Assembly: GCA_905181875.1 (NCBI GenBank)
Contig: CAJIZH010000004.1
Location: forward strand, 1-64,000
DNA: 64,000 bases
Direction of reading: 5' to 3'
Source of the DNA: Flavobacteriales bacterium UBA6770
GTDB lineage: Bacteria > Bacteroidota > Bacteroidia > Flavobacteriales_G > Salibacteraceae
The notes under the pieces are model-generated. The model saw only the letters and a list, made by a program, of their open reading frames with translations. It made no database searches and was not told the origin of the DNA. This document shows positions 1-64,000 of this stretch, piece after piece; positions within the stretch are counted from its first letter, which is position 1; each line of letters starts with the position of its first letter. A program made the translations under genes and the position numbers.

Positions 1-438
1 CGAGGCTAATAAATTCGAATCCGCATCCGTCGACAATGTTATCATAGAACAATGCATCTAAGTTCATTGACGAGAACTTCTCATACATCTCATCCATCTT
101 TTCGAAATAGGGAAATGGGCTTTCTGAGGTGACTCTAATTATCTCGGTGGCCTGCACCAGATCCCCGCATTGTATTAGTCGAGCAAGGACATCGTTCTCA
201 CTCGCCAACCACATACTTGATATTATTTTTCTTGGCGTAATCAATAAAGATCTCGTTCTCGATTCCTTCTGAAATCCCCAGATACAATTTCGTCAACATT
301 ACTTAACTTATTAAAGCCGTCAATAATATGATCGAGGATAGTATATGAATTGTCAATATCTAAATTCTGGATTGGTTTTCCATATAATCGACTTCCGCTA
401 TTTCTAACGGCCAACGCAAGTGCCAATTTTCTTCTCAT
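1..438 (-). CDS. Cytidylyltransferase, SpsF/PseF-like (partial, frameshifted)
   Basis: Probable CMP-sugar synthetase that activates the nonulosonic acid made by the neighbouring NeuB-family enzyme. The N-terminus has the nucleotidyltransferase signature RNSGSRLYGKP, followed by a Rossmann-like start (ILDHIIDGF). The reading frame breaks twice: near 268-278, where GISEGIENEIF continues in another frame, and near 199-206, where SENDVLARLIQCGD continues. With both shifts corrected the protein reads to the window edge, so its C-terminus is missing. It starts 2 nt from the end of the neuB-like gene, so the two are co-transcribed. The GDLVQATEIIRVTSESP stretch matches the SpsF-type family (COG1861) better than classical NeuA. 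The exact sugar is not known. Confidence 0.65.
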
Positions 439-439
439 C

Positions 440-1462
440 TTATACAACCAAATCTTTTGTAATAGTCTCGTTTTCTTTAATTTCTGAGGCCGAATTTTTA
501 CCTAAAATCTCTTCAAGTGCCAAGTCCTGTTCAAGTTCAGATCTTTTTAATTCTACATGATTCTCAGAAATCACCTCTCCTTCTTGAATATCTACTGCTG
601 CAACCCAATTTCTTCGAATGTTTTTTCTGTAAGTAAATTCAGCCTTACTCATTCCAAAATGATCTTCATTTGAAGTACTTCCAAACGCTTTTGCTGCAGA
701 ATGTAAACCATCTGAAAATTTAAGAAAGTCATCGGGTCCTATCGAAGATTCAAAATCTTCCATTTCGACCGAAGCACCGATTGAAAGATGTTTTTCAAAA
801 TACTCGGCCCCTGTAGAATATGCCATTGCATTCAATGCGACTGACTTAGATACATCTGAAACTACATGATCCGCAAATCCATATTTTATATCCTTTTTGA
901 TTCTCTCTAAAGCATTTTTCAAATAGGCAATACGAGAAATCTTATTTTCCCCATTTGGTGTCGGATAAGCCTGATACCCATGAATTAATACAATTTCCTT
1001 TTGTTCATCAATTAAATTAATGCACTCTTTGATTTCCTCCAATCCTGCTCCACCAATTCCAATGAAAATTTGCTCAACAGACTCAATCTTATTTAACTCT
1101 TCAAGTAATACCTGATTAGTAATATCTGTAGGATGAATTTTTACAGACCGCATTCCAGTAGACCTTACAACCTCTAATGACCTAGAACCAAAGACATCAA
1201 CGCAAAGTTCAATTTCCTTTTCTTGAGAAAAAAGCATTAGTTCATGCCATTCCTGTTTTGAAAATTCAATGGATTGAAATAATTTATAATGCTCGTACTT
1301 TGGAACAGCCAAGTCATTTGCATACACCATCTGAAATTTCACAAAATCGGCATTAACCTTTGCCGCAGCCCGAATAAGCAATTTGGACAACTCCAAACTG
1401 CCCTCAAAGCCTTGGGCAATTTCTGCTATAATATATGGTCTTTTCATTTCTGTATTTTCCAT
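440..1462 (-). CDS. N-acetylneuraminate/pseudaminate synthase family protein (NeuB-like)
   Basis: Condenses phosphoenolpyruvate with an N-acetylated hexose to make a nine-carbon nonulosonic acid. The 340-residue length is close to the family norm. The N-terminal TIM-barrel part contains the conserved ADFVKFQ motif near residue 40, and the C-terminal SAF-like (antifreeze) domain covers about residues 280-340. The usual EIGINHNG start is replaced by EIAQGFEGS, so this is a divergent NeuB/SpsE branch and not a textbook PseI. It overlaps the upstream aldo/keto reductase gene by 19 bp and sits 2 nt from the cytidylyltransferase, an order that points to synthesis followed by CMP activation. Family assignment is firm; the exact product is inferred. 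Confidence 0.82.
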   Translation of the reverse strand: MENTEMKRPYIIAEIAQGFEGSLELSKLLIRAAAKVNADFVKFQMVYANDLAVPKYEHYKLFQSIEFSKQEWHELMLFSQEKEIELCVDVFGSRSLEVVRSTGMRSVKIHPTDITNQVLLEELNKIESVEQIFIGIGGAGLEEIKECINLIDEQKEIVLIHGYQAYPTPNGENKISRIAYLKNALERIKKDIKYGFADHVVSDVSKSVALNAMAYSTGAEYFEKHLSIGASVEMEDFESSIGPDDFLKFSDGLHSAAKAFGSTSNEDHFGMSKAEFTYRKNIRRNWVAAVDIQEGEVISENHVELKRSELEQDLALEEILGKNSASEIKENETITKDLVV

Positions 1463-2316
1463 TTACTGGGATTTAATAAATCACTATCTACCAAAATTGT
1501 CTCGCAAAATTGATAATTAATACTTTTAGTGTCTAGTAATTGAACGTTAGCTAATACTTGGCTCTCATTCTCAACCCCAAAAATACATCCGTCAATGTAC
1601 CTTTTTGATAAAGGGTAATTAAATAAATATGACTCCCAGCTAACCCCTTCGCTAGTAGCAGCCTCTTTAAGGTTTTTAATTACTGAACTTAGTGACTTAA
1701 GTTTAGACGGGATTTTGTTTTCTTCCATAAAGAACAACCCTTGTAAAAAAGCAGAACGACTATGAATAATAATTCCTTTCTCCTTTAACCTTTTTATTAA
1801 ATCCCCTTTTTGTGTTGCATTGTCCAATACATTAAATGGAATTTGAACAATTTTCGGAATTACTTCAAAGGTTAATAATTCTTCAATCTCTTCATTGGTA
1901 TAAACGGATACACCAACTGCACCACATTTTTTTTCTAATTGAGCTATTTCTGACGTAAGAATACTTTTTGAATACGCTCGAAATCCTTCTATATCGTGAA
2001 ATAATGTGCCAAGTAATTGTTTGACTCCTATTTCTAAACAGCTTTTATTAATATCTTCTAAGAACTCAGTATGACCAGTATACGATCCAAATTTGGTTAT
2101 AACCTTGAATCGTTTTTGAGGGTTGCGGCGATGATATTTACCAATTACGGTATGAGAGTCACCATACCCCAAAGCAGTATCCAAGGTTTCAATTCCAGAA
2201 TCGAATGCATTGTCAAGAATCTCGAATGATTTTTCTAAAGAAGGCTTTCCCTTTTGATTATTTATTCCATAATCAAGTCCCAGTTGAGCCGTGCCTAAAA
2301 TGAGTTTTTGAATCAC
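1444..2316 (-). CDS. Aldo/keto reductase family protein
   Basis: NAD(P)H-dependent oxidoreductase of the AKR superfamily, 290 residues. The start LGTAQLGLDYG, the DTALGYG segment (catalytic Asp and Tyr), the KVITKFG lysine and the LFHDIEGF histidine supply the catalytic tetrad. It lies between the PseC-like aminotransferase (4-bp overlap) and the NeuB-like synthase (19-bp overlap), so it is translated as part of one operon. No reductase step exists in the standard pseudaminate pathway, so here it may change or replace a sugar-modifying step. The substrate cannot be told from sequence. Confidence 0.8.
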   Translation of the reverse strand: MIQKLILGTAQLGLDYGINNQKGKPSLEKSFEILDNAFDSGIETLDTALGYGDSHTVIGKYHRRNPQKRFKVITKFGSYTGHTEFLEDINKSCLEIGVKQLLGTLFHDIEGFRAYSKSILTSEIAQLEKKCGAVGVSVYTNEEIEELLTFEVIPKIVQIPFNVLDNATQKGDLIKRLKEKGIIIHSRSAFLQGLFFMEENKIPSKLKSLSSVIKNLKEAATSEGVSWESYLFNYPLSKRYIDGCIFGVENESQVLANVQLLDTKSINYQFCETILVDSDLLNPSKWKIQK

Positions 2317-3511
2317 GCAGTATGAAATTTATCTATTGTTTCAAGCACAAACTCAATTTCTGAATCGCTTAGAGATGGAAACATGGGGATGCTTAAACAG
2401 TGTTTGTAATAATTTTCCGAATGTATCAGTTCTTGATGTTGCGTTTCATTTTTATGAAAGGGCATTTGGTGAACTGGGAAGTAATGAATTTGGGCGAAAA
2501 TTTTCTTTTCTCTTAAAAAAGCGTACAAGCCTGCCCTATCCTCCACTTCAATAACATACAAATGGTAGGCATGTCCTTCTACAGATCCACTATGCCTTAT
2601 GATGTAATCTTTTGAATTAAAAAATGCGTTGTATTGCTTCGCAATTTCCCTTCTTCTTTCAATACCCTTATCGGCTCTTTTTAATTGGCTATTTCCTAAT
2701 GCTGCCTGAATATCGGTAAGTCTATAATTATACCCTAAAGTTTGCATCTCCATGTACCAAAGGGGATAATTCTCTGGTGGATTTTCTAGTCCCCAAGCAA
2801 CGCTTAAGTCGTTTTCGAACTCAACCGAATTTCTAGTAATTCCGTGAGTTCTGTATTCAAGTAGTTTTTCATAAAGGAGTTGATTATTAGTCGTAATCAT
2901 TCCTCCCTCACCACAGGCAATATGTTTCACAGGATGAAACGAAAAAATGGATAAATCAGAAAATTGACCGCTTCCGCAAGTTTGAGCATTCCCGTTAGAA
3001 TCTACAAAGAACCCGCCAGGTGCGTGGCAAGCATCTTCAAGAATCCAAAGGTCATTGGCTTGTGCCAAGGTCTCTCAACTTTTCAGAATCTACCGCTCTT
3101 CCAGCAAAATCGATGGGAATAACTCCCTTAAAAAAACCTTTCGGTTTAGAAGATATTATTTCCTCTACCTTTTCTATATCAAGCAAATAGGTGTCGGGAT
3201 CTATATCTACAAAAAACAAATTTGCGCCAACATCCTGAATTTACACAATTGGCACTTGCAACAATAAGTAGATGGGTGAACGATATTACATTATCCCCTT
3301 TTTGAAGATCCAATGCCAATACACTGAGATGAAGTGCCGCGGTGCCATTTGAAACTGCAACTGCAAATTTGGAATTAACGTATTTAGCAAAATCCAATTC
3401 AAATTTTTCAATTTCTGGACCTTGGGTTAAGTGTGTTGAACTGAGAACTTCTGCTACGGCTGTAACATCTTCTTCAGTAATGGACTGCCTACCATAGGGT
3501 ATTACGCTCAT
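2313..3511 (-). CDS. pseC: DegT/DnrJ/EryC1 aminotransferase, PseC-like (frameshifted)
   Basis: PLP-dependent transaminase that would aminate the 4-keto sugar made by PseB. The N-terminal part (3511 to about 3260) begins MSVIPYGRQSITEEDV and contains the SNGTAALHLS PLP-binding segment. The C-terminal part (2313-3068) has EDACHAPGG and the Schiff-base lysine in SIFSFHPVKH, followed by GEGG. Two frameshifts separate them: one near 3240-3270 and one near 3070. The middle piece, reading VGANLFFVDIDPDTYLLD, is in a third frame. Corrected, the protein has normal family length of about 395 residues. The breaks look like consensus errors because no coding sequence is lost. Confidence 0.8.
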
Positions 3512-3530
3512 CTTTATTTAGACTTACAGT

Positions 3531-4533
3531 TCTCCTAAATGATCGACAATCAAAGACCTTAAATCAGAAACGCTAAGCCAGGAGTCATTTGTACCGGAAT
3601 TATAAGAATATGAATAAAACCTTTTTTGCTGAAAAATTAGAGCAGTTAAATTTTATTTCTAAGGAAATATTAGATTATACTTCAACTCATAAAAAGTTTA
3701 TTTTTTTTGGTGAAATGGGAGTAGGTAAGACTACTTTAATAAAAGCCTTATGTTTGCACCAGGTCTAATCCCTACAATTTTCTTTTCACATTCTGGCCCT
3801 ATAGCTTCAGCTACATCCACAAGTTTGTAAGAAGGTATCTTGGGAACTATTATTTCACCTCCCCAAGCATGTTCTAATGCAAACAATACCATTTTTACTC
3901 CATCTTCCAATGAGATATTAAATCGGGTCATGGAATCATTAGTAATCGGTAAAACTCCCGTTTTTCGCTTATCCATGAAGAAAGGAATAACTGATCCGTT
4001 GGACCCCATCACATTTCCATAACGAACAACTGAAAACCGCACTTCATTCCAGCCTTTGATATTATTGGCAGCAATAAACAATTTGTCGCTTACCAATTTT
4101 GTTGCACCATATAGGTTTATTGGGGCGGCAGCCTTATCAGTACTTAATGCAACTACTCTTTTTACATTGCACTCAAGGCATGCATTAATAAATTCTCAGC
4201 ACCATATATATTTGTTTTAATACATTCCATTGGATTATATTCTGAGGCAGGAACTTGTTTCATAGCAGCAGCATGAATAACATAATCAATCCCCTTAAAG
4301 GCTGTTTTAAGGCGTTCATAATCACGTATATCTCCAATAAAATAACGAATTCCAGGATATTTACTCTCTGGAAAAGTCAGATTCATTTGATACTGCTTTT
4401 GCTCATCTCTAGAGAAGATGACCAAACGCTTAATGTCTGGGGAATTATCTAAAATATTCCTAACCAGTGCCTTGCCTAAAGAACCAGTACCTCCAGTAAT
4501 TAGAATCGATTTATCGCTAAATTGTCCTTTCAT
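3531..4533 (-). CDS. pseB: UDP-GlcNAc 4,6-dehydratase (inverting), PseB; interrupted by foreign sequence
   Basis: First enzyme of pseudaminate-type synthesis. Visible features are the N-terminal Rossmann motif GGTGSLG, the MKQVPASE segment typical of the inverting dehydratases, and the catalytic YGATK. A frameshift near 4165-4180 splits the N-terminal 123 residues from the rest. The frame then runs normally to VGIRPG and stops matching at about 3755. The expected C-terminus (YNSGTNDSWLSVSDLR to the stop TAA) reappears at 3531-3608. Between them, about 150 bp that should encode some 50 PseB residues is instead the start of tsaE on the plus strand. The gene as written cannot make an intact protein. 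Start ATG at 4533. Confidence 0.78.
3610..3768 (+). pseudogene. tsaE 5' fragment (N-terminal ~48 codons) lying inside pseB
   Basis: A plus-strand ORF of 52 codons begins at the ATG at 3610 and includes the P-loop GEMGVGKTTLIKALC. It resembles the N-terminus of TsaE, the ATPase needed for the t6A tRNA modification. The match ends just after the P-loop, at about 3752-3757, where pseB sequence resumes on the other strand. The rest of TsaE is not in the window. It reads as a fragment joined into pseB by rearrangement or by misassembly; see findings. Confidence 0.65.
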
Positions 4534-4711
4534 AATTTTACAACATAAACTTTAAAGAATCAAGATAGATCCCAGTATTCAGCCTCCTTTTTAGTCCAAC
4601 CAAAGTACAATGTACCATCTTAGTTAAACCAATGCAATAATAATCATTCAAACAATTCTCTTTTACATTATTACGATATAAAAACCAATTGAAATGACAA
4701 GCCATTTCTTT

Positions 4712-5639
4712 CTATTTCCATGAATCCCTGCTAATCTGAGAAATTATTTCATTTGTAGCAATCTCAGCACCGGAACTATTCAAATGGTCAATATCACTAT
4801 AATTTTCCATGGAAAGTTCACTTTTAATCCTGATTAGCCTGAAATTTGAATCTAAAGTCACTACCGATTTTTCGTAATTCGACAAATACGAAGTATTAAA
4901 AAAGTCCGAAAGGACATTGCTGGGCAGCTCAAAAAATGTCACATCTATTCCTTTTTTTTGAATATAGTAAGCCAGATTAATAAGTTCATCAAAACGCGCC
5001 TGTCTGAACTCTTCCTCCTTCAAGTCAAAATATAATTTTTCACGTTTTCTTATTACACTATCAGTACATATGGTATTTGATGGATGGTGGCCTCTAAGAA
5101 TTGAATTAAATTCGAGTAATTCTCTTTTCTGATGTCCATTAAAAATATTCTTAATTCCTTTAGAGGCCTTTTTCTTAACAGCGAAACACTTTCCCGATAT
5201 CACCAATCTGAGCGATCAATTGTTCATTGGAAATTTCATGAGTCAAGTAGCGATGAATTGGGTATGCCTCAAAATTATCAGCTTTATCGGAGAAGGAAAT
5301 GGGAGAAACTTGAATGAATATTTCTTTAGGAAAAACACTTACATCTTTTAAATAATCTTGAACTAATAACCTAGAAAACCGTGGTCCTGCAGTTGCGATG
5401 CCTAAATTAAAAGTCTTGTAATTGTATTCATCAAATAGAAGAGGGTTAATTCCAGCATAACAATGAGAATTTCCAACAAATAAAATGTCAAGGGAATCAA
5501 ATTGAGCTTTATTTTGAATGCTTAAAATATTGTTATTCAAAGGCACATCAGCATCAGCATTATCCCATTCACATATTATTCTAACGGGCACATAAAATAA
5601 AAAAAAGAATAATGAAATATGAATCCAAAACTTCCTCAT
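4712..5639 (-). CDS. SGNH-like membrane-anchored acyltransferase partner (frameshifted)
   Basis: N-terminal membrane anchor (residues about 5-22), then LFVGNSHCYAGINPLLF, which resembles block I of SGNH/GDSL enzymes (nucleophile Ser in GNSH). Near the C-terminus, DIDHLNSSGAEIA gives an Asp-x-x-His pair like the catalytic D/H of the family. A frameshift near 5180-5210 joins two ORFs into about 308 residues. It starts 3 nt after the MBOAT gene ends. MBOAT plus SGNH pairs, such as AlgI/AlgJ, O-acylate surface glycans, and that role is inferred here. The acyl group and acceptor are unknown. Confidence 0.65.
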
Positions 5640-5642
5640 ATG

Positions 5643-7077
5643 TTAAAATTGAAAGTAAACAAATTCTTGAGGTTTACCAGCAAACCAAAATATGAGATAA
5701 CAAACACATAAGTAACACAACCAACGCAAGAATCTATTATCAATCAAACTGTTAATTTTAAATCCGTATTCTTCTCTCCTCATGATCCATTCGATGCCTA
5801 TACTTAACCCAATCAACGCATACAAGCGTCTAGGAATATTTACCTCAAGAGATTCAAACAATGAATAGTCAAATAGGCAAGACAAGTATTGAATAGCATG
5901 ACTTACACTATCTGCCCTAAAAAAAACCCATGCAATTACGGTAAGAATAAACGTCAATAATATCTTAAAAATTTCCAGCACAGAGGGGAAAAAGCTGTTT
6001 TCAGCAACAACTCCTAAATTACTCCTATTCTGGCCTAACAACAGAAGAGGCAAAAAATACAATGCATTTAAAACTCCCCATATAATAAATGTCCAATTTG
6101 CTCCATGCCAGAACCCACTAACAATAAATATTATAAAGGTATTTCTAATCTTAGAGAGCTTGCCTCCTCTGCTGCCACCCAAAGGGATATATAAATAATC
6201 TCTAAACCAAGTTGATAATGAAATATGCCATCGCCTCCAGAATTCGGCAATGTCGCGGGAAAAGTAAGGAAAGGCAAAATTCTTTTTTCAAATCAAAACC
6301 CAGCAAGCGAGAACTCCCAATAGCAATGTCACTGTAACCAGAAAAATCACCATAAATTTGAAAAGCAAAAAATACAGCACCAGCAATTCTTGCATCCGCA
6401 TTAATTGGTCAGAACTATTAAAAATCAAATTAGCGTATTCAGCGCAATTATCTGCAATAACTACTTTTTTAAATAGTCCCCATAAGATTTGTTGCAAGCC
6501 GTCGACCGCTTTATCAAAATCAAATTTCCTTTTTTTGTAAAACTGAGGTAATAAATTAGTAGCCCTTTCAATCGGTCCAGCAACCAGTTGAGGGAAAAAG
6601 CTAACAAATGCGAAAAATGAAATTATATCCTTAGTTGGTTCAAGTTGTTTTCGATAAACATCGATTGAATAACTTAGCGTTTGGAAGGTATAAAAACTAA
6701 TACCCACAGGTAAGATAATATTCAACCTCGATGGTTCAAAAGCAACGCCTAACAGTGTAAATGTTTCAGCAAAACTTTCGGAAAAAAAATTGAAGTACTT
6801 AAAAAAACCGAGAAAGCTTAAATTTACAATTAAACTAAGGCCTAAAAGTGCCTTTCTCTTCGCCTTTAATTTAGCCCTACCAAGAGCAACTCCCACGAAA
6901 AAATCAACGCAAGAACTGAATATAATGAGGCTTAGAAACCTCCAATCCCACCAGCCATAGAAAAGAGTTATTGCAGCAACTAATAAAAAGTTACGTTCTG
7001 AAATTGAAAATAATAATTTAGTAGAGAATAAATACTACAGGTAAAAAAAAAGAAAATTCAATTGAATTAAATAACAT
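5643..7077 (-). CDS. MBOAT family O-acyltransferase (frameshifted)
   Basis: Integral membrane O-acyltransferase of the AlgI/DltB type. The reconstructed start is ATG at 7077 ([19 protein letters not shown], the usual MBOAT opening). The protein continues through FYGWWDWRF, then the conserved [17 protein letters not shown] and VAGPIERA. The [15 protein letters not shown] and [22 protein letters not shown] stretches are out of frame in the given sequence, and the catalytic His lies in SGFWHGANW. Frameshifts fall near 7020, 6375 and 6285. With these corrected, the length is about 478 residues, normal for the family. It is followed by the SGNH partner. Confidence 0.78.
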
Positions 7078-7114
7078 TTACCACTGTATAATATAAAGTG
7101 TAGAAAGCCGGACT

Positions 7115-8896
7115 TTAATTTTCGGATAAACTTAATTCCTCGTAGCTATGTTCTGCAATTATTTTACCCCTTTCCATTTCAATAATTCTATCGCAATGTC
7201 TGAGTGTATCGTACCTATGAGCAATAATAACCATTGTTATATTTCCCTCGCTTAAGGAACGTATGGAATCCGTTATTTCTTTTTCAGTTTCATTGTCCAA
7301 AGCAGAGGTCGCCTCATCAAACACTAATATTTGCCTATTGAAGTAAAGTGCTCTTGCTATTGCTAATCGTTGCTTTTGGCCTCCAGACATGTTCATTCCA
7401 TTCTCTCCTAAGCTACTATTAATTCCATCTTCAAGAGTATCAACAAATTCTTCAAGTAAAGCCATTGACAAACATTCAATAACCCTTTTTTCGTCAATAT
7501 CCTCAGATTCAACTCCAAACGCAATATTTTCCTTTAACGAAACGTCAGAAACAAATACGTTTTGCTGCACATAACCAAAATTATTTTTCCATCCTGGCCA
7601 GTCCTCAGAGGCTAACTTCTTTCCATCAATAATTATATCTCCTGAATCCAATTTATAAAAACCTAGCAAAATACTAACAAGAGTAGTTTTCCCAGAACCT
7701 GACCTTCCTATTATTCCTAGTTTTTCACCTTTAGCAATCTCTAACTTAGGAATGTCTATCTTAAAATTGTTGTGCTCAACATAACTAAAGACCGCATCTT
7801 TCAATTTTATTGATTTGAGAAGATCAATTTTATTATCAACTCCTCCTTTGTGCGATAACTCAGTTGGTTCTAAGGATAATTTAACTACATCCACTAAATA
7901 ACCGTATTGCCGAATTAAAAGCATTCCTGCCATCATTCTACTGATGGAAGGTAATAATCTGTATGCTGAAGCACCGAATAGGCCTAAAAGAAAAATCATT
8001 CCTTTCTGTTCTTCCTTTAAAAAAAACAAGGAATAAATAAAAATCACCACTATCCCAAGAACAGCACTAAACTCTATCACTTTTGGAAAAACATCCATAA
8101 GCACTGACTTGATTACATTTAATCTGGAAAACGTCTTTTGATCGTTGTCGAATCGACGAACAAAAAAATCTTCTCGGCTTGAAAGTTTCACATCAATAAA
8201 ACCAGAAATGCCTTGCCTTACCTTATTGATTATTTGACCATTTAAATGATATATTTCTTTTCCTATGGACTCCATTTTTGATTTCGTCAACCAATAAAAC
8301 AGGGCAGATATAGGGCCAAGGACAATAATCAACAGAAAAAACACATTGATATTAAACAGTATTAATCCTCCCAAAATAAAGACCAGTATAAATAATTCTG
8401 AGAAATTTTGAATAATTGGTATGATCAAAAAAGTTGCAAATTGCTGAGTACTTATATATACATCACGAAGTAGGTCCGAACTATTATTCTCTTGGAAAAA
8501 GTCTAGCGGTTTATGCAAATAAACATTAAACAGTTTTCTTGAATAAAACCTTGATAACCCGAATGAAAATTTTGAAATAACATATTTAACATAAAGAAAA
8601 ATTAGTGCCCTTAAAATAAACACGACTAAAAGAAATAGATAGACAAGTAATAAAAATTGCTCTACGTTTTCTAGCTTTAAAAACTGATAGACATTGTTAA
8701 CAATTTCATGAGTAAGAATTTCCTGAGGAGAACTGGAAATTGCCAGAACAGGAAGCACCAGAGACAATCCAACGACATCAATTACGGCACCAACTAGCGT
8801 TAAAAGAAGCACTTTTAAAGCTGTTTTTTTTTGCGAGCGATTCAAAAGTCTGGCAACCTTTTGAATCATCGAAATAATACGGAATCGATTCTGCAT
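7115..8896 (-). CDS. ABC transporter, fused permease and ATPase (flippase/exporter type)
   Basis: 593 residues: six predicted transmembrane helices in residues about 25-330, then an ATPase domain. The ATPase domain has Walker A GRSGSGKTT, signature MSGGQKQR, Walker B ILVFDEATSALD and the H-loop (IIAHR). The layout is that of MsbA/PglK-type half-transporters, which act as homodimers and flip lipid-linked glycans. Its position between the Wzc-type kinase and glycan-modifying genes favours export of a lipid-linked oligosaccharide or polysaccharide unit over drug export. The frame is intact. MsbA itself cannot be excluded from sequence alone. Confidence 0.8.
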   Translation of the reverse strand: MQNRFRIISMIQKVARLLNRSQKKTALKVLLLTLVGAVIDVVGLSLVLPVLAISSSPQEILTHEIVNNVYQFLKLENVEQFLLLVYLFLLVVFILRALIFLYVKYVISKFSFGLSRFYSRKLFNVYLHKPLDFFQENNSSDLLRDVYISTQQFATFLIIPIIQNFSELFILVFILGGLILFNINVFFLLIIVLGPISALFYWLTKSKMESIGKEIYHLNGQIINKVRQGISGFIDVKLSSREDFFVRRFDNDQKTFSRLNVIKSVLMDVFPKVIEFSAVLGIVVIFIYSLFFLKEEQKGMIFLLGLFGASAYRLLPSISRMMAGMLLIRQYGYLVDVVKLSLEPTELSHKGGVDNKIDLLKSIKLKDAVFSYVEHNNFKIDIPKLEIAKGEKLGIIGRSGSGKTTLVSILLGFYKLDSGDIIIDGKKLASEDWPGWKNNFGYVQQNVFVSDVSLKENIAFGVESEDIDEKRVIECLSMALLEEFVDTLEDGINSSLGENGMNMSGGQKQRLAIARALYFNRQILVFDEATSALDNETEKEITDSIRSLSEGNITMVIIAHRYDTLRHCDRIIEMERGKIIAEHSYEELSLSEN

Positions 8897-8927
8897 GACG
8901 ATCTAAAATCTTTAGGTATTAATTTCT

Positions 8928-11355
8928 TTAACTTTTTTCATCTTCTTGACCATCTCCATCTCCATCTCCATAGCCATAACCATAGCCATAACCATAACCG
9001 TAACCGTAACCGTAACCGTAACCGTAACCGTAGGAATATTGACCAATGTAGCGTCCAAACGGATCATTTTTAATATTGTTTAAAACTAGTCCTACTTTTT
9101 TAATTTCATTCTTAGCTATTATTTCTTCCAATATTTTAACCGTACGTGGATAAGCATTATCGGTATTCAACACAAAGACCAACATTTCTGCTTGTTTAGC
9201 CAACACAACAGCATCGGATATCATAAGCACGGGAGGTGTATCCAATATGATAAACTCATATTGTTTCTTCAATTCATCTAATAAAACTTGAACCTCATTA
9301 CTCATAATTAATTCAGAGGGATTCGGAGGAATCGGTCCGGATGTTAAGATAGAAAGATGTTCATTTTCTTGGTTTTTTACTATAGTATCGTTCAGTAGCG
9401 TATTCCCTGTGATAATAGTAGATACCCCTGTTTTTTTACTCAACAGAAAATGCCTTATTGACACGCGGTTTGTGCAAATCAAAATCCACAATAATGGTCT
9501 TCTTTCCTGCAGCCGCCAAAATTCCTGCTATATTAGCTGAGGTAAACGTTTTACCCTCTCCTGGGTAGAGGGACGAAACTAAAATCGTCTTTCCAAATAC
9601 ACCATCGGCATTAGAAAGAAAGAAATCTAAATTCGTTCTAATTGTTCGAAACGACTCCGCTAACGCACTTTTAGGTGCATCTGTAATTTTAAGGTATTCT
9701 TTAGACGGTTGCCCACCTCTTACTCCTCCAATAATTGGAATTTTAGTAACACTTGACAATTCAGGCACGGAAACCAACTTAAAAAACAAAAATGATCGAA
9801 TGGAACCAATTGCAAGTGCCAAAGCCAATCCGATTAAAGTTGGGATCATTTTTAGCCGCTTTTTATTAGGAGCTACGACACCTACCGATCTAGGGTTTTC
9901 TATTACTCGTGTTTGAGAAACTATTCCCGCTTGTGCTATAATAGTTTCCGCTTTCCGCTGCAAAAGAAAATTCATTAACTCTTCATTTACTTTTAATTGA
10001 CGCTCTATATTCAAAAGTTCCCTTTGATTCTTTGGCAGGTTTCTTAAATTATTTCTTTTTTCAACAAGTTCAGCATTTAATAGCTTCAGTTTATCCTCAG
10101 CAGAACTCTTTATATTTCTTAAATAGGTTAATAAATCCGAACGCACTTGAATTATTTCACTATCCTTAATAACAACCATATTGTTGCTATTTGTTGCGCT
10201 ATTTAATAAGTTCTTTTTTTCAATTTGTAATTCGTAAATACTATTCACGGACATCAGCACAAATGGATCTTTTAAATGAACAGTACTTGGAGGCAGAAAA
10301 GATTGTGCGGTATAATTATCCTTAGATATGTAAAATTCTAAATCGTTAATAGAACGTAAATTCAATTCTAAGCTTTTAACATCTATTTCTAGTTTGGCCA
10401 ATTGCGCAAAAGACTGAATTTCCTCTCTTTCTATATCTAGTATAGAAACACTGTCCTTGTAACTCTCGCGGTTACCTTCTATATCATCAATCTTTCCTTG
10501 AACATCTTTGATCTGCAGGGAAATAAAGGTTTGTGTATTTTCATTTACCTCCTGTTTATTGATCAAGGTGTATTTTTTATACACCTCAGAAAGTGTGTCT
10601 AACACATCAACTGCTCTTTCAACGATATGATCAGTAAGTGTAAACTCAAGAACACTTGTATATTCAAGGGATTCAATAGTAAGCCCGGACTTAATTCGAT
10701 TAATTGTAACCTCCCTATCATTGAACTTAAAAAAGTAATTGATTTCCTTTAAGGACGTCAAATGTGATTTGGTGATATTAAAAGTTCGGTGAATCACAAA
10801 TGCAAAGCCATCTGCAATAAACTCCTCTTCAAAGTCCAACATTCTTAATACTTCTTCCTCTCCTTTGAAGAAAGACAACTGCACGGTATTCGTGTCTTGA
10901 ATTTGTAATTTAATATTTCCGCCTGCCCTATTGGCATTGCCAATAGGTTCAACACGGAATGGCGTGCTTTTATAAACCTCTGTTGTCTTTATACGCCCCT
11001 CAATAAAATAAGAAACGTCCAGATCTAGCCGATCCAACACTTCAGAGATCAGATTACTTGACCGAATAACTCGTTTTTGGGATTCTACTTGATCATAACT
11101 ACCATAAGCACTGTTTACGCCTAACCCAGCGTACAACTGCTGCTGATAATCGACCACATCAGACGCTTTTAAAATGACCCTTCCTTTTGCTGCATAAACA
11201 TCTTGCAATCTGTAAGAGTAAAATAGCCCAATGCCAAATCCGAAAAGCGGTAAAGCAACTAGCAAGTACCAATTACTCAGCAAGGCCCTTAACACTCTTT
11301 GGAGGATTAAAGAGTTACTCTGTGTGTTTTCCGTATTGCCTAACATAATTAGCAA
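8928..11355 (-). CDS. Wzc-type polysaccharide co-polymerase / tyrosine kinase (frameshifted)
   Basis: Controls capsule or exopolysaccharide chain length and export. The N-terminal Wzz-like domain has a membrane helix at about residues 33-50, then a long coiled-coil periplasmic part and a second membrane helix after PRSVGVVAPNKK. The cytoplasmic kinase has Walker A LYPGEGKTF, Walker A' IIVDFDLHKPR and Walker B FIILDTPP. The frame breaks near 9440 in a poly-A tract (minus strand), splitting off the last 170 residues; the two ORFs together give a full-length BY-kinase. The C-terminal tail carries eleven Tyr-Gly pairs, then three Asp-Gly pairs, replacing the usual tyrosine cluster that is autophosphorylated. 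Confidence 0.85.
8949..9032. repeat. Hexanucleotide tandem repeat coding for the (Tyr-Gly)11(Asp-Gly)3 kinase tail
   Basis: Fourteen 6-bp units read on the plus strand as ACCGTA (six copies), ACCATA/GCCATA/TCCATA (five copies) and TCCATC-type (three copies). On the minus strand they encode Tyr-Gly and Asp-Gly dipeptides in the kinase tail. The unit is a multiple of three, so slippage would change tyrosine number without breaking the frame. The third-position pattern (ATA block beside a GTA block) suggests expansion of sub-blocks. Confidence 0.9.
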
Positions 11356-11546
11356 ATTTACTTTTCCAAAGTAAAAAAAAGTATTTAAATTTAGTTATTT
11401 ATTAAAATACTTACGGAGGCTATAAAAAAGGACTTTTTCACGTTACCGTTCTATTATTCGTTTTCAATATAAATGGGTTTATTATTAGCAGTAGTAGCAA
11501 AATAAACTTTTGAAGTAGGAAGTGAAATTCAGCCAACAACCCCACT

Positions 11547-11572
11547 CGTCATTCGCGCGCAGGCGGGAATCC
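11547..11572. repeat. Intergenic palindromic repeat, copy 1 (CGTCATTC...GCGGGAATCC type)
   Basis: Lies in the 250-bp gap upstream of the Wzc-type gene. It matches the reverse complement of 55833-55858 with about two differences in 25 bases. The motif is a GC-rich palindrome of the REP-like kind common in intergenic DNA. Nothing else is visible in this gap except an AT-rich stretch that probably holds the promoter of the polysaccharide locus. Confidence 0.55.
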
Positions 11573-11605
11573 TAGTTCTGAGTACAATAGCTTACCTGCT
11601 TTAGT

Positions 11606-12610
11606 TCAATCGATATTTGCGGAATAAATGCGTTGTATTAGGTCTACTGTCTTAAGACCATCTTCCCCATTTACAGCTTGAACGGCATTATTTTCCAGTA
11701 CATCTTTAACATTTTGATACACTGCTTTATGGTTACTCATAGATCCAGTGTATCCTCCGTAATTGTTAGCGGGATTACCCAATGGCAAATTCTCTACCTG
11801 TGCTCCTTGAATACTTTGATACTCTAGCAAGTTCAAATACTCACCACCTATTTTTACCGTTCCTTTTTCTCCAAAAATAGTCAGAGACCCTTCCATATTC
11901 TTTTCAAAAGAATTGATTGTAAAGTTTAAACTACCTAATGCGCCATTAGCAAACCTACAATTGACTACACAAGAATCTTCAAATTCAATGTCATTCCTAT
12001 TTGCTACATTTCCAAGCATTGTTTGAAGCTCACTAATATCCCCTATTAACCAAAGTAACAGATCGATAAAGTGACTAAACTGAGTAAACAATATTCCCCC
12101 ATCAAGTTGCTTAGTTCCTCTCCAAGAATCCTGATAATAGTTTTCATTTCGATTCCAAAAACACGAAAGTTGAACCGAGTAGATGTTCCCAAGCTTTTCA
12201 TGCTCCAGTAACTCCTTTACGGCAACAACAGGTGGATTAAATCGGTTTTGTTTTACAATAAATAATTTTTTATCCGCTTGTTCTGCTGCTTTTATCATAG
12301 ATAAACACTCTTCAACAGACAACGCCATTGGCTTTTCACACAATACATTGTAGCCTGCATTTAAACATAATACTGTATGCTCAGCATGCAAACCATTAGG
12401 AGTACAAACAGCAATGACGTCTGCATTGAGGTTCGCTTCTAAAAGGTCAGCTAACGTCGAAAAGTATTCTGCTTGATATTGCTCAGATAATAATAGGCCT
12501 CTTTTTCTATCTATATCACAAACTGCTACTAATTCACCAATATCACTGATATGCTTTGCATGCCTTTCCCCTATTCTACCTGCTCCAATTATAATAATTC
12601 GCATATTCAT
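11606..12610 (-). CDS. Gfo/Idh/MocA oxidoreductase, WbpB/WlbA-like
   Basis: NAD-dependent sugar dehydrogenase of 334 residues. It has the N-terminal Rossmann motif IIIIGAGRIGERH, the CEKPMAL catalytic lysine segment, and the QNRFNPPV and DGGILFTQFSHFIDLLLW stretches. These are characteristic of the WbpB/WlbA group, which oxidises the C3 hydroxyl of UDP-GlcNAc-uronate in 2,3-diamino sugar synthesis. It precedes the Wzc-type gene on the same strand with a 250-bp gap, so it belongs to the same surface-sugar region but may have its own promoter. No matching C3-aminotransferase is visible nearby. Start is ATG at 12610 or 12604. Confidence 0.75.
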   Translation of the reverse strand: MNMRIIIIGAGRIGERHAKHISDIGELVAVCDIDRKRGLLLSEQYQAEYFSTLADLLEANLNADVIAVCTPNGLHAEHTVLCLNAGYNVLCEKPMALSVEECLSMIKAAEQADKKLFIVKQNRFNPPVVAVKELLEHEKLGNIYSVQLSCFWNRNENYYQDSWRGTKQLDGGILFTQFSHFIDLLLWLIGDISELQTMLGNVANRNDIEFEDSCVVNCRFANGALGSLNFTINSFEKNMEGSLTIFGEKGTVKIGGEYLNLLEYQSIQGAQVENLPLGNPANNYGGYTGSMSNHKAVYQNVKDVLENNAVQAVNGEDGLKTVDLIQRIYSANID

Positions 12611-12758
12611 TTACTTGATTCAAAAGTAGGAAAGTTCATATGCTACAAACAATCCATTTAATGGAATATAAAAGAGAAACTCACTTAAGATCAGTCAAAT
12701 TCAAAGACATCATTTTTATATTCAATCATTTCATTACTTTTAGTGTACAATTAACCCT

Positions 12759-13124
12759 ATGGAAGAACCTGAAAATATTTGTGAAGATTGTGGTAAACCA
12801 TTATTTGGGAGAATCGACAAAAAGTTTTGCAACGATTCCTGCAGGAATGCTCATTTTAACAAAGTCAATCGTGTTTCCAATAACCACGTTCGTCAAATAA
12901 ATCGAATCTTGAAAAAGAACCGCGATATATTAGCCAGTTTAAATCCAGAAGAAACCGCAAAGACTAAAGGAAAGGTACTGTCTCGGTTAGGCTTTAGCTT
13001 CGATTACTACACTAACATTTACACTACCAAAACTGGCAAAACATATTATTTCTGCTACGATCAGGGCTATCTGCCGTTAGATGCTGACAATTACACGCTT
13101 GTTATAAAGAAAGAATACGTCTAA
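12759..13124 (+). CDS. Small zinc-ribbon protein, conserved in Bacteroidota
   Basis: 121 residues. The N-terminus has two metal-binding pairs, CEDCGKPL and CNDSCRNAH (C-x2-C and C-x3-C), spaced like a zinc ribbon. They are followed by a charged helical stretch (VRQINRILKKNRDIL) and a C-terminal domain rich in aromatic residues. Function unknown. Its stop codon overlaps the start of the next gene (TAATG), so the two are translationally coupled. Confidence 0.7.
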   Translation: MEEPENICEDCGKPLFGRIDKKFCNDSCRNAHFNKVNRVSNNHVRQINRILKKNRDILASLNPEETAKTKGKVLSRLGFSFDYYTNIYTTKTGKTYYFCYDQGYLPLDADNYTLVIKKEYV

Positions 13125-13531
13125 TGAAAACAATGGACCTCATAGAAGAATTGTATTTCGATATTGAACCTATCGTTTTCTACAGGTCTCTGCTATCTAA
13201 AGAGCAGCATGAGGCATTTACTGGAAGTGAGGCTAATATTACTGATAAAGCCAATACCGATTTCAACACCTACTCCAATTACATTGTGGGGAAAAACATA
13301 CTGCTAGAACCAGGGAAATTAATTCTTCAAGAATGGAGAGCTCAAGAAGAAAACTGGCCCGATTATCACTTTTCCACAGTTCAGTTTAAGTTAAAAAAAT
13401 TGGATAAGGGAACGCACCTTACTTTTATTCATAAAGGAATTCCGGAAGAGTATTTTGAAAGTATTTCAATTGGCTGGAACGATTATTATTGGGAGCCTCT
13501 AAAGCAATATTTCAAAGGATTAACTTCCTAA
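13124..13531 (+). CDS. SRPBCC/AHSA1-like domain protein
   Basis: 135 residues with the AHSA1 START-like pattern. A YRSLLSKEQHEAFTG-type opening leads to the GKNILLEPGKLILQEWR beta strands and a C-terminal helix with WNDYYWEPLKQYF. The fold holds a hydrophobic ligand or contacts a chaperone; no ligand can be named. It is coupled to the zinc-ribbon gene and ends convergently, 12 bp into the 3' end of the GT2 fusion gene. Confidence 0.75.
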   Translation: MKTMDLIEELYFDIEPIVFYRSLLSKEQHEAFTGSEANITDKANTDFNTYSNYIVGKNILLEPGKLILQEWRAQEENWPDYHFSTVQFKLKKLDKGTHLTFIHKGIPEEYFESISIGWNDYYWEPLKQYFKGLTS

Positions 13532-15475
13532 TAACCTCCAACCTCGAGCGAGAATTGAAAGATCATTCCGAACACTAAAATCCTTTGCATACATGAGGTT
13601 CATTTGAGTCACTTTTACCTCGTTATGTTCCCCCACTATTTTTGCCATACTAAGAATACTAGATTTTATAGTAGGTAAATCGTACAAATTTCCTCCACTT
13701 TTCTCATATCCTACCCATGTTTTTTGACCAAAAAGCACTGACACAGCATTAGAAAACAACTTCCACGAGTGGTCAATTAACCAAGCCAATATTGGAAATA
13801 ACATAATTACGATAACTGATGAAACCAAGTCAAAAAGTCGCTTATTTCTTAAGTTTTTGGGTTTACTAATTGCGTTAATATTCAACACCGAATACAATTC
13901 TCCGCTGGTATTTATAGAATTTGACCCTATAACAAACATGCTTTCAGGCGGAGCAATTTTATAATCCAATTTTGCACCATCCAATTGAGACATTTGTTCT
14001 AATATCTTACTCGTTTCTATACTCTCGGCGCAAAAGATTACTTCTTCAATATTAAAAATGCGCGTAATTTCTCTCAGTTGGTTGATATGACCAACAAAGG
14101 TTTCATCTGAGTCATCGATTACTTTATCAGAAACCCTGGCAATAAAGTTTGGCTCTATGGTAGTTTGTTCCATCAATTGCTCAACTCGTTCTATTTCCTT
14201 CGCCGAACCAACAATTGCAAATCTTCGTTTGGTAGAATTTCCAAGCTTAAAACCAAACAAATTGATTTTATCTAGCAACAGCTTCACTGCAACACCTATA
14301 AACAATGCAACCGCAGATCCGACTACAATCACCGCTCGAGAAAACCGATACGATTCTGGCAACAAGGAATACAATACAAGAATAACCCCAGTGCCAATCA
14401 GCATTCCTCTAACAAAATTTCTCAACAAAAACGGACGATCGTAAGCTCCATTAAAAAACGAACTTACCACCCAAATAAAGGAATACAAGGGCAATAACAA
14501 TTGGACTAAATCTTGAGGCGTTTCAATTCCTGTATACTCCTGGTACACAATTAAAGTAGCTAAAAGGCCAATTAAAAAAACTCCAAAATCCAAAATAGCC
14601 ACATAACCGAGTCGAATGAAATTCACAGCTAAGGTTACCGACGCTCGCAAGTAAATTGCTCCGTGTATAAGCAGCCCAAACAACAATGCATTGTTTTTTG
14701 TAAAGTGCTTTTTGGCAAAAATGGCCATTGCTCTATAAAATACAAGCACATAATTGACGCTTGTTTTCTTTGTGCTTTCTCCTTTATAGTGAATGATTGA
14801 AGTGTCAGAATAATAGACATTCTTATATCCACCAAGCTGCAATCGATAGGATAAGTCTATATCCTCTCCGTACATAAAAAATGTTTCATCAAGTAATCCA
14901 ACTTTATCTAAAGCTGACTTTCTTAACAACATAAATGCTCCGGAAAGCACATCTATCTCATGTGTTTCATCTTCGCTCAAATAAGTCACATGGTATTTTC
15001 CGAATTTTCTTGATTTAGGAAATAGTCGGGAGAAACCGAACATTTTATAAAATGCAACCATGGGCGTTGGAAGTCCCCTTTTTGATTCAGGTAAAAAACG
15101 GCCTTTTCCATCCAACATTCTCACTCCGAGTCCACCAACATCATTGTGTTTTTTCATGTAAGCAACCACTTTATCAAAAGTGTCTTCCTCTACAATAGTA
15201 TCGGGATTAAGAAGCAAGGCGAATTCTCCATTGCAATCTTTTAACGCCAGATTGTTTCCTTTTGAAAAACCTAAATTGTTAGGACTTGCAATTAATGAAA
15301 CGTTTGGAAATTTCTTTCGAACCATCTCTACCGAACCGTCCAAAGAATGATTGTCAACTACGATTACCTCAAGATTGAGGTTCTTGGATGCACGTTCAAC
15401 CGATATAAGGCATTGTTCGAGAAAATGCTTTACATTATAGTTAACAATGATGACCGACAACTCACATTCAGACAT
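13520..15475 (-). CDS. GT2 glycosyltransferase fused to Rossmann and sugar-transferase-like domains
   Basis: 651 residues. Residues about 1-240 are a rhamnosyltransferase-like GT2 domain: SVIIVNYN, LLLNPDT as the DxD-type site, and GEDIDLSYR. Four to five membrane helices follow (about 265-400). A Rossmann-like domain (FAIVGSAKEIERV) covers about 410-500, as in the CoA_binding_3 part of polyisoprenyl-phosphate hexose-1-phosphate transferases. A further helix comes after NKRLFDLV. The C-terminal tail has WVGY and YAKDFSVRNDLSIL, echoing the catalytic domain of that family but without its full active-site set. It may assemble glycan at the inner membrane; whether the transferase half is active is doubtful. 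Confidence 0.7.
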   Translation of the reverse strand: MSECELSVIIVNYNVKHFLEQCLISVERASKNLNLEVIVVDNHSLDGSVEMVRKKFPNVSLIASPNNLGFSKGNNLALKDCNGEFALLLNPDTIVEEDTFDKVVAYMKKHNDVGGLGVRMLDGKGRFLPESKRGLPTPMVAFYKMFGFSRLFPKSRKFGKYHVTYLSEDETHEIDVLSGAFMLLRKSALDKVGLLDETFFMYGEDIDLSYRLQLGGYKNVYYSDTSIIHYKGESTKKTSVNYVLVFYRAMAIFAKKHFTKNNALLFGLLIHGAIYLRASVTLAVNFIRLGYVAILDFGVFLIGLLATLIVYQEYTGIETPQDLVQLLLPLYSFIWVVSSFFNGAYDRPFLLRNFVRGMLIGTGVILVLYSLLPESYRFSRAVIVVGSAVALFIGVAVKLLLDKINLFGFKLGNSTKRRFAIVGSAKEIERVEQLMEQTTIEPNFIARVSDKVIDDSDETFVGHINQLREITRIFNIEEVIFCAESIETSKILEQMSQLDGAKLDYKIAPPESMFVIGSNSINTSGELYSVLNINAISKPKNLRNKRLFDLVSSVIVIMLFPILAWLIDHSWKLFSNAVSVLFGQKTWVGYEKSGGNLYDLPTIKSSILSMAKIVGEHNEVKVTQMNLMYAKDFSVRNDLSILARGWRLLGS

Positions 15476-15549
15476 GTCGGCGAAATTATAGTAAACAAGA
15501 CATGTTTGTGCAAACGCACTAGGTATTGCTTATTGCCTAGGAATTGGTC

Positions 15550-15849
15550 TTAAGAAATGCTTTTCCAACTTCCAGCATTGTGCACCTCTACTCCAGCTTG
15601 AGCTATCATTCCTTTTGCTCTACCACTGCGCATACCTGAAGCACAACAAACGATAATAGGCTCCTTCATTTTTTTTATTTTGTTGATCTTAGCAGGAATT
15701 TGATCTAAAGGAATATTTATTGAATTGGCTGGATTACCTGATTTAAATTCTGCTGGAGACCTAACATCAATAATAGTTGCTCCATTAATTATTAAGTCAG
15801 CGTAGTCAACTTTTGGTCCAAATCCGAATATGTTTTTTAAAAAATTCAT
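15550..15849 (-). CDS. Rhodanese-like domain protein
   Basis: Single-domain sulfurtransferase of 99 residues. IDVRSPAEF and the active loop CCASGMRSGRA provide the persulfide-forming Cys69 and the flanking arginines. Small rhodaneses carry sulfane sulfur to acceptors in the cytoplasm; the acceptor is unknown. It lies 75 bp upstream of the GT2 fusion gene on the same strand and could share its transcript. Confidence 0.85.
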   Translation of the reverse strand: MNFLKNIFGFGPKVDYADLIINGATIIDVRSPAEFKSGNPANSINIPLDQIPAKINKIKKMKEPIIVCCASGMRSGRAKGMIAQAGVEVHNAGSWKSIS

Positions 15850-15985
15850 AGCTACTTTTTATTTGGACGCGAAAATAACGGTCTCTATTCTTTAACAAAG
15901 TAACTTCGATCACCAAGAAAAAGAGGTGCTGGATAAATCCGATAAATAGTGATCGATTTGCTTTAGTGTAAGGCTGCTAAATTGC

Positions 15986-15993
15986 TATTTTTG
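15986..15993 (+). promoter_or_regulatory. Candidate Bacteroidota -7 element upstream of the PID-CTERM gene
   Basis: TATTTTTG fits TAnnTTTG and lies 19 bp before the ATG at 16012. A TTG occurs 25 bp upstream, longer than the usual 19-23 bp, so support is partial. Confidence 0.35.
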
Positions 15994-16011
15994 TAAATTA
16001 AGAACGATTCC

Positions 16012-16237
16012 ATGAAAAATTACACACTCAAAGTAATAGCAACTTTTTCTTTTGTAGCTATGATGGTACGTTGGTACTGATGTTTTGGCCGGTCCTCCAG
16101 GCGGCGGCGGTGGACCTGGTGGTGATGGCGGATGCATTCCTCCTCCATGTGTGCCTATCGATGGTGGTATTAGCTTGTTGGTTGCAGCTGGTGTTGCACT
16201 AGGAGGGAAAAAAATATTTGACTCTTTGAAAGACTAA
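16012..16237 (+). CDS. PID-CTERM-like exosortase substrate, small secreted protein (frameshifted)
   Basis: Signal peptide MKNYTLKVIATFSFVAMM, then a frameshift near 16068-16076. After it comes a Gly/Pro-rich segment (GPPGGGGGPGGDGG), a short CIPPPCVPIDGG motif, a hydrophobic stretch (ISLLVAAGVALGG) and a basic tail (KKIFDSLKD). A Pro-Ile-Asp-Gly motif before a membrane helix and basic end is the layout of Bacteroidota PID-CTERM-type sorting signals. Such signals are cut by an exosortase, and one lies 15 bp downstream. The mature part is only about 30-40 residues. The break is one indel; the rest of the frame is clean. Confidence 0.65.
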
Positions 16238-16252
16238 TTCAGCACTGCCTGA

Positions 16253-16786
16253 ATGAAGTTCATCTCAATATTAAAAAACAAATTGGTCAGGTTTATCCTG
16301 ACTTCTTTTTTTCTATTCATTTCTTGGTTTCTTCTTTACGATTTGTGGTTGCATCCAGCTGGGTCAGCTGATACTTTTATCATAAATATAATCGTTCACA
16401 ATAGTGACTGGTTATTGAGTGCAATCGGATACGCTACCCTACCAACTGATATTCTTGGTGCTTCTATTCGTACTGTTGGAATTGATGGTTCTCACGGAGT
16501 TTGGATTGGTGATCCTTGCAATGGGCTTTCATTATTTGCTCTTTTTACTGGATTTGTTTTGGCTTATCCTGGCCCCGTGAAAAGTAAAGTCTGGTTTATT
16601 CCTTTTGGAATCTTTACAATTCATATTCTAAATGTTATTCGTGTTACTGCACTAGCAATGATTCAAAACTTCTCGCCCGATTACTTAGATTTCAATCACA
16701 CCTATACGTTTACTATTGTGGTATACTCCTACGTATTTTATCTATGGTTCATCTGGAGCAATAAATTAAGTGATGTCAAAACTTAA
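16253..16786 (+). CDS. Exosortase family protein (XrtF-like)
   Basis: Polytopic inner-membrane transpeptidase of 177 residues with about five membrane helices. The catalytic triad is visible: Cys89 in GDPCNGLSLF, Arg130 in NVIRVTAL and His149 in FNHTYTF. Exosortases cut C-terminal sorting signals and pass the protein to the cell surface or a glycolipid. The gene lies between a small protein with a fitting sorting signal and a small associated membrane protein, the genomic arrangement of flavobacterial exosortase systems. Assignment to XrtF specifically is inferred from this context. Confidence 0.85.
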   Translation: MKFISILKNKLVRFILTSFFLFISWFLLYDLWLHPAGSADTFIINIIVHNSDWLLSAIGYATLPTDILGASIRTVGIDGSHGVWIGDPCNGLSLFALFTGFVLAYPGPVKSKVWFIPFGIFTIHILNVIRVTALAMIQNFSPDYLDFNHTYTFTIVVYSYVFYLWFIWSNKLSDVKT

Positions 16787-17234
16787 AATAGTCAGTGCTA
16801 CCCTAAGTCTTTTTATTCTGGGCTTCTTTAGGGAGTTCCTATTTGAAAATATTAATGGACATTTGCACTATCTCTGGAAAGAAGAATCAAATCCATACCT
16901 TCCTGAAAGCTTATTTTTCTTGGAAAATGTATCCTATTGGAACCTTTATTACGGCAAGTTTATCCTGATTCTATTATTCAGTATTTTGTATTTATATGGG
17001 TCTTTAGTCCTGATAAAATTGTTTTTTAAAGAACGATTATACCGCAAATTCACCCTATTCTTCTTCGGAGGAATTTTCCTACTCGCGGTACTCATTTTTG
17101 CTATTGGCTTTCCGTTTGGAGCCGAGCATGAGACATATGGAATAGCCCGAAAATTGATAGAGTTCATACAATCTCCGCTTGCATGCTTCTTTTTAATACC
17201 CGCTTTTGCTTTATATAGAAAAGAAAAAAACTAG
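16773..17234 (+). CDS. Exosortase-associated small membrane protein
   Basis: 153 residues with four predicted membrane helices (about 7-23, 58-84, 96-117 and 132-150) and a short FREFLF segment after the first. It overlaps the exosortase gene by 14 bp when started at ATG 16773, so the two are translationally coupled. The size, topology and position match the protein that accompanies XrtF exosortases in flavobacteria. Its role is unknown. Confidence 0.6.
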   Translation: MSKLKIVSATLSLFILGFFREFLFENINGHLHYLWKEESNPYLPESLFFLENVSYWNLYYGKFILILLFSILYLYGSLVLIKLFFKERLYRKFTLFFFGGIFLLAVLIFAIGFPFGAEHETYGIARKLIEFIQSPLACFFLIPAFALYRKEKN

Positions 17235-17416
17235 GCTAACAATAGAGGTGCACCTTGCTGGTAAAAATTTCTGAGCACCCAATGTTTCAATTCCTTTGCT
17301 TCGTGTTCAGACAAAGTACTCAGTGCCTTTTTAAGTTCCTTTTGAAATAATCTTGCATCAAAACTCACCTTTCTCAAAATAGTCTTGCTGTAGATTAACA
17401 TTTTTCTTCGCGACAT
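17231..17416 (-). CDS. Conserved short hypothetical protein
   Basis: 61 residues, helical and charged, with the pattern SKTILRKVSFDARLFQKELKK followed by LSEHEAKELKHW. I believe similar short proteins occur across Bacteroidota, but no function is known. It ends convergently, 4 bp into the exosortase-associated gene. Confidence 0.55.
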   Translation of the reverse strand: MSRRKMLIYSKTILRKVSFDARLFQKELKKALSTLSEHEAKELKHWVLRNFYQQGAPLLLA

Positions 17417-17530
17417 AACTGGGTGTTTTTATAATCAGTGAGACAAGATAAATTTTTATACATAATTAGCTGTGTTAAAAACTCATTATGTTATCAACAA
17501 CATGAAGTCCAGCTAAATACCTTTGTTTCT

Positions 17531-18307
17531 ATGAAAATGAACATAATATTCCTGTGTACAGCGCTTTTTATGGTATTTCAGCTTGACGCATTGAGTCAAC
17601 GCAAGAAAAAAAATCCATATGAAGGTTATTGGGAACAGCAGGAGAAACAAGAACAGTTTGATAAAGTGGCCAAAGAAGCTCACTTGCTATTTCAAGATAA
17701 AAAGTTTATACAAGCCAAGAACAGATATCAAGCTGCATTAAATATAATTCCTACCGACCAGAGAGTCATTGCAAAAATCCGAGATATAAATTTGCTCTTA
17801 GAAAAGCGAAAACAAAGCAAAATTCAAGAAAAGGTTGAGATTGAAGATTATTCAGATACAATACATCAACAAGAATTACCAGATACGCTAACCTTATATC
17901 TAATAGAAACTAAAAGTCCTGAAGTCCAAACTGAAGACACCTTTCCTGGCTCAGTTCCTGCTAAAGCAATTGAATTAATCCAAAAACCCGTTATAAAAAC
18001 ACCCAAGGTAGCTCCTGAAAAACCTGTGCCAAAAAAAGCAATTCAACCTAAAACTATGAATACTAAACCCACAAAAAACACAGAAAATTACAGAAAACAT
18101 CTAGCTACGAAGTATAAATCAGGTTGGACTGAAGAAAAATACAACGAAGGAAAAAAAGAAATAATAAAACGTGTTTTTGTACAGGAAAAATATGGGGAAG
18201 AATACCTAATGGTAAAACACCATTATGGTGCAGTGTATTACTTTAAAAACGGAGCTAGTATTTCTTATGCAACCTGGATAGCCGAAACAGAGAAAAAGCC
18301 TAAGTAA
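17531..18307 (+). CDS. Secreted hypothetical protein with TPR-like N-terminus
   Basis: Start ATG 17531 gives a signal peptide (MKMNIIFLCTALFMVFQLDALSQ); the longer upstream frame adds a poor leader. After it comes a TPR-like helical pair (LFQDKKFIQAKNRYQAALNIIPTD), a low-complexity lysine/proline linker at about residues 120-190, and a C-terminal KYKSGWTEEKYNEGKKEIIKR domain ending in beta strands. It probably acts in the periplasm or at the outer membrane. Function unknown. Confidence 0.6.
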   Translation: MKMNIIFLCTALFMVFQLDALSQRKKKNPYEGYWEQQEKQEQFDKVAKEAHLLFQDKKFIQAKNRYQAALNIIPTDQRVIAKIRDINLLLEKRKQSKIQEKVEIEDYSDTIHQQELPDTLTLYLIETKSPEVQTEDTFPGSVPAKAIELIQKPVIKTPKVAPEKPVPKKAIQPKTMNTKPTKNTENYRKHLATKYKSGWTEEKYNEGKKEIIKRVFVQEKYGEEYLMVKHHYGAVYYFKNGASISYATWIAETEKKPK

Positions 18308-18785
18308 GTTCTAATTGATGAGCTATCCAGCTTTTTGAAAGCGGGAGCATCCAAGAGCTTTGTAAGTCTGCCAGTTCTTTAATGTTGTTGTTGAAAGTTG
18401 AAGCAGACGGTTGAACAGTCCCTAATTTTACCTTTTCCTCTAATTCGTCTACCGACAGCATTTCAAATGTTCCATCCACATCAACCACTAAATTCAATCT
18501 ATTGAAAAAGTCAATATTCAATTTGGATCCTAAATCGGATATAAAATGCACGCTTTTGTCAATGGAACAACCCGAAGCATTTGCTACTTGCTCGTCGACT
18601 GCAAGCAATACAAAACAATTAAACCGGACCTCAAGCGCCGCCTCTAGTGAGCTACCGTGAGCAGACCAGTTTTCTATAAAAACTTTACCGGCAGACTCAA
18701 TCTGACTAATTTCCTCTTGGGTAAAAAATCTATCAGCTTGATAAATCCAAATTCTTGAACTAGGTTTAAGATGCTCTATTTTCAT
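18300..18785 (-). CDS. Conserved hypothetical protein
   Basis: 161 residues, soluble, no clear catalytic motif. Features are SRIWIYQADRFFTQEEISQI at the start and FNRLNLVVDVDGTFEML in the middle. It overlaps the secreted protein gene convergently by 8 bp and lies 2 bp downstream of the CCG Fe-S gene, so it is the last gene of that operon. Related proteins in Bacteroidota are sometimes labelled ABC transporter ATPase, but no ATPase motif is present. Confidence 0.65.
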   Translation of the reverse strand: MKIEHLKPSSRIWIYQADRFFTQEEISQIESAGKVFIENWSAHGSSLEAALEVRFNCFVLLAVDEQVANASGCSIDKSVHFISDLGSKLNIDFFNRLNLVVDVDGTFEMLSVDELEEKVKLGTVQPSASTFNNNIKELADLQSSWMLPLSKSWIAHQLELT

Positions 18786-18787
18786 TA

Positions 18788-19579
18788 TTAATTAGTTTGG
18801 GCTTCAGCAATTAATTCTGCTAAATCAAATATTTTAATTGAACCTTCTTTTTCAAAATTCTTTACACCATCGGTCATCATCGTATTGCAAAAGGGACATC
18901 CCGTGGCGATAATATCAGGTTTGACTTCTAGCGCATCTTCTGTGCGTTCTATATTAACTTCTTTATTTCCTTTTTCAGCCTCTTTAAACATTTGTGCACC
19001 GCCAGCACCGCAGCAAAGTCCTTTAGTCTTGCAACGCTTCATTTCAACTAATTCGCTATCCAATTTAGCTAAAATATTTCTTGGTGCTTCGTATTCATTA
19101 TTGGCTCTACCTAAATAACATGGATCGTGAAAAGTGATTCTTTTTCCTTTGAAACTGCCCCCTTCTACTTTTAGACGTCCATCACTCATAAGTCCTGTAA
19201 GAAACTGAGTATGGTGCATTACTTCATAATCACCACCCAATCCTGGATACTCATTTTTAAGTGTATTAAAACAGTGAGGACAAGTAGTTACAATCTTCTT
19301 TACGCCATAAGAATTCAATACCTGAATATTTGACATCGCTTGCATCTGAAATAGAAACTCATTCCCTGCTCTTTTTGCAGGATCTCCGGTACAGCTTTCT
19401 TCAGTGCCTAGTACCGCAAATTTTATATCAATTTTATTGAGTATTGATACAAAGCTTCGTGTGATCTTCTTAGCTCTATCATCAAAACTACCAGCACACC
19501 CAACCCAAAATAAAACTTCTGGTTCTTCTCCGTTGGCCAACATTTCGGCCATTGTTTTTACTTGTATTTGATCACTCAT
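18788..19579 (-). CDS. CCG-domain (Fe-S)-binding oxidoreductase subunit (HdrB/GlpC-like)
   Basis: 263 residues with two cysteine-rich CCG-type domains. The first has TCPHCFNTL and HDPCYLGR; the second has GLCCGAGG and TGCPFCNTM. Such domains bind an unusual Fe-S cluster and pair with a membrane 4Fe-4S partner to move electrons between a quinone and a soluble donor. That partner is encoded just upstream (19988-21346). The physiological substrate is not visible. It overlaps the HAD gene by 4 bp. Confidence 0.82.
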   Translation of the reverse strand: MSDQIQVKTMAEMLANGEEPEVLFWVGCAGSFDDRAKKITRSFVSILNKIDIKFAVLGTEESCTGDPAKRAGNEFLFQMQAMSNIQVLNSYGVKKIVTTCPHCFNTLKNEYPGLGGDYEVMHHTQFLTGLMSDGRLKVEGGSFKGKRITFHDPCYLGRANNEYEAPRNILAKLDSELVEMKRCKTKGLCCGAGGAQMFKEAEKGNKEVNIERTEDALEVKPDIIATGCPFCNTMMTDGVKNFEKEGSIKIFDLAELIAEAQTN

Positions 19580-19995
19580 TTTTTAAAAACTTGAATAATT
19601 GCTTCGCTTTCCACTAAATCTGTAAATTTTCCTTTATAACGTGTAGCTTTTACCATATGATTATCAATCCAGTGATAATTCCCTCCTCTTGGCTTACCAA
19701 ATAGGATTCCCGAATACTTAAATCCATGCTCACTTAACCATCTTTCAGTATATGCTCTATGCTCTTCTAACCTGCTGGTAAAAAAAGTAATAATATGTCC
19801 TTCTTCATGCCATTTATTTATGGTTTCAAGAGCTCCCTCATAAACGTTTGCAGTAAGCATTCTCTCAGGGTCTTCATTTGGAACATCATCACAGATAGTT
19901 CCATCAATATCAATCATGAAATTTTTGACTCCTGAATGAAGTGTTGGACTAATGAAGTTAGCTCCATCTTTTGCTGCTTGCAGTTTGCTACTCAT
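19576..19995 (-). CDS. HAD-superfamily phosphatase-like protein
   Basis: 139 residues with HAD motif I as DIDGTICDD and motif II as FFTSRLEEHR, followed by KPRGGNYHWIDNH. It is short with no cap domain. In Bacteroidota it is often annotated as phosphoheptose isomerase, but the motifs fit a HAD phosphatase. It overlaps both neighbouring Fe-S genes by 4-8 bp. Substrate unknown. Confidence 0.7.
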   Translation of the reverse strand: MSSKLQAAKDGANFISPTLHSGVKNFMIDIDGTICDDVPNEDPERMLTANVYEGALETINKWHEEGHIITFFTSRLEEHRAYTERWLSEHGFKYSGILFGKPRGGNYHWIDNHMVKATRYKGKFTDLVESEAIIQVFKK

Positions 19996-21346
19996 CTTTC
20001 CAATTTAAACGATCTGCTTGAGCAAATTGCCAAGGAGCACCATTATTTTCTATGTTGGTAAACATGTTATTTAATTCTGCTGGGGCAGCAGACTGTTCCA
20101 TTACCAAGTAACGTCTCAAATCAACAATAATGCTCAATGGGTCTAGGTTTATAGGACAAGCTTCCGTGCACGCATTGCAGGATGTACATGCCCACAATTC
20201 TTCTGGAGTGATATAATCGTTGATTAATGTTTTATCGTCTTCAGCTTCCAATCCATTTTTATCGATGTAATTCCCCAATTCGGTCAATCGGTCTCTTGTA
20301 TCCATCATTATCTTTCTTGGAGACAATAACTTACCCGTTTGATTTGCTGGACATTCAGAAGTACATCTTCCGCATTCAGTACAAGTGTAGGAATCCATTA
20401 ACTGTTTCCAAGACAAGTCTTTAACATCCTTTGCTCCAAAGGCAATTGGAACAGCATTTCCATCGGGTTCTGGCGGCGCTGCATATGGATCAACGCTGGG
20501 ATCAAACATTAGCTCAACTTCGTTTTTAACCGACTCTAAATTATCAAACTCACCTTTTGCTTTGAGGTTTGAAAAATAAACAGCTGGAAAAGCAAGAATT
20601 ATATGCAGATGCTTGGAAATGGCCAAGTAATTCAAAAAAGCCAATATTCCTAGAATATGAAACCACCAACAACAACGCTCAATAATATAAAGAGTGCCAA
20701 TGTCTGATGGTAAAAGTCCTATCAATAAAGAACTGACTGTAAACCCACTTCCCGACCAATTAATGGCATATTTATCCAAGCCAGCTGAGGCTAAGGTTTC
20801 TGCACTCGTTTGCATTAGCAGCACATCTGCAGCGTCCATAGTTAGAAATGCCGACATAAGTAAAACCTCAGCTATTAAAATCAAGTTGGCATCAGATGCA
20901 GGCCAGCCTTTCATTTCGGGACTCCAAAAACGAGCGATTTTTACAACATTTCTACGAAGTAAAAAAACTACACAAGCCAGAAGCACAAGCAAGGCTAAGA
21001 TTTCAAAACAATTAATAAAAAAGCGATAGGCATCAACCCCTATCCAACTAGAAAAAATTCTATGAGTTCCAAAAACCCCGTCTATAATAATTTCGAGTAT
21101 TTCAATATTGATGATTACAAAACCTCCATAAACCAATATGTGTAGAAATCCCGCAACTGGTCGAACAACCATTTTAGATTGACCCAATGCTACTCGCAGT
21201 GTTGTCTTCCAACGAAGAGAAGAATTATCCGTTCTTTCTAAGTCTCTACCTAATAAAATATTTCGGCGGATTTTACGAATACTGCGGTAAAATAAAAAGG
21301 ATGCAGCTCCCAAAAAAATAATAAATAGAATACTTCCAATTGCCAT
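19988..21346 (-). CDS. Membrane 4Fe-4S oxidoreductase subunit (HdrE/HdrC-like fusion)
   Basis: 452 residues. Five to six membrane helices fill residues 1-270, with His residues likely to ligate haem b. They are followed by a two-cluster ferredoxin domain: CTECGRCTSECPANQ and CTSCNACTEACPINL. Together with the CCG protein downstream it forms a quinone-linked electron-transfer complex related to heterodisulfide reductase. It is the first gene of an operon also holding the HAD, CCG and hypothetical genes. Confidence 0.82.
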   Translation of the reverse strand: MAIGSILFIIFLGAASFLFYRSIRKIRRNILLGRDLERTDNSSLRWKTTLRVALGQSKMVVRPVAGFLHILVYGGFVIINIEILEIIIDGVFGTHRIFSSWIGVDAYRFFINCFEILALLVLLACVVFLLRRNVVKIARFWSPEMKGWPASDANLILIAEVLLMSAFLTMDAADVLLMQTSAETLASAGLDKYAINWSGSGFTVSSLLIGLLPSDIGTLYIIERCCWWFHILGILAFLNYLAISKHLHIILAFPAVYFSNLKAKGEFDNLESVKNEVELMFDPSVDPYAAPPEPDGNAVPIAFGAKDVKDLSWKQLMDSYTCTECGRCTSECPANQTGKLLSPRKIMMDTRDRLTELGNYIDKNGLEAEDDKTLINDYITPEELWACTSCNACTEACPINLDPLSIIVDLRRYLVMEQSAAPAELNNMFTNIENNGAPWQFAQADRLNWKDE

Positions 21347-21364
21347 AGCAATGTTATTTAATGA

Positions 21365-22297
21365 CTACTTCTTTTCTGACTTATCCTTTCTTCCGAAGAC
21401 GGAAAATTGAACGTATCGTTTAGGGTTTTCTTTAAAGTCAATAAGTAATAAGTCAAGATCCTTACTAGCCGACTCAAGATACAGATACAGTGAGTCGTTA
21501 TTAACGAGTTTACCCATAGTTCCTTCCCCTGAGTTAATTTTTCCTAGAACGCTATTTGCATTATCTAGAGACGCATTAACTCTATTAATTGTTTCATTAA
21601 ATTTTATGTCTTTCAATGAATCACTAATCTTAGAGAAATCTTTTGATACCTTATTTAAATTGTCAATTATCAGTTTAATTTTTCCACTTTCTGATGTTAT
21701 GAGTTCGTTCAAATCAACAGACACCGCATTCAAGTTTCCCATTGTAACTGCAACAGCAGACATGCTTTTTTCAAGATTGGTTCTATTCTTTTCATTCAAA
21801 ACTAGTTGAACCAATTTCATAACAGAATCAATAGAAACAACGGCCTCAAGTGCTTTCTTTTCAAAGGGCTCAAGAGAGGAGCTTAAGGAAGAAAAAATGT
21901 CTTCTTCTGTTCCTGAGCTTATTGTATCACCAGCCTCCAGATAAACAGAACTAAAGCCCATTTCTAAATCTATCTCTTTACCTCCTAACAAACCTGTATT
22001 GGCGATAATAGCTTTTGAATCTTCTGGAATATTGAGACCAGCATGAGAGATTTCCAGCTCTAAAATCACAACATCTTCATCCGGAATCAAGGTTGATGAG
22101 CGTATCTTCCCTATTCTAAAGCCATTTACTGAAACTGGATCATCATTATTAATTCCCGCAACATTGCCATAGATTGCATAGTAAGTTCTGCCCGAAGCAA
22201 ATAGGTTACTTCCTTTTAGGTATCCAAAGCCAAAGTAAAAGAGTACAATACTCGTTAATACTAAAAGTGCTATAAAAATCTCTTTCTTTCCCTTCAA
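21365..22297 (-). CDS. MCE (MlaD) family protein
   Basis: 310 residues. A single N-terminal membrane helix (residues about 5-23) is followed by an MCE domain (about 38-115; VNGFRIGKIRS, LLGGKEIDLEMG) and a helical C-terminal tail. MCE proteins form hexameric rings that shuttle phospholipids between membranes. No Mla permease or ATPase gene is adjacent. It follows the amidase gene by about 10 bp and is probably co-transcribed with it. Confidence 0.85.
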   Translation of the reverse strand: MKGKKEIFIALLVLTSIVLFYFGFGYLKGSNLFASGRTYYAIYGNVAGINNDDPVSVNGFRIGKIRSSTLIPDEDVVILELEISHAGLNIPEDSKAIIANTGLLGGKEIDLEMGFSSVYLEAGDTISSGTEEDIFSSLSSSLEPFEKKALEAVVSIDSVMKLVQLVLNEKNRTNLEKSMSAVAVTMGNLNAVSVDLNELITSESGKIKLIIDNLNKVSKDFSKISDSLKDIKFNETINRVNASLDNANSVLGKINSGEGTMGKLVNNDSLYLYLESASKDLDLLLIDFKENPKRYVQFSVFGRKDKSEKK

Positions 22298-22307
22298 AAT
22301 ACGCTAC

Positions 22308-23429
22308 TTATTTTGCGTTTTTAATGATTTCGCGCGCCTGAGATATTGGAATCCGTTCTCCTTTGTACATACTAATAAGAAAAGCGTCTTTATATCCTTT
22401 TTCTCGAACGTTACCTTGCAAAGTTACACCATCTTCAAAGGACTTTTCGTTTCCGACTGTGTATTTATATGTGCTCTTAATTTTTAATTCTTCCACTCCC
22501 TCTATACCTTTAAACCTTTCAGAATCTGTACCAACAGATTTCGGTGAAGCTGTTATTTGAACTTTAAAACGAACTCCATGATCTGGAGCCTCTTTTCCAA
22601 CCACACCATTCTTTCCATTAGATGTGCTAGATGAGTTAGGAGCGTAAAGATTGTCAATTTCCATTTTGTATTGGTTAAACGCAGTTACTATTCCGTTTGA
22701 AATTGAACTCCTATTTTCACTCTTGTTCAGAAATCTCCCTTCTTTTGTATTTGTAATAAAACCAGTCTCTATAAGCACACTTGGCATTGTTGTTTTGTAT
22801 AACACCATAAATCCAGCTTGTTTAACTCCTCTGCTCCTTCTTCCTAGAGCCACAAATTGATCTTGAACTTTCGATGCAATACTTAAGCTTTGCTCTAAAG
22901 AATTTTGCTGCATTAATCCCAATGCTATCAAGGATTCATCCGAACTAGGATCAAACCCCTCGTACTTAACTTCATAGTTTTCTTCCAATAAAATAGCTTG
23001 ATTTTCTCGTTTAGCAGTTTCCAAATTTTCCTTAGAACGGTGCAATCCAAGTGCGAATGTCTCTGTTCCATACGCCTGTGCACTTGCAGCAGCATCGGCA
23101 TGAATGGATATGAATAAATCCGCATTCATTTGATTTGCAATTTTCGCGCGTTCACCCAGTCCAATGAATACATCCGTATCTCTTGTGTAAACTACCGTAA
23201 CATTGGGATGCTGTTTTTTAATAGCAGCTCCAACTTTCAATGCTATGTCCAAAACAATATTCTTTTCTTGGATTTTATCCACGCCAATAGCGCCAGGATC
23301 TTTACCTCCATGACCAGCATCGATAACTACCTTATTCAAACCATATTCACTGGGTCGAAATGGATAAAATGACGTCAGTATTAAAAATAATATGAACGCA
23401 GTAAAGTAATTAACAGTTGTGTTCTTCAT
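22308..23429 (-). CDS. N-acetylmuramoyl-L-alanine amidase (Amidase_3)
   Basis: Zinc amidase that cleaves peptidoglycan stems. Start ATG 23429 gives a signal peptide (MKNTTVNYFTAFILFLILTS); the ORF can extend 9 codons further. Catalytic motifs are DAGHGGKDPGAIG, SIHADAA and IETGFITN. A C-terminal domain of about 110 residues follows, with VRFKVQITASPKSV, likely SPOR-like. It is divergent from lptD with about 94 bp between starts. Confidence 0.87.
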   Translation of the reverse strand: MKNTTVNYFTAFILFLILTSFYPFRPSEYGLNKVVIDAGHGGKDPGAIGVDKIQEKNIVLDIALKVGAAIKKQHPNVTVVYTRDTDVFIGLGERAKIANQMNADLFISIHADAAASAQAYGTETFALGLHRSKENLETAKRENQAILLEENYEVKYEGFDPSSDESLIALGLMQQNSLEQSLSIASKVQDQFVALGRRSRGVKQAGFMVLYKTTMPSVLIETGFITNTKEGRFLNKSENRSSISNGIVTAFNQYKMEIDNLYAPNSSSTSNGKNGVVGKEAPDHGVRFKVQITASPKSVGTDSERFKGIEGVEELKIKSTYKYTVGNEKSFEDGVTLQGNVREKGYKDAFLISMYKGERIPISQAREIIKNAK

Positions 23430-23522
23430 AATTTTTGTAATGAATACCAATCTCAATGCGTTTTCTGAGGTCTATTTATTAATTTTGGTACTTAATATGC
23501 TGAGCAAAAATAGCATTATAAA

Positions 23523-26153
23523 TTGCCTTCGCTTCCGCACAAGTTCCGATTATTACACGCATTCTTGTTGATAATACTCTTCAATTTAAAAGCGTATACC
23601 CAAGAAAAAATCGTTCCAAACTTTCCTGATTCGTTAAGTGCTAGTCAAAACGACTCAACTCTAGTATCTAACCAAGACTCAACAAAAATTTTAAATAATG
23701 ATGCGTTAACCAACGATTCATTAGCGCAACAAAAACCGCTAAGACCTAAAACTAAAAAAGGCAGTTTTGAATCTAAAGTGGATTATAAAGCCACTGATTC
23801 TCTGCGATTTAATTTAACAAAACAACTGATTTACCTATATGGAGATGCGGAAGTAAACTACGGAAAAGTAAATTTAAAGGCAGATTATATAGAACTCGAT
23901 TTACAAAAAAACGAGGTCTTTGCTCGCGGCACTGCAGATAGCACGGGGAAGGAATATGGAACTCCACTATTTAAAGACGGAACTCAAGAATTTGAAGCTA
24001 GAGACATTCGTTATAACTTCTCAAGTGAAAAAGGTTTAATAACCGATGCCGTTACTCAACAAGGCGACGGCTATGTTAAAGGTAAAACGGTAAAAAGAAT
24101 GCCTAATGAAGTAATTTATATCGAAGATGGACAGTTCTGCCCATGTAAAGACCGAGATGCAAAAACATATATCCTAGCCAAGAAAATAAAGATTATTCCA
24201 AATGACAAGGTGGTTACTGGACCCGCAAATATGAAAATAGGGAGCATTCCTACTCCTCTGGTTTTACCATTTGGCATTTTCCCTAATGCTGAAGGAGCTT
24301 CTTCCGGACTAATAATTCCTAAATACGGGTTTAGTCCTGGACAAGGATATTTTCTGCAACAAGGCGGGTATTATTGGTCCATAAATGAATATATGGACGT
24401 GTCATTTACAGGAGACATATACTCAAGAGGTAGTTTTGGGCTTGGTTTCGCAAGTAATTACAAAAAGAGATATCGGAGCAATGGAAACCTTGAATTGCGA
24501 TATACTGAACTTAAAACTGGTTCAGAAGAGACTTTAGACTTATCTAAAGATCAAGTTTACAAAGTATTCTGGAGACACGTTCAGGATAATAAAGCGCATC
24601 CTAACAGCAGATTTAGCGCAGATGTAAATATTTATAAAAACAACCGATTAGACATAAACAGTTCAAGCCAAGAATTTTTAACAAATACGTTTAAATCAAA
24701 TATTAATTACAACTACAATTTCCCAAATAGTCCATTTAGAATAACCTTGAATGGAAGTCACTCGTTAGTAAGCAGAACTGTAAATGGGGCTCAAGTTCCA
24801 AGAGCTGATATAATCCTACCTCAGGCAACACTAAATATGGATAGAATTTATCCATTCAAAAGAAAATACAAGGTTGGAAAGGATAAACTCTATGATAAAA
24901 TTGGGCTTACCTACAGCACCAATTTTATGAATAAAATATCGGCACATCCTGATTCTCTATTTGGCCCTAAGGCAATTAGTGAAATGCAAAACGGAATCAA
25001 ACACGATTTTAGATTGAATACAAATGCCAAAGTATTCAAGGTAGCTTCTCTTGAGCCTTTTGTTACTTACAATGAATTTTGGGAGTTTAAACAATTGAAT
25101 CAAGAGTTTTCGACTGCAGAAAACAGTATAGTTAAAGATACCATTGGAGAATTTGGTCGTTTCGGAAAAATAAGTGGTGGGGCTAATCTCACTACAAAAA
25201 TTTATGGCATGTATCTTTATAAAAAAGGACCTGTGAAAGCATTGCGACACGTAATAACCCCAGCAATTGGACTTAATCTTACTCCTAATTATGAAGGTTC
25301 TTCCTACATTAGAAATTACCAGAGAGATTCTATGGGTACTACTGGAGTTTATACATTATATGATAATGGTGTTTATGGCCGGCCTAATACTGGAAAGGAA
25401 ACAGGCATAATGTCTTTCAATTTGATGAATAACTTTGAAATGAAGGTCTTGAATAAAAAAGACACTAGCGAAGAGGATGCTACAAAAAAAATAAAATTGG
25501 TCGACCAGTTAAACTTAGGATCTACATATGACCTTTTTGCTGACTCGTTAAATTGGAATAATATATCTATTAGAACATCGACAACCCTGTTCAATTTTTT
25601 TAGAGTTCGATATACATCTGCATTGGATCCCTATTCATTAAGAAAAGACAGTAATGATGTTGCTTATCGAGTGAACAAATTTGAATTGAGTGAAAATGGA
25701 AGATTTGGAAGGTTCGTAACGCATTCACTTGGAGTTAACTTTTCCTTGAGCAACAAAAAACGGATAGCTAAGAAAAAGAAAGCGATTGAAGAGATGAAAA
25801 AAAGCATGAATACTTACTCCGTTTTACCCTGGAGCCTATCTGTTGGGTATAACTATAATTATGCACGACCAAATTTTGATGTATCAAAAAACATTACTCA
25901 AGCAATTACACTTAACGGAAATATTCAAATTACTGATAATTGGAAATTTGAAGGACAACTAAATTATGATATTAAAGCTGAAGACATCGCATACACTCGT
26001 TTTTCCATTTTCAGAGATTTAAATTGCTGGGAAGCTAGAATTTCCGTAGTTCCAAAAGGTGGACAGCAGAACTACAACTTTGCAATCAATTTAAAACCTG
26101 CAATGTTTAAGGATCTAAAAATTGAACGGAGAAGAAACTATTACGACTTTTAA
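23523..26153 (+). CDS. lptD: LPS-assembly protein LptD-like outer membrane protein
   Basis: 876 residues: signal peptide to about residue 27, an OstA-type N-terminal domain (about 70-190, LIYLYGDAEVNYGKVNLKADYIELD), then a long beta barrel ending in a typical aromatic-rich strand. It inserts lipopolysaccharide into the outer leaflet. The start is TTG 23523, the first in-frame start after a TAG at 23511, so it is a non-ATG start. A -7 element TAATTTTG lies at 23480-23487, 36 bp upstream. The ridA gene follows by 3 bp. Confidence 0.85.
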   Translation: MPSLPHKFRLLHAFLLIILFNLKAYTQEKIVPNFPDSLSASQNDSTLVSNQDSTKILNNDALTNDSLAQQKPLRPKTKKGSFESKVDYKATDSLRFNLTKQLIYLYGDAEVNYGKVNLKADYIELDLQKNEVFARGTADSTGKEYGTPLFKDGTQEFEARDIRYNFSSEKGLITDAVTQQGDGYVKGKTVKRMPNEVIYIEDGQFCPCKDRDAKTYILAKKIKIIPNDKVVTGPANMKIGSIPTPLVLPFGIFPNAEGASSGLIIPKYGFSPGQGYFLQQGGYYWSINEYMDVSFTGDIYSRGSFGLGFASNYKKRYRSNGNLELRYTELKTGSEETLDLSKDQVYKVFWRHVQDNKAHPNSRFSADVNIYKNNRLDINSSSQEFLTNTFKSNINYNYNFPNSPFRITLNGSHSLVSRTVNGAQVPRADIILPQATLNMDRIYPFKRKYKVGKDKLYDKIGLTYSTNFMNKISAHPDSLFGPKAISEMQNGIKHDFRLNTNAKVFKVASLEPFVTYNEFWEFKQLNQEFSTAENSIVKDTIGEFGRFGKISGGANLTTKIYGMYLYKKGPVKALRHVITPAIGLNLTPNYEGSSYIRNYQRDSMGTTGVYTLYDNGVYGRPNTGKETGIMSFNLMNNFEMKVLNKKDTSEEDATKKIKLVDQLNLGSTYDLFADSLNWNNISIRTSTTLFNFFRVRYTSALDPYSLRKDSNDVAYRVNKFELSENGRFGRFVTHSLGVNFSLSNKKRIAKKKKAIEEMKKSMNTYSVLPWSLSVGYNYNYARPNFDVSKNITQAITLNGNIQITDNWKFEGQLNYDIKAEDIAYTRFSIFRDLNCWEARISVVPKGGQQNYNFAINLKPAMFKDLKIERRRNYYDF

Positions 26154-26156
26154 ACT

Positions 26157-26537
26157 ATGACAAAAGTAATTTTTACAGAAAACGCACCTGCTCCTATTGG
26201 CCCATATAACCAAGCAATTCAGCACAACGATACGGTTTATGTAAGCGGACAAATTGCTATTAATCCTGCTACTGGGAACTTGGAAATTAACGATTTAGAG
26301 CTAGAGACTCATTTAGTACTAAAAAACCTAGGTGCTGTTTTAAATGCTGCTGGAATGCACTATTCTAACATTATAAAATGCACAATATTCTTAAGCGATA
26401 TGGGTTCTTTCGGAACTGTAAATAAAATTTACGGCAGTTATTTTATGGATAATTTTCCAGCTCGAGAAACCGTTGAAGTTGCCTGTTTACCTAAAAATGT
26501 AAATGTGGAAATCTCTTGTATTGCAGTTGCCAGTTAA
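26157..26537 (+). CDS. ridA: RidA family enamine/imine deaminase
   Basis: 126 residues with the family opening NAPAPIGPYNQA and the catalytic arginine in NFPARETVEV. It hydrolyses reactive enamine intermediates from PLP enzymes. It follows lptD by 3 bp, so it is likely on the same transcript, and overlaps marC by 4 bp convergently. Confidence 0.92.
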   Translation: MTKVIFTENAPAPIGPYNQAIQHNDTVYVSGQIAINPATGNLEINDLELETHLVLKNLGAVLNAAGMHYSNIIKCTIFLSDMGSFGTVNKIYGSYFMDNFPARETVEVACLPKNVNVEISCIAVAS

Positions 26538-27178
26538 TATGCGGCTGGAGCAATAATCTCTCTGATTACTGGAGTTAAACCGCTGAAGAAAAACTCTACC
26601 GCAATTACCATTACAATTAAACCCATTAATCGAAGCAATACTTTGTTTCCCGTTTCACCTAAGATTTTAAGAAGCTTAGAGGAACTCCACAATACTATTA
26701 GAGTAATAAATAAAACTAATACTATACTTACAATCACTGTGATTTTCATATCGTAGTTAGTTGCATCGCGCATTAAAACTATTGCATTTGTAATTGCACC
26801 TGGCCCACAAATCATAGGAATACCTAAAGGAGTAACAGAAATATCATCAACATATTCCTTAACATTGGACTCGTCTACTTTTGTTTTAGCGAGTCTAGCT
26901 TGAAGCATATCCATTCCCATTAAAAAGAAAATTATACCTCCAACCATTCTCAGACTATTTACTGATATTCCGAAAAAATCAAATAAAATATTCCCTGAAA
27001 ACGCAAATATCATAAGGGTTATAAACGCCACAAAAACGGCCTTTGTTGCCGTCTTCCTGCGCTGTTTGACCCCCAGTTCTTTGGTCATTGCCATAAAAAC
27101 CGGCATCGTACCAAATGGATTCAATAGGGTAAGAAATGACGTAAACGCCATTAAACCAAAAGCTAATAACTCGTTCAT
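26534..27178 (-). CDS. MarC family membrane protein
   Basis: 214 residues with six membrane helices and the family motif TLLNPFGTMPVFMAMT near the N-terminus, plus GIPMICGPGAI in the middle. MarC proteins have no proven transport role despite early links to antibiotic resistance. It stands alone on this strand, with a 54-bp gap to the next gene upstream. Confidence 0.88.
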   Translation of the reverse strand: MNELLAFGLMAFTSFLTLLNPFGTMPVFMAMTKELGVKQRRKTATKAVFVAFITLMIFAFSGNILFDFFGISVNSLRMVGGIIFFLMGMDMLQARLAKTKVDESNVKEYVDDISVTPLGIPMICGPGAITNAIVLMRDATNYDMKITVIVSIVLVLFITLIVLWSSSKLLKILGETGNKVLLRLMGLIVMVIAVEFFFSGLTPVIREIIAPAAY

Positions 27179-27232
27179 AGCATATTAAATTTCCTGGTAG
27201 AATTGGTACCAAGAACTATTTTTTAGAAGAAA

Positions 27233-27775
27233 CTAATCTTCTTTTTTCGTGACTTTCTTTTTTGCTTTTGGCTTTACAGTTTTCTCTTCTTCTAATGTAG
27301 CCTCTTTTTTCTTAGCTCCCTTTTTAGGTTTAGGCTTTGCTTCCTCGACCTCCAATATTTCCTCTTCTGCAGCAACAATTGTTTCTGGTTCCACTTCGAT
27401 AAAACCTTTATCCAGCAATGTATTGTACCAAGACATTACTTTTTTAATGTCCGAATTGTAAACACGCTCATCATCAAATTCCGGAACTAGATCCGAGAAA
27501 TAATCTCTCAGGTCTGATCCTTTCTCCTTCGGAGAAACGCTAGTTGCTCTACCTCCTTCAACATCGTAAATCTTTTGGAAAATATCTTTCAAAGGAACAT
27601 CTTCAACCTTACCATAAATACTTATTTCCTCTAACGCTGAAACTTGATGGTTAGAATAAGTAGGCATCTTTTTTCCATCTATTAATGATTCTACAATTAC
27701 ACCATTGTTAGTTTGACCTACAACCTTATACAATCCTGCTTTTCCTGAAATAGTTAAAATTCTGCTAATGTCCAT
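27233..27775 (-). CDS. DUF5606 protein with Lys/Glu-rich tail
   Basis: 180 residues. The first 140 form the DUF5606 domain (ILTISGKAGLYKVVGQ, DVEGGRATSVSPKEKGSDL). The tail is a charged run of Lys, Glu, Pro and Ala, disordered and probably nucleic-acid or membrane associated. Function unknown; the family is restricted to Bacteroidota as far as I know. Confidence 0.82.
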   Translation of the reverse strand: MDISRILTISGKAGLYKVVGQTNNGVIVESLIDGKKMPTYSNHQVSALEEISIYGKVEDVPLKDIFQKIYDVEGGRATSVSPKEKGSDLRDYFSDLVPEFDDERVYNSDIKKVMSWYNTLLDKGFIEVEPETIVAAEEEILEVEEAKPKPKKGAKKKEATLEEEKTVKPKAKKKVTKKED

Positions 27776-27928
27776 TGACGTGTTCTAAATTTTGGGCAAA
27801 TATACCGTTTACGTAAACGTAACAATACCATTGAATAGTTGGGTTTAAATTTTTATTAACGAACATTTAATTTTATTCGCCACTGCCTATTATCACTACT
27901 GGTTAATATTGCAGTAAATATTTTAATT

Positions 27929-28639
27929 ATGAAAAAAGTTATCGTTTTAACAGGAGCAAGCAGTGGAATTGGAGCAGCAACAGCCAAAGCACTATCAAAC
28001 TCGCCTCATGTTCTAGTTATGTTAGCTCGAAATGAAGAAAAAATGAAAGCAATTGCCGCTGAAATCGATTGTATTTCATTGGTTATAAAAACTGATGTAA
28101 CTAAAATTGAAGAGGTACAAGAAGCGATTGCAACTGTAATCGAAAAATTTGGAGGCATTGATATACTTATAAATAATGCTGGTCTAGGCTATTTTGATCC
28201 CATTGATGAAGGAAAACTAGAAGAATGGCATAAAATGATTGATGTTAATTTGAAAGGATTATTGAACATTACTCATGGGTGTATTCCTTTATTAAAAGCT
28301 AGCGAAAGCGGACACATTATAAATATCACTTCTGTTGCTGCTCATCAAGTTTTCCCTAACTCGGCTGTTTATAGCGCCACTAAACATGCTGTATTAGCAA
28401 TTAGTAAAGGCTTGCACCAAGAACTTCAAAAAGACTTAAAGGTTACTTCAATATCCCCAGGAGCCGTTAACACGGCGTTTGTGGACCAAACCACTAATAA
28501 AGAAATGATTGATGACTTGAAATCATATTTTGCAAAAGGCATGCACCCTGATACAATTGCTCAACAAATTATCTACGCTCTTGAACAACCAAAAGATGTT
28601 ACTATAAGCGAGATTATCGTTCGACCGGGAAGAACTTAG
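27929..28639 (+). CDS. Short-chain dehydrogenase/reductase
   Basis: 236 residues with cofactor motif TGASSGIG, structural NNAG, catalytic Ser (ITSVAA) and YSATK (Tyr-x-x-x-Lys). It is a classical SDR using NAD(P). Substrate unknown. It ends convergently with the DtxR-type gene, overlapping by 4 bp. Confidence 0.9.
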   Translation: MKKVIVLTGASSGIGAATAKALSNSPHVLVMLARNEEKMKAIAAEIDCISLVIKTDVTKIEEVQEAIATVIEKFGGIDILINNAGLGYFDPIDEGKLEEWHKMIDVNLKGLLNITHGCIPLLKASESGHIINITSVAAHQVFPNSAVYSATKHAVLAISKGLHQELQKDLKVTSISPGAVNTAFVDQTTNKEMIDDLKSYFAKGMHPDTIAQQIIYALEQPKDVTISEIIVRPGRT

Positions 28640-29307
28640 ACGCGTTCCTTTACAAAGACATTTTCTGCGAATTTCAAACTTACTTGGTGTTCTTGTTCTC
28701 CAATAAGCAGGGTTCTAGAAGCATCAAATTCATGATGATTTTTTACCATAATCTCGGTTTGCAATCCAATTCCTAATTTCGAAACCATTTGTAAAAAAGC
28801 CACACTGGCGTCTTTGACTGAGACTACTGTACAGCTTTTCCCCTCTTCGATTTGAGCTAAATTTTTCTTTGACTTCTTACTAAAATTTCCTGTTTCGTCA
28901 GGAATAGGATCTCCATGTGGATCTGAATCAGGATTGCCAAGAAATGAATTCAATTGCTTAATGAGCTTGTCAGATTTAATATGCTCTAATTGCTCAGCAA
29001 CTTCATGAACTTCATCCCATGAAAAATCCAAATACTGGTATAAAAAAGTTTCCCAAAGTCGGTGTTTTCGGACCAGTTGGATGGCAATCGTTTTTCCTTG
29101 ACTTGTCATTTCCAGCTTCCCATAGCGCTCGGACTTAACCAGTTTCTTACTTCTCAATTTTTTAATCATTCCATTTACTGAAGCAGGTGAAACACACAAA
29201 TTGAGAGCCAATTGATTCGTCCCAGCTACACCCATGTTGCTTTCAACAGTAATCTGAAAAAGAGCTTTCAGATAATCTTCTTCGTTCTTGGAAAGAACTA
29301 TATCCAT
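28636..29307 (-). CDS. DtxR/MntR-family metal-dependent regulator
   Basis: Start ATG at 29307 (MDIVLSKNEEDYLKAL); an upstream ATG at 29352 is less likely. The N-terminal winged helix (residues 1-65, including SPASVNGMIKKLRSKKLV) is followed by a metal-binding dimerisation domain with HRLWETFL, HEVAEQLEHIKSDKL and DPHGDPIP. A C-terminal FeoA/SH3-like domain follows. It represses uptake or efflux genes when Mn or Fe is bound. No obvious target is adjacent. Confidence 0.85.
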   Translation of the reverse strand: MDIVLSKNEEDYLKALFQITVESNMGVAGTNQLALNLCVSPASVNGMIKKLRSKKLVKSERYGKLEMTSQGKTIAIQLVRKHRLWETFLYQYLDFSWDEVHEVAEQLEHIKSDKLIKQLNSFLGNPDSDPHGDPIPDETGNFSKKSKKNLAQIEEGKSCTVVSVKDASVAFLQMVSKLGIGLQTEIMVKNHHEFDASRTLLIGEQEHQVSLKFAENVFVKERV

Positions 29308-29520
29308 ACTATTAGTAATTGTTTTATTTGAACAGCTTCGAAAATAAGACATCCTCCCACAATAACATCTGGAGAATAAAAATATTTATTAGGCGAACCT
29401 AACTTATTATATTTTCTACATTAAAATAATAAAACGATTAGTCTAAACCATTTGTGTTATTTCTTTCAGCTCTAAATGTTTCATAATAGCCATTGGAAAG
29501 TTAGTAACTCAATTTTTATC

Positions 29521-29555
29521 AAAAAAAAGCCGAATTAGTTTCCCAATTCGACTTT
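29521..29555 (-). terminator. Intrinsic terminator of metK
   Basis: On the minus strand a stem of about 11 bp (AAAGTCGAATT with AATTCGGCTTT, one mismatch) is followed by a T run. It lies 22 bp past the metK stop. The upstream part of this gap (29353-29520) shows nothing else. Confidence 0.8.
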
Positions 29556-29576
29556 CTAAAAAGAATATTTTTAAGA

Positions 29577-30830
29577 TTACAAACCAAATTCCGCTTTTAC
29601 TTTATCCACGTAATCTAATTTTTCCCAAGTAAATAATTCTACTTCCATTTCTTTTACGATTCCATCTGGAGTTTCAAAACGTTTTGTTACTGTTTCATTT
29701 ATTCTTCCCATGTGACCATAAGCAGCAGATTCAAGATACATTGGTGAACGCAATTTTAAACGTTGCTCAATTGCATAAGGGCGCATATCGAACAAGGTTT
29801 CTACTTTTCTTGCAATTTGTCCATCATTCAAATCAACTTTCGCAGTTCTGTAGGTATCGACAAAAACCCCCATTGGCTCAGCAACTCCAATAGCATAAGA
29901 AACTTGAACCAAGACCTGATCACACAATCCTGCAGCGACTAGGTTTTTAGCAATATGTCTTGTAGCGTAAGCAGCAGATCGGTCTACTTTACTTGGATCT
30001 TTTCCTGAGAAAGCACCGCCACCATGAGCACCTTTACCTCCATAAGTATCGACAATAATCTTTCTTCCTGTAAGTCCAGTATCTCCGTGAGGTCCACCGA
30101 TTACAAAAATTCCTGTTGGATTAATATGATATTTTATTTGATCGTTAAATAAAGATTGATTCTTTCCAGAAAGTAATTCCTTAACTCTAGGAATCAAAAT
30201 AGCTTTTACATCACTATTGATTTGATCCAACATAACTTTTTCCGTAGCAAAATCGTCGTGTTGTGTAGAAACAACTATTGCTTCGATGCGCACTGGCCTA
30301 TCATTATCATCATACTCTAAAGTCACTTGAGACTTAGAATCAGGACGTAAATAAGTCATTTGTTTTCCTTCCTTCCGGATCGCTGCTAACTCACGTAAAA
30401 TCATGTGAGAAATCTCCAATGCTAATGGCATAAAATTCTGCGTCTCGTTGGTAGCATAACCGAACATCATTCCCTGATCTCCTGCCCCCTGCTCCATTGG
30501 ATCGGCTTTTTCTACACCTTGATTAATATCTGGCGATTGCTCGTGAATAGCAGATAATACACTGCATGAATTTGCGTCAAACATATATGCACCTTTAGTA
30601 TACCCAATTTGCGTAATGGTGTCTCGCGCAATTTTTTGAACGTCCAAATAGGTTTTTGATTTGACCTCACCAGCAAGAAATACTTGACCTGTAGTTACCA
30701 AGGTTTCACAAGCAACTTTTGACATTGGATCAAATGCTAAAAAATTATCAATTAGAGCATCAGAAATTTGATCTGATACTTTATCTGGATGTCCTTCCGA
30801 GACTGATTCTGAAGTAAAAAAGTAAGACAT
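29577..30830 (-). CDS. metK: S-adenosylmethionine synthetase
   Basis: Makes S-adenosylmethionine from ATP and methionine in the cytoplasm. 417 residues with [11 protein letters not shown] at the start, [12 protein letters not shown] and the loop [19 protein letters not shown]. The frame is complete and strongly conserved. The 190-bp gap to gldA (30831-31022) contains no recognisable SAM riboswitch. Confidence 0.97.
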
Positions 30831-31022
30831 TAACTCGTTGTTTTTTAAATGTAAATTATATGATTTGCGAATTTAATAAAATCCACGAAAGGAATCTATC
30901 CCCCTATTCCAATCCTTGGAAATTATGCTTTTTTGTGTAACCTTGAAGTTCAGTCAAAAGTTGAAAGCAATTTTTTTAAAACAGCAGATGTTAAACTAAA
31001 TTCAAAACAATAAACTTAGAAA

Positions 31023-31922
31023 CTACGCGGTCAGAGACTTAAAAACATCCTCAAGACTCTGCTCCACTTTTTGCAGCTCAAGAACAGCAAGTTTGTTACT
31101 TACTGAAAAATTAAAAATTGCATCTCGGACATCAGAGGTTGATGCTACTAACCAAACGTTTCCATTTACATTTTGAGCTTTTGTGACATTAGGAATTTCC
31201 AGCAACATTTTCTCGCTGGCGCTGGCGCCAAATTCGACTTTTAATACGAACTCATTATTCTTTGACTTTGAAATCCCACCTGAGCTGTCATCCGCAACAA
31301 GATTCCCTTTGTTGACAATTATAACTCGATCACATACCGCTTCTACTTCCTGCATAATATGTGTACTCATCATAACTGTTTTGGACTTTCCTACTTTTTT
31401 TATCAAATTCCGGATTTCTTCAATTTGATTTGGATCCAAACCCGTTGTCGGTTCATCCAGAATTAATACTTCTGGATCATGAATAAGAGCTTGTGCCAAA
31501 CCAACTCTTTGGCGATATCCTTTCGAAAGAGCTCCGATAAGCTTATGTTGCTCTAATTGCAATCCAACTTGCTCTACAATTTCAGCAACGCGCTCTTTTT
31601 TATTTTCAATTTTATGCAACCCCCCAATAAAGCCTAGGTATTCCTTGACATACATATCCAAGTATAAAGGATTGTGCTCGGGTAAATATCCAACACGCTT
31701 TTTTACTTCCATCGGATCTACTGAAACATCAAACCCGCAAACCTTTACCTCGCCTGCACTCTGCGGAAGAAAACAAGTGATAATTTTCATCATTGTTGAC
31801 TTTCCAGCACCATTCGGCCCTAGGAAACCGACTATTTCTCCTTTTTGAATAGAAAACGATACATTATCAAGTGCCTTTTGGCCACCGTAAATCTTACTCA
31901 CCTCTTTTACATCTATGGACAT
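31023..31922 (-). CDS. gldA: GldA-type ABC transporter ATPase
   Basis: 300 residues from the ATG at 31922. Walker A is GPNGAGKST, the signature LSKGYRQRVGLAQ, and Walker B VLILDEPTTGLDP. The C-terminal extension (residues about 220-300) is as in GldA, the ATPase of the GldAFG transporter needed for gliding. GldF and GldG are not adjacent. A general ABC-2 exporter ATPase remains possible. Divergent from rsgA, with 91 bp between starts. Confidence 0.78.
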   Translation of the reverse strand: MSIDVKEVSKIYGGQKALDNVSFSIQKGEIVGFLGPNGAGKSTMMKIITCFLPQSAGEVKVCGFDVSVDPMEVKKRVGYLPEHNPLYLDMYVKEYLGFIGGLHKIENKKERVAEIVEQVGLQLEQHKLIGALSKGYRQRVGLAQALIHDPEVLILDEPTTGLDPNQIEEIRNLIKKVGKSKTVMMSTHIMQEVEAVCDRVIIVNKGNLVADDSSGGISKSKNNEFVLKVEFGASASEKMLLEIPNVTKAQNVNGNVWLVASTSDVRDAIFNFSVSNKLAVLELQKVEQSLEDVFKSLTA

Positions 31923-32013
31923 AACAACAAATGTAAAATTTGATTTGGGTTCAAACGATACTTCATTCACAACTCTTACTAGAAGGCGCAATCAAAAATG
32001 TAAATTTGCAGTA

Positions 32014-32949
32014 ATGCGAGGAAGAGTAACGAAAAGTACAGGAGCAATTAACTTGGTTCGAAATGAAAATTCGAAAGTATACGCGTGCACTGTAAAAGGC
32101 AACTTTAGAGTAAAAGGGATCCGTTCAACTAATCCGGTGGCAGTTGGAGACTGGGTTGAATTTGAGGAGAGAGATGAAAAAGAAGGAGTAATAAAACGTC
32201 TAGAAAAAAGAGACAATTACATTATTCGAAAATCCATAAATCTCTCCAAACGAGGACATATCCTAGCTTCAAATATTGACCAAGTACTCGTTTTTGTAAC
32301 TCTAAAAGACCCAGAAACTACGTTCGGATTTGTAGATCGAGTGATCATAAGTGCAGAAGCCTATCATATTAAGCCCGTTTTAGTATTTAATAAGGCAGAT
32401 TTGTTAGGAGAAAATGATAGAGAGTTACTAGGAAAATGGCTAAAAACGTATACTGCTATTGGATATGAGTGCATTCAAATATCCGTTACCGAAAACGTTA
32501 ATCTTGACTTGATTCAAGAAAACATGAAAGGAAGAACCTCCATGTTAGCGGGTCATTCTGGTACTGGAAAATCTTCTTTGGTCAATGCGCTTGACTCTGA
32601 ATTAAGCCTCAGTACTGGAAAAATATCTGATCATCACCGCCAAGGAAAACACACTACAACCTTTGCGGAAATGCACCACTTGAGCTTTGGAGCAGATATA
32701 GTTGATACTCCTGGCATTAGAGGATTTGGTATCATTGATATCGACAAGAAGGTTTTGTCCCACTATTTCCTTGAAATGAGAGCCGTTCTTGAAGGCTGTA
32801 AATTCAATGATTGCCAGCATGTCAACGAACCACATTGTGCTGTTATGGAAGCCGCAAAAGGTGGACTAGTAGCTCAATCACGCTATAAAAGCTACCTTAG
32901 CATGTTGGACGAAGATGACGAACAGACGTTCAGAACTACTAATTATTAG
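32014..32949 (+). CDS. rsgA: Ribosome small-subunit-dependent GTPase A
   Basis: 311 residues from ATG 32014; the longer upstream reading overlaps gldA and is not needed. It has an N-terminal OB fold (RGRVTKSTGAINLV to KRLEKRDNYIIRK), then a circularly permuted GTPase: G4 NKAD, G1 GHSGTGKSS, G3 DTPG. The C-terminal zinc site is GCKFNDCQHVNEPHC. It matures the 30S subunit. The following 229-bp gap holds only degenerate C/G-rich repeat-like sequence (32985-33080). Confidence 0.93.
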   Translation: MRGRVTKSTGAINLVRNENSKVYACTVKGNFRVKGIRSTNPVAVGDWVEFEERDEKEGVIKRLEKRDNYIIRKSINLSKRGHILASNIDQVLVFVTLKDPETTFGFVDRVIISAEAYHIKPVLVFNKADLLGENDRELLGKWLKTYTAIGYECIQISVTENVNLDLIQENMKGRTSMLAGHSGTGKSSLVNALDSELSLSTGKISDHHRQGKHTTTFAEMHHLSFGADIVDTPGIRGFGIIDIDKKVLSHYFLEMRAVLEGCKFNDCQHVNEPHCAVMEAAKGGLVAQSRYKSYLSMLDEDDEQTFRTTNY

Positions 32950-33178
32950 TAGTTAGAACTAATTATTCTGATTTTACTCATTCCAACGAGAGGGCGCCGA
33001 AGATGGGGGAGGTTCATTTTCTTAAACCCAAACCCCTTCCGCCGCTAAACGCCAACTTCTCCGAATGGAAAGGAGGGTATGAATTCCCTTTATAAACAAC
33101 GTATCTCTAATAAATCTTTTGAGTTAACTTTCCTTATCCTGACCTTAATTTTACCTTCGTTCAAAAGGTATTTAATTA

Positions 33179-34192
33179 ATGGAAATCAGAGAGAACTTTT
33201 CTTTAAAAGCATATAATACATTTGGAATAGCAGCTAAAGCTAAACTCTTTTCTGATGTCAATTCTTTAGATCAGCTCAAAGAGGTTTATGCTCATTATCC
33301 CAATGAAAAAAAACTACCACTTGGCGGAGGAAGCAACCTTTTATTAACTAAGAATTTTGATGGCATCGTAGCTAAACTAAATCTACTTGGAAAAGAAATT
33401 TTAAAAGAAGATGAAAATTACGTTTGGTTGAAAATTGGCGCCGGCGAAATCTGGCATGAATTCGTAGTTTGGGCGGTAGAAAATAACTGGTCTGGTGTTG
33501 AAAACATGTCCCTAATTCCAGGGTCTATAGGTGCTGCACCTATGCAAAATATAGGTGCTTATGGCACTGAGCTTAAAGATGTATTTGTCTCTTTAGAAGC
33601 ATGGCTACCCGAAGAAAATACAGTTGAAACTTTTAATAATTCAACTTGCGATTTTGGATATCGTTCAAGTGTCTTTAAAACCCAATTGAAAGGAAAGGCC
33701 ATTATTCTTAATGTCACTTTTAAACTATCAAAACATCCTAATCTAAACACCTCGTATGGATCAATTGAAGATGAACTCGCAATTTTGAATATCTCCTCTC
33801 CTACCATTTTAGATATTAGCAATGCCGTTATTCGAATTCGTCAATCTAAATTACCAAATCCTGCTAAAATTGGCAATGCTGGTAGTTTTTTTAAAAACCC
33901 TATAGTTTCGGTAGAAATTGCAAATAAATTATTAGAGAAATATCCAAATGCACCAAATTATAAAGTGGGAGAAGGCTTAAGTAAAGTTCCAGCTGGATGG
34001 CTCATTGAAACTGCTGGTTGGAAAGGAAGAACTTTTGACGATCGTTTTGGAATTCATAAAAAACAAGCGCTAGTATTAGTGAATTATCAAAATGCATCAG
34101 GACAAGAAATTTTTGATTTATCAGAAAACATTATTGAAGATATTGAAGATAAATTTGGTATCCGATTGGAACGAGAAGTGAATATACTATAG
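33179..34192 (+). CDS. murB: UDP-N-acetylenolpyruvoylglucosamine reductase
   Basis: Second committed enzyme of peptidoglycan precursor synthesis; FAD-dependent. 337 residues with ENFSLKAYNTFGI at the start, the FAD-binding GGGSNLL motif, SLIPGSIGAAPMQNIGAYG, and the catalytic serine in NAGSFFKNP. It is of the longer type I form. It stands alone between the rsgA and SRP RNA regions. Confidence 0.95.
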   Translation: MEIRENFSLKAYNTFGIAAKAKLFSDVNSLDQLKEVYAHYPNEKKLPLGGGSNLLLTKNFDGIVAKLNLLGKEILKEDENYVWLKIGAGEIWHEFVVWAVENNWSGVENMSLIPGSIGAAPMQNIGAYGTELKDVFVSLEAWLPEENTVETFNNSTCDFGYRSSVFKTQLKGKAIILNVTFKLSKHPNLNTSYGSIEDELAILNISSPTILDISNAVIRIRQSKLPNPAKIGNAGSFFKNPIVSVEIANKLLEKYPNAPNYKVGEGLSKVPAGWLIETAGWKGRTFDDRFGIHKKQALVLVNYQNASGQEIFDLSENIIEDIEDKFGIRLEREVNIL

Positions 34193-34377
34193 AGTTCTAT
34201 AAATCCTCTTCTGTTTCGTTCCTCTGAACCTTGCCAGATGGATTGAGCCTAACAAAATTTGTCTATTGAGGTTTTTCGCGTCCCCTTGATCGGGTTGAGC
34301 GCCAAAGGCGGGAAAGGTTCAATAAATATTTACCATATTTTTTAAGAACAATTCTTTCACTTAACCAACCCAATGAT

Positions 34378-34385
34378 TACTTTTG
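34378..34385 (+). promoter_or_regulatory. ffs: -7 element of the SRP RNA promoter
   Basis: TACTTTTG fits TAnnTTTG and sits 6 bp before the predicted RNA start at 34391. No exact -33 TTG is present at the expected distance. Confidence 0.5.
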
Positions 34386-34390
34386 TGGCT

Positions 34391-34487
34391 GGGTAAGTCT
34401 TTTACGACCAGCTCCCATTGAATTCCCCCAGGACCGGAAGGTAGCAAGGGTAAATGGTTGTAGCGGTGCGATAAAAGTAGCTTACCC
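34391..34487 (+). ncRNA. ffs: Signal recognition particle RNA, small bacterial type
   Basis: Contains the hallmark apical core CCCCCAGGACCGGAAGGTAG followed by CAAGGG, with the GGAA tetraloop and the asymmetric loop that binds Ffh. The ends pair: GGGTAAG-TCTTTTA at 34391-34404 with TAAAAG and CTTACCC at 34472-34487. A T run (34488-34494) follows directly, so the terminal stem also serves as terminator. Length about 97 nt. Confidence 0.92.
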
Positions 34488-34512
34488 TTTTTTTATTTAA
34501 TTTTTTTCAACA

Positions 34513-35136
34513 TTGAGTAAGGAACAAGAGCCGTATATAATTGGTATTGCAGGAGGAAGTGCTTCAGGAAAAACATCGTTTATTCGCGATCTAAAAGCCA
34601 CCTTCACTCAAAATGAAATTTCTATAATTTCACAGGACAATTACTATTTCCCAAAGGAAAAACAAGAATTGGATGAAAACGGAATTATAAATTTCGATCT
34701 CCCACAATCTATCGATCGAGATCAGTTCTATACTGATATGCAGGATTTAATTAAGGGGAATTCCATTTCTTGTACAGAATACACCTTCAATGTAAGTCCT
34801 GAAAACGCTACTACTCTTATTACGCAGCCTGCTCCAATCATTATAATGGAAGGCCTATTTGTTTTTCACTATAAAGAAATCAGAGACTTGCTTAATTTAA
34901 GAGTTTATATAGATGTTCGTGATTCAATAAAATTAGAACGTCGTATAAACCGAGACATGAAAGAACGCGGTTATCCGGAAGACGACGTAAAATATCAGTG
35001 GGAAAATCACGTGGTACCTAGCTATAAAAAGTACCTGAGACCTTATCGCGATGATGCTCATATTATCATTACCAACAACCACCATTATTCAAAAGGACTC
35101 GAAGTCTTAACCGATCATCTTAGAGCGAAAATTTAG
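34513..35136 (+). CDS. udk: Uridine kinase
   Basis: Phosphorylates uridine and cytidine in pyrimidine salvage. 207 residues with P-loop GGSASGKTS, a YYFP segment, and the RINRDMKERGY lid. The start is TTG 34513; no ATG precedes the P-loop. It lies just past the SRP RNA terminator. The 260-bp gap after it contains a CATGC...TTCAGCAT repeat (35156-35183) and little else. Confidence 0.9.
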   Translation: MSKEQEPYIIGIAGGSASGKTSFIRDLKATFTQNEISIISQDNYYFPKEKQELDENGIINFDLPQSIDRDQFYTDMQDLIKGNSISCTEYTFNVSPENATTLITQPAPIIIMEGLFVFHYKEIRDLLNLRVYIDVRDSIKLERRINRDMKERGYPEDDVKYQWENHVVPSYKKYLRPYRDDAHIIITNNHHYSKGLEVLTDHLRAKI

Positions 35137-35155
35137 TAAATAATTATTGAGATTA

Positions 35156-35183
35156 GATCATGCCGAATTTATTTCAGCATTTC
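35156..35183. repeat. Intergenic repeat, CATGCTGAA...TTCAGCAT type, copy 1
   Basis: GATCATGCCGAATTTATTTC then AGCATTTC. It matches 49863-49888 at all but a few positions and contains a partial inverted repeat (CTGAA/TTCAG). Repeats of this shape are scattered through Bacteroidota intergenic DNA, as I recall. Confidence 0.5.
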
Positions 35184-35358
35184 AAACAGAATTAAAACTA
35201 GATACTGAAAACCAGCCTGAAAAGTTCAGGTGGAAGAGTTCAGCCTAACCGGTGTAATAATGAGTAACATTTCAGATTTTCTTTTTAGCTGAAGAAAATC
35301 TACCTAAAAATAGTTTTCTCTATTTATCAACAACCTAATCCAAGCGCAAAGAGATAAG

Positions 35359-35366
35359 TAACTTTG
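35359..35366 (+). promoter_or_regulatory. Candidate -7 element of fsa
   Basis: TAACTTTG matches TAnnTTTG, 30 bp before the ATG. No convincing -33 TTG is visible at 17-23 bp. Confidence 0.4.
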
Positions 35367-35395
35367 CAATTCTCGAAACTTAAAGTTAAAAAAGT

Positions 35396-36052
35396 ATGAA
35401 ATTTTTTATTGATACGGCAAACCTTGCACAAATTAAAGAAGCACAAGAATTAGGTGTTTTAGATGGTGTAACTACTAATCCTTCTCTAATGGCGAAAGAA
35501 GGAATTGCAGGACACGATAACATCTTAAAACATTATGTAGATATCTGCAACCTTGTTGATGGTGATGTAAGTGCTGAAGTTATTTCAACTGACTTTGAAG
35601 GAATGATTCGTGAAGGCGATGCTTTGGCTGAACTGCATGAAAATATTGTGGTCAAAATCCCAATGATTAAAGACGGAGTAAAAGCACTTAGGTATTTCTC
35701 AGACCAAGGAATTAAAACGAATTGTACATTAGTTTTTTCAGCAGGTCAAGCTTTATTAGCTGCTAAAGCTGGAGCTACATATGTTTCTCCATTTATCGGA
35801 AGATTAGACGATATATCTGTGAATGGTTTGGATTTAATCGCTCAAATTAGACTGATTTACGATAACTATTTATACGATACTCAAATACTAGCTGCCTCTA
35901 TTCGACATACAATGCATGTAATTAACTGTGCTGAACTTGGTGCTGATGTAATGACAGGTCCACTTTCTTCTATTACTGGGTTATTGAATCACCCACTTAC
36001 AGATAGCGGTTTAGAAAAATTCTTAGCGGACTACAATAAAGGGAATCAATAG
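35396..36052 (+). CDS. fsa: Transaldolase / fructose-6-phosphate aldolase family
   Basis: 218 residues of the short transaldolase subfamily. [14 protein letters not shown] opens the barrel, [12 protein letters not shown] follows, and the Schiff-base lysine lies in NIVVKIPM. Members act as transaldolase in the pentose phosphate pathway or as fructose-6-phosphate aldolase. The two activities cannot be separated here with confidence. Confidence 0.9.
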
Positions 36053-36232
36053 ATTCCTTCTATTAAAAGAATCCCTCTGCGTAAAGGTTCATGGGATATT
36101 CCAGCCCTTATGGAGAGAAGGATTTAACCGAAATTTACTACCTACCATAATCCCTCCTTCGGGAAAGAAGACGGAAGGGGCACGTTCAGTTAATTGTACT
36201 AGTGAATAAACACTTTTAGCTATCTTTAAGCC

Positions 36233-36862
36233 ATGGAAACGAGATACATCAGAATAAATCCGGATTCCCCAAATGGTAACGACATTGAAAAAGTCGTGAG
36301 ATGTTTGGAGAATGGTGGTGTAATTATTTACCCTACTGACACTGTTTACGGTTTGGGTTGCGACGCAACTAATGCTAAGGCATTAGAGAAAGTTGCACGA
36401 CTTAAAAATATAAAGCTACAAGATGCCAAATTTGCTATCGTAGCATTTGATTTAAGTAATATTGCAACATACGCAAAGGTGCCCACTAATATTTTTAAGG
36501 TGATGAAAAAGACCCTTCCCGGTCCTTTTACCTTCATCTTGAATGCAACCAACAACGTTCCTAAACTCTTCAAGAATAAGAAGAAAACCATTGGCCTTCG
36601 TATTCCTGATAATATGGTTCCGAGAGAGATAGTTCGTCAGCTAGGAAACCCTTTGGTTACCACTTCGGTTGTTAGCGACGATGAAATATTAGAATACACC
36701 ACCGATCCTAATATGCTTTTCGAAAATTTTAAGGGTAAAGTTGATATAGTTATTGACGGTGGTTATGGAAACAACATTCCTTCTACTATTTTGGATTGCA
36801 CCGATGATGAGGTTGAGTTAATTCGAGAAGGATTGGGCAATCTAGATGATTATGGGGTTTAA
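36233..36862 (+). CDS. Sua5/YciO/YrdC family protein (threonylcarbamoyl-AMP synthase-like)
   Basis: 209 residues with the family core GGVIIYPTDTVYGLGCDATN, PGPFTFIL and IGLRIPDN. The family makes threonylcarbamoyl-AMP for t6A; this length and pattern fit the YciO branch, whose role is less certain. The TsaE-like fragment inside pseB belongs to the same pathway but lies 32 kb away. The 180-bp gap before it contains a degenerate C/G-rich repeat (CCCTCCTTCGGG region, about 36150-36185). Confidence 0.85.
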   Translation: METRYIRINPDSPNGNDIEKVVRCLENGGVIIYPTDTVYGLGCDATNAKALEKVARLKNIKLQDAKFAIVAFDLSNIATYAKVPTNIFKVMKKTLPGPFTFILNATNNVPKLFKNKKKTIGLRIPDNMVPREIVRQLGNPLVTTSVVSDDEILEYTTDPNMLFENFKGKVDIVIDGGYGNNIPSTILDCTDDEVELIREGLGNLDDYGV

Positions 36863-37748
36863 AAAAGTCTGTATTACATTAAATTTTTCGGTATTCTATT
36901 TCAATTGCACCAAGTAATTAACTGGCATCTGTGAGAAATTTGAAAATATAGAAATCATTGAACTAATTTTTGATGCAACCTTTAATTCTTAAAACAACGA
37001 ACAACAGATAAGCTTACCGTAAGGATGATCAGGCAGCGTCCATTTCATGGATTTACAATTAATCCAAATAACAAAACCAATCAGTGATTCTTCAAAATTG
37101 CGCATTATTTCCACAACAAAATAGCTTGTAGAGTTCAAACAGGATTTAATAAAGAGTTTAATATCAGAGGGATATGAGTTTTGCCAGTTTAAACTAAAAG
37201 GCTGTATCGTATATATGTCTAAAAGTAAAATAGCACCAACTACGATATTCTAGAATCCAAGCCAAAAAGATAAAAATCTAACGGTTGGACTTGGTTTTTC
37301 GAAATGCACATTGGCAATAAACATCTAGACTCTTCAATAGCTGAAATAAAACGTCTACTACTTCAAACTATTGAAAATCATGAAAAATAGTAGAACAAAA
37401 ATAATTTCTAGCTGTCTAATTCAATTTTGTTCCTTAAAACAATAGAGAAATAAAAACACACCCGTTTTTTCCAATATCTATAGACTAGGCTTGAAGTTAT
37501 ACTCTCATCAGCTTAACCTTGATGAGATTACTCTCGAGGATATTATTTTCAGATGTAAAGGTTAACGAGTATAACTTTTACTCCTCTTATTTCAACAAGG
37601 ATAATTTTTACTTTTTTATACTCTCATTTAAACTAAGAACATAAACCCTGTAATTTTCATTCCATATTCTGGAGAAGAAATAATAAGAAAAAAATTAGAA
37701 ATTTAGAGAACTTCAACAACGAAAAAGGCAATCTCGATCCATTAATAA
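36863..37748. other. Gene-free, AT-rich intergenic stretch
   Basis: No ORF longer than about 30 codons with a plausible start is visible on either strand. It contains the nested inverted repeats described separately. Short ORFs, such as the one beginning at ATG 37304, look accidental. It may be decayed DNA linked to the fic-like remnant that follows. Confidence 0.6.
37494..37577. repeat. Nested inverted repeats with alternative pairing
   Basis: AAGTTATACTC (37494-37504) pairs perfectly with GAGTATAACTT (37567-37577). Inside it, TTAACCTT (37513-37520) pairs with AAGGTTAA (37558-37565). A competing hairpin is TCTCATCA (37503-37510) with TGATGAGA (37520-37527). TTATACTCTCAT also recurs directly at 37497-37508 and 37616-37627. 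Confidence 0.7.
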
Positions 37749-37895
37749 CATTTGACGGATGCAAAATTTGGAATTCTAAAAACGGTTGGAAATTATTCAA
37801 TAGCACTTGGAGAACATGGATTTCTTAAATCGGTAAAATTGGGAAAAGAAAAACTCTATTTAAATAAAAGCTTAATGCATGCATTAAAGAAGTAA
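37749..37895 (+). pseudogene. Remnant of a Fic-family protein C-terminus (winged helix)
   Basis: An open run of 48 codons ends in TAA at 37893-37895 and reads HLTDAKFGILKTVGNYSIAL then GEHGFLKSVKLGKEKLYLNK. This resembles the C-terminal winged-helix part of Fic/DOC family proteins. Stops just upstream (TAATAA) cut it off, and no Fic HPFxxGNGR motif is present in the window. It looks like a decayed 3' end. Confidence 0.45.
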
Positions 37896-37957
37896 TAGGA
37901 TAAATTTCATCAACCAATTTCACCTGAAATTACGTTCACTCTCCTTAATATTAAGAC

Positions 37958-37987
37958 AAAAAAAAGCCCCGAATTATCGAGGCTTTT
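37958..37987 (-). terminator. Intrinsic terminator of the fasciclin gene
   Basis: Minus-strand stem AAAAGCC-x-CG with CG-x-GGCTTTT followed by T residues, 24 bp after the fasciclin stop. Confidence 0.85.
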
Positions 37988-38010
37988 CTTGTTGTGACAA
38001 TAGGACCTAA

Positions 38011-38523
38011 TTAGTTAGGCATAACGACTGTGTTTATTACATGAATTACACCATTGCTACCCATGACATCTGTAGCAGTAATTTCACTATAACTTCCTTT
38101 TGAATCTTTCAACCAAATTTTACCGTCTTTTTCAATCACGGTTAATTTTTGTCCATTAAGAGCTGTTAATTCAACCGTACCCTCACCGCTCTTCAAAGCA
38201 GCAACAACATCTGAAGCGGCTAGCTTTCCAGATACTACGTGATACTTTAAAATGTTTGCTAATGCTACTTTGTTTTTTGGTTCTAACAAAGAGTTTAGGG
38301 TTGCTGGATCAATTTGAGCAAATGCAGCATTTGTTGGAGCGAAAACTGTGAATGGTCCAGCTCCCTGCAAAGCACTCACCAAATCGGCAGCCTTTAAAGC
38401 TGTTACTAGCGTCGAGAAGTCTTCGTTTCCTACAGCAACATCTACTATAGTTCCTTGTGCACTAACATTTCCAGAGAATGCAACAGACGAAATAAGTGTT
38501 AAAGCAATAATTAATTTTTTCAT
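38011..38523 (-). CDS. Secreted fasciclin-domain protein
   Basis: 170 residues from ATG 38523: signal peptide MKKLIIALTLISSVAFSGNVSAQ, then one FAS1 domain. The FAS1 motifs H1 (FTVFAPTNAAFAQI) and H2 (VMGSNGVIHVINTVVMP) are both present. FAS1 proteins are adhesive or surface-associated. It has its own terminator and divergent upstream DNA. The longer ORF beginning at 38619 lacks a signal peptide and is not preferred. Confidence 0.9.
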   Translation of the reverse strand: MKKLIIALTLISSVAFSGNVSAQGTIVDVAVGNEDFSTLVTALKAADLVSALQGAGPFTVFAPTNAAFAQIDPATLNSLLEPKNKVALANILKYHVVSGKLAASDVVAALKSGEGTVELTALNGQKLTVIEKDGKIWLKDSKGSYSEITATDVMGSNGVIHVINTVVMPN

Positions 38524-38963
38524 AATATTTAAATTTAATTTCTTCGAAAGTAAGACAAACACTTCATTTTTGTTTAATATTTCATCGAAATCATTAAACA
38601 AAAAATCATAAACTTTCAAAATAACAAACTAAAAAATACCTCAATTACTGAATATAATTCACTCCTAATTCGTCAAAATAATAACAACTAGCGTTCAATA
38701 AATCTCAGTAAGCCTGGGTGATTCCAAAGAATTTACAGCTACAAACATCAGCTTAATACTACACACTAACAATTCCTGAAATAAGAAACTATCAATAACA
38801 GCGTTGGAAAACGAAGATGCTTGTCCGTTTATCGCACTAGTGAACTTATCCTTTTTGTATTTCAAGAATATAAGCGGTTAGCGATAGTCAACGTATGCAT
38901 TAAAACGCAATTCTCTTTAGTGTCAAAAAATCCTAGCCTCAACCAATTACAACAACAGTTGTC
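38524..38963. other. Intergenic region between fasciclin and carotenoid genes
   Basis: AT-rich, with no ORF that I can support and no recognisable RNA. It must carry both divergent promoters. No crtB-like coding sequence was found here. Confidence 0.5.
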
Positions 38964-39449
38964 TTGAATTTTGTGAGACTAAAGGAAATTAAAATACACC
39001 AATTTTTACCCTTGTCATTAGACGAAGCTTGGGATTTTTTTTCCAGTCCATATAATCTCGATGAGATTACGCCAGCAGACATGTGTTTTGAGATATTATC
39101 AGATGTAAAAGACAAAAAAATGTACGAAGGAATGGTCATCCAGTACAAAATACGACCGATACTAAACATTCCATTGGACTGGGTAACAGAAATTACTCAT
39201 GTAAAAGAGAAGTCTCATTTCGTTGACGAGCAGCGGTTTGGCCCCTATGCCTTTTGGCATCATGAGCACCACTTTAAGGCAATGGAGGGTGGAGTTAAGA
39301 TAGAAGATATCTTACATTACTCCGCTCCATTGGGTCTTTTAGGAAAAATTGCCGAAGTTCTATACGTCGACAACAAAGTAAAGCAGATATTTGAATACAG
39401 ATATCAAAAACTCAACGAGCTATTTCCCATAAAAGAAAACAAGCAGTAG
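38964..39449 (+). CDS. SRPBCC family protein linked to the carotenoid cluster
   Basis: 161 residues of the START-like fold (LSLDEAWDFFSSPYNLDEIT at the start, then VDEQRFGPYAFWHHEHHF). The start is TTG 38964 or GTG 38973; no ATG is available. Relatives often sit beside crt genes in flavobacteria and may bind hydrophobic pigment precursors, but this is inference. Its 3' end overlaps the beginning of crtI. Confidence 0.75.
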   Translation: MNFVRLKEIKIHQFLPLSLDEAWDFFSSPYNLDEITPADMCFEILSDVKDKKMYEGMVIQYKIRPILNIPLDWVTEITHVKEKSHFVDEQRFGPYAFWHHEHHFKAMEGGVKIEDILHYSAPLGLLGKIAEVLYVDNKVKQIFEYRYQKLNELFPIKENKQ

Positions 39450-40903
39450 TCATAGGAGCTGGCATTGCCGGCATTGCTGCATCTATTCGTTTAAGTAAGA
39501 AAGGATATTCGGTTTCCGTTTTTGAAGGCGCCGATAAACCTGGGGGTAAATTGGACGTTCTTGAGAAGAATGGATTCCGATTTGACAAAGGTCCTTCGCT
39601 ATTTACACTCCCCTATTTGGTAGATGAGTTGTTTACTTTATGTGGTGAAAAAGCTGAGGATCACTTTACATATCAGCAGCTGAAAATCATTACTAATTAT
39701 TTCTGGGAAGATGGAATTTCACTTTCCACTTATGCTAATAAACACAAAACGGCAAAAGAAATAGAAAAAAAATTAGGTGTAAAGCAGCAGGACATGCTGA
39801 CATATTTGGAACACTCAGATAAAATTCATAAACTCACGTCCTCTACTTTTCTCGAAAAAAGTCTTCACAAAACTGCTACCTGGCTCACAAAAGATGTAGT
39901 TAAAACAATCGCTAAAATAGGTTCTCTTGGTCTAAGCGATACCCTTCATAGCTTTAATACAAAGTATTTTTCAGAACCTAAGCTGATTCAATTATTTGAT
40001 CGCTACGCTACCTACAACGGTTCAAACCCTTATCAAACACCAGGAATTATGGCCGTAATTCCTAGCTTGGAATATAGCCAAGGAGCCTTTTTTCCAAATA
40101 AAGGAATGCGCAGTATAGTTGATAGTTTAGTAAGTCTTGCCGAGCGGCAAGGTGTTAAATTCAACTGTAATAGTCTGATAAAAGAAATTGTCTACGATAC
40201 TCAGAGCAAAGTAACTGGTGTAAGAATAAATAATGAATTGATCGAAGCAGATACGGTTGTTTCAAATATGGACGTTCGCCCTACTTTTGAAAAATTACTC
40301 CCAAATATTGCTACTCCAAAACGTATTTTAAAACAAGAGCCCTCATCAAGTGCATTGATTTTTTATTGGGGTGTTAACAGAAATTTTAGCGAATTGGATG
40401 TACACAACATTCTCTTCAGTAATGATTATAAAAAGGAATTTGACGGTCTGTTCGAAAGCAAAAAAATATTTAAAGACCCCACTATTTACATTCATATTAG
40501 CAGTAAGATAAACACCAGTGATGCACCAGAAAATAGTGAGAATTGGTTTGTAATGATTAATGTTCCAAGTGCAACTACAGGCACTGAAGCCATTGATATT
40601 AAGGCTACTAAAAAGCTAATACAACAGAAAATTAATAGGATATTAAACACGAAAATTGAAGAACACATAGTTTGCGAAGAAGTGCTTACTCCAAACGATA
40701 TTGAAACTAAAACATCTTCATACGCAGGTGCTTTATATGGCCCTAGTTCAAATTCAAAAATGGCCGCATTTCTCCGGCAACCAAACTTTTCGAGTATCGT
40801 AAAAGGATTATACTTTTGCGGTGGAAGTGTTCATCCCGGAGGTGGAATTCCACTTTGTTTACTATCAGCAAAAATTGCAACAAGTCTAATACCTGAAGCT
40901 TAG
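39422..40903 (+). CDS. crtI: Phytoene desaturase
   Basis: FAD-dependent desaturase that turns phytoene into lycopene. The N-terminal dinucleotide motif VVIGAGIAGIAASIRLSKKG starts at 39446, well before the first ordinary start codon at 39551. The C-terminus has the CrtI motif GLYFCGGSVHPGGGIPL. The frame is open from about 39419, but no ATG, GTG or TTG exists before the motif; only ATT 39422 is near-cognate. Either a rare start or an indel has removed the start codon. It overlaps the SRPBCC gene by about 28 bp and cruF by 1 bp. Confidence 0.88.
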   Translation: MSHKRKQAVVIGAGIAGIAASIRLSKKGYSVSVFEGADKPGGKLDVLEKNGFRFDKGPSLFTLPYLVDELFTLCGEKAEDHFTYQQLKIITNYFWEDGISLSTYANKHKTAKEIEKKLGVKQQDMLTYLEHSDKIHKLTSSTFLEKSLHKTATWLTKDVVKTIAKIGSLGLSDTLHSFNTKYFSEPKLIQLFDRYATYNGSNPYQTPGIMAVIPSLEYSQGAFFPNKGMRSIVDSLVSLAERQGVKFNCNSLIKEIVYDTQSKVTGVRINNELIEADTVVSNMDVRPTFEKLLPNIATPKRILKQEPSSSALIFYWGVNRNFSELDVHNILFSNDYKKEFDGLFESKKIFKDPTIYIHISSKINTSDAPENSENWFVMINVPSATTGTEAIDIKATKKLIQQKINRILNTKIEEHIVCEEVLTPNDIETKTSSYAGALYGPSSNSKMAAFLRQPNFSSIVKGLYFCGGSVHPGGGIPLCLLSAKIATSLIPEA

Positions 40904-41531
40904 TGTTTTCGAAAATCAAATATTACGTTACTCCAATTCTTATCATCCTTCATACAGTTGGGTTTGTTGGAATAAGCTTCTTTCCTGAGTTGGGTTTGAA
41001 CATCGGTTTCTGAACTGAATCTAATCGTTTCCTTTGCGCTGATATTATTACCTGCTCCCATTCAAGATCTTATGGAAGAAGATTGGAGTAATATTTCTGC
41101 TCGGCATGTCAGTCGAAATTCTGGGAGTAGCGACAGGTTACCCATTTGGGAATTATCATTATGGCGATAGTTTGGGGTCAAAAATCTTTGATGTTCCCGT
41201 AATTATTGGGGTGAATTGGTTTATGTCTGCATACATTTCATACCATTTAGCCAAAAGTTTTATCGGTAATACATACCTAAGAATATTGGTTTCTACTTTA
41301 TTTATGCTGATTCTGGATATATTGTTGGAGCCTATTGCACCAAAACTCGGTTATTGGTATTGGGAAAATGGTGTAATCCCAACATTAAATTATGTGAGTT
41401 GGTCCCTAGTGGGCTTAGCTTGTGTTTACATTATCGATTTAAACAATCAAGAAACGATAAATCGTTCTGCACGCAATCTGTTCTTCATTCAATTGATTTT
41501 CTTTGTACTACTAAATTTGTTTTTGGAATGA
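40903..41531 (+). CDS. cruF: Carotenoid 1,2-hydratase-type protein, CruF-like (frameshifted)
   Basis: Integral membrane protein of the CruF/DUF422 family. Start GTG 40903 overlaps the crtI stop (TAGTG). The N-terminal frame FSKIKYYVTPILIILHTVGF breaks near 40970-40990, and again near 41065-41075. It resumes as VEILGVATGYPFGNYHYGDS and IIGVNWFM, the family signature. The reconstructed length is about 205-210 residues. CruF adds water to the psi end of monocyclic carotenoids, as in saproxanthin and myxol synthesis. Confidence 0.72.
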
Positions 41532-41977
41532 TTTGGCTTTTAATACCTGCAACCTTTTTATTTATGGAATTCATGGCTTGGTTCATGCACAAATATGTCA
41601 TGCATGGTTTTCTATGGTTTTTCCACAAGGATCACCATCAAATCGAACCGGGGTTTTTCGAAAAAAATGATGTTTTCTTTCTAATGTTCGCTATACCAAG
41701 CTGGTTACTTATCATGTTTGGAATGATGGCTGGAAACGACTACCGGCTATATATAGGTCTAGGCATTTTAGCATACGGTATTACTTATTTCTTGATCCAT
41801 GACGTATTAATCCATCAGCGATTTAAGTGGTTTAGAAACACAAAGAACTGGTATGTTAGAGCCATGAGAAAAGGCCATTACGTCCATCATCGTTACAAAA
41901 ACAGAGAAGACGGTGAATGTTTTGGATTGCTATTGGTACCGATGCACTATTTTACTGAAGCATTCAAAAAAAGATAA
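41528..41977 (+). CDS. crtZ: Beta-carotene hydroxylase
   Basis: 149 residues from ATG 41528, which overlaps the cruF stop as ATGA. Histidine clusters of the di-iron hydroxylase are visible: HKYVMH, HKDHH, HDVLIHQR and HYVHH. It has three to four membrane helices. It hydroxylates beta rings to give zeaxanthin-type pigments. Confidence 0.92.
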   Translation: MIWLLIPATFLFMEFMAWFMHKYVMHGFLWFFHKDHHQIEPGFFEKNDVFFLMFAIPSWLLIMFGMMAGNDYRLYIGLGILAYGITYFLIHDVLIHQRFKWFRNTKNWYVRAMRKGHYVHHRYKNREDGECFGLLLVPMHYFTEAFKKR

Positions 41978-42681
41978 TGGAAAGCAATTACCTCTATTTA
42001 TTTATCAATATATTCACCATATCAGGCCCTTTATTACTCAGCTTTGATAAAAAAGTTGCTTTTTACCAAATGCTACCTAAAGCATTTATAGCAGCAGCTA
42101 TTGTCGCTGTTCCTTTTTTGATTTGGGATGAGATTTTTACCCGTGCTGGTTTTTGGGGATTTAATCCTGATTATTTATCAGGGATATATTTTGGTAGTTT
42201 ACCTTTAGAGGAGGTGCTCTTCTTTTTCACCATTCCTATTGCCTGTACATTCATATATGCAGTAATAAATAATTGGTTTCCAACTAATGCTCTAGCAGCA
42301 AAAGAGAAACGCATTACCAGCGGTCTATTCATTTTCCTAATTCCTCTTGTTATTATTCATCATGAATTTTGGTACACCTCAACCACATTTAGTTTGCTTG
42401 CAATTTTCTTGGGTTATTTGAGATGGTATCAAGAAACGCCCTACATGCATTTCATATATCGTGCTTACTTGGTATGCCTTATTCCTTTTTGTATTGTCAA
42501 TGGAATTCTTACGGGTTCTATGATTAACTCACCAGTTGTGTGGTACAACGAAAATGCTTTTACAAGTATTCGACTTGGCACTATACCCTTCGAGGATTTC
42601 ATATATGCATTTCTTCTGATACTAGCCAATATAGTTGTTATAGAACGACTTAGTGAGCGAAAATCAGGGCTCATTCGGTAA
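41977..42681 (+). CDS. crtY: Lycopene cyclase domain protein (CrtYcd-type)
   Basis: 234 residues with seven membrane helices. The repeated PxE motifs expected of the fused heterodimeric cyclase are visible, including IWDEIFTRAGFWGFNPDYLSG and PLEEVLFFFTIP in the first half. A weaker second half includes PFEDFIYAF. It converts lycopene to monocyclic or bicyclic carotene. The start ATG overlaps the crtZ stop (TAATG). This is the last gene of the cluster. Confidence 0.88.
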   Translation: MESNYLYLFINIFTISGPLLLSFDKKVAFYQMLPKAFIAAAIVAVPFLIWDEIFTRAGFWGFNPDYLSGIYFGSLPLEEVLFFFTIPIACTFIYAVINNWFPTNALAAKEKRITSGLFIFLIPLVIIHHEFWYTSTTFSLLAIFLGYLRWYQETPYMHFIYRAYLVCLIPFCIVNGILTGSMINSPVVWYNENAFTSIRLGTIPFEDFIYAFLLILANIVVIERLSERKSGLIR

Positions 42682-42739
42682 ACTCTTCTTGTAACCTCGT
42701 TGTATTATAATGCAAACACATTAGATACTAGCGTAATCA

Positions 42740-42766
42740 ATGTATATACATTTAATGTTTTTACAT
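42740..42766. promoter_or_regulatory. Tandem palindromes upstream of marR (candidate operator)
   Basis: Two ATGT-N4-ACAT sites lie 15 bp apart: ATGTATATACAT (42740-42751, perfect palindrome) and ATGTTTTTACAT (42755-42766). A candidate -7 element TACATTTG (42766-42773) overlaps the second. The start codon of marR is at 42778. Confidence 0.55.
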
Positions 42767-42777
42767 ACATTTGTTGT

Positions 42778-43227
42778 ATGGTTAAAATCGAGGAAGAAAT
42801 CCAGCAAAAAAAGTTTAATAGCCCACAGCATAAAGCTGTTGTTAATTTGCTTTTTACCTATGGAAAAATCAGTACAACCCAACACCATACGTTAAAGCCA
42901 TATGGCCTTAGTGTGCAGCAATTTAACGTGCTACGAATATTGCGCGGCCAGTTTCCAAAACCAGCAACGGTTAAGTTATTGACTGAACGCATGATTGATA
43001 AAATGAGCAACGCCTCGCGTTTGGTCGACAAGTTGCTTACGAAAAATCTTGTAGAACGAAAAGGCTCTAGGTCAGATCGCAGACAAGTCGATATTATAAT
43101 TACAAACAAAGGTTTAAAAACTATTGAAGCCGCCTCATTAGTAATGGAAAACGTTATGAGTTCAATCAATATTTCAAATGATGACGCAGAACAATTAAGC
43201 GTTTTACTCGATAAGATGAGAACGTAG
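42778..43227 (+). CDS. MarR family transcriptional regulator
   Basis: 149 residues from ATG 42778. The winged-helix core includes GLSVQQFNVLRILRG and MSNASRLVDKLLTKNLVERK, then GSRSDRRQVDIIITNKG. It is followed by yceI after 37 bp and lies 96 bp after the crt cluster. The tandem palindromes at its start suggest autorepression, and it may also control yceI. The signal is unknown. Confidence 0.9.
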   Translation: MVKIEEEIQQKKFNSPQHKAVVNLLFTYGKISTTQHHTLKPYGLSVQQFNVLRILRGQFPKPATVKLLTERMIDKMSNASRLVDKLLTKNLVERKGSRSDRRQVDIIITNKGLKTIEAASLVMENVMSSINISNDDAEQLSVLLDKMRT

Positions 43228-43264
43228 AATAATTACAAAAACAAACATTATTAAAACAAATAAA

Positions 43265-43913
43265 ATGAAAGGAATAAAAATTTTCACAAGTCTTGCAGCT
43301 TTATTATTTGCAATGAGTATCTCGATGCACATTATGGCTCAATTGCCGAACATGGGCAGCACTAAAAATGGAGATGCAGAAAAAGTAGCCATAGATAAAA
43401 TGATTATTGATACAAAAGCTTCTTCTGTAAACTGGAAAGCAGAAAAAGTTACTGGAGAGCATGTTGGAACCATTAACATCAAATCAGGTGAATTAGTAAT
43501 TCAAGGTGGTACGCTAAACGGTGGAAATATTGTAATCAATATGACTTCAATAATATGCAATGACATAGACGATGCAGGCACAAATGCTAAGTTAATTGGT
43601 CATTTGAAAAGTGAAGACTTCTTTTCAGTTGAAAAAAATGAAACTGCAACATTTGTGATTTCAAATGTAAAAGTACTTTCCGCTAAAAAGGTTATGATAA
43701 CTGGAAACATGACCATTAAAGGGAATTTCTAATGAACAATCATTTGAAGCTACTACTGGTCTTGTAGGCGGAAAAATGAACATTAGTGGAGCAATGAAAA
43801 TTGACAGAACTAAATATAAAGTAGTATACGGGTCAGGATCAGTTTTCGATGATCTTGGTGATAAAATGATTTATGATGAGTTTACGCTAGACTTTAAATT
43901 GGTGACTAGCTAA
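43265..43913 (+). CDS. YceI family periplasmic lipid-binding protein (frameshifted)
   Basis: Signal peptide MKGIKIFTSLAALLFAMSIS, then a YceI lipocalin-like barrel (TKASSVNWKAEKVTGEHVG, GNIVINMTSI, LIGHLKSEDFF). The frame breaks at about 43724-43730, just after MTIKG. The next frame continues as ISNEQSFEATTGLVGGKM and ends at 43913, giving the usual 215-residue length. YceI proteins bind isoprenoid or amphiphilic lipids. The pairing with a MarR gene is common in Bacteroidota. Confidence 0.82.
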
Positions 43914-43936
43914 ACTTGAAAACTAAAATAAATTCG

Positions 43937-43979
43937 AAAGCCCGATTGGCAGAAATACTGATTGGGCTTTTTTATTTTT
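43937..43979 (+). terminator. Terminator of the marR-yceI unit
   Basis: Stem AAAGCCC (43937-43943) with GGGCTTT (43964-43970), partly extended by GAT/ATT, then a T run. Lies 24 bp after the yceI stop. Confidence 0.85.
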
Positions 43980-44491
43980 CATCTAGCCGTTTAAATTTCA
44001 GCTTTGAATGCTCATTTATCCAACTTTTTACGGCTAATTAAATTGATCTTCTGTTTACAGTCCCTAAGATAAATTATAAAAGAAGAAAGATTACTGACAG
44101 TTCGGTTTAATACGTTCTAACATTTCAGTTTCTGCCTTAAACTCTTAAGTAAAACATGCTTTTATATACATCTTAATTCCTGAAAAAATCTCTGATGGTA
44201 TGTGATTCATTATTTCTAGAAGTCTAGCTAAAAGCTAATCCATAGTTTCTTTGTCTCAAAATAATCTAGATTTCTACATTATAAATAGTTTCGTAATGAC
44301 ACGGATTTTCAAGAGCAAGCTTAACTTCCTTGAGTCTATGACAATCGGATGGTGACGAAGCGGATTAGGATTCACCTCTATGTATTAACTAATCTTTTCC
44401 CCATAAACTTCAAAACAAAGTTGAATCACTGCTTGATTGCTATTTAAACTCAAACCTATTCTTAAGTACCCTTCGTTCAATTTATCACATA
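43980..44491. other. Gene-free stretch before tRNA-Pro
   Basis: About 510 bp, AT-rich, with no ORF of useful length, no recognisable RNA and no clear repeat. I see nothing supportable in it. Confidence 0.5.
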
Positions 44492-44525
44492 AAAAAAGTC
44501 GCTCATAAAATGAACGACTTTTTTT
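44492..44525 (-). terminator. Terminator of tRNA-Pro
   Basis: Minus-strand stem AAAGTCG/CGACTTT with the extension TCAT/ATGA and a T run. Begins directly after the encoded CCA end. Confidence 0.85.
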
Positions 44526-44603
44526 TGGTCGGGGTGGCAGGATTCGAACCTGCGACCTCCGCGTCCCAAACGCGGCGCGATAACCGGGCTACGCTACACC
44601 CCG
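44526..44603 (-). tRNA. tRNA-Pro, anticodon TGG
   Basis: The reverse complement begins CGGGGTGTAGCGTAGCCCGG and has the anticodon arm CGCGTTTGGGACGCG with the loop TTTGGGA. The T arm is GGTTCGAATCC and the acceptor pairs CGGGGTG with CACCCCG. CCA is encoded at 44526-44528. The anticodon TGG reads all proline codons CCN. Confidence 0.95.
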
Positions 44604-44635
44604 AATAAAAGAATTATTAATTTTCTTTCGGGCTG

Positions 44636-44664
44636 CAAAAATACTTTACTTTTTAGAATAACAA
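44636..44664 (-). promoter_or_regulatory. Promoter of tRNA-Pro
   Basis: On the minus strand TTG (44664-44662), 18 bp, then TATTTTTG (44643-44636). This matches the Bacteroidota -33/-7 pattern and places the start about 25 nt before the mature tRNA. Confidence 0.7.
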
Positions 44665-44666
44665 TA

Positions 44667-45524
44667 CTAGTCTAAGGAATTTATTTCTTTTTCTAGCATC
44701 AAAGTTTTCGCTTTCAATGATTCAAACAATTCTTTACCAATATCCCCCCTTGTTTTTACCAAGGATTCAATGTCTGGACGAATGATCTCCAACTTATCCA
44801 TCAACACCATTGGCGTGTCCATTTGATCTTTAGTTTCTTCCAATAAACGAACACAATTGTAAAAACTATACGTCTGATCATATAAGCTCAAAGAAACATT
44901 CTGATATTGTAAATGATCACCACATATTTCATAGCTCAACTTCATACCTTGTATCCATCCCCCTAGAACCATATAACTAACAAGCAAGGCTTTCTCTTCG
45001 GAATACATTTGCTCGGTCGCTTTTAAATAAGCTTTAATTAGCACTGCCGACTTATCAGCATCAGAATTGGGACCATAGAGCATTTTTAACTGATCTTCAT
45101 TAAAAGCATCACGAATGCCTATTTCATCACTAATTCTTAAAACTTCTGTCAAGTAACTATTTGCATATTTATTTTGCTCGTAAGAAGCTGTATAAACAAA
45201 TAAAGCAGCATAACGTCCCATAGCAGAGTGCTTTTTGCCTGGTTGTGTTATGCTGAATAGATTCTAGGCTTACTAAACCCGAATTAAATGGACAATCAGC
45301 AGCATATAATCTTTCGTATAAATTGGCGGCTTGTTCAATACTCTTTCTTACTGAACCTAGTTCATGTGTATTTCGGTTATAATCACCGAAACGGGCTATT
45401 CCTCAATCGATTTATCTATTGGTTTTTCTTGCGATTTCTGCACATCAGCTTTATCCGAACAAGCGAAAATCAATTGTACAACAGCAATAATTAAAAAGGG
45501 CCTAAAAAAATAGTTTTTCAACAT
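44667..45524 (-). CDS. Lipoprotein, paralogue of the divergent gene at 45609 (frameshifted)
   Basis: From ATG 45524 the frame gives a lipoprotein signal peptide ending LIFACSDK, then a break near 45395-45405. IARFGDYNRNTHELGSVRKS continues in a second frame and breaks again near 45222. From MGRYAALFVYTASYEQ to the stop the frame is clean. The reconstructed length is about 280 residues. The middle region aligns with the neighbouring gene (GxYxA...Y, IS-x-x-IG, then a YxxGxW...). Helical; function unknown. Confidence 0.65.
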
Positions 45525-45608
45525 TTCTCAAAGTTTACGCAGGAATATCTATTTAAGCGATATCAAATCAAGATATTATTAAAGCAAATATTTACTTTCG
45601 TTCGTCAA

Positions 45609-46493
45609 ATGAAAAAATTCATCAATTTACTTGTAGTTTTCTCTCTCTCAGTTTTTAGCTTAGGAGTTCTTCTAATCTCATGCGTTGAGTCTGTTGAAGT
45701 ATCCAATCTTAATCAGGAAGATATTGCACAAGAAGCTATTGAAGATTTTGAAAACTATCGACTTAAACTTACGATGTTAGATAGCCATCGTCTTGAATTT
45801 CCTTCACCTGTAGAATTGGCTAAAAATTATAAAAAAACAGGAATCCAATTTATACCAGGCCTAACCAATCCAGCAGCTGATTATGAGCGCTACATTACGA
45901 ATACAAAGAAGTCTTTGAATTTTGGTGTTTACTCTGCTGATCTTAGCTATTGTATTCTTAACAATCAAGGACAGGGTGCATCTGAATATTTTATGGTAAT
46001 TCAGAGTATTAGCAATTCAATTGGTTTGTCTGAAATATTTCGATACGAATTAATCCTCACTAATTTCAACTCTAGTCTTGGCAACAAAGACTCCATGTCA
46101 AGAATAGTTAATGGTATTCAGAAAGACTTGGATAAAACACTTAAAGCAAACGGCACCCAAGACAAAGCAATCCTTTTTTACACCGGAGCTTGGATTGAAA
46201 GTGCTTATATCGCTATTAACGCGAAAAAGAATTTCTCGAATAGCGTAGATACTGGCATGGTGTCTGAAATTACAAGTCAAGTAGAAATGTTGGAGGATAT
46301 TTTAATAGAATTTGATAAAATGGAAGATAAGAACCAAGAAATCATAGATCTACAAAACAAATTATTACAGTTTAAAGAGATGTCTTCGAGCATTCGATTT
46401 AAATCCTTTGGAGACAGCGTAGTACTGAATCTAATGGACCTACAAAAAATCCGAAACAAAGTAGAAGAAATTAGAGCTTACGTAGTGAGTTAA
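45609..46493 (+). CDS. Lipoprotein, paralogue of 44667-45524
   Basis: 294 residues. Signal peptide with lipobox LLISC at about residue 25, then an acidic helical region and a domain with FGVYSADLSYCILNNQGQG, VIQSISNSIGLSEIF and FYTGAWIESAYIA. The last two match spaced residues in the paralogue. Divergent with 84 bp between starts. Function unknown; both would lie on the inner face of the outer membrane or in the periplasm. Confidence 0.65.
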   Translation: MKKFINLLVVFSLSVFSLGVLLISCVESVEVSNLNQEDIAQEAIEDFENYRLKLTMLDSHRLEFPSPVELAKNYKKTGIQFIPGLTNPAADYERYITNTKKSLNFGVYSADLSYCILNNQGQGASEYFMVIQSISNSIGLSEIFRYELILTNFNSSLGNKDSMSRIVNGIQKDLDKTLKANGTQDKAILFYTGAWIESAYIAINAKKNFSNSVDTGMVSEITSQVEMLEDILIEFDKMEDKNQEIIDLQNKLLQFKEMSSSIRFKSFGDSVVLNLMDLQKIRNKVEEIRAYVVS

Positions 46494-46520
46494 TTTCCTT
46501 GTTATAAAGTTTTCTTGCGC

Positions 46521-46550
46521 TTGTTAAAGGACTTTATAATTCTATCTTTG
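46521..46550 (+). promoter_or_regulatory. thrS: Promoter of the thrS operon
   Basis: TTG (46521-46523), exactly 19 bp, then TATCTTTG (46543-46550): the consensus Bacteroidota arrangement. The predicted start lies near 46556, giving an 18-nt leader before ATG 46574. Confidence 0.8.
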
Positions 46551-46573
46551 CCGCCCAAAATTTTTAGAATAAA

Positions 46574-48516
46574 ATGATTAAAATTACTCTACCAGATGGC
46601 TCTGTTCGTGAATTCGAACCAGGAGTTACACCATTCGCTGTAGCCAATAGTATTTCATCTGGCCTAGCACGAAATGTTTTATCCGCTTCTATAAACGGAA
46701 AAACGGTAGAGTCTGTTACCCCTATTCTTGAAGACGCTGAATTAGTGCTGCATACATGGGATAATGATGAAGGGAAAACTGCCTTCTGGCATTCTTCAGC
46801 GCATATATTGGCGCAAACACTAGAAGACTTATACCCTGGAATTAAACTTACGATTGGGCCTGCAATTGAAAATGGCTTCTATTATGATGTAGATACCTTG
46901 GACTACGTAATTTCAGAAAAAGATACTGCCGCAATTGAAAAACGCTTTTTGGATTTTGCTCGCGAAAAAGCACTATTCAAAATGAGAGCAGTTAGTAAAA
47001 AAGACGCTCTTGAATTATACAATAAGCAAGGAAACGAATTCAAAGTTGAATTAATTGCAAATCTTACCGATGGCGACATTACGTTCTGCGATCATTCCAA
47101 CTTTACCGATTTATGTCGTGGTGGACACATTCCCTAATACAGGATTTGTAAAAGCCATTAAAGATTTTAAGTATTGCTGGTGCTTATTGGAGAGGTGATG
47201 AAAACAAACCTCAGTTAACTCGTGTATATGGAATCTCCTTTCCAAAACAGAAAATGCTTGAAGAGCATTTACATATGTTGGAAGAAGCGAAAAAACGAGA
47301 TCATCGCAAAATCGGAAAAGAGTTAGAACTATTTATGTTCTCTGAGAAAGTTGGTCAAGGTTTGCCATTATGGTTGCCTAGAGGAGCTGAATTACGGTCT
47401 AGGCTAGAAGATTTCCTCAAAAAAGCACAAACTAAAAGTGGTTATCAACCAGTTATTACTCCGCATATTGGACATAAAGTCTTTATGAAACTAGCGGCCA
47501 TTATGAAAAATATGGAGCAGATTCATTTCAACCAATTCACACTCCCAAAGAGGATGAAGAATTTTTGCTAAAACCAATGAATTGCCCACACCACTGTGAA
47601 ATTTATAAATCCAAACCTAGATCATACAGAGACTTACCAGTTCGATATGCTGAATTTGGAACCGTATACCGCTACGAACAAAGTGGTGAATTACACGGCC
47701 TTGACTAGAGTACGAGGATTTACTCAAGATGACGCTCATCTTTTTGTAAGACCTGATCAATTAATTGAAGAGTTTCAAAAGGTAATTGATTTAGTAAGTT
47801 ATGTATTTACTTCTTTAGGCTTCGAGGATTATGAAGCTCAAATTTCTTTAAGAGATAAAGAGGATCATTCAAAATATATTGGTTCTGATGAAAATTGGGA
47901 AAAAGTCAGAAGAAGCAATTCTTAAGGCTGTAGAAGGAAAAAATTTAAAGACCAAAATCGCATATGGAGAAGCCGCATTTTACGGTCCTAAGCTCGATTT
48001 TATGGTAAAGGATGCCTTGGGTAGAAAGTGGCAATTGGGAACTATTCAGGTAGATTACAATTTACCAGAGCGTTTTGAACTAGAATATATGGGCAGCGAC
48101 AATCAAAAGCATCGTCCAATAATGATACACAGAGCGCCTTTCGGCTCAATGGAACGTTTATTGCAATCCTTACTGAACACTGTGCAGGGAAGTTTCCATT
48201 GTGGTTAAATCCTGATCAATTTGCGATTCTTACGATTTCAGACAAGTACAATGAGGTAGCGGAAAATATGCTACTTTTGCTCGCCCAAAAAGGGCTGCGC
48301 GGTTATGTAGATCATCGCTCAGAAAAAATTGGGAAAAAGATTAGAGATACAGAGCTTTCAAAAATTCCTTTCATGCTAATTATTGGCGAAAAGGAAGTCG
48401 AATCTGGACAAGTTTCAGTTCGTAAGCAAGGTGAAGGTGACCTAGGAACGTTTACTGTTGAAGCATTTGCTGAAATAGTAGACAAAGAGATTAAAGAGTT
48501 AGTTAAAGAGTTTTAA
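46574..48516 (+). CDS. thrS: Threonine-tRNA ligase (about six frameshifts)
   Basis: Essential class II synthetase. Pieces in order: a TGS domain ([16 protein letters not shown]), the editing domain with [11 protein letters not shown], then the catalytic core. The core has [10 protein letters not shown] (zinc Cys), [12 protein letters not shown] (motif 2), [13 protein letters not shown] and [12 protein letters not shown], followed by the anticodon-binding domain to 48516. The frame jumps near 47130, 47165, 47480, 47700, 47895 and 48165. No residues are lost, so the intact protein is about 645 residues, normal length. The breaks must be sequence errors if this is the only thrS. Confidence 0.93.
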
Positions 48517-48525
48517 TAAATTAAT

Positions 48526-48532
48526 AAGGAGG
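48526..48532 (+). promoter_or_regulatory. infC: Strong ribosome binding site of infC
   Basis: AAGGAGG, 8 nt before the AUA start at 48541. A full Shine-Dalgarno match is unusual in this window and supports the non-ATG start. Confidence 0.75.
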
Positions 48533-48540
48533 AATAAGCC

Positions 48541-49095
48541 ATAGCTAGAAGATTCAGATCCCCGCAGCCAAAGAACACAGATCCGGTTTTTAGAATAAAC
48601 GGAAAAATCTTTGCAGATTCAGTTCGACTGGTCACAGATGACGAGGGTGCTGAGGTATTGGCTATAGCCGATGCTTTAGCGAAAGCAGATGACGCAGGTT
48701 TAGATTTGGTAGAAATTTCGCCAAATGCTAAACCTCCAGTAGTCAAAGTATTAGACTACAAGAAATTCATCTATGAGCAAAAGAAGAAGAAAAAAGAAAT
48801 GCAATCAAAAGCGACGAAAGTTGTTGTGAAAGAAATCCGCTTTGGACCTAACACTGATGAGCATGACTTTAACTTCAAATTGAATCACGCCAGAAAATTC
48901 CTAGAAGAAGGAGCAAAGCTGAAGTCATTTGTATTCTTTAAAGGACGAACAATCGTTGTTTAAAGAAAGAGGTGAAATCTTACTTTTGAAACTTGCTCAA
49001 GAATTGGCAGACATAGGAGACGTTGAGCTCACTGCCGAAAATGGAAGGAAAGACGTATGATTATGTTTCTTGCTCCCAAAGAAGAACAGAAATAA
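48541..49095 (+). CDS. infC: Translation initiation factor IF-3 (AUA start; frameshifted)
   Basis: The protein begins [20 protein letters not shown] at ATA 48541, straight after an in-frame TAA at 48535 and a perfect SD, so a near-cognate start is the only good choice. The N-terminal domain ([17 protein letters not shown]) and C-terminal domain ([27 protein letters not shown]) are both present. Frameshifts lie near 48958 and 49033-49055; beyond them the frame reads [12 protein letters not shown] and ends at 49095. Non-AUG starts on infC are the basis of its autoregulation in enteric bacteria. Confidence 0.88.
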
Positions 49096-49136
49096 TGGTC
49101 CCGATATATTGTTTACGATCAGTAATAAGCAGAAAA

Positions 49137-49335
49137 ATGCCTAAGATGAAAACAAAATCCAGTGCCAAAAAGCGATTTAAGCTTACCGGTTCTGGTAAAA
49201 TCAAAAGGAAACATGCTTTTAAAAGCCACATCCTGACAAAAAAAGAAACTAAACAGAAACGTAACCTTACGAAGATCTGGATTGGTTCACAAAGCGGACG
49301 AGCGCAACATATTGCAGCAACTCAATCTTAAGTAA
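49137..49335 (+). CDS. rpmI: Ribosomal protein bL35 (frameshift near the 3' end)
   Basis: Starts [20 protein letters not shown], the family signature, then [13 protein letters not shown] one-base break near 49275 sends the annotated frame to a wrong C-terminus. The corrected frame reads [19 protein letters not shown] and stops at 49335, giving the normal 65 residues. It lies between infC and rplT as in most bacteria. Confidence 0.9.
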
Positions 49336-49428
49336 TCAGATTAATTTTTGGTTTATTGTTTTAACCCGAGTTCTAGTAATTAAGCAGTTTGAAAAAGCAA
49401 CTCACTATCACTCAAAAAAATGTAAATT

Positions 49429-49773
49429 ATGCCTAGATCAGTAAATACAGTGGCATCACGCGCAAGACGCAAGAAAGTGATGAAACTAGCCAAAGGATAC
49501 TTTGGTAGAAGAAAAAATGTTTGGACAGTAGCAAAGAACGCCATTGAAAAAGGGTTAGTATATGCTTTCAGAGACAGACGTCAGAATAAACGTAATTTCA
49601 GATCTCTTTGGATCACGCGTATCAACGCAGGAGCTAGAGTGAACGGAATGTCTTATTCTCAGTTTATGGGTAAAGTAAACAGCGCTAATATCGATTTGAA
49701 CCGTAAGGTTTTAGCCGATTTGGCAATGAATCATCCAGAGGCTTTTAAAGCTGTGGTTGACAAAGTGAAATAG
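49429..49773 (+). CDS. rplT: Ribosomal protein bL20
   Basis: 114 residues, intact. [20 protein letters not shown] and the RNA-binding YSQFMGKV region are typical. It binds 23S rRNA early in 50S assembly. In several bacteria it also represses its own operon; no L20-binding leader is evident here. Confidence 0.96.
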
Positions 49774-49814
49774 ATTAATCGAAATCACATATTAAAATAA
49801 AGGGAATTATTTAA

Positions 49815-49839
49815 GGTCGCCAATTGGCGACCTTTTTTT
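49815..49839 (+). terminator. Terminator of the thrS-infC-rpmI-rplT operon
   Basis: Perfect stem GGTCGCC-AATT-GGCGACC followed by seven T residues, 41 bp after the rplT stop. Confidence 0.93.
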
Positions 49840-49862
49840 ATGCCTTATTTTGAATTTCCTAA

Positions 49863-49888
49863 GTCAGCTGAATTTAGTTCAGCATTTC
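49863..49888. repeat. Intergenic repeat, CATGCTGAA...TTCAGCAT type, copy 2
   Basis: GTCAGCTGAATTTAGTTCAG then CATTTC; near-identical to 35156-35183. Located between the rplT terminator and the convergent GT39 gene. Confidence 0.5.
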
Positions 49889-49969
49889 TTTATTATAAAG
49901 TTAATGGGAATCTAAAACTTAAATGAAGTTAGGACTAGGGGAGCATTCAGAATCTTTAAAATTCCAACA

Positions 49970-51763
49970 TTACTTTTTTTCAAACACTTTCACAGCACCA
50001 AAATCAGCTACTAGTTTAAACTGTTCGTACTTATCTTCAAGCAACTTGTGATAAAGGGTGTTCCTTTCCAAAAATATTTCACGCCCATGAAGATATGTTT
50101 CGACATCACTAGCTTTTAAGAACCACTGAAAGGTGTGGTAATTAATAATTAAATAATCAGGATTATCGTTTCGAATAATCTCATTAGAAAGCCCCCAGTA
50201 GTGTCGGAAACCTAAATTCTCATTCTTTGGTATGTAAGTGTATTTGTCAGAGGAAATGAAGACTTTTTTATTCACGTTTTCAGAGAGCCAAATACCTGCT
50301 TTGAGTTCTGGCGAATTTTCAAATTTTGCAACGCGATTGTTGGAATATTCGACTGCCTTCCAGCTTGAGAAAATAAGGAGAACCCCAAGCACTATAACAC
50401 CTGAATATCTAATATTCAAATATTGTTTTAGCCACCGATTATTAACCTTATCAATAAACAGCGACAACCCAAATGCCGCATAAATAAAACAGAATGGCAG
50501 AATGGGAATTAGGTAATGAGCAAAATGCGACTTCACACGGAAAACAATTACAAAACAAAAAACCAGTATCCATAAAAATGGAATCGCTAATATCAGGTTA
50601 ACCTGTTTCTTATCTGATCGAATCAATTGATAAAGAATTACCAAAATACCAATAAGCGCAATACTACTCCAGACCAGCGTAACCACATGTGGTTGAATAA
50701 TTATCTCTAACCAACCCCATAACCCCGTTTCATCTCTAAACCAATGGCCGTCTTTATGCACACTTGCAACAGCCACAATTCCATTTAGAAAATTGAATCC
50801 TCTTATTCCTTGAGCAGAGCCAGCAGAAAATGCCAACACAAATATTCCAGATGAGGCCATGCTTACTATTGCACCCCATTTAATATTCTCAATTCGGACA
50901 ATATATTTCTGGTAAAAAAAGGTGGATAACCCAAAAAAGAACAGGACTATAGCGATAACCCTAACCCCAGAAATAGTAGTTAAAATAGAACTTGAAATTT
51001 CATTATTTGGGGTAAGATAAGATGCGTAGAATTCTGGATTTGCCAAGAAAGCTGCAAAAACTGAAAGAGGTATTAAAAGTATAGAAGATGTTTTCGCAGA
51101 TTGTTGTTTAAAAAAAATAGGCCTCTTAAAAAAGAAAAAGAACCACAAAATTGGTAATAATGCTACGCCTACATATTTAGTTGAAAAAGCAAAACCAGCA
51201 AAAAGGCTCGATAACACAATCGATTTTACGGAAGGTAGTTTTACATAATCTGCGATATAGAATAAACTCAACGCCACAAAAAACACTTGAGCCACATCGG
51301 GATGAAGCATTGTACCATAGTTTATGAGCGTAGCACTTGAAAACAAAACCAAAACAAACACCAATTCTTTTGCCGATTCCATATGCTTTTTGGCAAACTG
51401 CCTTAACACCACAGCGGTTCCAACAAGAAAAAGGCAAGACAAAAAGCGCATTATTACAACTCCGACTTGCTCCGTTATCGGGGTAAATACTCCTACTATA
51501 TTAAAGAAAATAAGACCGACATTGTAGTACAACAGACCGTATTCGTAATGACCAATTTCGAATGTGCCATTGTTATACGCATTGAGTAAAGAGATTAAAA
51601 AATCTACCTCATCAGTATTGAATGCATCAACAATTCGGATATCGCCAGAAGCGCTAAAGATTATTGGCCAATAGACAAAAGCAATTGCAAACAGAACTAT
51701 TCCTGTCAGATAAAATCTATTGCTATTTTTTTGAAGGTATTGCAATTTAAATAGAAAGTTCAA
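49970..51763 (-). CDS. GT39-family membrane glycosyltransferase (ArnT/PMT-like)
   Basis: 597 residues with about eleven to twelve membrane helices. The first periplasmic loop carries an acidic motif, AFNTDEVDFL, equivalent to the DE catalytic pair of GT-C enzymes. The C-terminal soluble part (from about residue 480) includes FISSDKYTYIPKN. It transfers a sugar from polyprenyl phosphate to an acceptor outside the membrane. The acceptor, lipid A, glycan or protein, is unknown. It follows the TPR lipoprotein gene by 25 bp. Confidence 0.75.
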   Translation of the reverse strand: MNFLFKLQYLQKNSNRFYLTGIVLFAIAFVYWPIIFSASGDIRIVDAFNTDEVDFLISLLNAYNNGTFEIGHYEYGLLYYNVGLIFFNIVGVFTPITEQVGVVIMRFLSCLFLVGTAVVLRQFAKKHMESAKELVFVLVLFSSATLINYGTMLHPDVAQVFFVALSLFYIADYVKLPSVKSIVLSSLFAGFAFSTKYVGVALLPILWFFFFFKRPIFFKQQSAKTSSILLIPLSVFAAFLANPEFYASYLTPNNEISSSILTTISGVRVIAIVLFFFGLSTFFYQKYIVRIENIKWGAIVSMASSGIFVLAFSAGSAQGIRGFNFLNGIVAVASVHKDGHWFRDETGLWGWLEIIIQPHVVTLVWSSIALIGILVILYQLIRSDKKQVNLILAIPFLWILVFCFVIVFRVKSHFAHYLIPILPFCFIYAAFGLSLFIDKVNNRWLKQYLNIRYSGVIVLGVLLIFSSWKAVEYSNNRVAKFENSPELKAGIWLSENVNKKVFISSDKYTYIPKNENLGFRHYWGLSNEIIRNDNPDYLIINYHTFQWFLKASDVETYLHGREIFLERNTLYHKLLEDKYEQFKLVADFGAVKVFEKK

Positions 51764-51788
51764 AGATAATCGGTTGATCCAAAAAGTA

Positions 51789-52787
51789 CTACTCTACTCT
51801 GCTCAAACCCTTTGCCGCTAATAAATGCGTTGGGACATTTTCTAAAACCGTCTTGTAGGTTTTTTTCGCCTGCTGTATTTCATTCTTCAATTCCTGACAA
51901 TAGCCAATCATGTAAAGTGCGTCAAAGTAAGTTCCATCTAAACTGTAAGCTTTATTGAATAACACAGTAGCAGTATCAACCTCTTGCAGTTGAATCAACT
52001 TTACGTATCCCATATTGTAATATGCCTCAGGATATTTATCATTTATTTCCAATATCGCTTTATAGTCATTTAAAGCTAAATCTGAACGGCCTATATTCTG
52101 AAAATGAAGCCCTTTTCCATAATAAGCTTCTATGCTCTTTGGTTTTATTCTCAATGCATTTTGGTAATAAGAAGGCGCTAAATCGTGTTTTTCTATTGCA
52201 TACAAGTTTGCCAATTGCATATAGGCCTCATAATGATTAATATCTTGCTCAACCGCGGTTTGAAAACTAGTTACAGCCTTTACCGTGTCTCGACCATACT
52301 TATGCGCCATTCCCTTTAAATAATAGGCTTGCGCACTATAAACGTCAAAGTTAAGAGCCGCATTCGCCCAATTTAGGCATTGTTGTAAATCACCAGTGAA
52401 TAAATAAATTTCACTTTTCCTTAGCATCAAAGGAACCGACCCTGGCACTATAAATATGGCATTGTCTAAAACGTCTTTCGATTCTTTAAAACGCTCTAAA
52501 TCGAATAGCAAATTTGCCTTTCGTATATACCATTGGTCATTTAAAGAGTCTACTTCAATGGCGCGATTTAAATCTCCGATAGCAGATTCAAAATCTTTAT
52601 CGTTTTCTCTGAGTGTCGCTCTATAATTATAAAGAAGGGCATTATCTGGCTTAGCCTTAATGAGTGAATTTATACTATCGAAAGCTGATTCGTATTCAAT
52701 TGATACTTGTTTCTCAGCAACTGTTTTAGGGGTTTCATTCTTACACGAAACCAATCCAATCAATAATAAAAGCGGCAAATATTTCAT
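51789..52787 (-). CDS. TPR-repeat lipoprotein
   Basis: 332 residues. Signal peptide with lipobox LVSCKN (Cys at about residue 16), then seven to eight TPR units, for example DFESAIGDLNRAIEVDSLND and YYNMGYVKLIQLQEV. A periplasmic scaffold, probably outer-membrane anchored. No partner is obvious; the co-directional GT39 gene lies 25 bp away. Confidence 0.8.
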   Translation of the reverse strand: MKYLPLLLLIGLVSCKNETPKTVAEKQVSIEYESAFDSINSLIKAKPDNALLYNYRATLRENDKDFESAIGDLNRAIEVDSLNDQWYIRKANLLFDLERFKESKDVLDNAIFIVPGSVPLMLRKSEIYLFTGDLQQCLNWANAALNFDVYSAQAYYLKGMAHKYGRDTVKAVTSFQTAVEQDINHYEAYMQLANLYAIEKHDLAPSYYQNALRIKPKSIEAYYGKGLHFQNIGRSDLALNDYKAILEINDKYPEAYYNMGYVKLIQLQEVDTATVLFNKAYSLDGTYFDALYMIGYCQELKNEIQQAKKTYKTVLENVPTHLLAAKGLSRVE

Positions 52788-52802
52788 AAAGTCAAAATAA
52801 AA

Positions 52803-52841
52803 AATCCCTTTGGAATTGGAATTAACCTATCCAAAGGGATT
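52803..52841 (-). terminator. Terminator of recA
   Basis: AATCCCTTTGGA with TCCAAAGGGATT, a perfect 12-bp stem with a 15-nt loop. It lies 39 bp past the recA stop, ahead of an A/T run. Confidence 0.85.
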
Positions 52842-52879
52842 ACAAATTTATAAGGCTTAACCTAAAAAGCACCGTTGAA

Positions 52880-53872
52880 TTATGCAGCGGCCATTTTCTC
52901 TTTTAAGTGTGCTTCTATTTCATCAGATAATTCGGGGTTATCTCCAATCAATTCCTTAACGGCATCTCTTCCTTGACCTAATTTGGTCTCGCCATAACTA
53001 AACCATGAACCTGATTTTTTAACCACATCATGTTCTACAGCTAAATCCAATAATTCTCCGGTTCTAGATATTCCAGCTCCATACATGATATCAAATTCTG
53101 CTTTTCGAAAAGGTGGTGCAACTTTATTCTTCACCACTTTTACTCTTGTTCGGTTTCCAATTACCTCATCACCCGACTTTATTTGAGTAGATCTACGAAT
53201 ATCCAAACGGATGGAGGCGTAGAATTTAAGTGCATTTCCACCAGTTGTAGTTTCCGGGTTACCGAACATAACGCCAATTTTTTCTCTTAACTGATTAATG
53301 AACATGCAACAGCAATTCGTTTTATGAATAGTTCCAGTAAGTTTTCTTAATGCTTGAGACATCAAACGAGCATGTAATCCCATCATAGAATCACCCATTT
53401 CACCTTCAATCTCAGCTCTTGGAGTAAGCGCAGCAACCGAATCGATAACTAACAAATCAATAGCTCCAGAACGAATAAGGTTTTCTGCAATTTCTAATCC
53501 TTGCTCACCATTATCTGGTTGAGATATCAAAAGATTAGCAGTGTCTACTCCTAATGATTCAGCATAAAAACGGTCGAATGCATGCTCAGCATCAATAATT
53601 GCAGCTACGCCGCCTTGCTTCTGAACCTCTGCAATAGCATGGATAGCCAATGTTGTTTTACCAGAAGATTCAGGACCATAGATTTCAACGATTCTGCCTT
53701 TTGGATAACCATTTATTCCTAATGCCGCATCTAATGTTATAGATCCTGTAGGAATTACATCTATTTCTTCTATTGCTCCATCTCCCAATTTCATTACGGC
53801 ACCTTTACCGTACATTTTATCGAGCTTATCTAGCGTTAACTTAAGTGCTTTTTCTTTTGCGTCTGTTGACAT
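52880..53872 (-). CDS. recA: Recombinase RecA
   Basis: 330 residues, intact. Walker A is GPESSGKT at residues 66-73, Walker [11 protein letters not shown], and the L2-loop signature [16 protein letters not shown]. It drives homologous recombination and the SOS response. No LexA-like box was identified upstream. A short acidic C-terminus ([13 protein letters not shown]) is as usual. Confidence 0.98.
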
Positions 53873-54012
53873 AATCTGTTCTTTTTTAAATATTGAAAGG
53901 CAAATAAACGGAGGCAGACCGTAACCTTTTTACGTTGTGAAATTAAATATTTCAGATGCTCTAAATAAGTGAAATAACGATTATTTATACATTAAATTTA
54001 GAAGTGGACGAA

Positions 54013-55188
54013 TCAATAAAAAACAAACTCTACACGCCTGTTTTTCTCTCGCCCTTGGTCAGTATCATTACTAGAAATAGGGGCCGCGCTTCCAAAGCCC
54101 TTTGCTGATAATCGCTGATTATCAATGCCATGCGTTTCTAGCCACTTCATTACATAATCAGACCTATTCATTGATAAGTTCTGATTGTAGCTGTCCTCAC
54201 CAACATTATCTGTATGACCTTCCACTTTCAATTTGAGTTTTTCATTTTGAGTCATTAGTGTAGTTATCTGAATCAACTTGTTCAAATCTTCAGGATCTGA
54301 AGTTTCAGATTTATCCGTTTCAAAATTTAGGTGTAATTCTAATACAATGGAATCGCCTCGAACGGTAACCTTTTCCTCACTAAATAATTCTTCGATTTCT
54401 ACCTTAATTGCATTCCCTGCTTCTTTTTCCTCGGCGTGAAACGAATTACTTTTAAGAAAAACAGCTGAATCATAAATTCCATCGCCAGCATCGGCAATTG
54501 CAATTTTTAAATGATAGGCAACATTCGGTTTTACATCTGCCGATGCAGTTAACCAATGAGTTAATCCATCAAATTGAAAATTAAAGGCATACTCATTAAC
54601 CTCGTGATTACCTTCAATAATCTTAGAGCTATTCAAGTTCCATAATTCATTTTTAATGAAATACTCCGCATTTTTTTTGTGATTTATATTATCGACAGAT
54701 ATGGCATCTTGAGTATTGGGAACTAACGCAAGATTAATTGTATTACGTGTATTTAGTTCCGTTAAAAAGAAACCAAAAACATCGTTTACTCCTTTATTGA
54801 TAAACTCTAAATACTCTTCCGACGCAAAAACAAATTCAAACTCAATACGATTGTATTTCGGAACAAAATCAAATTCCAATACGCAAGCGTCCATGGTTAC
54901 GTTATTTGCCAATCGTACCAATTGACGATCACCAGGCTGATGCAAATACTCACCTACTCCACCAGCGTTATTTGGACCAGCTGCAGCTTTTGCAAATCCT
55001 GTAGAAAGAATAATCCCTGTATTAATGTCTATATGCTCAGCTTCAGTTTTAAATTTCCCGATAGCATAAGGTGCGCCTTTGTATTTTATATTGATAATTT
55101 TAAGGCCCGAGTTTGGTCCAATAAGTTCCCTCCAAACCAAAGCCGATGGACTAATTCCAGTAGTAACCTCCAATTGAGCAATGCTCAA
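54013..55188 (-). CDS. Choice-of-anchor L / OmpA-domain protein, N-terminus apparently missing
   Basis: 391 residues from TTG 55188. Residues about 5-240 are a choice-of-anchor L domain (INTGIILSTGFAKAAAGPNN, FDFVPKYNRIEFEFVFASEEY). The C-terminal 110 residues are an OmpA peptidoglycan-binding domain (VEGHTDNVGEDSYNQNLSMNRSDYV, KNRRVEFVF). The reading frame opens with LLSIAQLEVTTG, which looks like the last residues of a signal peptide before an AQ cleavage site. No signal peptide precedes it: the bcp terminator lies only 20-40 bp upstream. Outer-membrane, cell-wall linked. Confidence 0.7.
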   Translation of the reverse strand: MSIAQLEVTTGISPSALVWRELIGPNSGLKIINIKYKGAPYAIGKFKTEAEHIDINTGIILSTGFAKAAAGPNNAGGVGEYLHQPGDRQLVRLANNVTMDACVLEFDFVPKYNRIEFEFVFASEEYLEFINKGVNDVFGFFLTELNTRNTINLALVPNTQDAISVDNINHKKNAEYFIKNELWNLNSSKIIEGNHEVNEYAFNFQFDGLTHWLTASADVKPNVAYHLKIAIADAGDGIYDSAVFLKSNSFHAEEKEAGNAIKVEIEELFSEEKVTVRGDSIVLELHLNFETDKSETSDPEDLNKLIQITTLMTQNEKLKLKVEGHTDNVGEDSYNQNLSMNRSDYVMKWLETHGIDNQRLSAKGFGSAAPISSNDTDQGREKNRRVEFVFY

Positions 55189-55208
55189 TAACCGGAATTA
55201 CAAGACAT

Positions 55209-55236
55209 AAAAAAAGGGGTACAATTCGCACCCCTC
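55209..55236 (-). terminator. Terminator of bcp
   Basis: Minus-strand stem GGGGTGCG-AATT-GTACCCC type (GGGGT/ACCCC core) followed by seven T residues, 22 bp after the bcp stop. It lies 20 bp from the first codon of the next gene. Confidence 0.85.
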
Positions 55237-55258
55237 AAATATAAACGTCTATTTGAAC

Positions 55259-55711
55259 TTAACCCAATATCTGCTCAGCATGTTCTTTAGTTTTTACTTT
55301 TCCAATTACTTCGATAATTATTCCGTTTTCATCAATAACAAAAGTGGTTCGATGAATTCCGTCGTATTCTTTACCCATAAATTTCTTGAGACCCCATACC
55401 CCGTAAGCGTTTAGAACCGTATGATCTTCATCCGCCAACAATGAAAATGGCAGGTCATACTTCTCTATAAACTTTATGTGTCGTTTTGTTGAGTCTGCAC
55501 TTACACCTAATACTTCATAACCTTGTTTTAACAACGTATCGTAGTTGTCTCTTAAGTTACAAGATTGAGTTGTGCAACCAGGCGTCATATCTTTAGGATA
55601 GAAATACAAAACGAGTTTTTTACCTTTAAAATCGTTTAAAGATATCGTTTCATCTTTTTCGTTTAATCCAGAAAAATCTGGCGCTTTATCTCCTGCTTTT
55701 AATGTTGTCAT
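55259..55711 (-). CDS. bcp: Peroxiredoxin, thioredoxin-dependent thiol peroxidase
   Basis: 150 residues. Peroxidatic Cys46 and resolving Cys51 lie in TPGCTTQSC, with the conserved YPKDMTPG loop before them. It reduces peroxides in the cytoplasm using thioredoxin. Gene intact and monocistronic. Confidence 0.95.
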   Translation of the reverse strand: MTTLKAGDKAPDFSGLNEKDETISLNDFKGKKLVLYFYPKDMTPGCTTQSCNLRDNYDTLLKQGYEVLGVSADSTKRHIKFIEKYDLPFSLLADEDHTVLNAYGVWGLKKFMGKEYDGIHRTTFVIDENGIIIEVIGKVKTKEHAEQILG

Positions 55712-55832
55712 TGTGTTGTGTTTTTAAGTGAAACAATTAAAGTGATTTGGTGTTCACTTTATCCAGGTTTCGAATAGAAGTTTCTCAAACCTGCTTCATT
55801 AATATGTTAAAATTTAATCTATTTATGTTATA

Positions 55833-55858
55833 GATTCCCGCCTTCGCGGGAATGACGG
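55833..55858. repeat. Intergenic palindromic repeat, copy 2 (GATTCCCGCC...GCGGGAATGACGG)
   Basis: A good palindrome: ATTCCCGC with GCGGGAAT. Its reverse complement matches 11547-11572. The following bases (55880-55930) contain a second C/G-rich motif, CGCGTTACTCTGCGTCTC. Confidence 0.6.
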
Positions 55859-55931
55859 TATAGAGATTATTTCATAAAACTTCGCGTTACTCTGCGTCTC
55901 CTCTTGCGTTACAACAGCCGCGGGCTATCGC

Positions 55932-56522
55932 TTACTTACTTTTCTTCCATGTTTCAAACAATTCCTCTTGCTTTGGTCTAAATGCCGGTATTCGAGTTAG
56001 AGGTTCACATTCCTTCAAGGTATCCATACAATCTTTCGGAAGTTTCTGATACAACTCTGTGCCTTTGGTCTTCCATCCTATCATTTCATCTGAAACGTCT
56101 TTTACCACTTTAGCAGGATTACCAACTGCAACTTTTCTATTCGGGATTTTCGTTTCACCAGGCACAAAACAGAGTGCTCCAATCACGCATTCATCACCAA
56201 TTACACAATTGTCCATAACCACAGCATTCATCCCTACCAGTGTATTTTCTCCAATAGTTCCTCCATGAATAATTGCTCCGTGACCAATATGTGCAGCTTT
56301 TTTTAAGCGAGTCGTTGTTCCAGGAAACATATGAATAACACAGTTTTCTTGAACGTTACATCCATCTTCTATTATTATCTCGCCCCAATCACCTCTTATG
56401 GCGGCTCCAGGACCCACATAAACATTTTTACCAATAATCACATTTCCAGTAACATTAGCTTGCGGGTGCACAAAAGAACTTGGGTGAATAACCGGTTTGT
56501 ATCCGTTGAATTCGTAGATCAT
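55932..56522 (-). CDS. paaY: Hexapeptide-repeat protein, PaaY-like
   Basis: 196 residues of left-handed beta-helix (repeats of I-G-x-x-V type, GKNVYVGPGAAIRGDWGEI). Histidines of the gamma-carbonic-anhydrase metal site are present in VIHMFPG and HIGHGAIIHG. PaaY of phenylacetate clusters is a thioesterase-related member that protects the pathway. It follows the thiolase by 3 bp. A gamma-carbonic anhydrase is the alternative; context favours PaaY. Confidence 0.82.
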   Translation of the reverse strand: MIYEFNGYKPVIHPSSFVHPQANVTGNVIIGKNVYVGPGAAIRGDWGEIIIEDGCNVQENCVIHMFPGTTTRLKKAAHIGHGAIIHGGTIGENTLVGMNAVVMDNCVIGDECVIGALCFVPGETKIPNRKVAVGNPAKVVKDVSDEMIGWKTKGTELYQKLPKDCMDTLKECEPLTRIPAFRPKQEELFETWKKSK

Positions 56523-56525
56523 AAT

Positions 56526-57731
56526 TTAAACGCTTTCAATTACCACAGCATAACCTTGCCCTACTCCAATACACATAGTACAAAGCGCATACTTTTTATT
56601 CTGTTTTGCTAATTCTATTGCAGCTGATTGAATAATCCGAGTTCCGCTAACTCCTAGTGGATGACCTAAAGCAATTGCACCTCCATTTGGATTAATACGT
56701 GGATCATTATCTTCCAAACCTAATTTTCGCGTACAAGCTAATGCTTGAGCAGCAAATGCCTCATTCAATTCAATAATATCCATATCGTCAAGCGTCAATC
56801 CAGCTTTTTTCAATGCTTCTTGAGATGCTCCAACAGGTCCAATTCCCATGATTCTTGGCTCCACTCCAACTACAGCCCAACTTAGAACTTTTGCCATTGG
56901 AGTTAAGTTATGCGTTTTTAATCCTTCTTCAGTGGCCAACAACATTGCTGCAGAGCCATCATTCAGACCAGATGCGTTTCCAGCGGTTACCGTTCCATCT
57001 TTTTTGAACGCAGGACGCAACTTCGCTAAAACCTCAGAACTACTGCTTGGCTTAATGAATTCATCATTCGCAAATAGGATAGGGTCTTTCTTTCGTTGTG
57101 GAATTTCGACTGAAATTATCTCTTCGGCTAATCTTCCTGACAGCATCGCAGCGGTTGCTTTTTGCTGTGACCATAAAGCAAATGCATCTTGATCCTCTCT
57201 AGAAATAGAATACATCTCGGCAAGATTTTCTGCAGTGTTACCCATTCCATCAACTCCATACAGTTCTTCCATTTTAGGATTTATGAATCTCCATCCAAAT
57301 GATGAATCGTGCATTTCAGCATCTCTGCCAAATGGCTTTGAAACTTTAGAAATAACCCAAGGTCCACGAGTCATATTTTCAACTCCACCGGCAACGAAAA
57401 TATCACCATCGCCAACTCTTAATGCTCTTGATGCATGGACAACTGCTGACATACCAGATGCGCATAACCGATTCACTGTTTCTCCAGGAACTGACCAAGG
57501 AATTCCAGCCAACAGCAGGGACATTCTTGAAACGTTTCTATTGTCTTCTCCCGCTTGATTTGCACAACCAAAAATCACATCCTTAATCGCACTAGGATCA
57601 AGGTTAGAATTTCTGGACATCAATTCTCGTAACGTTATCGCTCCCAAATCATCAGTTCTAATGGCCGATAATGTTCCACCAAAACTTCCAACAGGAGTTC
57701 TAATTGCGTCTACTATATATGCTTCTTTCAT
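56526..57731 (-). CDS. 3-oxoadipyl-CoA / acetyl-CoA thiolase (PaaJ/PcaF-like)
   Basis: 401 residues. Catalytic Cys in NRLCASGMSAV, His in GGAIALGHPLG and second Cys in CTMCIGVGQG. The PcaF/PaaJ-type thiolase cleaves 3-oxoadipyl-CoA to succinyl-CoA and acetyl-CoA, the last step of phenylacetate breakdown. Neighbouring paaI and paaY genes support that role. Gene intact. Confidence 0.9.
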   Translation of the reverse strand: MKEAYIVDAIRTPVGSFGGTLSAIRTDDLGAITLRELMSRNSNLDPSAIKDVIFGCANQAGEDNRNVSRMSLLLAGIPWSVPGETVNRLCASGMSAVVHASRALRVGDGDIFVAGGVENMTRGPWVISKVSKPFGRDAEMHDSSFGWRFINPKMEELYGVDGMGNTAENLAEMYSISREDQDAFALWSQQKATAAMLSGRLAEEIISVEIPQRKKDPILFANDEFIKPSSSSEVLAKLRPAFKKDGTVTAGNASGLNDGSAAMLLATEEGLKTHNLTPMAKVLSWAVVGVEPRIMGIGPVGASQEALKKAGLTLDDMDIIELNEAFAAQALACTRKLGLEDNDPRINPNGGAIALGHPLGVSGTRIIQSAAIELAKQNKKYALCTMCIGVGQGYAVVIESV

Positions 57732-57771
57732 TTTATAATTTTTCTATTGAAAATACTTTCAAACACTATTT

Positions 57772-58191
57772 TCAAACGTTCCATTGCTTTTTTGTTCTAT
57801 AAACCGTCCCTTTAAAGGAGGCTACTTTTTCATTTTTTTGATTGGTAACCACTACTTCATAAACCGCTAATTTATTAGATTTAGATGTTTCGCTTGCTCG
57901 TGCTGTTAGCTCATCTCCTTCTTTTGCAGGAAGATGATAATGTATCGTATTTTCAATGGACACAGATTGCACACCATACGAATTTGCGGCAAATGCTAAG
58001 GCCGAGTCTGCTAATGAAAACGAAACTCCACCATGCAGAATATCAAAGCCATTAAGCATTTCTTTTCTAACCACCATTTTTATTACGGAACTGCCCGTTC
58101 CATCAAAAACACGATTAATACCTAACCATTTTGAAAAGGCATCATTTTGCAACATAACATCAGTTACTTTTTTGGGCAAAGTATCGTTCAT
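57772..58191 (-). CDS. paaI: Hydroxyphenylacetyl-CoA thioesterase
   Basis: 139-residue hot-dog fold with the helix FDILHGGVSFSLADSALAFA carrying the catalytic Asp and the HGG motif. It rescues CoA from dead-end intermediates of phenylacetate degradation. It lies 40 bp upstream of the thiolase on the same strand, and its start faces the DUF5723 gene. Confidence 0.9.
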   Translation of the reverse strand: MNDTLPKKVTDVMLQNDAFSKWLGINRVFDGTGSSVIKMVVRKEMLNGFDILHGGVSFSLADSALAFAANSYGVQSVSIENTIHYHLPAKEGDELTARASETSKSNKLAVYEVVVTNQKNEKVASFKGTVYRTKKQWNV

Positions 58192-58258
58192 AAAGTAAGA
58201 TATACAGCCAAAATTAGCGTATTGTTCGAACTATGTTTGTTACAATATTAAAAGATAG

Positions 58259-59701
58259 ATGATAAAAAATCACTGGTTTTTATTTGGACTACTTTTTCTA
58301 CTCGCTGGGCAAACCTTTGGGCAGCACAATTCAGCAGTATCTGATAGATATATGCCAACTAACAGTGTATTGCTAAATCCAGCAAGTATTGCGGACCCAC
58401 GACCATTTGTTGACTTTAGGTTATTTGGCGTTTCAGCGCAAGCTGAAAACAACATGTACTATCTTCCTAACGGAAAAATTTTAGGCGATTTGAGTGCAAA
58501 TATTGAAAATAGCCCTAAATATAATGCAGCTGTAAACGCAGACATCTATTTACCTGCATTAGTCGTTGCACGTGGATATCGTTCTTTTGGATTTAATATT
58601 AGACAACGTAATATGGTTTACGCCAAAAATATTCCTTCAAATATTGCCGGATTTATAAAAAACGGTCTTAATTATCCCCGACAACACAACCAAGTATACG
58701 ACAACGATAACTTTCATATTAAATACATGAGCTGGGCTGAATTGGGTTTAAACTATGCTCAAATAATAAAACGTGATGGCAATATTATCATGACTGCTGG
58801 TGGGTCGCTAAAGCTATTAAATGGTATGGGCCATTTGGCTATGTTAGCAGATAACTTAAAATATGAAGTGGATTCTCTCCATGTTAATATTCACAGTACA
58901 AAATCTAACATGGGCTTGAGTCTTCCTGGAGCATCCCTAGGGTTGGGAATAGGAGTTGATTTAGGTTTTGAATTTCGTAAAATGTTAACCGACGATAACG
59001 CATTTCATACGCCACATAGCGTTAGAAATAAGTGTGCTGTTAAAGAGTACAAATACAAATTTGGAGTTTCACTGATTGATTTAGGGTTTATCAATTATAA
59101 AAAAAGTACTACGCATTGGACATTTGAAAATGATTCGATATTCTGGAATAACTATGAGACCAATAATATTGATGGAATTACGAGAATGAATACCGTATTA
59201 GATAATTCTTCGGCAAATGCAGGCTCATCCCCAACAACTAAAAACAAATTTACAGCCTTAATGCCTTTAGCATTAAACGCTCAGTTTGACTATAACCTAG
59301 AAAACAATTTCTTCATATATACCTCAATGGAACTTGGAATGCATCAGCGCATTACAATGGGGACAGAGCGCGTTTCTCGGTTGAGTATAATTCCAAGGTA
59401 CGAAAGAGAACGTATAACGGCAGCGCTTCCATTTACAATTTCCAGACATCAAAAACCTGGCTTGGGAGTCTATCTTCGGGCTTATTTCTTAAGTATTGGA
59501 ACTAATAATTTTGTACCTTTTTTACTGAATCAAGACACCTACGGAGCGGACGTTTATGTGAGTTTGAATTGGCAGATTTTACATTCCAATCCGTGTCAAA
59601 CTTATTTTAAGAAACGAAAAAATTATTGTCCGAAACCTTCTAGAAGTTTCTTTAAGAAAAAGAAGAAAAAACCTCGAGAATTGAACTTAGAATGGAAGTA
59701 G
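58259..59701 (+). CDS. DUF5723-type outer membrane beta-barrel protein
   Basis: 480 residues. Signal peptide (MIKNHWFLFGLLFLLAGQTFGQ), then alternating beta strands ending in a lysine-rich tail (FFKKKKKKPREL). Motifs such as VSDRYMPTNSVLLNPASIADP and VDFRLFGVSAQAENN fit the Bacteroidota-specific barrel family. Function unknown; PorP/SprF-type roles cannot be excluded. It overlaps DUF2461 by 10 bp. Confidence 0.75.
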   Translation: MIKNHWFLFGLLFLLAGQTFGQHNSAVSDRYMPTNSVLLNPASIADPRPFVDFRLFGVSAQAENNMYYLPNGKILGDLSANIENSPKYNAAVNADIYLPALVVARGYRSFGFNIRQRNMVYAKNIPSNIAGFIKNGLNYPRQHNQVYDNDNFHIKYMSWAELGLNYAQIIKRDGNIIMTAGGSLKLLNGMGHLAMLADNLKYEVDSLHVNIHSTKSNMGLSLPGASLGLGIGVDLGFEFRKMLTDDNAFHTPHSVRNKCAVKEYKYKFGVSLIDLGFINYKKSTTHWTFENDSIFWNNYETNNIDGITRMNTVLDNSSANAGSSPTTKNKFTALMPLALNAQFDYNLENNFFIYTSMELGMHQRITMGTERVSRLSIIPRYERERITAALPFTISRHQKPGLGVYLRAYFLSIGTNNFVPFLLNQDTYGADVYVSLNWQILHSNPCQTYFKKRKNYCPKPSRSFFKKKKKKPRELNLEWK

Positions 59702-60369
59702 AGTATTTCACAAAAGATTACCTAGACTTTTTCAAAGAGTTAGCAGCCAACAATCATAAAAATTGGTTTGATGAAAACCGTAAACGCTATGAAATAAGTG
59801 TCAAGAATCCGTTCAAAAAATTTATAGATCGACTAATTACAGAAATTGAAGCAATCGATTCAGAACAGAAGGGAATTGAAGCAAAACACTGCATTTTTCG
59901 AATTAACAGAGACGTTAGGTTCAGTAAAGATAAAATGCCCTATAAGTTGAACAACTCCGCCATCGTTTCACCTGGTGGCAAAAAGGGAAAGGACATTCCT
60001 GGAATATATGTTGAAATTGGTCCCGAAACGGTTCGATTATATGGTGGAGTCTTTTTTTTAGAAAAACAAAATTTAGAAGATTTCAGGTATTATCTAGCGG
60101 CAAATATTTCTGCTTTTGATAAATTAATTCATCGAAAAGATTTCTTAAAAACATACGGTGAAATTAGAGGTGAAAAATCCAAAAGAATACCCAAAGACCT
60201 TAAGGAAGCTGCAGAAAAACAATCCTTAATTTTCAACAAACAGTTTTACTTTTTTACTGAATACGATCCAGACATTATATTTAAAAATTCATTTATAAAA
60301 ACCTTAATGAATGATGTTCAAAAAGGATTTGAAATCACCAAGTTTATCAGAAAAGGGATCCATTATTAA
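59692..60369 (+). CDS. DUF2461 domain protein
   Basis: 225 residues (TIGR02453-like). NNHKNWFDENRKRYE near the N-terminus and FRINRDVRFSKDKMPYKLN in the middle are the family signature. Structure and function are unknown to me. It is coupled to the DUF5723 gene at the 5' side and overlaps the esterase ORF at the 3' side. Confidence 0.88.
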   Translation: MEVEYFTKDYLDFFKELAANNHKNWFDENRKRYEISVKNPFKKFIDRLITEIEAIDSEQKGIEAKHCIFRINRDVRFSKDKMPYKLNNSAIVSPGGKKGKDIPGIYVEIGPETVRLYGGVFFLEKQNLEDFRYYLAANISAFDKLIHRKDFLKTYGEIRGEKSKRIPKDLKEAAEKQSLIFNKQFYFFTEYDPDIIFKNSFIKTLMNDVQKGFEITKFIRKGIHY

Positions 60370-61585
60370 AAAATTAGTTGCTTTTATATGTTCAGTTTGG
60401 CTGACCATGGGAACTTTTGCTCAGGTTTCTCAACTAAAACCTAAATACCCTGTTGGTGTGTCTTATAGTATCCCTTTTGATACTGTGTCAAACGTTAAGG
60501 GACAAGAGCAAGTGCTCAAAATAGATGTGTATGCGCCTATTCAAAAGTCCGAAATAAAGAACCGACCAACTGTTCTATTATTATTTGGCGGAGGTTTTTA
60601 TTGGGGTAATAAAAACAACTACCCAATGGAAACCATTTGCAATCGGTTAGCCCAAATGGGCTTAGTTGCTATTTCAATGGATTACAGAACTCGATGGAAA
60701 AAATCACTGTCTGAAGAGGAAAAAGGTGCCACCACTTTATACCGAGCTGTTCAAGATTTAAGCTCGGCCATGTCATTTATCGAACAAGAGATAAAAACAA
60801 CTAACAGCTGGAAAATTGACACTACTAACTTCTTTCTAGGCGGTAATTCTTCAGGTGCCATTACTGTATTGAATTATTATTTCGTCAATCCTTCAAACCC
60901 TAATATTTTTTCAAACCTCGAAGCTAATTTAGGCTCGTGGTACAAGACCAACTATAGACCTAAAGCACTCATTAATCTTTGCGGCGCTATATCTGATACT
61001 AATCTTATAACAGATGCTATTCCAATACTATCGGCTCACGGAAACGAGGATAACATTGTCCCATACAAAACGGCTCAGGTAGATTTTAAAATTCCATTAA
61101 TTACCACATTTCCAAAAGTGACGCTTCAAGGAAGTTATTGGATAAATGAAAGAAGTAAAAACTTAAGCGGAAAAAGCCATTTATATACTTATCAGCAGCA
61201 GCGACATACTCCATTTGATGGTATAATTGAACCCAAAATATATCAGAGTAATATGGATAAAACGATAAATTTAATTTCTAATTTTTTAAATAACCAGGTT
61301 TATCCCAACCAAGAAGTCGACATCGAAAAAGACCTACATATTGAGCATACTAGTCAATGTGGAGTTGATATTTCTGAAAACGAATGGCAATTTTATCCAG
61401 TTGATAAATCCATAAAGAAAATATATCTGAAGGTTGAAGACCTTTCTGGAAAAACCCTTTTTCGAAAAAAAATAAAAAAGAAATTAAAGGTTTTTAAGTA
61501 TCAACCCAGATTAGAATCAGGCAATTATATTTTAAAAGTGGGTTACAGTACCTTTCAGAAAACGATTACAGTAAAAATAAACTAA
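60311..61585 (+). CDS. Secreted alpha/beta-hydrolase (esterase-like)
   Basis: 424 residues. Long N-region, then signal peptide IIKKLVAFICSVWLTMGTFAQ. The hydrolase domain has LLLFGGGFYWGNK (oxyanion region), nucleophile Ser in GGNSSGA, Asp in AHGNEDNIVPY and His in QQQRHTPF. The C-terminal 80 residues form an Ig-like or sorting-type domain (YLKVEDLSGKTLFRKK, GNYILKVG), reminiscent of type IX secretion tails. The start overlaps the DUF2461 gene by 59 bp; a shorter start inside the signal peptide is possible but lacks ATG. Substrate unknown. Confidence 0.7.
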   Translation: MMFKKDLKSPSLSEKGSIIKKLVAFICSVWLTMGTFAQVSQLKPKYPVGVSYSIPFDTVSNVKGQEQVLKIDVYAPIQKSEIKNRPTVLLLFGGGFYWGNKNNYPMETICNRLAQMGLVAISMDYRTRWKKSLSEEEKGATTLYRAVQDLSSAMSFIEQEIKTTNSWKIDTTNFFLGGNSSGAITVLNYYFVNPSNPNIFSNLEANLGSWYKTNYRPKALINLCGAISDTNLITDAIPILSAHGNEDNIVPYKTAQVDFKIPLITTFPKVTLQGSYWINERSKNLSGKSHLYTYQQQRHTPFDGIIEPKIYQSNMDKTINLISNFLNNQVYPNQEVDIEKDLHIEHTSQCGVDISENEWQFYPVDKSIKKIYLKVEDLSGKTLFRKKIKKKLKVFKYQPRLESGNYILKVGYSTFQKTITVKIN

Positions 61586-62154
61586 GCTTCTCCCAAAGAC
61601 TCACCAACAACAGTCATACAAGCAAACATTTTAGCAATTTTTTCTTCTGGAAGTCGCAGATATTGTTCTGAGAAAAACTCATCAGCTAAATAACTTACCA
61701 ATGATGGCTGAGAAGATGCGCCTATCAAATTTTTCATATCGTCTTCATCATTTTCCTCTGAAAATGAAATGATTTCTTCGAAAAGGTTAGTCATTCGGTT
61801 TTCTAGAGCCGTTAAAGCTTCTTCAGAAACAGTTAATAAAACATCATTTTTCGACAATTCTACCGAATGCCAAATAATAGTAGTTAGATAAAATAAGTCT
61901 TCAGCAGCTTCTTCATCTTCTAAACCTTCACTTAGTCCAACTACAAAACCCATAATATTAGGTTGCTGAATTGACATACGTTCAAACAAGTTGTTTAATT
62001 CTTGATCGGTCATATTTTCAAGATGTTCTAAGGCTAAATCAATGGCGCTATCAGCAACAACATTCTCTCTTACAGGCATTATTTTGGGTTTTAAATTCAG
62101 CCACAATTTAGAAAAACTTTCAACATCAGCAATTGGTTTATAATAAAAATTCAA
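61582..62154 (-). CDS. Conserved hypothetical acidic protein
   Basis: 190 residues, soluble, helical and acidic (SEGLEDEEAAEDLFYL, SEENDEDDMKNL). No motif I recognise. It overlaps the esterase gene convergently by 4 bp. The 180-bp stretch between it and the methyltransferase shows no gene. Confidence 0.6.
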   Translation of the reverse strand: MNFYYKPIADVESFSKLWLNLKPKIMPVRENVVADSAIDLALEHLENMTDQELNNLFERMSIQQPNIMGFVVGLSEGLEDEEAAEDLFYLTTIIWHSVELSKNDVLLTVSEEALTALENRMTNLFEEIISFSEENDEDDMKNLIGASSQPSLVSYLADEFFSEQYLRLPEEKIAKMFACMTVVGESLGEA

Positions 62155-62333
62155 TTACTTGGTTTAAAAAAACCAGCTTAATTGAGGCTCTTCTTAGTAA
62201 ACCTCGTGGTTATTTACTTTGTCAAATAAGTTTAAAAACGAATATCATTTCTTCATTTTGACATTCATTCAGAACTATATCAATCAACTTTACAGGGATT
62301 TTTAACTTTGAGCATCAATTCAAAAAAATAACA

Positions 62334-63251
62334 TTGAACTACACTTTTAATTCAATTGCAACATGTGAAATGTGCAGCTCAACCTCTGATTATCACAAGA
62401 TAATGGGGCAGCGTTTAAATCAGTCATAAGGCCTATTTCCAAAAAATAAAGTAGGAATTTCTGTGTCCATTATGAGGTGTGAAAAATGTGAGTTAATATT
62501 TTCAAATCCACAACCCAGCCCAAATAGTATTCAAGATCATTATGGTATTCCAGAAGCTGACTATTGGAAACATCAATATTTTGATATTGATTTAAATTAT
62601 TTCGCTTCTCCCATAAAAAAAGCCCCAGAACTTCTAAACTCAACGCAGCTCAATGCTCCAGAACCTATAAAGGCTCTTGACGTTGGAGCGGGCCTTGGAA
62701 AAGCTATGATTGCAATGAACTCAGCGGGGTTTGACACCTATGGTCTTGAGCCATCAGAAACATTTAGAGAAATGGCTATTTCGAAAATGAAAATAGACGC
62801 TGAGAAACTCAAATTAGGTGGAGTTGAAGATCTTGATTACCCAAAAGAAAGTTTTGACTTTATAACTTTTGGAGCTGTTCTAGAGCACCTTTATCATCCT
62901 GCAGAAAATTTAAGGAAGGCTAATGAATGGTTAAAGCCCAGCGGTATTATCCATGCAGAGATTCCATCTTCCAGTTGGCTTATTTCTAAATTATTGAATT
63001 TATACTACAGTTTCAGAGGAACTAATTACGTTTCCAACTTAAGTCCCATGCATATGCCGTTTCATTTGTATGAATTTTCTGAAAAATCTTTCAGAAAATT
63101 TGCCGAAAAAAATAATTTAGAAATAGCCTATTACAAAATAGAGGTATGCACGCTGTACCATATTCCAAGGGCCCTTCACCCTATATTTAAATGGTACATG
63201 GACTTAACTAAAAGTGGGTTGCAACTAATTATCTATCTCCGTAAGAAATAG
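62334..63251 (+). CDS. Class I SAM-dependent methyltransferase with N-terminal zinc ribbon (in-frame stop)
   Basis: From TTG 62334 the frame reads a zinc-binding pair (CEMCSSTS), LNQS, an in-frame TAA at 62427-62429, then GLFPKNKVGISVSIMRCEKC (second Cys pair). Motif I of the SAM fold is ALDVGAGLGKA, and post-motifs include LEHLYHPAENLRKANEWLKPSG. Without the stop it is about 305 residues; from the internal GTG 62463 only 262. The stop is in frame with both sides, so it is a substitution, not an indel. Relatives often modify surface sugars. Confidence 0.75.
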
Positions 63252-63285
63252 AAACTCCTCGTTTATGTTTTTAAAGTAATTGTGA

Positions 63286-64000
63286 TTAAACGTAAAAACG
63301 CTCGTTTTTTGCGACCATTCGCTTCAATAAAACACAAGGTCGATATCGATCTTCTCCATATTCTTCATACAAATCTTCCAATATGTTTAGGATGTGCAAT
63401 AAACCCAATTCATCAGCCCAAGCCAATAAACCTTTAGGGTAATTAACTCCTTTTGTCATTGCGGTATCTAAGTCTTCCTTGGAGGCTATGTTCAGATACA
63501 GCGCATCTATTGCTTCATTTACGAGCATAGCCAATATTCTATGGACAATTTTTTCACCAAGTACCTTGTCTTCATTTGCTGCTGGAGCAATTGCATTTTC
63601 AGAGTAATCGTAAAATCCTCGTCCAGATTTTCGACCATAAAATCCTGCTTCCACCAGTCTTTTTTGAGAAATAGAAGGCTTAAATCTAGGATCAAAATAA
63701 AACTCTTTGAAAACGGTCTCTGTCACTACATAGTTTACATCATGACCAATGAAGTCTGTTAATTCAAAAGGCCCCATTCTAAAGCCTCCAATTGTTTTCA
63801 TCGCCCAATCAATGGTTGGGATATCTGCAATTCCTTCTTCATATATACGAATAGCCTCTCCATAAAAAGGACGTGCAACTCTGTTTACAATAAAACCAGG
63901 AGTATCCTTTGCGATTGCAGGAGCTTTCCCCCAATCTAACATCAATTGCTTGAGCTTACTGCCCAATTCCACGTCTGTAGAAATAGCGGGAACAATTTCG
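63286..64000 (-). CDS. paaH: 3-hydroxyacyl-CoA dehydrogenase, PaaH-like (partial)
   Basis: C-terminal 238 residues; the gene runs off the window at 64000. [19 protein letters not shown] and [19 protein letters not shown] are the dimerisation domain of the 3-hydroxybutyryl/3-hydroxyadipyl-CoA dehydrogenases. It continues to a second such domain ([24 protein letters not shown]). PaaH oxidises 3-hydroxyadipyl-CoA in phenylacetate degradation. The NAD-binding half must lie beyond the window. Confidence 0.88.

Follow-up and report, generated by a model that had tools for sequence, protein, structure and literature searches.

Exosortases are best known as enzymes that sort numerous large surface proteins, and the parts of the papers examined here do not name the group that they attach in bacteria. 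A 64,000-nucleotide stretch of contig CAJIZH010000004.1 from Flavobacteriales bacterium UBA6770 (hereafter the window) raises the question of what an exosortase would make from a substrate that carries almost no cargo. The first-pass annotation had described a compact exosortase system in which the enzyme has a single, very short substrate of the PID type and is coupled to a membrane protein, and the results below support this description. The genes and matches concerned are the following:

16012..16080 (+), N-terminal, signal-peptide half of a PID-CTERM precursor, 22 codons followed by TGA; the leader resembles those of intact precursors from the same genus
16064..16237 (+), C-terminal half of the precursor, Gly/Pro-rich, with CIPPPC, VPIDGG, a hydrophobic helix and a basic tail; 57 codons plus stop, without an ATG (NF046080)
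16151..16216 (+), match to positions 1-22 of 25 of the PID_CTERM profile (profile search)
16253..16786 (+), exosortase XrtX, 177 aa (NF046081 profile, conserved residues and AlphaFold2 model)
16773..17234 (+), homologue of the XrtX-associated membrane protein, 153 aa, with an alternative GTG start at 16770 (NF046082, alignment and AlphaFold2)

In a profile search, the enzyme scored 197.9 bits against NCBIfam NF046081, passing the curated cut-off of 170, and it was the one XrtX match in the window genome. Cys89, Arg130 and His149, which had been proposed as a triad from the window alone, were all found, and C89, N127, R130, H149, F153 and W165 were invariant in an alignment of 42 XrtX sequences. 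Judged by profile and conserved residues, the protein is an exosortase, predicted to reside in the inner membrane, and by analogy with the exosortase, sortase and archaeosortase families Cys89 is its putative nucleophile. The AlphaFold2 model was helical and confident (mean pLDDT 90.8); a Foldseek search with it against solved structures gave no match at E ≤ 0.001, and a sequence search of the PDB found no relative. Assignment to exosortase F (TIGR04128) was rejected, as the window enzyme scored 86.6 bits (85.4 in a second run), below the cut-off of 90.

The gene for the small membrane protein overlaps the stop codon of XrtX. Its product scored 69.0 bits against NF046082 in a profile search, under the equivalog cut-off of 75, but its position and conserved residues agree with the family, including R20 and R126, which were invariant in an alignment of 32 members; we therefore call it a homologue. 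The model of this protein was also helical (mean pLDDT 93.4), and Foldseek against solved structures returned no match at E ≤ 0.001. The suggestion of a small helical membrane protein coupled to the exosortase was thus borne out. On the other side of the enzyme, XrtX starts 15 nt past the stop codon of the PID frame, the spacing given at first pass. The window resembles the NCBIfam trio of XrtX, PID_CTERM and the protein associated with XrtX (NF046081, NF046080 and NF046082) in that XrtX and PID_CTERM pass their cut-offs with the same order and motif; it differs in the lower score of the membrane protein and in a frame break within the precursor.

The frame at 16064-16237 encodes GPPGGGGGPGGDGGCIPPPCVPIDGG, followed by the hydrophobic helix and the basic end, and the C-terminal part of the small protein (frame 16085-16234) scored 40.9 bits against PID_CTERM NF046080, with a cut-off of 26. 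The leader, which begins at the ATG at 16012, runs into a TGA at 16078-16080 after 22 codons and lies in a different frame from the PID part. The signal peptide, read by eye, and the PID tag are therefore not in one open frame in the window, and the precursor frame of 55-75 residues originally proposed does not exist there; the CVPIDGG motif, membrane helix and basic end that were listed with it are present, but in a frame other than that of the leader. In three genomes of the same genus (G001, G002 and G003), the leader and the PID part occupy a single intact frame of 73-74 residues from the ATG. The same holds for the database proteins P0010-P0012, intact precursors that differ by few residues from the two window halves (P0011 is found on 16 contigs; P0010 and P0012 have no listed source). 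Given these intact, near-identical precursors, the window break either arose in assembly or is specific to the strain, and does not represent a conserved frameshift.

A second gene in the window is divided in a similar manner:

9436..11355 (-), Wzc-type chain-length/tyrosine-kinase protein, first part (TIGR01007 positions 1-67)
8928..9491 (-), Wzc-type protein, last part, in another frame (TIGR01007 positions 68-200)

Here the tyrosine kinase at 8928-11355 falls into two overlapping frames that together make up a single profile match, which is probably a second assembly error or break near that of the precursor. Both breaks could be real and the locus a relic decaying in this strain. In an aligned block of 10.7 kb with 95.8% identity to the closest relative, G002, every length difference except the precursor break is a multiple of three; sequencing error should have left further frame changes in this block, and the split of Wzc points in the same direction. 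Against this, both XrtX and the membrane protein have unbroken frames and share 96-98% identity with their G002 counterparts, near-identical precursors are intact in other assemblies, and the window genome is an 83%-complete draft. Decay is accordingly improbable, and assembly error is the likelier source of the frame breaks. Whether the system functions in the window's own strain is uncertain, given the frame-broken precursor, and near-identical intact proteins exist elsewhere.

The one-substrate layout was next compared with the genomes at hand. PID_CTERM matched one place in the window genome (2.6 Mb, 83% complete) even at E ≤ 10, and the PEP-CTERM profile gave no match at E ≤ 1, so that for these two tags the single-substrate layout read from the window stands, with no other sorting-signal protein found. 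Among 100 genomes, the window's own included, 57 encoded at least one PID protein that passed the cut-off, and in 53 there was exactly one; the others had five (G097), three (G010) or two (G035 and G067). A second, lower-scoring exosortase was seen in G010, G067, G071, G108, G138, G215 and G235, and that of G010 (L087) has its own PID mini-precursor upstream.

We found that the small gene is not lost where the exosortase is kept. All 47 genomes with XrtX over the cut-off (same 100 genomes) retain a PID protein, and at 43 of the 47 loci its gene immediately precedes XrtX on the same strand. For four of the 47 (G037, G039, G060 and G077), the PID match in this position is below the cut-off. As for the remaining loci, the PID gene is just downstream of XrtX in the opposite direction in G025 and G026, about 5.5 kb away in G045 and about 8 kb away in G073. 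The order of PID gene, XrtX and associated protein is the same in the window and its relatives. In a partly overlapping set of named GTDB loci (the best 80 of 372), PID was directly upstream in 72 of 80; 79 of the 80 have more than 300 nt upstream and eight are without PID. In this set, uncultured Flavobacteriales and Crocinitomicaceae were the named carriers nearest to the window. One XrtX relative (L306), beside which no PID gene was recognised, comes from a contig that bears the label Candidatus Saccharibacteria and is likely mis-binned Bacteroidota DNA.

A larger sample of 396 genomes from the same class (394 of which reach 90% completeness with no more than 5% contamination) gave a consistent picture. 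XrtX exceeded its cut-off in 107 genomes, and 105 of these had a PID-CTERM match at E ≤ 0.05; only G192 and G324 lacked one. When PID was set against any exosortase at E ≤ 0.001, a match that includes XrtF-like and other forms, 194 genomes had both, 12 had PID only, 36 had an exosortase only and 154 had neither (Fisher 2.4e-58, relatedness not corrected). Of the 36 with an exosortase only, 34 fall under the XrtX cut-off. The number of genomes with a strict PID match was 163 at a limit of E < 3e-5 and 169 by the profile cut-off. Four genomes (G269, G285, G364 and G380) have strong PID-CTERM proteins with no exosortase match at E ≤ 0.001; perhaps these assemblies are incomplete or the enzyme is divergent. 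The profile scores and the conserved adjacency exclude chance.

The precursors of XrtX genomes are small throughout. With the window's own left out, 46 of them measured 62-80 aa (median 73), and a rough rule, which breaks down for some rows, e.g. G014 and G038, put the median length from the estimated signal-peptidase site to PID at 21 residues. By the same rough rule, the mature peptide in relatives is nearer 20 residues than the 30-40 first estimated, and the second mini-precursor of G067 has about six residues between leader and PID. A Cys pair stands shortly before PID in 44 of the 46, with the exact motif CWPPPC in 31; four of the 46 (G025, G026, G045 and G073) are not directly upstream of XrtX. 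The corresponding numbers in the named set (best 80 of 372 loci) were 69 and 40 of 72. The XrtX-adjacent PID proteins of G094 and G097 do not carry the pair. Among 20 hand-picked PID proteins not next to XrtX, only one had it; the second copies in the XrtX genomes G035 and G037, outside these 20, carry CWPPPC, indicating that the Cys pair tracks XrtX genomes and not strictly adjacency.

The position of these cysteines would allow a lipid anchor: if the Cys by PID were acylated, in the way proposed for MYXO-CTERM proteins, removal of the helix by XrtX would yield a mini-protein held by its lipid. The frequency of Cys shortly before PID in both sets is consistent with this, and in the accessible text on the myxosortase system conserved Cys residues are required for cleavage (PMC11980579). 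We nevertheless regard lipidation as unlikely, because the pair is missing from PID proteins of other lineages and from those of G094 and G097, there are two cysteines and not one, and a scan of seven window genes revealed no acyltransferase.

To place the precursor in its genomic setting, we considered 42 XrtX loci, obtained from the 47 XrtX genes over the cut-off by way of 45 contexts (G028 and G033 being left out), less three at contig edges. A large protein with a T9SS tail is encoded directly upstream on the same strand in 24 of the 42, and the gap between its end and the PID start is usually no longer than about 70 nt. All 24 had a T9SS type A sorting domain at E ≤ 0.01, though not every tail passes the curated cut-off of 23 bits (17 in G014). 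They are interrelated and form one family by BLAST (E ≤ 0.001, no low-complexity filter, so repeats may add to the scores), and come from 12 of the 21 taxonomic families sampled. A 25th upstream gene, in G092, was judged a spurious frame, since BLAST gave no homologue for it, and was left out. T9SS tails are abundant; nevertheless, if a 5% chance per locus is assumed and relatedness ignored, the binomial probability is about 9e-21 for 24 of 42 loci and 5e-11 for 12 of 21 families. The named set (best 80 of 372 loci) showed a T9SS protein upstream in 36 of 70, and the PID gene overlaps or abuts some of these genes. The other 18 of the 42 loci have no large T9SS gene directly upstream, G009 having only a 220-residue piece of the cluster. 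In G025 and G026 (L044 and L042), the inverted PID gene beyond the XrtX pair is still right behind a T9SS-family gene, so the T9SS gene and the PID gene appear to have been relocated together. Two tandem T9SS-family proteins precede PID and XrtX in G014 (L036, about 3246-9718, +).

The window itself is an atypical member, with its broken precursor and no adjacent T9SS gene; other genes sit upstream of PID. The same-genus genomes G001 and G003 keep a T9SS-family relative about 8 kb away. A full-length homologue of the G001 protein was not found in the window genome, only partial matches. At E ≤ 0.01 the T9SS tail matched 111 times in the window genome (G000), fragments included, which makes for a very large type IX secretome.

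Beyond direct adjacency, the T9SS family occurred anywhere in 34 of the 45 XrtX contexts, as compared with 8 of 40 background stretches, and the polysaccharide-export proteins behaved similarly, namely Wzc (24/45 versus 1/40), Wzm (10/45 versus 0/40) and Wzt (13/45 versus 5/40). The background consisted of arbitrary 20-kb stretches at round coordinates chosen by the analyst, and the XrtX contexts average 17 kb. A different neighbour had drawn attention in the window:

13520..15475 (-), GT2/sugar-transferase-like fusion (by its domains), not counted as a part of the system

Its distance of 0.5 kb had been taken to hint at attachment to a glycan or glycolipid. When its co-occurrence with the three genes was examined in 60 other exosortase contexts of up to 20 kb, the fusion was near an exosortase only in the same-genus genomes G001-G003; elsewhere the T9SS protein and Wzc are what recurs. 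A neighbour limited to one genus does not support that hint.

Taken together, these data favour a reading to which we assign a probability of roughly 0.55, namely that XrtX trims a tiny precursor at PID and likely transfers a peptide of about 20 residues to an acceptor for a polysaccharide and type-IX-secreted surface layer. As predicted from its sequence, the mini-precursor would be exported by Sec and its leader removed by signal peptidase I, and the helix would hold it in the inner membrane with the basic tail in the cytoplasm. By analogy with exosortase, sortase and archaeosortase families, XrtX would then cut near the PID motif and pass the leftover peptide, about 20 residues rich in Gly, Pro and Cys, to the acceptor by transpeptidation. 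The acceptor would serve the building of the polysaccharide and type-IX-secreted surface layer, and the gene neighbourhood, together with the biofilm phenotype of the related XrtF in Flavobacterium johnsoniae, suggests a role in surface adhesion or matrix assembly. Since almost no cargo remains, the peptide is probably not something to be anchored; the processed peptide would be the product itself, and probably serves as a small handle or link.

A peptide this short could instead be a signal, freed by the exosortase in a pheromone-like manner, with the Cys pair forming a small disulphide loop and nothing being anchored. Peptide-signal systems have a dedicated processing membrane protein nearby. 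The window places such a protein next door, and the mature segment of about 20 residues, with its strongly conserved Cys pair and Gly/Pro-rich arm, would suit a signal. The peptide, however, is conserved across many families, unlike fast-changing pheromones, its recurrent neighbours are T9SS and polysaccharide genes, and the eight neighbour-cluster representatives read included no evident receptor or kinase partner, so that we give a signalling role little credence.

That the mini-protein is not a cleaved cargo, and instead regulates XrtX or the upstream-encoded T9SS protein or joins one of them as a membrane subunit, would agree with its minimal soluble part, its conserved helix with small residues and the fixed order of PID gene, XrtX and associated protein, but is quite improbable, since motif, helix and basic end make up the layout of an exosortase substrate, and a substrate tag better fits both the several PID proteins beside a single exosortase match in G097 and the PID tag on a large MSEP-CTERM protein in G207. 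The latter protein has 973 residues (742.9 bits; L161, 3615-6536, -) and ends in the PID_CTERM match, which argues that PID_CTERM is a true sorting tag. In this respect MSEP-CTERM/XrtN resembles the present system; it differs in that its protein is large and multi-helical with a VIT-type match, not a mini-peptide.

Returning to trimming and transfer by XrtX, a related system with a phenotype is that of XrtF, which like the window combines a small exosortase with a coupled membrane protein (Fjoh_1448/1449). According to the available text of PMC10936215, deletion of xrtF or the coupled gene in F. johnsoniae leaves much less biofilm and no zorbs, like T9SS mutants; the same text shows that the phenotype is not specific, two mutants outside T9SS and the exosortase scoring alike. 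In a cyanobacterium, both biofilm and the levels of PEP-CTERM proteins in the exoproteome are described as depending on an exosortase (PMC12188702, in the part available). Taking 205 bits or more as a clear XrtF, we identified 15 XrtF genomes. PID was over the cut-off in 4 of them, matched at all at E ≤ 2 in 11 and was without a match at E ≤ 2 in 4. In seven of the 15 (G136, G165, G254, G304, G320, G336 and G398), an unlinked mini-precursor of like layout was recognised by eye, at E from 3e-10 to 0.8, that of G398 being weak (E 0.8). Hits in G190, G233, G384 and G213 were rejected, as they do not look like mini-precursors. G336 has a second, XrtX-like exosortase about 4 kb from its mini-precursor. 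Unlike those linked to XrtX, the mini-precursors of XrtF genomes lie elsewhere in the genome and lack the Cys pair. It is a tentative and rather doubtful extension that XrtX, and with it XrtF, makes a cargo-less, Pro/Gly-rich peptide of about 6-25 residues, conjugated at its C-terminus, that locks a type-IX-secreted adhesin to the polysaccharide matrix, the unlinked PID mini-precursors being the missing XrtF substrates behind the biofilm phenotype.

Other known systems share parts of this layout. PEP-CTERM/EpsH has the same signal peptide, motif, helix and basic tail, the invariant Cys, Arg and His, and a polysaccharide neighbourhood, with a median of eight instances per genome in the accessible text (PMC1569441), as compared with one tiny substrate here. 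The window likewise has a polysaccharide-export neighbour, Wzc (in two frames), which is enriched near XrtX; since its genome lacks a PEP-CTERM match at the limit given above, we rejected its assignment to PEP-CTERM/EpsH. MYXO-CTERM/myxosortase and GlyGly-CTERM/rhombosortase are alike in their C-terminal tripartite tag, membrane protease and surface display, and the MYXO-CTERM motif contains a Cys (accessible part of PMC11980579); they employ other protease families and larger cargo than the window.

The first-pass annotation had judged the layout to be little studied, and this holds. Our search of the open-access literature found no paper containing the term PID-CTERM, mentions of XrtX that were unrelated, judged by their titles, and no biochemical test of XrtX or of a PID-CTERM protein, and the available part of a 2025 paper states that the targets of XrtF are not yet known (PMC12188702). 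The portions available of two papers that treat both exosortase and type IX secretion (PMC7468200 and PMC10936215) do not mention an operon of T9SS protein, PID and XrtX. What is already known is the naming of the three families in NCBIfam; what is new is the T9SS-linked layout with one mini-substrate.

For the exosortases as a family, a substrate that consists of no more than a leader, some 20 residues and a sorting helix, and that usually occurs once in a genome, means that the attached group could be read directly by mass spectrometry. The unlinked mini-precursors of XrtF genomes are concrete candidates for XrtF targets and make the substrate question directly testable, without settling it. 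Moreover, that the precursor gene so often follows one for a type IX-tagged protein links exosortases with the main secretion system of the Bacteroidota.
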